32,109 bases of DNA from Marine Group II euryarchaeote MED-G33 (GTDB lineage Archaea; Thermoplasmatota; Poseidoniia; Poseidoniales; Thalassarchaeaceae). Position numbers and translations under genes: made by a program. Location: assembly GCA_949538655.1 (NCBI GenBank), contig CATISE010000192.1, forward strand, positions 1 through 32,109, in the 5' to 3' direction. Below the pieces are notes generated by a model. It had not been told where the DNA came from and made no database searches. It worked only from the letters and a program-made list of their open reading frames with translations. Shown here piece by piece: positions 1 to 32,109 of this stretch (its first letter is position 1; every line of letters begins with the position of its first letter).

Positions 1-2048
1 TCAACTCAGGAACAAACACAATCGAACTTCCATTTGATGAGAATTGTCGGGTACAAACCGATATCCTGACATCCATTCCTTGCGGTATTGGGTCAATCTC
101 CCCTGGTGAAAAATTGCATTTGGGTTGGGTCGAATGGAGCTTTGGTGACAGCTCTGATGGCGACTATTCAATCCCATTCACATTGGCTGGTGTCAATGGG
201 GCGACCACTAGCGTCGATACAATGTTCACAAGAACACCAACCAGCCCCATACCCAGTTTGACACCCATCACTTCGATTGAGTCTGATGAGCGTCTCAGTT
301 GGTCTTATACTCTGGTAAATTCAGCTGAATCACCAGCTAAATTGTTGTATGAAGATACGTGTATTGTTGAAATGCACGTCGTCTCGTCTTCTGGTGAAAT
401 CGTTTACGATACACGAGGGGCTCGTTCCTGCCCCCCCTCTGGGTTGGAACAAAAAATAGCACCTCTAACATCTCATATCTTGACTTCAGATAGTTGGGAT
501 TATGTGGGATCAGATGGTTGTGAAATTGAGGATGGTGACTATCTGGTTGTATTGACTCAACCAGATCACGACCTCGTTTCTACCCAATCATTCTCACATA
601 TCAATAGTGATTTGAACCCTGCATGTGGCTTAGACGCTCAAGATGCTTCAGTAATCCGATTCTCCGTCGACAATTTGTTCGTGCTTGCTGCAGACAGTCT
701 TGAAGAGAGAATTTCATTTGACTTGACCATTGAAAATACTGGGACTGATGCATTCAACCTCTATTGGCCAACAGATTGTTCTCTCGATTTGCAACTTGGT
801 TTGGCTGGCGCATCACCCATGCGCATTTGGGCCGAAGACTGTGATGGATTTGCTGGTCACCAGATTGCCATTGAACCTCAATCCAGCTACACATGGCCCA
901 CTATTGTGGTACCATTTGTTGAAAATGGTGTTGAGATGATTCAAGGTACATGGCACCTTACCGTAGAAACCACATCACTTCCGTCATTCACGACTCAAAT
1001 CGCCCACACTTACGACGGAGCACATATCTCTGAATCCCTTGACGAAATTCTAGACGAGGATTTGACCGAGGAAAATGTCGATCTCCAATCAGAAGAAACT
1101 GTTGAGGAGACCCTGATTTCCGGGAATTGGGAGTATGTTACCACCGTGGGCCAAGGTTGCTGGTTGATCACAGATTCAGTCGGTACTGAACACAGTTTCA
1201 TTCGCCATCTCGAGCAAACCGATTGGCATCCAGCTCCAGGTTTGAGTGGCACCTATTCGGTACAACCTGGCGAAGCGATGGGACAGTGTTCTGCCTGGTC
1301 AGGGATTGAGATTCTACGAACATTGGATGAAACTGAAACTGTTCCTGAAATCGTTGTGCCAGTGACTCCCGCCTCTCCACCTCCAACAGTCACTGATCAG
1401 ATTGTCACATATGCTCCAACTTCGGCAGCGGTGGTCGCAACAACTTCACTCTCCCTGATGACACTGCTCTATCTGGGCAACACTGAATGGATTCGAATTC
1501 CCGCACTCCAAGTCGGTATTGGTTTGGTCGGAATGGTTCGTCGCGCAGGTGAACACGATGGTGAATATCAGCGTGGACGGATTATGGGTTATCTAACAGC
1601 AAACCCCGGCGTTCACTTCCGCGCTCTATTGGGTGCGCTTGAGATGAGCAATGGACAACTCACACACCACCTCAAGCACCTACAAGCCGATGAAACAATT
1701 TGGAGGCGAAAGGATGGAAGATTGGTCCGTTTTTATCCAGCCAGTATTCAATCCACATTGGATGAGGGTGAGTTGCCGGTTCCATTGCTTACCCCTGACC
1801 CGAACAGTCTACAGGGCAAGATTCTACGACTTTTGGATGCAACCGAAAATGACATTGTGAACCTGAGCCAGAAGGAACTGGCAGTTCGTCTTGAGGCGAG
1901 TCAGCAATTGGTGAGTCACCATCTGCGTACTCTAGAGAAGTTCGGACTTGTGGAACGAGAAAAGGTTGGTATGCGGTATCGATACCAATTAACACGTGAA
2001 GCAATCTTCTTGGTCAACAGTAGCGACTACGATGTTACCCTCGAATAA
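1..2048 (+). CDS. Membrane-anchored double winged-helix regulator (5' end outside window)
   Basis: The reading frame is open from base 3, so the gene is cut by the left edge. The TTG at 114 in the ORF track is not a real start. Residue numbers below count from that TTG. The exported part holds at least three beta-rich repeats, each with spaced cysteines (around residues 60-160 and 190-290, plus one cut by the edge). They resemble BsuPI/intracellular-proteinase-inhibitor folds, and a further Cys-containing module lies at 335-400. A Pro-rich linker and a membrane span (about 436-455) follow. The cytoplasmic end carries two winged helix-turn-helix domains, about 486-545 ('GQLTHHLKHLQ') and 566-628 ('QQLVSHHLRTLEKFGLV'), of the ArsR/MarR-like archaeal kind. 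I infer a one-component receptor that senses something outside and binds DNA inside. The ligand and target are unknown. The architecture is clear; the BsuPI assignment is tentative. Confidence 0.75.
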   Translation, partial: NSGTNTIELPFDENCRVQTDILTSIPCGIGSISPGEKLHLGWVEWSFGDSSDGDYSIPFTLAGVNGATTSVDTMFTRTPTSPIPSLTPITSIESDERLSWSYTLVNSAESPAKLLYEDTCIVEMHVVSSSGEIVYDTRGARSCPPSGLEQKIAPLTSHILTSDSWDYVGSDGCEIEDGDYLVVLTQPDHDLVSTQSFSHINSDLNPACGLDAQDASVIRFSVDNLFVLAADSLEERISFDLTIENTGTDAFNLYWPTDCSLDLQLGLAGASPMRIWAEDCDGFAGHQIAIEPQSSYTWPTIVVPFVENGVEMIQGTWHLTVETTSLPSFTTQIAHTYDGAHISESLDEILDEDLTEENVDLQSEETVEETLISGNWEYVTTVGQGCWLITDSVGTEHSFIRHLEQTDWHPAPGLSGTYSVQPGEAMGQCSAWSGIEILRTLDETETVPEIVVPVTPASPPPTVTDQIVTYAPTSAAVVATTSLSLMTLLYLGNTEWIRIPALQVGIGLVGMVRRAGEHDGEYQRGRIMGYLTANPGVHFRALLGALEMSNGQLTHHLKHLQADETIWRRKDGRLVRFYPASIQSTLDEGELPVPLLTPDPNSLQGKILRLLDATENDIVNLSQKELAVRLEASQQLVSHHLRTLEKFGLVEREKVGMRYRYQLTREAIFLVNSSDYDVTLE

Positions 2049-2065
2049 GGCAGGATTAGCGGTTC

Positions 2066-2075
2066 CTTCAATAGG
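2066..2075 (+). promoter_or_regulatory. Candidate TATA box for leuS
   Basis: The A/T-rich box 'cttcaatagg' resembles the clearer boxes at 10231-10240 and 31043-31053. It would place transcription start near 2095, at the foot of the hairpin at 2093-2113. It is degenerate, so support is modest. Confidence 0.4.
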
Positions 2076-2092
2076 GCGCCTCAATTGGCCGA

Positions 2093-2113
2093 GCGTGCAC
2101 CTTCGGTGCACGC
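2093..2113 (+). repeat. Inverted repeat / 5' hairpin upstream of leuS
   Basis: This is a perfect 9-bp inverted repeat with a 3-base centre (gcgtgcacc-ttc-ggtgcacgc). It lies 18 bases before the leuS ATG and just before a 'gaggg' Shine-Dalgarno-like stretch. If transcription starts about 25 bases after the box at 2066, the hairpin forms the extreme 5' end of the mRNA. It could instead be an operator read as DNA. Confidence 0.7.
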
Positions 2114-2131
2114 ACACGTGAGGGCAAGTCA

Positions 2132-4996
2132 ATGGTGGACTACGATCCTGCTTCGATAGAGGCCCGTTGGCAGGCTGCGTGGAGTGAAGCAAAAGTCTTC
2201 CAAAGTGAAGTGGATTTGGGGCGGCCGAAATTCTACTGCCTAGAGATGTTCCCCTATCCAAGTGGAAAAATGCACATGGGACATGTTCGCAATTACAGCA
2301 TTGGCGATAGCATGGCTCGATTCCGTCGTTTGGCTGGATACAATGTGCTCTATCCAATGGGTTACGATTCATTTGGTATGCCTGCCGAGAATGCTGCAAC
2401 CAAAATTGGAGGGCATCCCCATGATGTGACTTGGGCGAATATCGAGAGTATACGCGCTGATTTGAAACGCATGGGCTTCTCATATGATTGGCGTCGAGAA
2501 CTGGCCACAAGTGATTCAACTTACTACCGCTGGAACCAATGGATCTTTCTCAAGTTCTACGAGATGGGGTTGGTTGAACGGCGTAAGGCTCCGGTGAATT
2601 GGTGCGACCCTTGTGACACCGTTCTAGCAAATGAGCAGGTCAAAAACAATCGATGCTGGAGATGTGCAGGTGAAGTTCGCCAGAAGGAAATGGCACAGTG
2701 GTTCCTGAAGATGACTGATTACGCTGATGAGTTGCTCGATGAATTAGAACATATTGAATTCCCTGAGAATGTTAAGGCCATGCAGCGCAATTGGATTGGA
2801 CGTTCCCATGGTGCAGAGATTCACTTTCCAATCATCGATAGTGATGCAGTCATCAAGGCGTTTACAACACGCCCTGATACCATTTTCGGAGTGACATTCG
2901 TAACTCTAGCACCCGAGCACTCTCTTTGCCTATCCCTCGTCGAAGGGACTGAATTCGAAGACGATTATCGGGCCCTCGCTGATGAATGTGCAAAACTTTC
3001 TGAATTCGATCGTATCAATATGCTGAAGGAAAAGAAGGGGGTTTTCCTCGGCCGATATGCATCAAACCCATTGACGGGGGAAAAAGTACCAATCTATGCA
3101 GGTAATTTCGTTGTCGCTTCCTATGGAACTGGTGCAGTAATGGCAGTACCTGGACACGACCAACGCGATCATGACTTTGCCAAGAAATACGATATTTCGA
3201 TTCTACAGGTTCTTTCGGAAGAAGAAGGAAAGGAACCCAAAGTCACTGGGCGTGCCTTCGAGGGGTTGGGTTGGATGTTCAATTCCGGCCTACCTGGTTT
3301 TGATGGTCTATATGGTGATGATGCAAAATCAGCAGTGATTCTTTCTCTAGAAGAGAAGGGCATGGGAGAAGGAACCGTGCAATATCGCCTCAAGGATTGG
3401 CTGCTCAGTCGACAGCGTTTCTGGGGCACCCCCATTCCTTTCATTCATTGTGATGACTGTGGTGTCATCCCTGTACCTGAAGACGATTTACCCATCGAAT
3501 TACCACTTGATGTTGTTTTCACAGAAGGTCAATCTGGAAACCCGTTGGCAACCCACGAAGGTTTCGTGAATACAATTTGCCCGAGTTGTGGCTTACCCGC
3601 AAAACGTGAAACCGATACAATGGACACGTTCTATGATTCGTCATGGTATTTCTTGCGATTTACAGATGCACAGAACGATTCGGCTCCTTTTGGAAAAATC
3701 AATGCAGATTATTGGATGGAAAACGGAGTGGATCTCTACATCGGTGGTATTGAGCATGCTGTGATGCACCTGCTTTACGCTCGCTTCTTTACAAAGGCGC
3801 TTCGAGATGCCGGACTTAACGACGTGTCTGAACCGTTTTCTCGTTTGGTTTGTCAAGGGATGGTGAATGCCCCCACTCCATATTGTGCCAAGTGTAATGT
3901 TGAGTATCATGTCGATTTGATTGGCCAGAAATGCCCGACCTGTAGTGACGTTCTCGGTTCTAGATCGGCAAAAATGAGCAAGAGTTTGGGCAACACCGTT
4001 AGTCCAGAAGTCATGATTGAAAAGTATGGAGCGGATACAGTTCGTCTGTTCATTCTCTTCGGTGCCAATCCAGAGGCGGGAATGGATTGGTCAGATTCAG
4101 CAATTGATTCCAATCATAGACAGATGAGAGCAATTCATACTGCCCTGAATCAAGGAATCCAAATTGATTCTGAGTCGGGGGCGATGGATGATTGGCTTCT
4201 TGCCAGAGCTCGCCAATCATGGAATAACTGGGTTGACAGCATGTCAAACGTTGGGCTTCGAGATGGAGTCATGATTAGCCATTTTGAAATGGTTGCAGAT
4301 TGGCAATGGGCACAACGTCGGGGAGGAATCAGCACAAATGCTGCTCGTGAATATTTGACCCATTGGATTCCTATGCTATATCCAGCAACACCACATATTG
4401 CAGAGGAAATGTGGAATATGATGGGGGAAGATACCATGCTCGCCCTAACGGACATTGACATGGATGTAACATCTGAAACTCCGGAACAAGACGTGATTGT
4501 GTTGGCGCAAGAGGAATATCTCCGGCGTGTAATCGACCGAGCACGCAGTGTTCGTGAACTGGCTGAACGCCATATCGATGGTAATCTTTCTGCTGTGATT
4601 ATTCAAACCGCACAAGACTGGAAATCCTCCCTCGCATCTCAAGCGATTGGTATGCACGCTGATGATTTTGATTTCAAGCAAGGTGGCAATAAATTTCTAC
4701 AGACACAACAGTGTTTCCAGGATGATGAATTGAAAGGTGAGGTCATGCAATTTTGGCGTGCAATCGTCGTTGGTCAAAAGAAACGTAGAGGTCGTATTTT
4801 CACTTGGGGAGATCAAGAAAAAACCCTCATCTTAAGCCAATATGACGAAGTGCAATTCCTGAATCAAAATACTGAATTCATAGCCAAGGTGCTGGATATT
4901 GGAAGTGTACAAGTCTACCGTGCAGGAGATGGCGAAGATGTTGCAGGTAAAGCACGTACAAGTCTGCCACTTGAACCAGGAATCGCTTGGCTATGA
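2132..4996 (+). CDS. leuS: Leucyl-tRNA synthetase, bacterial type
   Basis: This enzyme charges tRNA-Leu with leucine in the cytoplasm. At 954 residues it has the class I signatures: the HIGH box as 'HMGH' at residues 48-51 and 'KMSKS' at 614-618. The order is that of bacterial LeuRS: a zinc-binding segment ('WCDPCDTVLANEQV' followed by 'CWRC'), 'MQRNWIGRS', a CP1 editing domain with 'TTRPDTIFGVT' and 'YGTGAVMAVPGHDQRD', then 'LLSRQRFWGTPIP'. Archaeal LeuRS differs in these motifs and in where the editing domain is inserted, so bacterial origin is likely. Oddly, the segment just before KMSKS, where bacterial enzymes carry the leucine-specific domain, is a short CxxC...CxxC zinc-ribbon-like insert ('YCAKCNVEYHVDLIGQKC'). 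The ATG at 2132 follows 'gaggg' at suitable spacing and a hairpin. Confidence 0.97.
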   Translation: MVDYDPASIEARWQAAWSEAKVFQSEVDLGRPKFYCLEMFPYPSGKMHMGHVRNYSIGDSMARFRRLAGYNVLYPMGYDSFGMPAENAATKIGGHPHDVTWANIESIRADLKRMGFSYDWRRELATSDSTYYRWNQWIFLKFYEMGLVERRKAPVNWCDPCDTVLANEQVKNNRCWRCAGEVRQKEMAQWFLKMTDYADELLDELEHIEFPENVKAMQRNWIGRSHGAEIHFPIIDSDAVIKAFTTRPDTIFGVTFVTLAPEHSLCLSLVEGTEFEDDYRALADECAKLSEFDRINMLKEKKGVFLGRYASNPLTGEKVPIYAGNFVVASYGTGAVMAVPGHDQRDHDFAKKYDISILQVLSEEEGKEPKVTGRAFEGLGWMFNSGLPGFDGLYGDDAKSAVILSLEEKGMGEGTVQYRLKDWLLSRQRFWGTPIPFIHCDDCGVIPVPEDDLPIELPLDVVFTEGQSGNPLATHEGFVNTICPSCGLPAKRETDTMDTFYDSSWYFLRFTDAQNDSAPFGKINADYWMENGVDLYIGGIEHAVMHLLYARFFTKALRDAGLNDVSEPFSRLVCQGMVNAPTPYCAKCNVEYHVDLIGQKCPTCSDVLGSRSAKMSKSLGNTVSPEVMIEKYGADTVRLFILFGANPEAGMDWSDSAIDSNHRQMRAIHTALNQGIQIDSESGAMDDWLLARARQSWNNWVDSMSNVGLRDGVMISHFEMVADWQWAQRRGGISTNAAREYLTHWIPMLYPATPHIAEEMWNMMGEDTMLALTDIDMDVTSETPEQDVIVLAQEEYLRRVIDRARSVRELAERHIDGNLSAVIIQTAQDWKSSLASQAIGMHADDFDFKQGGNKFLQTQQCFQDDELKGEVMQFWRAIVVGQKKRRGRIFTWGDQEKTLILSQYDEVQFLNQNTEFIAKVLDIGSVQVYRAGDGEDVAGKARTSLPLEPGIAWL

Positions 4997-5019
4997 TGAA
5001 TAGGTATGGTTGATTGTTT

Positions 5020-5232
5020 ATGAAGGAATATCTTGGAGCTTTGTTGTTTTGGGGATTCATAATTTGGTGTTTTGTTTGGCCTTCGATATCATATTCCAAA
5101 GAGAAAAAATCCAGAGGTGAAGAGGTGACTAGTGCCTGGTTCGATATGAGCGAATTCAAACTTCGATATGTGTTACCCCAACTTCTTGTTGTAGGTCTTG
5201 CTCTGGTGATTGGTATGGCTTGGGGAGGGTGA
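5020..5232 (+). CDS. Small two-span membrane protein, unknown function
   Basis: This is a 70-residue protein if started at the ATG at 5020; the ORF-track start is a TTG two codons upstream. It has a membrane segment near the N-terminus ('LLFWGFIIWCFVWPSIS'), a charged loop ('KEKKSRGEEV') and a second segment at the end ('LPQLLVVGLALVIGMAWG'). I do not recognise a family. It starts 23 bases after leuS, and its stop lies 5 bases before the next ATG. Its terminal bases also supply the Shine-Dalgarno sequence of that gene, so the two are probably co-transcribed and translated in sequence. Confidence 0.7.
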   Translation: MKEYLGALLFWGFIIWCFVWPSISYSKEKKSRGEEVTSAWFDMSEFKLRYVLPQLLVVGLALVIGMAWGG

Positions 5233-5237
5233 TTCGA

Positions 5238-5588
5238 ATGCCTACGGTACTGTTTGATGGGTTTTGTTCGACCTGTAATCGGTGGGCACAGTGGATCTCG
5301 AAGAGGGATTCAAAGAGTGTCTTTGAGCTGATTCCGCAAGATTCCCCTGAGGGTGATATAGCCATGGAATCATGCCCTGCTCACCTCAAGGAAATAGATT
5401 CAGTCTACATCGTGAATGGGGATCAGTGGTTTGTTCGTTCAAGTGCAGTTTGTCGGATGTTGTGGAAACTCAGGTTACATTGGAAAATTGCAGGCGTTCT
5501 ATTGTGGCTCATCCCTCGTCCTCTTCGGGATTTTGGATACGATATGTTCGCCAAGCGACGACATGGTTTGCTTACCTCTGATTCATGA
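5238..5588 (+). CDS. DCC-family (DUF393) thiol-disulfide oxidoreductase-like protein
   Basis: This 116-residue protein opens with 'VLFDGFCSTCNRWAQW', the DGxCxxC signature of the DUF393/DCC family (YuxK-like), which has a thioredoxin-like fold. It continues with a typical 'RSSAVCRMLWKL' segment and a hydrophobic 'LLWLIPRPLRD' stretch. Redox activity is proposed for the family from the CxxC pair, but substrates are not established. The start is the ATG at 5238, preceded by 'gggagg' at about 8 bases; the ORF-track ATG at 5220 overlaps the upstream gene and lacks such a site. Its length matches the family. It probably belongs to the leuS-side transcript. Confidence 0.88.
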   Translation: MPTVLFDGFCSTCNRWAQWISKRDSKSVFELIPQDSPEGDIAMESCPAHLKEIDSVYIVNGDQWFVRSSAVCRMLWKLRLHWKIAGVLLWLIPRPLRDFGYDMFAKRRHGLLTSDS

Positions 5589-5590
5589 AC

Positions 5591-5608
5591 CCTCTCTCGC
5601 TGGAGAGG
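5591..5608 (+). repeat. Hairpin overlapping the ribosome-binding site of the next gene
   Basis: The repeat is cctctct-cgct-ggagagg, with 6 Watson-Crick pairs plus one G-U pair. It begins 2 bases after the DUF393 stop. The 3' arm 'ggagagg' is also the only Shine-Dalgarno-like sequence for the GTG start at 5613, 4 bases away, so folding would mask it. Confidence 0.55.
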
Positions 5609-5612
5609 AACA

Positions 5613-6713
5613 GTGAGTTCAAATCCGAATCGTAAAAAGGATTCTTCGGCCCCTAAATCCAGTGCGTCGAAGAAGGGTGGTAGTTCTTCACGTAAAGGAA
5701 AAAGACGGCGGGGGCGCTCTAAGAAAAATGACGGGCCTCAAATCGATGAGGAAGCAGTACTTCGCGCCAAGGAACGATTTGACAGATCACCCCCTGCAAT
5801 GGGCTTACCCTCCAATCTAGATCCTCCGCCTAAGCAGATCAAACTCAGCTGGAAACTTTCACCCGTTCCCAAAAATGTTGAGCGGGAAGTACATGATATC
5901 GTTTGTAGACCCGGTGAGTTCGGTTTTCTAGACGATGAACGTGTTGACGAGATCGCGGAACAACTTGGCGATCGACCGATTTCACTCGAGCAAGCATTGA
6001 GTTTGCGTGCTGCTCTAAATCAGGAGAAAGCAGTATTCAGTCATGGACGTTTACAGAGAAGGGCCCGTGAAATGCTTCGTAAATACGATGGTGGCGAAAG
6101 CGTTCTCTCACTTTCGAAACGCTATGACTTCCCTCCAGTCAACTTATTCCGTGCAATTCTAACTGCAAGGAATTGGTCGAAAACTCGAATCAAAGAAACG
6201 CTTCGTGAAGCAGATAAGAAACTCAATGAACGTGATTTGGCTGAATTCCGAAAAGCAGAAGCAGAAGATCGTGTAACACATGTGAACCAAGCCGAGACAC
6301 ATCATGCTGCAGATTTGTTTGAGAAAGTATTGTGTGATCATTTTACTGCAAATGGAGTTCGATTTAGAACACAAACCGAATTACTGAAAGAACAAGTAGA
6401 ATCAGAGGGGCGACCAGTGAGAACACCTGATTTGTTGATGCTGGATCATGTCGAAATCAATGGCGTCCCAGTCGCTTGGATTGATGCCAAGCACTTCTAC
6501 GGTGCTGGTCTTTCTTTCCAGCGAAAGAAAACACAGAAACAGGTGAATCGTTATGCTGAGGAATGGGGGCATGGCGCGATTATTTATCGTCATGGATTCT
6601 GTGATGGACTGAAGTTACGAGGTGCCATTTTATTGGATGCAAGTCCGATTGATTTGACCGAACTAATTGAGCACAATAAACGCCTAAACGATGAACGTCT
6701 CAGTGAAGATTGA
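5613..6713 (+). CDS. TPD-motif PD-(D/E)XK nuclease, archaeal homologue of CDIN1 (C15orf41)
   Basis: This is a 366-residue protein. Residues 1-45 are a basic, Ser/Lys/Arg-rich, probably disordered tail ('GKRRRGRSKK'). Residues about 140-200 form a helical helix-turn-helix-like region ('EMLRKYDGGESVLSLSKRYD'). The C-terminal nuclease domain has an acidic helix ('FEKVLCDHFTANGVRF'), the diagnostic 'RTPDLL' (TPD at 271-273) and 'VAWIDAKHFYG' (D291, K293), then 'HGAIIYRHGF'. This order matches the TPD family that includes human CDIN1, the congenital dyserythropoietic anaemia type I protein. The predicted activity is Mg-dependent nucleic-acid cleavage; the substrate is not known from sequence. It starts at GTG. 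Its 3' end overlaps the convergent pantoate kinase gene by 14 bases. Confidence 0.85.
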   Translation: MSSNPNRKKDSSAPKSSASKKGGSSSRKGKRRRGRSKKNDGPQIDEEAVLRAKERFDRSPPAMGLPSNLDPPPKQIKLSWKLSPVPKNVEREVHDIVCRPGEFGFLDDERVDEIAEQLGDRPISLEQALSLRAALNQEKAVFSHGRLQRRAREMLRKYDGGESVLSLSKRYDFPPVNLFRAILTARNWSKTRIKETLREADKKLNERDLAEFRKAEAEDRVTHVNQAETHHAADLFEKVLCDHFTANGVRFRTQTELLKEQVESEGRPVRTPDLLMLDHVEINGVPVAWIDAKHFYGAGLSFQRKKTQKQVNRYAEEWGHGAIIYRHGFCDGLKLRGAILLDASPIDLTELIEHNKRLNDERLSED

Positions 6714-7674
6714 GTGCATCGGAAGCGATTGATGCTGAAGTTGCACCCAGTCCACGCATCTGTAGATGCTCGACGACAACGGCCTGCCAATCTGCAGATA
6801 GAGATAATTCGCTAGGTACGATAATTGCGCTTTCACCCAACATGCAAAGTCGAGCAACAAGAGCACCGTCTGCAAAACCTGCACCTGCAAGTGCACCTCC
6901 AACCAGATGCAGAAGATCAAGTCGATTTGAATCTGCTAACAATCCCGATCTTTCTACAAATTCAGCACTTTTCGAAAGTAATTCAGGCCATCTACTTGCA
7001 TCCCATTGCCCATCACGGAGCTTCAATAAACAATGTTCACCCGCAGCACGTATCGCCAATTTCCATTCACCATCGTCAATGTAATTCGAGGTGTGTTGAC
7101 TTGATGTCTTTCTCCAAACAACAACCAATGGGATCTCATCGTACCATGAGAGGACGGCGCCCGGGCCACCCAATCCATCTGGTAATTGTGGGCAACCGGG
7201 TTCCAATCGCAATTCCACACCGCCTGAATGAAGTGCAGCGACATCACCTAAACCACCAGACAATTGTCGTTCAACTCTATGCGCGACATGGATGGCGCGA
7301 GAACGCGCCAAATCTTCGTCTACCCCAAGTGCGCGTTGAATGGCCAGAGCACAACCAATCGCACCTGCCGCTGAAAGCCCAAATCCTTGGGAGGGGGGCA
7401 ACTCACATTCATGAGATAAAATCCAATCATGATCACCGAATGCGGAATCGTGTCCCTTGAGTTCTTCAAGGACCAACTGGTGTAACTCTGAGCCTGGTGC
7501 ATCTCCCTCTATTGTGAGTAATCCATTTCCAGATTTTGCTTTGGCTTCGATAATGACTCCGCAATCCAAAGCCAAGCCAGCCCCCCGACTTCCTTGCTCA
7601 AGTAAAATTTCAGAATCATCTTGGACACTGAAAATCAGCGTTACATGACCACCCACCCGGGCTCGACCTTGCAT
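6700..7674 (-). CDS. Pantoate kinase (archaeal GHMP-kinase family)
   Basis: This enzyme phosphorylates pantoate to 4-phosphopantoate, the archaeal route to coenzyme A that replaces bacterial pantothenate synthetase and kinase. The protein has about 324 residues and the COG1829 pattern: N-terminal 'GSRGAGLALDCGV', the GHMP ATP-binding loop 'PPSQGFGLSAAGAIGCALA', and 'SGGLGDVAALHSGGVE'. ATG at 7674 is preferred; the tracked start is the GTG codon just before it. The gene follows rpoD by about 40 bases on the same strand, so it may end the S13-S4-S11-RpoD transcript, although the gap contains two hairpins. Phosphopantothenate synthetase, its usual pathway partner, is not in the window. The last 14 bases overlap the convergent nuclease gene. 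Confidence 0.93.
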   Translation of the reverse strand: MQGRARVGGHVTLIFSVQDDSEILLEQGSRGAGLALDCGVIIEAKAKSGNGLLTIEGDAPGSELHQLVLEELKGHDSAFGDHDWILSHECELPPSQGFGLSAAGAIGCALAIQRALGVDEDLARSRAIHVAHRVERQLSGGLGDVAALHSGGVELRLEPGCPQLPDGLGGPGAVLSWYDEIPLVVVWRKTSSQHTSNYIDDGEWKLAIRAAGEHCLLKLRDGQWDASRWPELLSKSAEFVERSGLLADSNRLDLLHLVGGALAGAGFADGALVARLCMLGESAIIVPSELSLSADWQAVVVEHLQMRGLGATSASIASDALNLH

Positions 7675-7679
7675 CACAA

Positions 7680-7718
7680 ACCCTCGTAGGGGGTGCTGCT
7701 CTTGAGTCTATGACTCAA
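7680..7718 (-). repeat. Two adjacent hairpins between rpoD and pantoate kinase
   Basis: One perfect 7-bp repeat (ttgagtc-tat-gactcaa, 7702-7718) covers the rpoD stop codon. A second 6-bp repeat with one G-U pair (accctc-gta-gggggt, 7680-7694) ends 5 bases before the pantoate kinase ATG. Both have 3-base centres like the other intergenic repeats here. There is no following T-run, so neither looks like a simple archaeal terminator. They could attenuate readthrough or mark a processing site. Confidence 0.6.
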
Positions 7719-8605
7719 AGTTCCTCAGCCAATTGGCCGGAGAGATTGTCAAATCGTGTAGCCAACGCTTTGCATCCCATGCTGAACGCTGTTCGAGCAG
7801 TCATAGATCCATCTGTATCGAAGCTGAAGAGATATTCTCCTGGAACTTCCTCTAATGTAATGGCATTAGAGAAATCTTCGATTCGAGCAGTCCCGTCGCC
7901 GACGTGGTGTAGTTCACGTACGAGGGTCTCTACCTTTTGCACATCTTCCAACTTCTTATTTTTGAAATCAGATTTACCGATTGTCAAATCCAAATCCCAA
8001 AGCGTCTTTGCCTTCCCAGGCTTTGCAATTGTTGCAATCTTTCTCGAACTGAATGATACACCGGAGACCGGGTTCCACTTGGCATGATCTGCACCAACAC
8101 CGAGAACAGCATATGCGTAGAACTCTAGATATTGCCCCGTGTACAACTTGGTAATGGGGATGGCTCGATAGATTTCGGGAATCTGTAACTTGTCTTCGCC
8201 CAAGACATTGAGGTCGCCAGCAGTCACCAGGTGGCCCTCTGGAGTTCCTCTTGCACTACAATGGTAGATGATTTGGCTGGCAGGAGTACCCCATTCTTCG
8301 CGGGGTAGCCCTTCATTTCCAGGGTCATCTTCCAAGAAACAAAATTCATCGTGGAATGTTGGGATGGGTATCATGGCCAAACGGTGGGCAATGACTTCGT
8401 CTGGAAGTGCACCTACGGATTCGTAAATTTCTCCAGTCTGATTGTCTTCAATGGTACCCAATTCAAAACGTACCCGGTGGATTGCCATCTTCGGCACGTT
8501 TGTCATGAGTGTTCGGCGCAAGGCGTTAGCGAATGCACGGTCTGTTTCCTTCAGAAGGACAGTGACGTGGTCATCACGTTCTTCGACAATTTCGATCTTA
8601 ACCAT
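7715..8605 (-). CDS. rpoD: DNA-directed RNA polymerase subunit D (Rpo3)
   Basis: This is the archaeal RNA polymerase assembly subunit, equivalent to eukaryotic Rpb3 and the bacterial alpha N-terminal domain; it dimerises with subunit L to nucleate the enzyme. It has about 296 residues. The N-terminal dimerisation segment 'DRAFANALRRTLMTNVPKMA' is diagnostic, followed by 'MIPIP' and an insertion domain. The ferredoxin-like four-cysteine cluster found in some archaeal D subunits is not evident: only scattered cysteines are present. ATG at 8605 is chosen because 'ggagg' lies 8 bases upstream. An ATG at 8626 overlaps the rps11 stop (ATGA) and would add seven residues, so translational coupling from rps11 is also possible. 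Confidence 0.95.
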   Translation of the reverse strand: MVKIEIVEERDDHVTVLLKETDRAFANALRRTLMTNVPKMAIHRVRFELGTIEDNQTGEIYESVGALPDEVIAHRLAMIPIPTFHDEFCFLEDDPGNEGLPREEWGTPASQIIYHCSARGTPEGHLVTAGDLNVLGEDKLQIPEIYRAIPITKLYTGQYLEFYAYAVLGVGADHAKWNPVSGVSFSSRKIATIAKPGKAKTLWDLDLTIGKSDFKNKKLEDVQKVETLVRELHHVGDGTARIEDFSNAITLEEVPGEYLFSFDTDGSMTARTAFSMGCKALATRFDNLSGQLAEEL

Positions 8606-8622
8606 TTTTTCATCCTCCAGTC

Positions 8623-9009
8623 TCATACCCGGCGACCACGACGGCCACCCTTCTTCTTCGTTCCATCATGAGGAATAGGTGTGACATCCTCGATTCGAGT
8701 GATTGTCATTCCAGCACGTGTTAGAGCACGGATTGCTGCCTGTGCCCCGGGTCCTGTGTTGGGTGATTTGTTACCGCCAACACCTCGATACTTGACGATG
8801 ACTTGTGTGAATTCTTTCTCTCGAAGCATATCTGCAATTCTCTCAGCAGCTCTTGTTGCGGCAAACTGTCCACCTGCATCACTACCTTTCTTGGTAACTT
8901 GGCCACCGCTTACCTTGGCAATGGTTTCAGCACCAGTCAAATCGGTTGCTGTCAAGAGCACATTGTTGTATGAACTGTAGATGTGAAGTACGGCTTTGTG
9001 TGACATCAT
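8623..9009 (-). CDS. rps11: Small ribosomal subunit protein uS11
   Basis: This protein of the 30S platform contacts 16S rRNA near the E site. It has about 128 residues, normal for archaeal S11. The sequence shows the '[20 protein letters not shown]' start, the central '[17 protein letters not shown]', '[11 protein letters not shown]', and the basic end '[18 protein letters not shown]'. The start overlaps the rps4 stop in an ATGA arrangement (a second ATG follows at once), and its own stop overlaps the alternative rpoD start. This is the standard archaeal order with tight coupling. Confidence 0.97.
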
Positions 9010-9677
9010 GCATCACCTTCCTTGACTTCAGTATCCTCGGCAGCAGGAGCAGATTCTGCTGCTTCAGCGACACCGGCTACAAACTCCTCAGTAGGGGCTT
9101 CATTTTCCTCACCCTCTCCATATTCTGCAGCGGATCGAGTATTCTCAATTTCAACACGAATCGGATGGGTTGCATCCATTAGTGGTGAAGTGTGATGATA
9201 TCCCAAGATGTTCTCATCATCGCGTGAGATGATGTAACTTGGAACTGTCATCTTCTGATCTCCCAAGCCAATGTGCCCGTGGATAACCAATTGTCGGGCT
9301 TGACGCATTGAAGATGCAAGGCCACGATAGTAAACCTGGCTCTGTAATCTACGACTCAAAACGAGTTCGACATCAATCTGAAGAATATCGTCTAGTGAGG
9401 CACCGTCACCGAGTAGGCCACGGCGATAAAGTGATTCGACCAAGTCAGTTTTCTCTCGTGAGAAATGACCGGTTGATGTGTCGACTCGACCGATGAGCTT
9501 CATCGCATTTTGTCTCCATCGGCGCAATTTGGACTTGGCCTTCCAGATTTCTTTCATCCCACCGATTTTCTTCAAACCGAATTGTTCTTTGAGCGCATGC
9601 TCTTCTTCAATCCGGGTCTTCTTCCATGGGTGGGTTGGAGTGTCATACTTTGGTCGTGCAAATTTTGGATGTCCCAT
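9006..9677 (-). CDS. rps4: Small ribosomal subunit protein uS4
   Basis: This 16S rRNA-binding primary assembly protein has about 223 residues. It has the archaeal N-terminus '[19 protein letters not shown]' and the S4 RNA-binding domain ('[26 protein letters not shown]'). ATG at 9677 is selected because 'aggagg' lies 8 bases before it; the tracked start is an upstream GTG. The last roughly 40 residues are an acidic, Ala/Glu-rich tail ('[15 protein letters not shown]') beyond the conserved fold, probably disordered. Confidence 0.96.
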
Positions 9678-9694
9678 ACATTTCACCTCCTATC

Positions 9695-10162
9695 TCACTG
9701 CTTTCGCTGCACACCTAGTGTGAGGCCAGTACGTCCATTCGAACGTGTTCGCTGACCGCGAACACGTTTCCTTGCTGCGTGACGTAGGCCACGGTATGCC
9801 TTGGTGGAACGAAGGCGCGCAATGTCATCCTTTTGCGTCATGCCAACTTCCTGAGAGAATAGGTGTAACTCATCGCCAGATTCGATATCTCGCTGGCGGT
9901 TTAGCATCCAAAGTGGAACTTCTGTAGGATATGATTCAATGGCATCGTGGATCATCTTCTGCTCATCATCAGTTAGATGGCCGCCGAGTTTGTCTTTATC
10001 GACACCGGCAATCTTGCAGATTGCAAGAGCGGTGCGAACACCGACTCCCTTCACACTTGTCAATCCCATCCCAATTCGAGATAGTCCGTCTACGTCACTG
10101 TCAGCAAGTCGGATGATGTAGTTGAAATCTGCTCCGAGTTCTGCGTCGTCAATTTTTGCCAT
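9695..10162 (-). CDS. rps13: Small ribosomal subunit protein uS13
   Basis: This 30S head protein contacts the large subunit and P-site tRNA. It has 155 residues, typical for archaeal S13. It shows 'YIIRLADSDVDGLSRIGMGLTSVKGVGVRTA' (the helix-two-turn-helix start) and the basic end 'YRGLRHAARKRVRGQRTRSNGRTG'. It is the first gene of the rps13-rps4-rps11-rpoD cluster. 'ggggagg' lies 8 bases before the ATG. Upstream are two hairpins and a TATA box, so the operon promoter is probably at 10231-10240. Confidence 0.97.
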   Translation of the reverse strand: MAKIDDAELGADFNYIIRLADSDVDGLSRIGMGLTSVKGVGVRTALAICKIAGVDKDKLGGHLTDDEQKMIHDAIESYPTEVPLWMLNRQRDIESGDELHLFSQEVGMTQKDDIARLRSTKAYRGLRHAARKRVRGQRTRSNGRTGLTLGVQRKQ

Positions 10163-10181
10163 TTTTGGGTCCTCCCCTGTT

Positions 10182-10211
10182 CACTGGTCGCCCAGTGGCC
10201 TCATGTGAGGC
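10182..10211 (-). repeat. Tandem hairpins in the rps13 operon leader
   Basis: Two inverted repeats lie back to back: cactgg-tcgc-ccagtg (10182-10197) and the perfect 14-base palindrome gcctcatgtgaggc (10198-10211). With the TATA box at 10231-10240, transcription should start near 10209, so both lie at the 5' end of the ribosomal operon mRNA, just ahead of the Shine-Dalgarno sequence. This is a plausible place for autogenous control, but no ligand or protein target can be read from the sequence. Confidence 0.6.
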
Positions 10212-10230
10212 ATCCTCGCGACTCGCCCCC

Positions 10231-10240
10231 CCTATATGAA
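10231..10240 (-). promoter_or_regulatory. TATA box of the rps13 operon
   Basis: On the minus strand the sequence reads 'ttcatatagg', close to the archaeal consensus and to the 'tttatatagg' box at 31043. It lies about 70 bases upstream of the rps13 ATG, in a G-rich context. Start of transcription is expected about 25 bases downstream. Confidence 0.65.
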
Positions 10241-10259
10241 CGACTCGCAGGCAATCAAA

Positions 10260-10274
10260 TGCCCCTACGGGGCA
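10260..10274 (-). repeat. Hairpin after the methyltransferase-like gene
   Basis: A perfect 6-bp repeat (tgcccc-tac-ggggca) starts 4 bases after the stop codon of the upstream minus-strand gene and lies ahead of the rps13 TATA box. By position it is a 3'-end hairpin rather than a leader hairpin. No T-run follows. Confidence 0.55.
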
Positions 10275-10278
10275 GGAA

Positions 10279-11535
10279 TTAGGCTTGTTTGCAGATTGCA
10301 TAACCATCTCCGGATTCGGTCAAGAAGCCGGGGCACACAGTCAAATCAGAATTGCGTGACTTCATTTCTTGGTCGATTGCAGATTGTAATTTTGGTTGTA
10401 TATCCGGATCGATTTGGCATCGTAATTTGAGGTTTGTAAGCCCTGCAGCATTTGCACAGTCTGCAAGTTCATTTAATGATTCAAATGATACCTCTGATAC
10501 GAATCCAACTATTTCTCCAGAAATTTGGACAAAACCCCCCACCATTTTTTGATTTGAAATCGCTTCACTGCTAATGAAACTCGGGCGTCTCCCGGTGAGT
10601 TTTAGCCAGGCTGATGAAACTTCATTTTTGACGGCATTTTCCCGCCAGGATTCGCTCAAACCACTCGCCACCAAACTTGGATCCACAATCGTCAAGAAAT
10701 CCCCCAACTCCATCGCATGAGATTCCACTACGGGTTGTGATTTCACTCCAGTAAGAATACTGATTTCGCCGCTCTTAGACAGACGAATCAGTCGATTTGG
10801 TTGTGAATCCGCCACGGGACCAACCCACAATGACAACCGATCAATGCGCCCACGGCCTTGTGTCATCCATTGCCATGTCATGTCCAAGCCATTCCAAATG
10901 GAAGAAACGATTTCTTCAACTTCCATTCTTTGCGCGTCTGACAACCGTGGTGATAAATCAAGAATCAACGCAGGATTGGTGCCTAGATGGGGTGCCCATT
11001 CAGAAAGAAGATGCCCCAAGCGAGGTTGCATTTCATCCAATGTATGTTGTTGTGCATCCTGTGGTCTGGCGGGGTCAATGTGTAACAATGCAATCGCAGA
11101 AGTGGCCCCTACGTTTTGCTGGTACGTTTGTAGGATTGAATTGGCATCGGTTCCATCCCCCCACAGGATTCGGCTCGAGTCAACCCAATTTTGCTCAGCC
11201 CAGATTGCTGTCCGTTCAAGATTGATTGCAGCAAGAGGTGCAGCCGCACCAGACAATTCCACGCCCAAACCGGGTCGATTTAGTGCAGAGCATATGGCTG
11301 CAAGTTGCGTTGCACTACCGCAGGCCGGATCAAGGATTGCACCTTCTGAAATGTCACAGTTCCTCAATAGATTTGCTCGCGCGATTGCAACAGGCCAAGG
11401 TGTAGCCAAACGGCGCATTTCCTCGGTCGCATGCAATGCAGGTCCGTGCTTATCCTCACGAGCGGGGGCGCTAGAATCGGCATAAGCACGTGCATTATCG
11501 TCCGGTACCATGACCACCGGTTTGATGTCCGCCAT
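10279..11535 (-). CDS. Class I SAM-dependent methyltransferase-like protein (possible THUMP-like family)
   Basis: This is a 418-residue protein. A Rossmann methyltransferase core is visible: motif I 'ILDPACGSATQLAA' (about residues 67-80), an acidic motif II region 'GLGVELSGAA', 'WGDGTDANSI', and 'LLHIDPARPQDAQQHTL' as the motif IV equivalent. It is followed by 'ALILDLSPRLS' and 'QGRGRIDRLSLWVGP'. The DPAR motif plus the 'LSLWVG' element resembles a family annotated as SAM-dependent methyltransferases with a C-terminal THUMP-like domain, which suggests an RNA substrate. That assignment is from memory of the pattern and is moderate. The C-terminal third is poorly conserved in my reading. 'gggggtgat' precedes the ATG. 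The gene is 43 bases downstream of the FKBP-like gene. Confidence 0.7.
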   Translation of the reverse strand: MADIKPVVMVPDDNARAYADSSAPAREDKHGPALHATEEMRRLATPWPVAIARANLLRNCDISEGAILDPACGSATQLAAICSALNRPGLGVELSGAAAPLAAINLERTAIWAEQNWVDSSRILWGDGTDANSILQTYQQNVGATSAIALLHIDPARPQDAQQHTLDEMQPRLGHLLSEWAPHLGTNPALILDLSPRLSDAQRMEVEEIVSSIWNGLDMTWQWMTQGRGRIDRLSLWVGPVADSQPNRLIRLSKSGEISILTGVKSQPVVESHAMELGDFLTIVDPSLVASGLSESWRENAVKNEVSSAWLKLTGRRPSFISSEAISNQKMVGGFVQISGEIVGFVSEVSFESLNELADCANAAGLTNLKLRCQIDPDIQPKLQSAIDQEMKSRNSDLTVCPGFLTESGDGYAICKQA

Positions 11536-11570
11536 GATATCACCCCCACTTTCTACGTAAGTTCCTTAGA

Positions 11571-11580
11571 CAAATATTTC
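11571..11580 (-). promoter_or_regulatory. Possible TATA box for the methyltransferase-like gene
   Basis: On the minus strand the sequence reads 'gaaatatttg'. It overlaps the end of the FKBP-like gene and lies about 40 bases before the ATG at 11535, giving a short leader with the 'ggggg' ribosome site. Support is weak because the box is only A/T-rich. Confidence 0.35.
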
Positions 11581-12550
11581 AGATTAACATCTGCTCTAAT
11601 TCTAACTCGAACAAGAGCCATGAGTTTTGCAATTCATGCCCGTCATTATTGCCATATGCTAAATCAGGAGGGAGGAGAACTCGATGATTCGTACCAGACA
11701 ATGTGATTGTTTCCTGCAAATCGGCATCTAATCCAACAAGTCCCCATCCAAATCCTTCAATGTAACAAACCCAAGGAACGGGAGGTTCTGTGTTGCACAT
11801 CGGATCTTCACCAGCTGTGGCTGGGAGGGTCCCGGAATCCAATTGCTCATCAGAATCCGCATCCCAAACAGTGTAGGTCACACTGATTCGTTCATTTCTT
11901 GTATGTCTGTCACGATCTGAACCATCTGAAAACATATCAACATCCAAACTGACCTTGGCTGCTGGCAAAGACACATGGACAATCTCGATGGTGAATTGGG
12001 CTTCTTCAACAAGTGTCTCAAGGCGCAGTGGAATAATGATTGCATCACCAGCATCGATTGAGGTGACTGCACTTTGTCCGTTCCCATCAATTGAGATTGC
12101 AGCATCATTTACTTCGATTGAAATGGGCAACTCACGTTCATCATCGACATTGTGGATCGCCAAGTGTGCATAATCACCGACACCTTGGTGTTCCCATACG
12201 CATTCGACTTCACCAGGGAACCAGAATACATCATCCTGTTCAGCTAAATTTGATGGCCATGCCCATTCTCCATCTCTCGCATCGCATCCATCGAAGAGCA
12301 GGGTGGCTTCCCAAGTCCAACGTCCATTGACTTGGATGTCTTCTTCGGCGACGGCAGCAAAGGCATCTTCGAACTGATTGAGGAATGAACTGGCGGCTAG
12401 ACCCAACCAAATAGCAGACAAAAGCAACATTGCAATGGTGCCGAAACTGGCGAGAATAGAAATCCTTGGTACCGCCATTTCATTGAGACCGATTGGGACG
12501 ACGGGGTGTTCTTCCGCCTCGGGCCGATCGGAAATCCAAGAGCCGCTCAC
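11579..12550 (-). CDS. Membrane-tethered FKBP-like protein
   Basis: About 323 residues from the GTG at 12550; an ATG at 12478 is the alternative. After a short cytoplasmic segment comes one membrane span ('LASFGTIAMLLLSAIWLGLAASSF'), so the rest should lie outside the membrane. The middle region has beta-rich sequence with cysteines. The last 105 or so residues align by eye with FKBP peptidyl-prolyl isomerases: 'ISVTYTVWDADSDEQLDSG', then 'GFGWGLVGLDADLQ', 'HRVLLPPDLAYGN', and 'NSWLLFELELEQM'. Several active-site aromatic residues are not obviously kept, and a Cys-containing insert ('MCNTEPPVPWVCY') sits before the core, so catalysis is uncertain. I infer a surface chaperone or binding protein. 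It follows the giant membrane protein gene on the same strand. Confidence 0.65.
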   Translation of the reverse strand: MSGSWISDRPEAEEHPVVPIGLNEMAVPRISILASFGTIAMLLLSAIWLGLAASSFLNQFEDAFAAVAEEDIQVNGRWTWEATLLFDGCDARDGEWAWPSNLAEQDDVFWFPGEVECVWEHQGVGDYAHLAIHNVDDERELPISIEVNDAAISIDGNGQSAVTSIDAGDAIIIPLRLETLVEEAQFTIEIVHVSLPAAKVSLDVDMFSDGSDRDRHTRNERISVTYTVWDADSDEQLDSGTLPATAGEDPMCNTEPPVPWVCYIEGFGWGLVGLDADLQETITLSGTNHRVLLPPDLAYGNNDGHELQNSWLLFELELEQMLI

Positions 12551-12576
12551 GACATTGTCACATACACAACCTGTTT

Positions 12577-12584
12577 GAATATTA
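12577..12584 (-). promoter_or_regulatory. Candidate TATA box for the FKBP-like gene
   Basis: The minus-strand 'taatattc' is about 30 bases before the GTG at 12550, the spacing expected for a leaderless or near-leaderless transcript. No Shine-Dalgarno sequence precedes that GTG, which fits. Confidence 0.4.
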
Positions 12585-12586
12585 CC

Positions 12587-12605
12587 CGTCCCTCTTAGAG
12601 GGACG
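12587..12605 (-). repeat. Hairpin after the giant membrane protein gene
   Basis: A perfect 8-bp repeat with a 3-base centre (cgtccctc-tta-gagggacg) begins 5 bases after the stop of the giant gene. It lies inside the N-terminal part of the tracked 344-residue ORF, which supports choosing a downstream start for that gene. Confidence 0.6.
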
Positions 12606-12609
12606 AAAA

Positions 12610-15600
12610 TCAATCTTGAGCCAATTGCATATCGTGCCTAGTTCCCAACCAAGCGACGATTCCCAACTCAATTCCAAGCGCGACAAGCATGAGCAGTAGC
12701 ATGGTTGGGTCTAGGATTTGGTTTTGGAGGATCAGCATAGCGAGGCAGAGTGCCAAGACTAGGTCCAACGCACCCATCACCCGCATTCCACGCCTGAGTT
12801 GGTAAATTCCTCCAACCCAAGTCGTCAGAGATAGGGCCAAGACGCAGACGACCACCCAAGGAGACCAACCAGCGATTGCAAAGACTCCCACAGGCAGGAG
12901 GATGTGGGCATTCCACAACCACGCTGTTGTCCATTTTGGTAAACCAGCAAAGATTGTGTAAACCTGCGCGAATAGCATCGTGACACCTGTGGCCAAAATC
13001 GTCCATTGCAAAATATTTCGATACCCGTCTCCTTCAGTCCATGCAATGAACGCAAACATCCCTCCGAGAATCGCATGGACAGAGATCGCCACCCCGGCAG
13101 GTTGCTTCCAATTGAATGAGCGTTTCATGCAAAGAATTCCAGCGAGTATTCCAGCAGGTCCAGCTGAAATCATGACGACCATGAGAGCGAAACTTCCCCG
13201 TCCTGCCGCGCCTCTATGGTCAGGCATACCATTCGTCCGTCGGAATGCTTCAATCCATTCCCAAACAAGAACGAGGCCAATCAACGTAACTTCATGGAAC
13301 AACCAAGGTAACTGCCAATCGATCAACCCATGAGAACCATCTAGTAAATCAATTGTGAACGGGAATGGCGTGGCATTGAACAGTACAGCCCCAGTCAACC
13401 TTGAGAGAAGTAGCATGATGACAATTCCTTCAACGGCACTCGGAATTCTCCAAGGAAGGTCTTCCCGACCATACAATGAAATCAGTGAGAGGCCGATTAG
13501 ACCGAAGGTGAGCACCAACAAATCGAGTTGATTGTATAGACTCCCTAGTGGTCCAAAATGACCGACGAGATAAATCAATGATAACGAACCCATGGTGACA
13601 AAGAAGGGCATTTCTATGCCATTGATATCCGGCAATCGAAGGTTATGCACTTTGGCTCTCTGCCTCGACACCCATGTGAGAGCCAGAGCAAACATACTGA
13701 CCATTAGCATCAATCCTGAATTCAACTGCCCATTCATCCAGGCAACCCAACAGGCTGCCAAGGTGGTCACTGCGATGAATGAGAGTACAATGATCGGGCG
13801 ATGATGGATATCGCCAATCAACAAATCCATCTCATCTGAATTGTATTGCGCGCCTGAGCGGCGGCGGCGTTTACGCTGTTTATCGATCAATTCATACAAT
13901 TCAGCATCGGCCATCTTCATCCCACCGCGTGAGATGGCCTGTGAGAGCGATTTCGCCATAACTCCTGTCCGATCAGCGGTGGCTTTTGCTGCCAAGTCTT
14001 CATCCGCAAAATGGAATAAATGCCCTCCTTGTTGTACATCTAGTGGTTTGGGCTCTTCGCCAATTACGGTCATTGCAGATGATGAAACCGCCCCTTCCGT
14101 GAGCAACTTTGGTTCGGAAAATTCACCTAATTGTCCCTTTTCAAGTGCGGCAGCCAATGCTTGTCGATGCTGGATTTCAGCCAACCTAGCATCGCGCTTC
14201 CCGACCTGCTTAAGTTCCATTCTCAATTCACCCGTAGCAGCTAGATAGAGGGCCGATCCTACGAATGCAGCGATTGAAAGGATGGATTGTGCAACGTGCA
14301 TTCCGTCTGCAATCGATGCCCAAATCTGAATGCTCAACAAACAAACAACAGCAATTGCAGGAGGTAGTAATTTCTCCAAGTTTCTGGCTTTTGGAAGATA
14401 GATTGCCAAGAGCCCGCTAGAGGCGATAATCACCACAAATCCAGTCATGACTTGATCTAACGGTTCTGGATTGAGTAGGGGGAAAGGCCGACTGTGATCC
14501 AATCCGAATAACACAATTTGTAGGGTCAGTAACCCCATCGCTAAACTCAACAATTGGGATGTCGGACCACCTGTGCCTCGTGTGAGTAGTATGGCAATCG
14601 ATGCACTGGTCAGTATGAGAATCCAAAACGCATCTGCTCCGTAATTCCATTGCAATACAGCGAATGTCAGTGCCAGAGCGAATAAAATCAATCGCGGATT
14701 ACCTTGATGCTTTCCTTGGGCCTCTGCAGCCACGTGGACGCAAACCAATGCACCAATACCCAGTAGAGTGTACCAACCAATGTCATCCCGGCCATCGACA
14801 AACATCAACCATACTGCAAGACCTGAAATCAATCCAAGATTCCACAAACGCATCAACCCTGAATCCCGGAGACGCGAACTCAATTCGGTTGCCCCCATCA
14901 ATTTGCCAGCGAGGTTGACTCCAGTATCCCCCAATTTGAGGTTGATCGGATACTGAATAATTGCGGCGACTGTGAGATATAAGGCAACATATTTCGGTTC
15001 AAGAACAATCAATAAATCCACATCGATATCCCTTGCTTCTGAGAACGATTCCAATGATGATGTCCACAATGCATGTACAAACATCCACAGCCAGGGCGTA
15101 AGTACGGTGGCACCAGCAATACTGGGTGATACACGCTTGAGTGCAAGTACGCCCGTGGCCAAATGAATCACTGTCATCCCAATGAGGAGATACAGTCCCT
15201 CATCCCCCCCATCCGATACGGCCTCGGCGGGAATCAAGATGGTCAAGAGTAGAATGAGGACCATGCTCCCCAACCAAAGTACTCGATCGGTAACATTAGA
15301 TTGGTGTTGGAGAAGCATCGCGACCGTGACGATTGCTGCAAGAACTGCGAAGACCTCGTATCCAGATACTGGTCCCAGTTCAAATAAGTTTGATTCCAGA
15401 CTGACAAGTATGATCAGCAAAACAGGCAATGCAGTGAGCAATGGTTTCAGGACCTCCATTGCATCGACGCCTCGAACGACCAGATACGACCCACCATATA
15501 CTGCGAGTAATGTAACCAAGATGCCCAATGAGTAACCGGTTGCATCACGACCGCTAGCCAGAAGGAGAAGGGCTCCAATCATCCCGAGACCTACAGAGAC

Positions 15601-16662
15601 CCCCCACAATCCAGGCTTACCCAGACCGCTGATTGCAATTCCCTTGCTAAACCAGTTATCCGCACGCGAGAAGCGAGCAGCCATCGATCCGTTAATGCAA
15701 GTAATTACCAGAGCGAGTAGGAAGAGTGGCATCGGATCAGCGAGTGGCAAAATCTCGAGTGCACCGATTTCAAGGGGCTCCGATTGAATCGCATGGAGCC
15801 CAATCCACAGGTGGCTGGCAGCAATGCCCAATGATGCAAGGTTTCCACTTTTTCGATGATACGCCAAGCCGTGTAGTAGGATGGTTGCGAGCATGATCAT
15901 GACAGCAACACCCATCTCACCTCCGACAGAACCTGCAGCAGAAGCAAGTGCAAGAGAAACGAGTGTAGCCTGTGCCATAATCGCGTCATGCTTGTGGCGA
16001 TATCCGACCAAAATGTTGACGCCGACAAGTGCGATGAGTGACCCACCCAATTGCGGTGTGTCAATCCAGCCCCAGTGGTGTGCATCAATCGCCAAACCAT
16101 AGAGTAGTTTCATTGAGATGATGACCCATGTCACCCCGAGAATGTGCATACCCTTGTCTGGAACCCAACGTTCTCCGAGAATGAATCCCAATGTCGCCAG
16201 GCCGATCAACCCGGCCGTAGCAACCACCGGTTCTAGAGCTGTAGCAACGAGCCATCCAATCAGGCTGTAAACCAGAATCATTGTTACCATTAAGGCCCAA
16301 TGTAATCGGCGTTCACCTTCGACCGCCATTTCTGTAATCGTGTCTAATTCAGGCGTTTCATACACAGTCCCATCCGCTAAAATATCACCAGGTTTCGGAC
16401 CGGATTCGGAATCGAAAACTTCGAAAATTTCACCGATTGCATCATCCGATTGATTATCACTATCCGATACTCCTTTCACTTCAACCCCAGCGGTTGCATC
16501 GGTAGGGGAACCACCCGGTAGTGCAGGTCGTTTCGCGGACGCCAAATCATCAGTGGTCATGAAGGCATTAAGATCGATGCCGCCGCCCATCTGAAAGGCA
16601 CGGGAATCGATGATTCTGTCCTCGGAAGGAGCATCAGAATCTTCGTCCTCATCCCCCGCCAT
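12610..16662 (-). CDS. Giant polytopic membrane protein, about 37 spans, unknown function
   Basis: About 1350 residues from the ATG at 16662. The tracked start is a TTG at 16719, which would add 19 residues; neither has a Shine-Dalgarno sequence. An acidic N-terminal tail of about 130 residues ('MAGDEDEDSDAP') precedes some 24 hydrophobic segments. A soluble, charged middle domain (roughly 'TGELRMELKQVGKRDARLAE' to 'KQRKRRRRSGAQYN') follows, then about 13 more segments. I recognise no transport, enzyme or receptor signature; charged residues inside the spans are few. Very large membrane proteins such as the DUF2339 group have a similar look, but I cannot claim homology. It is divergent from pckA, with which it shares an intergenic TATA-like box, and lies upstream of the FKBP-like gene. 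Confidence 0.75.
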   Translation of the reverse strand: MAGDEDEDSDAPSEDRIIDSRAFQMGGGIDLNAFMTTDDLASAKRPALPGGSPTDATAGVEVKGVSDSDNQSDDAIGEIFEVFDSESGPKPGDILADGTVYETPELDTITEMAVEGERRLHWALMVTMILVYSLIGWLVATALEPVVATAGLIGLATLGFILGERWVPDKGMHILGVTWVIISMKLLYGLAIDAHHWGWIDTPQLGGSLIALVGVNILVGYRHKHDAIMAQATLVSLALASAAGSVGGEMGVAVMIMLATILLHGLAYHRKSGNLASLGIAASHLWIGLHAIQSEPLEIGALEILPLADPMPLFLLALVITCINGSMAARFSRADNWFSKGIAISGLGKPGLWGVSVGLGMIGALLLLASGRDATGYSLGILVTLLAVYGGSYLVVRGVDAMEVLKPLLTALPVLLIILVSLESNLFELGPVSGYEVFAVLAAIVTVAMLLQHQSNVTDRVLWLGSMVLILLLTILIPAEAVSDGGDEGLYLLIGMTVIHLATGVLALKRVSPSIAGATVLTPWLWMFVHALWTSSLESFSEARDIDVDLLIVLEPKYVALYLTVAAIIQYPINLKLGDTGVNLAGKLMGATELSSRLRDSGLMRLWNLGLISGLAVWLMFVDGRDDIGWYTLLGIGALVCVHVAAEAQGKHQGNPRLILFALALTFAVLQWNYGADAFWILILTSASIAILLTRGTGGPTSQLLSLAMGLLTLQIVLFGLDHSRPFPLLNPEPLDQVMTGFVVIIASSGLLAIYLPKARNLEKLLPPAIAVVCLLSIQIWASIADGMHVAQSILSIAAFVGSALYLAATGELRMELKQVGKRDARLAEIQHRQALAAALEKGQLGEFSEPKLLTEGAVSSSAMTVIGEEPKPLDVQQGGHLFHFADEDLAAKATADRTGVMAKSLSQAISRGGMKMADAELYELIDKQRKRRRRSGAQYNSDEMDLLIGDIHHRPIIVLSFIAVTTLAACWVAWMNGQLNSGLMLMVSMFALALTWVSRQRAKVHNLRLPDINGIEMPFFVTMGSLSLIYLVGHFGPLGSLYNQLDLLVLTFGLIGLSLISLYGREDLPWRIPSAVEGIVIMLLLSRLTGAVLFNATPFPFTIDLLDGSHGLIDWQLPWLFHEVTLIGLVLVWEWIEAFRRTNGMPDHRGAAGRGSFALMVVMISAGPAGILAGILCMKRSFNWKQPAGVAISVHAILGGMFAFIAWTEGDGYRNILQWTILATGVTMLFAQVYTIFAGLPKWTTAWLWNAHILLPVGVFAIAGWSPWVVVCVLALSLTTWVGGIYQLRRGMRVMGALDLVLALCLAMLILQNQILDPTMLLLMLVALGIELGIVAWLGTRHDMQLAQD

Positions 16663-16731
16663 ATTACGAAGCAATCCATTCGTCGCATAAGCGTCGCCCT
16701 GTATTGGAATGTAATTCAAGGTGTTTGGTTA

Positions 16732-16748
16732 CGGCCCCAAGGGGGCCG
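16732..16748 (-). repeat. Hairpin in the leader of the giant membrane protein gene
   Basis: This is a perfect 7-bp repeat (cggcccc-aag-ggggccg). No gene on either strand ends here, so it cannot be a terminator. From the box at 16774-16783 the minus-strand transcript would begin near 16753, placing this hairpin at its 5' end. Confidence 0.6.
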
Positions 16749-16773
16749 AATCTTTAGCGTCGTTAACGGAAAT

Positions 16774-16783
16774 GCACTATAAG
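16774..16783. promoter_or_regulatory. Bidirectional TATA-like box between pckA and the giant gene
   Basis: 'gcactataag' reads as a TATA box on both strands. It is centred about 27 bases before the pckA ATG at 16806, predicting a leaderless pckA mRNA, and about 26 bases before the hairpin on the other side. Confidence 0.5.
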
Positions 16784-16805
16784 GGTCCAGTGGGGCGGAC
16801 TCAAT

Positions 16806-18452
16806 ATGCAGCCCCCTCTGATTGGGTCCGCTGGGATACTCCCTCGGAATCTGGAAGAGGATGGAATACTGGCAGATTTGCGTATTCATAATTTCAACGG
16901 CCAAATCCATTGGAATCAAGAATGGCAGGAATTGTATGATGCTGCCCTCCGCAGAAAAGAGGGTGTTTTAACCGCTCATGGTGTATTGAAAACCGTCACT
17001 GGAGATCGAACTGGGCGGTCACCCAATGACCGATATATTGTTGACTTCGGTGAATCTGTAAATTCGAAAACCAAGAATGTATGGTGGGGTGATGTCAATG
17101 TTCCAATCAGTTGGGAAAAGTATGACAAATTACGTCAAGATGTCTCTTCATATCTAGCGGATCGAGAAGAATTATTTGTTCAAAATTTGTTCTGTGGTGC
17201 TGATCTAGAAGAAAGACTGGGTGTTCAAGTCGTCACTGAAAATGCTTGGCATGCTGCATTTTCTAGAAACATGTTCATCCGTCCAAGTTTGGATGAATTG
17301 GCGACTGAGCCAATGGACTTTGCAATTCTACATGCTCCTAATTTCCATGCCAACCCTGAAGCCCATGGAGTGAATTCAGAGGCCTTCGTCATCATTTCAT
17401 TTGAAGAGAGAATTGTCATCATCGGTGGCACCCGATATGCGGGGGAAATCAAAAAATCAATTTTCTCAATCATGAATCACATGTTGCCAGAACGTGGCCA
17501 TTTACCAATGCACTGTTCATCCAACACAACCGGGGATAATACGGCGGTTTTCTTTGGACTCTCAGGCACTGGAAAAACAACTTTGTCAGCCGACCCAAAT
17601 CGGGCACTAGTGGGTGATGATGAGCACGGTTGGTCTGCAAAGGGTGTATTCAATTTCGAAGGGGGTTGTTATGCCAAACTCATCGATCTTTCAGAAGAAG
17701 ATGAGCCCGCAATCTTCGCGACGACAAGGATGCCTGGCTCGATTTTAGAAAACATCGTCGTCGATGCTGATGGAGTCCCTGATTTCACCGATGACTCTCT
17801 GACTGCAAATACACGAGGATCTTATCCGATTGAATATATCGACAATCGAACAGAAGATTCGATGGCGGGTCACCCACAAAATGTAGTGTTCCTAACCTGT
17901 GATGCATTCGGTGTTCTACCCCCGATTAGCCGATTGAATCCTGATCAAGCAGCTTACCATTTCATTTCCGGATATACGGCAAAGGTTGCCGGTACCGAGA
18001 TTGGTGTGAAAGAACCGCAGGCTACATTCTCCGCATGCTTCGGAGCCCCTTTCATGCCCCGTCATCCAAGCGTTTACGCTGACTTACTGGCTGAAAAAAT
18101 GGCTGAACATGGCACAAAATGTTGGTTACTCAATACTGGCTGGGTTAGTGGAGGATATGGAAAAAGCAAGAGAATCCGGATCAAATGGACAAGGGCCTTG
18201 TTGAATGCTGCACTGGATGGAACCTTGAATGATACAGAATTCATCATCGATCCGCGCTTTGGTTTTGAGGTGCCGCAAACCTGTGAAGGGGTGCCCGAGG
18301 AGATTCTCAATCCACGAGATACATGGGGGGATGTTGCTGATTACGATTCTACAGCCGACCTACTTGCGAATATGTTCCTGGAAAATTTCAAACAATTTGA
18401 GCATGGAACCAGTCAGGAAGTGCTCGCTGCAGCCCCAAAGCCGCAGTCTTGA
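16806..18452 (+). CDS. pckA: Phosphoenolpyruvate carboxykinase (ATP)
   Basis: This cytosolic enzyme of gluconeogenesis converts oxaloacetate and ATP to phosphoenolpyruvate, CO2 and ADP. The 548 residues match the ATP-dependent family (E. coli PckA is 540). Visible signatures are 'GDRTGRSPNDRYIVD' (oxaloacetate-binding Arg), the nucleotide loop 'GLSGTGKTTLSADP' (residues 251-264) followed by 'VGDDEHGW', and the later 'NTGWVSGGYGKSKRI'. Archaea more often use the GTP enzyme or pyruvate phosphate dikinase, so a bacterial source is likely. No Shine-Dalgarno sequence precedes the ATG; the TATA box spacing suggests a leaderless transcript. The following genes for hexose-phosphate handling run on the same strand, which fits a gluconeogenic supply of sugar phosphates. 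Confidence 0.97.
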   Translation: MQPPLIGSAGILPRNLEEDGILADLRIHNFNGQIHWNQEWQELYDAALRRKEGVLTAHGVLKTVTGDRTGRSPNDRYIVDFGESVNSKTKNVWWGDVNVPISWEKYDKLRQDVSSYLADREELFVQNLFCGADLEERLGVQVVTENAWHAAFSRNMFIRPSLDELATEPMDFAILHAPNFHANPEAHGVNSEAFVIISFEERIVIIGGTRYAGEIKKSIFSIMNHMLPERGHLPMHCSSNTTGDNTAVFFGLSGTGKTTLSADPNRALVGDDEHGWSAKGVFNFEGGCYAKLIDLSEEDEPAIFATTRMPGSILENIVVDADGVPDFTDDSLTANTRGSYPIEYIDNRTEDSMAGHPQNVVFLTCDAFGVLPPISRLNPDQAAYHFISGYTAKVAGTEIGVKEPQATFSACFGAPFMPRHPSVYADLLAEKMAEHGTKCWLLNTGWVSGGYGKSKRIRIKWTRALLNAALDGTLNDTEFIIDPRFGFEVPQTCEGVPEEILNPRDTWGDVADYDSTADLLANMFLENFKQFEHGTSQEVLAAAPKPQS

Positions 18453-18479
18453 GCCCAAAATGGCTGGAAAACCTTAGGC

Positions 18480-18499
18480 GAGGTCCCTAGTGGGACCTC
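18480..18499 (+). repeat. Inverted repeat directly before the beta-helix protein gene
   Basis: A perfect 8-bp repeat with a 4-base centre (gaggtccc-tagt-gggacctc) ends two bases before the ATG at 18502. As RNA it would bury the start. If the mRNA is leaderless, with a weak box near 'aacctta' at about 18470, the repeat instead lies between TATA box and start, a typical operator position. Confidence 0.6.
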
Positions 18500-18501
18500 T
18501 G

Positions 18502-19179
18502 ATGGACGTCACTGCCGCAGCTCTATTCCCGTCCCTCTCTGAACCGGGTGGGAAGGTAACAGGTCTGAGGATGCCCGATGATGAACCGGCATGGGTCTTA
18601 CTCGACAAATCAAATCCAAATGGCTTGGCGACTCAATTGGAATTTCTTCTTCAGGGTCTAGGTTCAAATCTTCGTGGATTGCATGATTCTGTGACCATTG
18701 ACCAGTCCAAAGGACCTGTTCACATCGTTGACGGCTCGTTGATCGGTCCGAGTTCACATATTGAAGGGCCATCCTACATTGCAGGCGAGGTTCGACATGG
18801 AGCATATGTTCGAAGTCACTCTTGGATTTGCCGTGGTGCCGTAGTTGGACACGCGACTGAAGTCAAGCACAGTTTGCTGCTTCCTGGTGCCAAAGCGCCA
18901 CATTTCAACTATGTCGGCGATTCAATCCTTGGTCGTCACGTCAATCTTGGTGCTGGCTGTAAACTCTCGAATTTACGAAATGATGGTCGGCAAATTCGAA
19001 TACACAATCTTGGGATTGATACAGGTTTGCGAAAATTTGGAGCGATCCTTGGCGAAGGTGTGCAGATTGGATGCAATGCTGTTTGCAATCCGGGCACTGT
19101 TCTCGGTACCAGTTGTAACGTCTGGCCAAATGTGACTGTGAGTGGTGGCCATCCAGCCAACAGTGTTCTGCGTGAGTGA
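18502..19179 (+). CDS. Left-handed beta-helix protein related to the GlmU acetyltransferase domain
   Basis: This protein has 225 residues. From about residue 75 onward it shows hexapeptide repeats of the left-handed beta-helix type ('SLIGPSSHIEGPSYIAGEVRHGAYVRS'). It also has the GlmU-like 'APHFNYVGDSILGRHVNLGAGCKLSNLRND', where GlmU binds acetyl-CoA and sugar phosphate. The nucleotidyltransferase (pyrophosphorylase) half of GlmU is absent; the N-terminal 70 residues are a short lead-in. The stop overlaps the region just before the GlmM-like start, so an amino-sugar role (acetyl transfer on glucosamine-1-phosphate or a related sugar) is a fair inference. ATG at 18502 is chosen over the tracked GTG because the GTG falls in the inverted repeat. 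Confidence 0.8.
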   Translation: MDVTAAALFPSLSEPGGKVTGLRMPDDEPAWVLLDKSNPNGLATQLEFLLQGLGSNLRGLHDSVTIDQSKGPVHIVDGSLIGPSSHIEGPSYIAGEVRHGAYVRSHSWICRGAVVGHATEVKHSLLLPGAKAPHFNYVGDSILGRHVNLGAGCKLSNLRNDGRQIRIHNLGIDTGLRKFGAILGEGVQIGCNAVCNPGTVLGTSCNVWPNVTVSGGHPANSVLRE

Positions 19180-19184
19180 TTGGA

Positions 19185-20849
19185 ATGACGCGGCCACGAC
19201 TACACGGTACGGACGGTATTCGAGGTCGAATAGAGCAATTTAACGGCGACGATGAGAGCGCCCTCAATGCATTGATTGAACGACGAATCCTCAGCAATCG
19301 TTCGATGAGAATTATTGGGGAAGCCACAGGTTTGTTTCTAACCGAAGATGTGGGTGAATCCCCATTGGTCATCATCGGCTGGGACCGACGTGATGGAAAT
19401 GGAGCACTCGTCGATGCATTGGAATCAGGATTGGGGGCAGCCGGTTGTCGCACGCTTAGGGTTGGAGAGTTGCCCACCCCTGGTCTGCACAACGCGGTCC
19501 TTGCAAGCGCCGCTGATGCGGGCATGATGGTGACTGCCAGCCACAATCCAGCCAGTGATTCGGGTGTGAAATTTTTTGATTCTGAAGGTTTCAAATCGAT
19601 GCCCGAAGTTGAAGATCGAATTTCAGTGCTCGCTTGGCAATTGGCAGATGGTGGATTGGCAGCACCCCAGGAAAAAGTGGAACCTTTGGATGAAATTGAT
19701 GGTCTCGTTCTTTACCGGGGTGCATTGAAAAATCGCTTGCAGATCCTTGAAAATTTATTCAATGTAAACTTCGAAAGTTTTGACTGGGATCAAGTCATCT
19801 CCCCCCAGGGATTATTGCTCGATTGTTCAGGTGGAGCTGCTACGGAATGGTTCGCAGAAGGGTTGAGCGAACGAGGATTGGATACCATCGAAGTCAGTAG
19901 CCGTTTAGATCCTATCAACCAAGATTGTGGAGCTGGTGATTTTTCACCCACCGCTCAGTGGACGATTGATGAACTTCTAATGGATGGTTCCCCACATCGA
20001 TTGTTATGGACAATCACACAGCGATTGGAAGGCAATGAGGGCCTACCGCCATGGCAACCTGGGCAGATCGTAGGCGCCGCGCTCGATGGCGATGGCGATC
20101 GTTGTTTGCTCATCGAAGCGACATTGGATGGGTTGCAGATTGTAGATGGTGATCGGATGTGTGATGAAATCATACGTGCTGGAATCGCTGCCCATTCAGG
20201 AACTTGGAAGATGGCTGCGAGTATTGAGAGCGACCTTGGCCTTACCGCTGATTTGTCTCGACTCGGTGAGCATGAATCAATCACGACTGCAGTCGGTGAC
20301 CGCTGGTTATCGGCAGCATTGTGGTCTAATCAAGAAACGAGATGGATTCAATCTTCATCGGTACCAAAACGGATTGGAACTGAGGATTCTGGGCATTTGG
20401 TCATGCCAACCCCCTGTCCGCACAGTGACGGTATGTGGGCACTTGTTGGTGATGGTGCTGCCACACTACTTGCAACTCTCCTCGCCAGAGCAGCCCTTTG
20501 TAAAGAGGGTTCACCACCTGCATTTGAGGGTGGCTGGAAAAAACGTAGTTCAATTCAACCCAGTGTTAGGGAACGATGGACTGGAGAGAATGAACTGGCT
20601 GAATTGATTCAAACAACGGCAGAAAAATGGTGTGGGTCCTCACTATCACGAACTTCTGTCGATGGCGAACCGGCGTTGCTACTACTGGATGGCTCCCTCG
20701 AGGGGTTGCCAATCTCTGTAGCGGTTCGAAATTCAGGAACCCAGGCGAAGACATCAATTTCAATACGATTTGCAAGAGGTATAGATGCAGATGGTCATCA
20801 ATTGATGGAACAATTACTCGATGCATTGACTCCCCATCTAAGTCCTTGA
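19185..20849 (+). CDS. Phosphohexomutase, GlmM-like (alpha-D-phosphohexomutase superfamily)
   Basis: About 554 residues, longer than a usual GlmM of about 445. All four superfamily loops are present: the phosphoserine loop 'TASHNPASDSGVKFF' (Ser at about 119), the metal loop 'DGDGDRCLL', the sugar-binding loop 'GTEDSGHLVMP', and the phosphate loop 'VRNSGTQAKTSISIRF'. The N-terminal 'RLHGTDGIRGRI' matches GlmM ('FGTDGIRG'). It should interconvert hexose 6- and 1-phosphates; glucosamine phosphate is the best guess because of the GlmU-like gene immediately upstream. Extra length lies mainly in insertions between the metal and sugar loops and before the last domain. ATG at 19185 is preferred; the tracked GTG at 19176 overlaps the previous stop. 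Confidence 0.88.
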   Translation: MTRPRLHGTDGIRGRIEQFNGDDESALNALIERRILSNRSMRIIGEATGLFLTEDVGESPLVIIGWDRRDGNGALVDALESGLGAAGCRTLRVGELPTPGLHNAVLASAADAGMMVTASHNPASDSGVKFFDSEGFKSMPEVEDRISVLAWQLADGGLAAPQEKVEPLDEIDGLVLYRGALKNRLQILENLFNVNFESFDWDQVISPQGLLLDCSGGAATEWFAEGLSERGLDTIEVSSRLDPINQDCGAGDFSPTAQWTIDELLMDGSPHRLLWTITQRLEGNEGLPPWQPGQIVGAALDGDGDRCLLIEATLDGLQIVDGDRMCDEIIRAGIAAHSGTWKMAASIESDLGLTADLSRLGEHESITTAVGDRWLSAALWSNQETRWIQSSSVPKRIGTEDSGHLVMPTPCPHSDGMWALVGDGAATLLATLLARAALCKEGSPPAFEGGWKKRSSIQPSVRERWTGENELAELIQTTAEKWCGSSLSRTSVDGEPALLLLDGSLEGLPISVAVRNSGTQAKTSISIRFARGIDADGHQLMEQLLDALTPHLSP

Positions 20850-20889
20850 CGGGATTTGGAGGGATTTGAGGAGCAAACAGTCAAAATCG

Positions 20890-20899
20890 CTAATATCAA
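20890..20899 (+). promoter_or_regulatory. TATA box for the zinc-ribbon gene at 20917
   Basis: 'ctaatatcaa' is centred about 23 bases before the ATG at 20917, and no Shine-Dalgarno sequence is present. Both point to a leaderless transcript. Confidence 0.5.
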
Positions 20900-20916
20900 T
20901 TAATTCTCAAAGCCTC

Positions 20917-21318
20917 ATGAGAGACATGCTTCCAGCGGATGTATTGGCGAAACTTGACGCCATGGATGAGTATGACCGAATGCTTTCCTTTGATCGGATT
21001 GGAAGAGATCACAGAATGAGTGCTGCAGAAGTTGAAGCACAATACAATGCTTGGAAGAGCGGTGGTTCCGTCCCTTCGACAACATCAGTTGCGCAACCAG
21101 CCCCCACTACTTCCTCAGGGCAATCTGCAAATTACATCCAAGATGCTTCGAGATACCGACCCGCATATGACCCGAGTCGAGAAGGACGGAGTCGTCAATC
21201 CCAAATTGAACAGGCTGTCATGTGCCCATTGTGTAATTCTGCATTGGGCATCCCTGCTACGCGCCCAATCAAGGTCACGTGTCCCAGTTGTCTAGCCGAA
21301 TCAACATTTACGGCTTAA
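20917..21318 (+). CDS. Zinc-ribbon protein with a helical N-terminus, unknown function
   Basis: This protein has 133 residues from the ATG at 20917; the tracked TTG start lies upstream of the TATA box and is unlikely. The N-terminal 45 residues are charged and helical ('LPADVLAKLDAMDEYDRML'). A Ser/Thr/Pro/Gln-rich linker follows, then a C-terminal zinc ribbon with two CPxC knuckles ('MCPLCNSALG' and 'VTCPSCLAES'). Such ribbons often bind nucleic acid or proteins. I recognise no named family. It stands as its own unit between glmM-like and DUF373 genes. Confidence 0.8.
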   Translation: MRDMLPADVLAKLDAMDEYDRMLSFDRIGRDHRMSAAEVEAQYNAWKSGGSVPSTTSVAQPAPTTSSGQSANYIQDASRYRPAYDPSREGRSRQSQIEQAVMCPLCNSALGIPATRPIKVTCPSCLAESTFTA

Positions 21319-21325
21319 TTGCGGC

Positions 21326-21334
21326 AATTTATCC
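21326..21334 (+). promoter_or_regulatory. Candidate TATA box for the DUF373 gene
   Basis: 'aatttatcc' lies about 25 bases before the start of the hairpin at 21354, so the transcript should begin with that hairpin. Confidence 0.45.
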
Positions 21335-21353
21335 AACAATTGAAAACACACTC

Positions 21354-21372
21354 GCACCCCCCTAGGGGGTGC
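21354..21372 (+). repeat. 5' hairpin upstream of the DUF373 gene
   Basis: A perfect 8-bp repeat with a 3-base centre (gcaccccc-cta-gggggtgc) is followed directly by a strong 'aggagg' and, 8 bases later, the ATG. The arrangement TATA, hairpin, Shine-Dalgarno, start is the same as at leuS. Confidence 0.7.
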
Positions 21373-21386
21373 AGGAGGCACTCAAT

Positions 21387-22502
21387 ATGGTCCGAACCTT
21401 GGTTATCACGGTAGATCGTGACAATGATTTGGGGGTCAAAGCGGGCATTCGTGGAAGCGTTGTTGGTCGCCGCCAAGTCCTCACTGCAGCCCTCCGGTTG
21501 GGTATTGCAGATCCAGAAGAAAGCGATACCAATGCAATCCTCGGTGCATTGCACCAACACGATCTCTTGGCAGAGGGTGCAGAACCAAACGATGAAGTTG
21601 AGATTGCTATTCTCACGGGTGACGAACGTGTAGGAATCAAATCCGATCGGAATATTGCTCAACAACTTGAAGATGTAATCTCTGAATTTCAACCGGATCG
21701 CGGAATATTGGTCACAGATGGTATGGAAGATGAATCGGTTCTTCCCATTCTTACGAGTCGACTTTCCATCGACCATGTAGAGAAAATTATTGTTCGTCAA
21801 TCGAAAGGAATCGAAGGAACCTACTACTACATTGCCAAAGCCATTGAGGACCCGCGCTGGAGGGCCAGACTTCTAGTTCCGATTGCAGTTTTCATGATGA
21901 TTCTAGGGCTTGGAATGATCCTTCCAAACGGCACCGTCATCATTGGAGCCATGCCATTATTGGTCGGTGTCTATCTGTTGTTCAAGGGTCTTGGTGCAGA
22001 AGATCGGCTTGAACGATTGATGCGCGATATGCGTGAATCTGCAGATGCTGCGATTTTATCCTCATTATTGTGGGCGGTTACGGGCGTAGCCATATTGCTC
22101 GCTGTCGTCGAGGGGTATGACACATATGCTGAATTCCAAGCCATCGGTGGCGGGACGAATATTTTGATGGGTCTTACAGTATTACAGAAATCATTGACAT
22201 GGATTGTTCTTGGTGCTCTTGCATTCGCGCTTTCATTGATGGTTTTGCGATGGAAGAAAGGCAACTTCAGTGGTCGTTCGGTATTGGTAATCGCCTTCGG
22301 AGCCGTGTTGTGGACAATGGCAACCGCCGCACTGGAAGTTGCAATCCGAATTACGGATGGAGGTGGTTACGAGTACGACGTCACCACTATCATGACGGAT
22401 TGGGGTCAAACCCTCCTGGCCCTGTTTGTATTCTGGGCGGTTCGCACCGGCGTTCGTTCGTGGGAATCTAAGCAAGATACCGGCCGCTATTGGGGCGTCT
22501 AA
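21387..22502 (+). CDS. DUF373 family archaeal membrane protein
   Basis: This protein has 371 residues. The soluble N-terminal part matches the archaeal DUF373 pattern: 'LVITVDRDNDLGVKAGI', 'VGRRQVLTAALRLGIADPEESDTNAI', 'EIAILTGDERVGIKSDRNIAQQL', 'ILVTDGMEDESVLPILTSR' and 'VEKIIVRQSKG'. About six membrane spans follow from residue 160 ('LLVPIAVFMMILGLGMILP'). The family is widespread in euryarchaea; its function is unknown. Conserved acidic residues in the N-terminal part suggest a metal or nucleotide site, but this is only a guess. ATG at 21387 is chosen for its 'aggagg' 8 bases upstream. The gene ends 6 bases from the convergent priL. Confidence 0.92.
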   Translation: MVRTLVITVDRDNDLGVKAGIRGSVVGRRQVLTAALRLGIADPEESDTNAILGALHQHDLLAEGAEPNDEVEIAILTGDERVGIKSDRNIAQQLEDVISEFQPDRGILVTDGMEDESVLPILTSRLSIDHVEKIIVRQSKGIEGTYYYIAKAIEDPRWRARLLVPIAVFMMILGLGMILPNGTVIIGAMPLLVGVYLLFKGLGAEDRLERLMRDMRESADAAILSSLLWAVTGVAILLAVVEGYDTYAEFQAIGGGTNILMGLTVLQKSLTWIVLGALAFALSLMVLRWKKGNFSGRSVLVIAFGAVLWTMATAALEVAIRITDGGGYEYDVTTIMTDWGQTLLALFVFWAVRTGVRSWESKQDTGRYWGV

Positions 22503-22508
22503 ATTCGC

Positions 22509-23645
22509 CTATTCTGATGGAGCCGGGGCTTTTTGCTGCTCTTCGCGATGCTTCGATCGTTGACGTGCTCGTAGATATTTGAGTGGATGATCCATCCAAT
22601 CTCGGCTGCATAGATTTGATTTCACATCCCCCCGAGAGACTGGGCAACATGCGTTGATTTGCAATTTTGGACAACCTGCAGGAGTGTATTCATGCTCGAA
22701 TACGTGATTCAATTGGTAGCGTGTTGTATCCGCTGAGTAATCGGGTGCATTGACAAAAAATGCCTGAGCTTGATCAACGGTGAGGCCAATCACTCGTGAC
22801 ATACTGGCAAGAAACACTCTGCCAACGTGATTGATATTGACGGATTGTGCGAGTTGTGTTGTAATCTCTTGCATACACGGTGGCCAATCTCCTTCTTCGG
22901 CTGAGGTGAATGATACCTCTGAAGTGGCTTGGTGCTGTAAGAGCCCGACAATACGCCCCACTTCCCCTGCCATCCGTCCAGTAAAGGCCTCATCCATTCG
23001 TTCCATTCTCTCTCGACATTCCTTGATTAGCTGCGTTCGAATTCGTTCTTTGAGAAGCCGAGATAGACGTTGTTGACTATTTTCTGATGAATAAGGCGAC
23101 AGAGTCACCCATCCATTCTTGATTGGCCTGTTGGGTAAACGCCAGTAAGAACCACTAATTTTGGGGCAAATTTCGATAAAATCATTCATCGGGACTTCCC
23201 AGTTTCCATCTCCGTCTATCCGCACTCCACTCAGGTAGGTCTCCGCCAGCCGCTGAAATGATTCTGGTTGCTCTATGGAACCCCACAAGTGATCTGCACG
23301 ACTCGATTCTCCTTCAGCCCAACGAGCCAACAATCGCTCATCAAAAGAGGCACAAACAGTCACCATGGCGTATAGGAATGAAAGACATTCAACCATCTGC
23401 CCGTATGGTGTATGGATATCGATTGAGGTCGTCGCATCAATGTCCTTACTGACAACTGATTCAACCAAGCGTACACGTGCCCGTACTCGGACAACTTCTA
23501 GCCATTCAGTGTCAACCAGTGCATCCAATGTAACTTGATTTACTTCCATGTGTGTTTTAATTGCAGCATTCGCCTGAGGGAGGAATGGATACCTCGCTGT
23601 GACAACGGGGTCCCCGATGGCTGGAGGCTGCAATGGCATCGGCAT
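22509..23645 (-). CDS. priL: DNA primase large subunit PriL
   Basis: This is the Fe-S regulatory subunit of the archaeal/eukaryotic-type primase; with PriS it makes RNA primers for replication. It has about 378 residues. The C-terminal domain shows the four-cysteine cluster pattern: 'PPCMQEI', then 'TPAGCPKL', 'NACCPVS' and 'SNLCSRDWMDHPLKYLR'. The classic helix 'VGRVFLASMSRVIGLTVDQAQAFF' and 'APDYSADTTRYQLNHVF' lie between them. The N-terminal half is helical, as expected. ATG at 23645 is preferred to the tracked TTG: an A/T box at 23670-23677 lies about 28 bases away and no Shine-Dalgarno sequence is present, so the mRNA is probably leaderless. PriS is not in the window. Confidence 0.95.
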   Translation of the reverse strand: MPMPLQPPAIGDPVVTARYPFLPQANAAIKTHMEVNQVTLDALVDTEWLEVVRVRARVRLVESVVSKDIDATTSIDIHTPYGQMVECLSFLYAMVTVCASFDERLLARWAEGESSRADHLWGSIEQPESFQRLAETYLSGVRIDGDGNWEVPMNDFIEICPKISGSYWRLPNRPIKNGWVTLSPYSSENSQQRLSRLLKERIRTQLIKECRERMERMDEAFTGRMAGEVGRIVGLLQHQATSEVSFTSAEEGDWPPCMQEITTQLAQSVNINHVGRVFLASMSRVIGLTVDQAQAFFVNAPDYSADTTRYQLNHVFEHEYTPAGCPKLQINACCPVSRGDVKSNLCSRDWMDHPLKYLRARQRSKHREEQQKAPAPSE

Positions 23646-23669
23646 GGAGTATTTACCGGGTGAACGAGG

Positions 23670-23677
23670 GTTATTCA
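23670..23677. promoter_or_regulatory. Shared TATA-like box between priL and mptE
   Basis: 'gttattca' lies between the two divergent genes, about 28 bases from the priL ATG (23645) on one side and about 23 from the mptE GTG (23696) on the other. Both genes lack Shine-Dalgarno sequences at these starts. The spacing favours leaderless divergent transcripts from one short region. Confidence 0.4.
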
Positions 23678-23695
23678 AGGCTCTCTATACCTCCG

Positions 23696-24433
23696 GTGAG
23701 CGTGGACCCGGCAGTCTCTCCAGACCTGATTTCAATTCAGGATGAAATCCGTTCCCATTTCGGATGGAAATTAGACGCCGATTCACGCTCTGCTAGAGAA
23801 CTCAGAGAAGCCTGTGAAAACTCAAATCAATCGTCCACAATTTGGTCCGATGAATCTCGTTTGCAAACCCTATTTCGACTTCAAGAGAAGTTGATTTCTA
23901 GACCGATTACAGTTCTTGGTGCTGCGGCCGAAGTCGAGGATGTGCAGACTGCAATTCAGGAGGGGCATGGCCTCATTGCAGCCGACGGAGCGGTGGGCGT
24001 TCTTACAGAAACCGAAGTGCCTGCAGTAGCTTGGGATGCTTTGCAATGTGTGGTCAGTGATGCAGATGGGGACCCTTCTCATCTTAGGATGGCCGCTGAA
24101 CGTGGAATACCATTTTTTCTTCATGCACATGGGGACAACATACCCGAATGGACAAGTTTTTTGCAGGTTTTGAGTCAACACAATACACCTCTAATCCTGA
24201 CACACCAAACTCCTGGAGATATATTGGGTATGCACAATCCGGGTGGTTTTACCGATGGTGATCGAGCTGTTTGTATAGCACTTTCATTGAATGTCTCCCC
24301 CAGCCAACTCTGTCTCAGAGGATTTCGAACCGACATCATTGGACGCTGGACGGGCGCAACTGTACCTGAACGAAAGATGCGTAAATTAGAGTGGATGGAA
24401 CGGGTGCTAGATATTGTGGGGGTGAAAATGTGA
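23696..24433 (+). CDS. mptE: 6-hydroxymethylpterin diphosphokinase MptE-like (DUF115)
   Basis: This enzyme transfers pyrophosphate to 6-hydroxymethyl-7,8-dihydropterin in archaeal pterin (methanopterin- or folate-like cofactor) synthesis. The family signatures are 'ITVLGAAAEVED' followed by 'GLIAADGAV', 'DALQCVVSDADGDPSHL', 'PFFLHAHGDNI', 'LILTHQTP' and 'NPGGFTDGDRAVCIA', which matches DUF115/MptE. The GTG at 23696 gives about 245 residues and covers the whole family domain. The tracked ATG at 23633 (with 'ggagg' upstream) would add 21 residues and overlap priL by 13 bases. The stop overlaps the next gene's GTG (ATGTGA), so the two are translationally coupled. Confidence 0.88.
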   Translation: MSVDPAVSPDLISIQDEIRSHFGWKLDADSRSARELREACENSNQSSTIWSDESRLQTLFRLQEKLISRPITVLGAAAEVEDVQTAIQEGHGLIAADGAVGVLTETEVPAVAWDALQCVVSDADGDPSHLRMAAERGIPFFLHAHGDNIPEWTSFLQVLSQHNTPLILTHQTPGDILGMHNPGGFTDGDRAVCIALSLNVSPSQLCLRGFRTDIIGRWTGATVPERKMRKLEWMERVLDIVGVKM

Positions 24434-25419
24434 ATCTGGTTCATGAGGCGATGGCGAGGGAATCTAGTGCTGATGGCAAGAAGCCGAAGAAGGATGCAAA
24501 GAAGGATGCAAAGAAGAATGCTCGTACACGTTTCATCGCAACACTCGTGACTTGGATTTTATTGAACCTTATTTGGTTGCAAGCATCACAGGCGATTGCG
24601 GTGAATGAAGTCAACGAACATGGCAGAGATGTCAATGGAAAATACACGCTTGATGTTCCGAATATGATGAATTTAGATCGGCAAATACCTGTTGATTTGA
24701 CTTGTGATTTCAAACCAAAAAATTCCACCTCCCCAGTCGTCTCAATCAGAATCCAGCATGAATTCCCTTCGGGAGAATTAACCACGGTGTGGGAGGGGAA
24801 TTCCACAGATGATTGTCCAGATTTTGCCATGTCATTGACTTCTGGAAAACACATCTTTTACACATCGGTCGTCCAAGGAGATAGTGCAGATGTTTTTCCT
24901 TCAAGAAATCTAAGCGCTGAAATGGACTTGGGTATGCATCTTTGGGAACCGTTCCGCGTTGAAGGTTTCATCGTCGCCAATGCACTGGGTTTGTTTTTGG
25001 GAATTGCAGACAGAGCCGTGCGAGGTGTCATGCGAAGACGCAAAGAAGCCCGGTCTCGAAACCTACCCTTACACAAACGTCGGCAAAAGGAAGACTGGGA
25101 GCAAATTGCTCATTCAATGTCGGGTGGAGATGCGGTTGATGTTGACGACTTGATTGGTTACCAACCTCAAGATACCGACGAGAGTATGGAAATGCAACGG
25201 CGTCGGATGCGCGAACAATTTGCAGCTCAATCTACTGAAGCAGATGGGGATACGGATCCATTTGTTGATGATGACGGCGTGGATCAGGATGATGCATTGG
25301 GTCCGGGAACAACCGAAGGGTTGACTGGAAAGGTCGAGGAAGATCGTAATATTCGTACGGTAGGTGATTTGTGGCGCCGGCTCAGCGGTAATGAAGGTGA
25401 CAAGAAGAAAAAGCGCTAA
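24430..25419 (+). CDS. Two-span membrane protein with charged tails, unknown function
   Basis: About 329 residues from the GTG at 24430, which overlaps the mptE stop and has 'gggggtg' just upstream; the ATG at 24451 is an alternative. A lysine-rich N-terminus built from a tandem 'KKDA' repeat precedes the first span ('FIATLVTWILLNLIWLQAS'). A beta-rich domain of about 120 residues with two cysteines comes next and is probably outside. The second span ('VEGFIVANALGLFLGIADRA') leads to a basic stretch ('MRRRKEARSRN') and a long acidic cytoplasmic tail ('DPFVDDDGVDQDD') ending in 'KKKKR'. The basic flank fits the positive-inside rule. I recognise no family. It ends one base before the convergent polC stop. 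Confidence 0.75.
   Translation: MNLVHEAMARESSADGKKPKKDAKKDAKKNARTRFIATLVTWILLNLIWLQASQAIAVNEVNEHGRDVNGKYTLDVPNMMNLDRQIPVDLTCDFKPKNSTSPVVSIRIQHEFPSGELTTVWEGNSTDDCPDFAMSLTSGKHIFYTSVVQGDSADVFPSRNLSAEMDLGMHLWEPFRVEGFIVANALGLFLGIADRAVRGVMRRRKEARSRNLPLHKRRQKEDWEQIAHSMSGGDAVDVDDLIGYQPQDTDESMEMQRRRMREQFAAQSTEADGDTDPFVDDDGVDQDDALGPGTTEGLTGKVEEDRNIRTVGDLWRRLSGNEGDKKKKR
24487..24522 (+). repeat. Three tandem copies of a 12-base coding repeat
   Basis: Two exact copies of aagaaggatgca are followed by a third with two changes (aagaagaatgct). They encode KKDA, KKDA and KKNA just before the first membrane span of the host gene. The unit is a multiple of three, so copy-number change would keep the frame. Confidence 0.85.
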
Positions 25420-28400
25420 TCACCCACTGATGAAATCATCCAGGGTAAACACGGTTACTCGATCATTCTTGAACAATGAATCTGCACTATTGATTAAACC
25501 CTCAACCCGTTGTTGGGTATAGGGATCAACTTCGTAATGTTCGATGACGTGTTGCATTACTCTGATATATTTTCGAACCGCACCTTCGCTGACAGTTAGG
25601 GCGAGGTTTCCTCCACAAAGGTGAGCCTCTCCGCGTGTGAAATCGATTCCAGAACGCATGCCTTGCCTTCCCCGTGATTGGTTGGAATCTTTGATACATT
25701 TCCCAGCGAGAGGGAAGCGTCGATATGATTCTCCACAGCGAACACATCTGAATTTTTGACGTGTGAATGCGAGAAGGTTACCGCGTAAATCCGGAAGGAA
25801 ATGCGATTGAACTACTTGACTCGCGACTTTTCGAACGTCGACTCCCCTCAATTGTTGGCACAGGAGAAGTTGCGCATTCATTTTGTCAATCATCGAATCC
25901 AATGTCTTGTACGATGAATTTTCTGGACCCGAATCAATGGATTGGGCATCGTGTGTGAATCCATACCCTCGTAATGCTCCGATTGAACCTTTACGTCTGT
26001 CTACGATATCCATTTGATTGGCGATCTCTACTGGGTTTGGCTGGTCTTGCGTTGCTTCGTAAAACCCTCTATGGTACCACCAGGAGGTGTCAACATTGAG
26101 AGCTTCTTTGTCAAGTTCCTCAGGATTAAGTCGCGTGGAAAGAGTAAGTGGTGCATCCATCCGACCACCTCGGTTGCTGGGCAGTAATTCCCTACTGAAA
26201 TTCAGTAGACAATCTAACAACAAAATCAGGGCATCCTCATCGCCGTCACAATTGCGACGTTTTGCAGCATGATACAGTGTGTGGCCATAACCGGCACTGG
26301 CTTCAGACCAACCGATGAGTCGTGTCAACACACCACCCGATGTGTGGGGGGCTAATCCGACACAGAGATGCCCCACCAGATCTTCTCCAGTCTTCGCATT
26401 GTAGAACGGATCCATGCCATAGAAGCGTTCCAATAATTCATCGACAAAGGCGGATGCCCGGAGGAGATAATCCTCAGCCTTGCGACTTGGAATGAAATCT
26501 TGCGGGTAGAGTTCGAGGATTTGATCCGCCTTTGTGAGTGGTTTACCATCGATATCATGAGAATATCCCAATTCGACCAATCGCTCAACATTTGTACCGA
26601 TATCTCTGGGTTTGAAATGAGTTACTGGAACATCGATCATATCGAATCGGACTGTGCCTGCTTTGAATGAGGGCAACTGATGTTTGGCACGAAGAATTCC
26701 TTTTTCCAATGGCTCCGGGTATCGCTCGAGAGAAGTCAAACCCTTGACTCCTTTGAATTTCTTAGGGATTCGATCTAACCCCATCTTGATTCGTTTTGTT
26801 TCGAGAAGTGCTGGAAGATTCACCTGTTGATTGATTCCTTTCCGTCGTCCATTGGTGGGTTTGTTATCGACAATCGGTTTGGTTTTGCCACCACATTCTG
26901 TGGGATCATCTGGAATCAGACGGTGGTGACACATTGTGAATGGTGAGCGTTGGCCACATTTTGTGCACTCACGGGTGCCCATCGTGACAAAAATCGTACC
27001 TTTGTTGGCTGCTTCCGTGATTAATCTCTGCGGCCCACCATCATTGCCAATCGGGAAGATTGCGTGTGGTTTGCCTTTCATTTCTCGAGGGGCTGCCTTC
27101 TCCGGACGTCCCATTCTACAGCCAACCCGGCAAGGTGCTGCTGCGACCCAACGTAGGTCACTGCATTTTCGAACCAACCACAATGCTCCATCCACTACAT
27201 GTTCGTCGATGAGAGATTCTGCCGCCTCTAGAGCCGTTGGATTTGGAGTGCCCTCATCTTTGATTTCATCAGCTGCTTTCCTCCCCTCTTCCTCGGTCGC
27301 AGCAATTGTTTCTCCACGCTGTCGTGCAGCTGTCTCAGCCGCTATACGGAGAGTCGAGCGTCGTTGTTCTAAGTCTGACTTTCTTTCTTTCTCAACCAAA
27401 CAAGTTTGGTGTGCATCCTCCAATCGTTTGAGTCTCGATTTCAGATGTGCTTCAGCATCTACACGAACTTCCGCTAGATTCCCATTCGCTGAAGTTTGCA
27501 ACCCCAATCCTTCGAGTAGAGGTTGCCACCCATGCATGATGAGTATGTCGTCACCATCGTGCATATGTGGTATTCCAAGAACCATTAACGACGATTTCAC
27601 CACTCCATGTTCTTCGTGATGTGTTCCACGAGGCCAACTGCCGAGAACAGATTCTGGAATTGATTTGACTTGCCCGGGCATTTGTTCTGGGATGGTGTTG
27701 CGAAGTGTGGTCTGAATGGCTTGATTTTGACCACTCATAGGCAATTCAGCGGGTGTGTGATCAATTGGTTCCCAGCCTGAAATTGCTCCAGGTAAACGCA
27801 TCCAATTTCGATCGGGGTGTGGGTGTGTTTTCACCCCATCTTCGGGATGTGAAGCCGCTTCGATTTTTCCTTTGAGGAGGCTTTCGATTAGAGGTGGGAC
27901 AAATTCGAGAGGCAAGTCATTCCACCACAAATTCCAGGGAGGTGGAATCGCGGTCAGAAAACGTCGTGAAATTTCAACAATGTTCTCCCAATCGAGGGTC
28001 ATTTTTCTCAGTTCGCGATGCCAACTTCGCTGTCTGCGATGGTTTTCCAGTTCGTCCGTTGATTCATCAAAAGCACCTGTAGATGGTATTCCCTCGGGCA
28101 ATCTACGCCGAGAAACTCCAAGTATTGCTGCAAACTTTTCGACTTTTTCTTCCGAATCTAAAATCTCTAATAAATCACTAGCAAACCAATCTGAAACATA
28201 TCCCGAAGGGACCAGTGGTTTGTTGTTCTCAGCAAACTCTCCGTAACCAATCATGAGTTCCCCATTGTCCCAAATAGAAAGTACATCATCTTGTATTCTG
28301 TCCCACATCTCTGCTGACTGTATGCGGCCATATCGACCACTTTTCAGCAATACAGTCGGCCCTTCCAAATCATCACAAGGAACAACTGCACAGGCTTTAC

Positions 28401-29553
28401 CGGGTCGTTCTATTTTCATCTGGGTCCCTACTGCGAGGAAATCTCCCATCGCATGCATCGAGGCGGGGTGGACGCCTGCCGCCGCAAGCCCCGATGTTCG
28501 AGGGCGACCATATCGAAGGCGAAATCCGCCCGGTGTGTTGGGTTCACCAAAGACAGGGCGACCAGCGATAATATCCCGCATGAAACGATCATCAGTCTTG
28601 ATTTTACGACGTTTTGTAGCGGTTGTAGCGGGTTCCTTTTTGTTCCGTGATGCGAAAGTCGAAATGAAATCCCAACCAGGGATTTGCAATCTCTCCGTGT
28701 GTTTCTGAATTTTTGCCGCTTTCAGACACAATCCTTCGCCGATGACCAACAGTACACCACCTCGAATGCGACCACCGTCGATATTGCGCACCTCCCTGTA
28801 TCCTGCACATTCAATGCTCTCAGTTTCTTCACCATTGATCATGATTGGGCAGGCTTTGACGATCATCTCGATTTCTTCAGGTGGTGGTTTGTATTGCAAC
28901 CCACCACGATAGAGTCCAAACTCTTCCTTCACCCTCTCGATTTCAGGCATGGTGGGTTCGTATTTCTCGAGCTTGAGGGCACGACGAATCATATCGGCAA
29001 TCAAGACAGCCAATGCTTGTGCTGTTCCACCCGCAGCTCGAATAGGCCCACAAAAGTCGATGGAAACAAATCGAGTCCCATCTAGATTGTTTAGAATCCT
29101 GACCTGACCAATTCCTTCGAGGGGGGCGACGAGAACTGCTTCGGTCAATACGGCGAGTCCAACACGTAATCCAGTATCGACACTTTTCCGAACGTCAGCG
29201 GTCGCATCATACATTTGCAATGCAACATGAACAGCCATATCGATGGCAGCATCCTCTCTGGAATCTTTCTCTTTGAGCATCGTGCGAATATCATCTTGAA
29301 TGGGGATAGGATCATCATCTGGTGTAGGCCGTAGATAATCTTCGAGCAACTTTTCGGCCCGATCTGCAAGGTCGATTGCTCGAGGTATTTCCACCTCATC
29401 TTTGAGGTCGAAGCCCTTTGATCGAGCTTCGCCCGCGAGTTGGTAAAGTTCCTCACACTTTTCGTCAAGATCCGATTGGTAGGCTGCAATTTCATTTTCG
29501 AGGCGGAGGGTGTCTAATGGGGCGACTGAGCGGCTCACTCCTCCCTCCGACAT
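25420..29553 (-). CDS. polC: DNA polymerase D large (catalytic) subunit DP2
   Basis: This is the polymerase subunit of the archaeal replicase PolD, which works with the DP1 exonuclease subunit. The protein has about 1377 residues, within the range of intein-free DP2. Signatures include the N-terminal helical region ('AAYQSDLDEKCEELYQLAGEA'), 'GPIRAAGGTAQALAVLIAD', 'RMGRPEKAAPREMKGKPHAIFPIG' (about 812-830), and a zinc site 'ECTKCGQRSPFTMCHH'. The catalytic 'NCDGDEDALILLLD' is near residue 1100, followed by 'RGGRMDAPLTLS'. A C-terminal zinc module ('FRCVRCGESYRRFPLAGKC', near 1270) is where PCNA and DP1 contacts lie in characterised enzymes. The start is the ATG at 29553, 6 bases after 'ggaggg'; the tracked start adds 41 non-conserved residues. 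No intein is present at the usual sites. Confidence 0.97.
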   Translation of the reverse strand: MSEGGVSRSVAPLDTLRLENEIAAYQSDLDEKCEELYQLAGEARSKGFDLKDEVEIPRAIDLADRAEKLLEDYLRPTPDDDPIPIQDDIRTMLKEKDSREDAAIDMAVHVALQMYDATADVRKSVDTGLRVGLAVLTEAVLVAPLEGIGQVRILNNLDGTRFVSIDFCGPIRAAGGTAQALAVLIADMIRRALKLEKYEPTMPEIERVKEEFGLYRGGLQYKPPPEEIEMIVKACPIMINGEETESIECAGYREVRNIDGGRIRGGVLLVIGEGLCLKAAKIQKHTERLQIPGWDFISTFASRNKKEPATTATKRRKIKTDDRFMRDIIAGRPVFGEPNTPGGFRLRYGRPRTSGLAAAGVHPASMHAMGDFLAVGTQMKIERPGKACAVVPCDDLEGPTVLLKSGRYGRIQSAEMWDRIQDDVLSIWDNGELMIGYGEFAENNKPLVPSGYVSDWFASDLLEILDSEEKVEKFAAILGVSRRRLPEGIPSTGAFDESTDELENHRRQRSWHRELRKMTLDWENIVEISRRFLTAIPPPWNLWWNDLPLEFVPPLIESLLKGKIEAASHPEDGVKTHPHPDRNWMRLPGAISGWEPIDHTPAELPMSGQNQAIQTTLRNTIPEQMPGQVKSIPESVLGSWPRGTHHEEHGVVKSSLMVLGIPHMHDGDDILIMHGWQPLLEGLGLQTSANGNLAEVRVDAEAHLKSRLKRLEDAHQTCLVEKERKSDLEQRRSTLRIAAETAARQRGETIAATEEEGRKAADEIKDEGTPNPTALEAAESLIDEHVVDGALWLVRKCSDLRWVAAAPCRVGCRMGRPEKAAPREMKGKPHAIFPIGNDGGPQRLITEAANKGTIFVTMGTRECTKCGQRSPFTMCHHRLIPDDPTECGGKTKPIVDNKPTNGRRKGINQQVNLPALLETKRIKMGLDRIPKKFKGVKGLTSLERYPEPLEKGILRAKHQLPSFKAGTVRFDMIDVPVTHFKPRDIGTNVERLVELGYSHDIDGKPLTKADQILELYPQDFIPSRKAEDYLLRASAFVDELLERFYGMDPFYNAKTGEDLVGHLCVGLAPHTSGGVLTRLIGWSEASAGYGHTLYHAAKRRNCDGDEDALILLLDCLLNFSRELLPSNRGGRMDAPLTLSTRLNPEELDKEALNVDTSWWYHRGFYEATQDQPNPVEIANQMDIVDRRKGSIGALRGYGFTHDAQSIDSGPENSSYKTLDSMIDKMNAQLLLCQQLRGVDVRKVASQVVQSHFLPDLRGNLLAFTRQKFRCVRCGESYRRFPLAGKCIKDSNQSRGRQGMRSGIDFTRGEAHLCGGNLALTVSEGAVRKYIRVMQHVIEHYEVDPYTQQRVEGLINSADSLFKNDRVTVFTLDDFISG

Positions 29554-29622
29554 CTTCATCCCTCCGTGCGAACATCGCCCAAGGGTTGGCGACCGCCCTA
29601 AAGCATTGGGTGGACTGCAAAC

Positions 29623-29639
29623 CACTTCCATAGGAAGTG
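29623..29639. repeat. Inverted repeat between divergent polC and pyrE
   Basis: A perfect 7-bp repeat with a 3-base centre (cacttcc-ata-ggaagtg) lies in the roughly 145-base divergent spacer. Its core 'ttccatagg' also resembles a TATA box for pyrE, so this copy may be a DNA site rather than an RNA hairpin. Confidence 0.5.
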
Positions 29640-29697
29640 TATCAACACTCAGCGAAGGTTCATGGAAGGTCAGCAACGACGCATGTCGGGGAGAAGG

Positions 29698-30285
29698 ATG
29701 GCAGAGAGCACAGGAATCGATGATGCCCGAGCACGACTGATTGAGAAAGTTCGAAACTTGGCATACCTACGTGCCGACACGGAAGAGTTCACACTCGCAT
29801 CGGGCCGTACAAGCCGACATTTCTTCGATACCAAGCCAGTGATGTGTGATCCTGAATCCGCGCATTTGCTCGGTGTTCTCATCCACCACACAATCGCCGA
29901 GATCGACGGAGGTGTCGACGTGGTCGGCGGTTTGGAATTGGGCGCGGTTCCTCTTACGGGGATTGCCATTGCCAAAGCCGGTGTGGGCAGCCCTCTGCGC
30001 GGATTCATCATGCGCAAGGAACCCAAAGGAAGAGGTGGGCGTAAAACCGGAAACCCGCCCGGCATTGAAGGAAGCACCATTCAATCTGGTGACCGTGTTG
30101 TCATTCTAGAAGATGTCACAACCACCGGTGGCTCGGCACTGAAAGCCGCCGATCGACTCCGTGAAATTGGCTGCGAAGTCGTGGCTTGCATCAGCATCGT
30201 GGATCGAGAAGAAGGGGGCAAAGAAGCATTTGAGGGTGCGGGCATCCCCCTCATACCTCTTTCATCACTATCCGATTACGCATAG
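29698..30285 (+). CDS. pyrE: Orotate phosphoribosyltransferase
   Basis: This enzyme joins orotate to PRPP to make orotidine 5'-phosphate in de novo pyrimidine synthesis. About 195 residues from the ATG at 29698, which follows 'ggggagaagg'; ATGs at 29662 and 29683 are alternatives. It has the type I phosphoribosyltransferase PRPP loop 'VVILEDVTTTGGSALKAA' and the OPRT-specific 'FTLASGRTSRHFFDTKPV', 'GGLELGAVPLTGIAIA' and the flexible loop 'RKEPKGRGGRK'. It is divergent from polC. A small membrane protein gene follows after 26 bases. Confidence 0.95.
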   Translation: MAESTGIDDARARLIEKVRNLAYLRADTEEFTLASGRTSRHFFDTKPVMCDPESAHLLGVLIHHTIAEIDGGVDVVGGLELGAVPLTGIAIAKAGVGSPLRGFIMRKEPKGRGGRKTGNPPGIEGSTIQSGDRVVILEDVTTTGGSALKAADRLREIGCEVVACISIVDREEGGKEAFEGAGIPLIPLSSLSDYA

Positions 30286-30311
30286 CCGTCCCAATTGGAT
30301 CAGGTGTCTAG

Positions 30312-30542
30312 ATGAACATTCTCAATCTATGGTCGGTTGGTCACTTTCTTCAATGGACGTTTGTGGGTCGATTTCTGTTAACCAACTGGTATGTTTTCTT
30401 CGTGTTATCGATTGGCTGGGAACTGTTGGAATTGGTTCTTCCTTTCGAATTTGTAAACGAGACATGGGATAACAAAATCTCCGATCTTGTAGTCAATACA
30501 GTGGGATTCTATCTGGGTTTGCGATTGAGGGGCGAATCATAG
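30312..30542 (+). CDS. Small membrane protein, unknown function
   Basis: This protein has 76 residues and two or three hydrophobic segments ('LLTNWYVFFVLSIGWELLELVLP' and 'LVVNTVGFYLGLRLRG'). The pattern WELLE...DKISDLVVNTVGFYLG, with acidic residues in or near the spans and an N-x-x-G motif, recalls small VanZ/DUF2585-like membrane proteins, but the match is only by eye. It begins 26 bases after pyrE on the same strand and may share its transcript. Confidence 0.65.
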   Translation: MNILNLWSVGHFLQWTFVGRFLLTNWYVFFVLSIGWELLELVLPFEFVNETWDNKISDLVVNTVGFYLGLRLRGES

Positions 30543-30582
30543 GGTAGCGAGGCGGGAAGCCCACTGCGAGCCCATGACCCAA

Positions 30583-30846
30583 TCATTTCTTGCGGTTGGA
30601 AGGCCCCAAGTCTTCCACCACATCGCTGAGAAATCCGCTGTAGTGACATTGTGGACAAGTGATGTCCAAGTCACCCTCTAACAAAGGGGCAGAACGGTAG
30701 ACCCACCTTCGGTTTTGCAGGACGGGGAAGCGAATGACAGGCCCGTTGGCGGTCAACAACAAGCGTCCGGTAAATTCGATTTCGTAGAGCACCTCACAAC
30801 CACATCCTTCGCAGATGAGCTGGATATCAGGATCCACGTGCATCAT
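30583..30846 (-). CDS. Small zinc-ribbon protein, unknown function
   Basis: This 87-residue protein has two cysteine pairs that bracket it: 'ICEGCGCEV' near the N-terminus and 'ITCPQCHYSG' near the C-terminus. They would form one zinc ribbon with a beta-rich insert ('YEIEFTGRLLL...VIRFPVLQNRRWVYR'). I recognise no named family. Its first ATG overlaps the stop of the 50-residue gene upstream in an ATGA arrangement, so the two are translationally coupled and probably work together. Confidence 0.75.
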   Translation of the reverse strand: MMHVDPDIQLICEGCGCEVLYEIEFTGRLLLTANGPVIRFPVLQNRRWVYRSAPLLEGDLDITCPQCHYSGFLSDVVEDLGPSNRKK

Positions 30847-30995
30847 TCCCCCTCCCCTTTGCTGTGTCCTTTCATCACTTTTCGCTCGGCTTCTTCCTTG
30901 GCGGCTTGTTCTTCAAGAAGACGCAGTACTCGACCAGCGTCTCCTGTGTGCAGCATCCAATTGATGATGTCCATTGTTGTTTTTTTTCTTACCAT
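30843..30995 (-). CDS. 50-residue protein coupled to the zinc-ribbon gene (absent from ORF track)
   Basis: The minus-strand frame from the ATG at 30995 encodes 50 residues: 'MVRKKTTMDIINWMLHTGDA' and then a charged helical C-terminus ('RLLEEQAAKEEAERKVMKG'). It is too short for the ORF track. Support comes from a good TATA box, a 'gaggag' ribosome site about 10 bases upstream, and the ATGA stop/start overlap with the zinc-ribbon gene. The helix looks amphipathic, as in small partner or adaptor proteins. No family is recognised. A second ATG (MDII) is an alternative start. Confidence 0.7.
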   Translation of the reverse strand: MVRKKTTMDIINWMLHTGDAGRVLRLLEEQAAKEEAERKVMKGHSKGEGE

Positions 30996-31042
30996 TTTCT
31001 TTCAATCTCCTCGTCGTTACGACAAGTGAAATCGGACAACCA

Positions 31043-31053
31043 CCTATATAAAG
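31043..31053 (-). promoter_or_regulatory. TATA box of the 50-residue/zinc-ribbon operon
   Basis: The minus strand reads 'ctttatatagg', the best match to the archaeal TATA consensus in the window. It predicts a start near 31023 and a leader of about 28 bases that includes the 'gaggag' site. No gene ends nearby on that strand within 50 bases. Confidence 0.75.
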
Positions 31054-31108
31054 ATTTCGGTAGATGATGCGATGAGGTTTGGCGGCACCATTCAGAAGAA
31101 CAATGATT

Positions 31109-32104
31109 CTACTCCCGTTTGATTATCAATTCGGCTGATCTAAAATTATCCCCACTTCTCAATTTCACATATGTTGCAGATCTCTTCTTTCTGAAGTATT
31201 TCTTACGATGCACGTTTCCATTACGACTTTTTCTTGTTGTGGGTTGTTTTTGATGCCCATACATGGCCCCAGTAGATTTCAAGCCAATTCGTTTTGATGT
31301 GATTCCACTTCGGGTTAGGAATAGTACTGACAACCCCTCTAAAGTCCCATAGATACTCAGGGATTCTCCTTGCCTTAGGAAATCCCAAGTCTTGAATTCT
31401 GTCTGGAAAACAACATCGACCAGATCATCAATTGTGATGAATGGTGCCACCCCTTGAACAATAGATGCATCGCTGTTGCCCATTGAATCATCGTAAACCC
31501 CTTCAGGCCAACGGTCATTCTCAAAAATAATCTGCCAACTCTGGCGTTTGCGCAATTCTCTTTCCTCCTCAGAAAGTTCGGGATTATTGTGCCAATAGAG
31601 CCATTCATCAATCAAATGGCGATTCTCTTCTAAATCACAATCGACGACTAGTGATTGAGATGAACGAATGGGTGAATCTACTGTCACGCGATGGAATAGG
31701 AGCCAATCGGACTGTACAATTCGATCTCTTGGGATGTCCACAATTAGTAGTACCATGCCTTCTTTTTCGAGTCCAAAATTGTAAGCCTCTTTGAAATTGT
31801 GAATTTCATCATCGTGAGCATATAGCCAGATTCCTGCATCCATTTCAGGTACTCCGAGCTTCTCAGCACATTGTTCGTACATCCAAGTGTGTGCATCAGA
31901 CCAGCACCACTGATTTTCGTCTTCACATGCACTGCAACCTGAAGTCATGCTGTGTGGTGCCAGATCAGACCTTGAGGGCTTGTATGTCCCTTCTGAAAGC
32001 AATTTGGCTAGCATTGCTTCAGACTGAACTGTGGCGCATCGGATGTATCCTTCTTCTACAGGGGTATAATTCTCAATCATAACTTTTGGATTGTAGTCCC
32101 CCAT
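31109..32104 (-). CDS. DUF3841-like protein with a basic C-terminal extension
   Basis: This protein has 331 residues if the ATG at 32104 is the start. The frame stays open to the window edge and the ATG at 32080 (MIENY) is another option, so the 5' end is unsettled. The first 200 residues fit the DUF3841 pattern: an N-terminal 'CATVQSEAMLAKLLSEGTY', 'WSDAHTWMYEQCAEKLGV', 'MVLLIVDIPRDRIVQSDWLLFHRV' and 'RKRQSWQIIFEND'. The family is found mainly in bacteria and has no known function; the assignment is by eye. A serine/cysteine segment ('SGCSACEDENQWC') and a basic tail ('RKSRNGNVHRKKYFRKKRS') look like additions. It is downstream of nothing visible and ends about 55 bases before the next promoter. 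Confidence 0.6.
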   Translation of the reverse strand: MGDYNPKVMIENYTPVEEGYIRCATVQSEAMLAKLLSEGTYKPSRSDLAPHSMTSGCSACEDENQWCWSDAHTWMYEQCAEKLGVPEMDAGIWLYAHDDEIHNFKEAYNFGLEKEGMVLLIVDIPRDRIVQSDWLLFHRVTVDSPIRSSQSLVVDCDLEENRHLIDEWLYWHNNPELSEEERELRKRQSWQIIFENDRWPEGVYDDSMGNSDASIVQGVAPFITIDDLVDVVFQTEFKTWDFLRQGESLSIYGTLEGLSVLFLTRSGITSKRIGLKSTGAMYGHQKQPTTRKSRNGNVHRKKYFRKKRSATYVKLRSGDNFRSAELIIKRE

Positions 32105-32109
32105 ATTAA

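Follow-up and report, generated by a model that had tools for sequence, protein, structure and literature searches.

A remodelled subfamily of TPD/CDIN1-type predicted nucleases in the archaeal order Poseidoniales

CDIN1 (C15orf41) is one of two genes known to underlie congenital dyserythropoietic anaemia type I. The human protein has been described as having two HTH domains and a PD-(D/E)XK domain, in which D196 has been named as the active-site aspartate (PMC7261414), and no nuclease activity was seen on many DNA and RNA substrates, either with CDIN1 alone or with CDIN1 together with a Codanin-1 fragment (PMC7261414, PMC13370696). Codanin-1 has been described only in eukaryotes and C15orf41 has been called the more ancient of the two (PMC7092493), human and archaeal C15orf41 matching with an E value of ~1e-34 (PMC7092493). 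Because CDIN1 orthologues in Euryarchaeota have been published (PMC7092493, PMC6519365), the archaeal kind is already known; viral members have also been mentioned (PMC6519365).

Here, we analysed a stretch of 32,109 nucleotides (the window) from a Marine Group II euryarchaeote of the order Poseidoniales, in which one open reading frame had been proposed to encode an archaeal homologue of CDIN1 (the original prediction). The frame has a GTG start and encodes 366 amino acids, with exactly the limits first given (Table 1). Compared with three close relatives its dN/dS is low, a rough value since dS is near 2 and hence near saturation. The gene is real, and purifying selection acts on it.

Table 1. 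Parts of the TPD gene and its neighbours in the window.
Feature	Position	Strand	Evidence
TPD-family (PF14811) predicted PD-(D/E)XK nuclease	5613..6713	+	ORF; Pfam 74 bits, E 1.4e-20; dN/dS ~0.04
Basic disordered N-terminal tail, residues 1-41	5613..5735	+	15 K/R, 2 D/E; block pLDDT 40-61 (residues 1-40); only in Poseidoniales, absent from other archaeal members
Remainder of N-terminal extension, residues 42-99	5736..5909	+	Without counterpart in the 255-aa archaeal form (alignment); mostly confident in model
Helical HTH-like domain, residues 100-218, conserved DFPP motif (P175)	5910..6266	+	Alignments; model helices 108-218
Predicted PD-(D/E)XK core, residues 219-342: D219, E237, T271-P272-D273, D291-A292-K293, Q310-x3-Y314, D342	6267..6638	+	Alignments; model
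Leucyl-tRNA synthetase (LeuRS)	2132..4996	+	Pfam; upstream in all relatives of the order examined (synteny)
DCC1-like thiol-disulphide oxidoreductase	5220..5588	+	PF04134, E 1.5e-20; 24 nt upstream, same strand; only some related genera
GHMP kinase (cluster 16)	6700..7677	-	PF00288, E 2.2e-7; convergent downstream, overlaps the TPD gene by 14 nt

The proposed family was confirmed by both the Pfam and the profile-profile comparisons. The Pfam TPD entry, the family to which human CDIN1 belongs, covers residues 209-336 with a score far above chance (curated cutoff 27 bits), and no second family passes in a Pfam scan of the window protein, the sole other line being a sub-threshold match to DUF790. 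A T-P-D motif followed by (E/D)-x-K, which characterises the family, is present as T271-P272-D273 and D291-A-K293, and the nuclease domain is joined to a helical N-terminal domain that is HTH-like as judged by its predicted helices (108-218). When 13 Poseidoniales sequences were compared as a profile with 21 other archaeal TPD proteins, the match had a probability of 99.8% (E 1.6e-27) and extended along 231 columns covering residues 108-349, that is, both the helical and the nuclease domains. Additionally, all 42 diverse relatives match TPD in Pfam, in which no other nuclease family was matched beyond two weak RmuC lines. We therefore regard membership of the window protein in the TPD/CDIN1 family as highly probable. 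A search of PDB sequences found no CDIN1 chain and no relative with a solved structure. The predicted link to CDIN1 itself runs through the shared Pfam family and the published human-archaeal matches (PMC7092493). Both proteins have a helical or HTH region at the N terminus and a PD-(D/E)XK domain after it; the window protein differs in its ~100 extra N-terminal residues and its D-A-K motif.

Typical archaeal TPD proteins, from Methanomassiliicoccales and other Thermoplasmatota, match the window protein in both domains and have all catalytic residues in common with it. They are, however, only ~255 aa long and carry ESKASFGD where the window protein has DAKHFYGA, and many of their genes are followed by one for a Cas4-like nuclease. 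The window protein has ~100 more N-terminal residues, and its TPD motif starts at residue 271, compared to ~170 in the typical form of 255-268 aa; it is thus longer than typical archaeal members and not the compact archaeal version that had been described. The basic tail that had also been proposed is present, and lies at the N terminus (Table 1).

AlphaFold was run on the window protein (pLDDT 88) and on one of the typical archaeal proteins (pLDDT 93). Each model predicts a C-terminal domain of helix-strand-strand-strand-helix-strand topology, as in PD-(D/E)XK nucleases, in which D and (D/E)xK lie on neighbouring strands; the nuclease core that structure prediction had been expected to reveal was modelled confidently. 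Foldseek searches of the PDB with the two models gave no significant match, the best E values being 0.88 in one and 0.22 in the other. The weak, non-significant matches comprised AgeI, Hef, XPF and OkrAI for one model, and DdmD, Rpb5, AF1548, the Pyrococcus abyssi repair endonuclease 2vld, BbvCI, I-Ssp6803I and a resolvase for the typical member; PD-(D/E)XK superfamily members such as these are frequent in both weak lists.

Across 153 archaeal sequences, D219, E237, T271, P272, D273, W289, K293, Q310, Y314, G319, G321 and G328 are the same in every case, and position 291 holds either D or E; among the core residues in Table 1, variation is confined to positions 291, 292 and 342. The acidic helix (H226-246) carries E237 and precedes TPD, such that the alignments and the model reproduce the motif order of the original prediction, with an HTH-like region, an acidic helix, TPD and D-A-K. 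D291 and K293 had been correctly named as site residues, whereas the TPD aspartate is D273 and not D272. The alignments thus support the prediction of an intact PD-(D/E)XK active site, in which D273 should be the presumed counterpart of human D196, the aspartate that has been assigned to the active site (PMC7261414). Following the (D/E)xK strand is Q310-x3-Y314, a motif common to RecB-like nucleases (PMC4454674). As a separate observation, human Y238, altered in the Y238C mutation of congenital dyserythropoietic anaemia type I (PMC6539198), would fall near the tyrosine of the invariant QxxxY by the D196/D172 numbering offset.

Placement in another PD-(D/E)XK family was suggested by none of the profiles compared (Hjc, DUF790/Bax1 and Cas4). 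Solo-Cas4/RecB-like nucleases have the same order of motifs (PD, (E/D)xK, QxxxY) as TPD proteins, and the order PD / E-x-K / Q-x3-Y also occurs in the Cas4-like family. The window protein has no Pfam hit to these nucleases (PF12705, PF01930), an hhalign probability of only 0.2% and no conserved cysteines, the Fe-S cysteines of Cas4 being conserved nowhere among TPD proteins. Since the profile comparison gives no homology signal, Q-x3-Y is a motif-level resemblance to Cas4. Hjc (PF01870) belongs to the same PD-(D/E)XK superfamily as TPD; its profile, built from three rows only, matched TPD with a probability of 0.2%, and Pfam gave no Hjc hit. The sub-threshold DUF790/Bax1 (PF05626) hit on the window protein (E 0.047, 12.9 bits vs a cutoff of 28.8) raised the possibility of a link to that family, which we rejected by profile comparison (hhalign 0.1% and 0.2%, with a small alignment); no DUF790/Bax1 match was found in the window's genome. 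In the genomes sampled, 14 of the 16 bearing DUF790/Bax1 lack TPD, although these represent a handful of families and the pattern may reflect ancestry alone.

TPD proteins were found in 239 of 390 genomes of the phylum. Within the window's order they occur in 123 of 127 genomes, which are incomplete, and nearly always as one copy; by family, counted by hand from the table, 55/55 genomes of the window's family and 68/72 of the other family carry one. Exceptions to the single copy are genome G280, with two TPD genes (L187 and L188), and G295 and G372, with two matches each. Methanosarcina acetivorans gave the only match among 14 control genomes outside the phylum. Spread by viruses, plasmids or phages was considered and rejected, as no TPD homologue was found in the viral contigs, plasmids or phages searched. 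Apparent fusion proteins from 700-aa open frames in one further family (f6) were likewise discarded, being unrelated low-complexity sequence ahead of the TPD region and artefacts of high-GC open frames.

The Poseidoniales proteins stand apart from the rest of the family, scoring ~74-82 bits against the TPD profile (among the matches listed) compared to 126-168 elsewhere. Each of the 32 sequences from the order has Q254, D291, A292, R326 and H327, with H (29) or N (3) at position 294 and A (30) or G (2) at position 298. In the 121 sequences from outside the order, by contrast, E254 and S292 are kept without exception, and the other positions are nearly so (E291 in 120 and D in 1; W326 in 120; D298 in 119). 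The signature of ESK to DAK, E254 to Q and W326 to R is therefore found in 32/32 sequences of the order and in at most 1/121 elsewhere. In the tree, the order forms a single clade on a stem of ~3.5 changes per column, and its grouping with the sister family f3 was not rejected (p-AU 0.79); its exact placement is uncertain because of the long branches. Distribution and tree fit vertical descent together with a single burst of rapid change. As far as the literature consulted shows, the remodelled subfamily with its fixed signature, together with the gene pairing described below, is new here, as are its near-universal presence in an order with no histone-fold match and the RecB/Cas4-like QxxxY motif.

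The original prediction had also drawn attention to neighbouring tRNA-charging and translation genes. LeuRS and ribosomal genes are indeed nearby: almost every relative examined from the order has LeuRS on the upstream side of TPD and a convergent GHMP kinase-RpoD-S11-S4-S13 cluster on the downstream side, and the genes that separate LeuRS from TPD vary. This synteny is specific to the order and gives no functional clue; outside the order, TPD instead adjoins a Cas4-like gene accompanied by genes for GlmS, RNase HII or GTP cyclohydrolase. Because the LeuRS/ribosomal context is found only in the window's order, we rejected the link to translation through the neighbourhood. Elsewhere in the window, positions 10279-11535 (minus strand) encode a 418-aa protein that is conserved in the order, matches nothing in Pfam or NCBIfam and, by eye, resembles a SAM-dependent methyltransferase (DPACGS), and positions 12610-16719 (minus strand) hold a 1369-aa open reading frame with no Pfam match.

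At 30 loci of the Methanomassiliicoccales type, the next gene on the same strand encodes a Cas4-like nuclease (PF12705, E 8.7e-12; NCBIfam cas4 above cutoff), mostly at a spacing of -14 to +60 nt (e.g. L072:2001-2972). The protein has hydrophobic middle stretches that, judged by eye, resemble membrane segments. Solo-Cas4 genes are known, and a role in defence or repair has been suggested for them (PMC5704561). A Cas4-like gene does not adjoin TPD in the window's order, and the full-length form occurs on another contig in several TPD-bearing families and also in families without TPD, so that the link between the two is only suggestive, and strict co-occurrence was rejected.

Our preferred reading, to which we assign a probability of roughly 0.6, is that the window protein represents a heavily remodelled archaeal version of the CDIN1/TPD nuclease, orthologous to it and fixed across the whole order, with a role in DNA processing in genome upkeep. 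That it is a working metal-dependent nuclease we consider probable. In such an enzyme, nucleic acid, most likely DNA, would be held by the basic tail together with the HTH-like helical domain, and the C-terminal PD-(D/E)XK domain would bind Mg2+ or Mn2+ via D273, D291 and probably E237, allowing K293 to act as the catalytic lysine in cutting the phosphodiester bond; Q310-x3-Y314 would sit on the helix that follows the core strands, the position it has in RecB/Cas4-type nucleases. The activity may be directed at DNA ends, flaps or gaps, rather than serving Holliday-junction resolution or defence. The analysis itself establishes family membership, the predicted fold, the invariant active-site residues, the near-universality in the order and a pattern in keeping with vertical descent. 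We infer catalysis, DNA as the substrate over RNA and an end-processing role, the guess of DNA processing being drawn from the HTH-like domain, QxxxY, the Cas4-like gene next to TPD in relatives and a distribution that is conserved and non-mobile.

Similar features could be accommodated by a protein that processes RNA in connection with translation or tRNA, since RNA-cutting PD-(D/E)XK enzymes such as Pet127 exist (PMC9014873) and the gene sits between LeuRS and the GHMP kinase-RpoD-S11-S4-S13 cluster in almost every relative examined from the order; nevertheless, this context is not kept outside the order and the ribosomal genes are convergent with TPD, making such a role unlikely. Resolution of Holliday junctions, first proposed for CDIN1 from its similarity to archaeal Hjc, appears more doubtful still. 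Both proteins are of the PD-(D/E)XK type, and no Hjc match was found in TPD-bearing genomes of the sister family f3 (five genomes) or in G062, G083 and G087 of family f30. However, Hjc is encoded both in the window's genome (G000:C63:20058-20417, 43.8 bits) and in its order, which led us to reject TPD as an Hjc replacement; moreover, the profiles share no signal, and the residues that stay constant in the three Hjc sequences compared do not include QxxxY.

A protein that keeps the PD-(D/E)XK fold without cutting, as Rpb5 does, and that serves as a scaffold or nucleic-acid-binding factor would be in line with the lack of activity seen for human CDIN1 (PMC7261414), with the appearance of Rpb5 among the weak fold matches of the typical member and with the changes at otherwise invariant residues near the site in the order (E254 to Q, D298 to A or G). 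Yet none of the 153 sequences departs from the catalytic set, lysine included, which is hard to explain without catalysis, and we consider this possibility about as improbable as junction resolution. Least plausible of all is a restriction or anti-phage defence nuclease: the predicted fold is like that of restriction enzymes, and AgeI, BbvCI and DdmD are among the weak fold matches, but the protein is near-universal and nearly always single-copy in a pattern of vertical descent, PADLOC gave no match, and no homologue was found on the plasmids, phages or viral contigs searched.

As a more speculative extension of the DNA-processing reading, which we think unlikely, the Poseidoniales protein may have been neofunctionalised, with ESK to DAK, E254Q, loss of D298, W326R and the new basic tail having changed its substrate or partner, and in its relatives TPD and a membrane-inserted solo-Cas4 may form a two-nuclease DNA-processing pair. 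If true, the origin of CDIN1 would lie in a DNA-processing enzyme with no connection to histones. Histone-fold proteins were found in 11 of 116 genomes of the phylum, with no match in the sampled genomes of the window's order, and the role of TPD there therefore cannot depend on histone supply by ASF1/Codanin-1. The near-universality of TPD in an order without detectable histones argues that the original job of the family was not histone supply. Archaeal TPD proteins offer small, single-protein versions of the family, among which the 255-aa form is a better assay target than the 366-aa window protein, and the fixed signature of the Poseidoniales provides a natural set of substitutions around the predicted active site to test.
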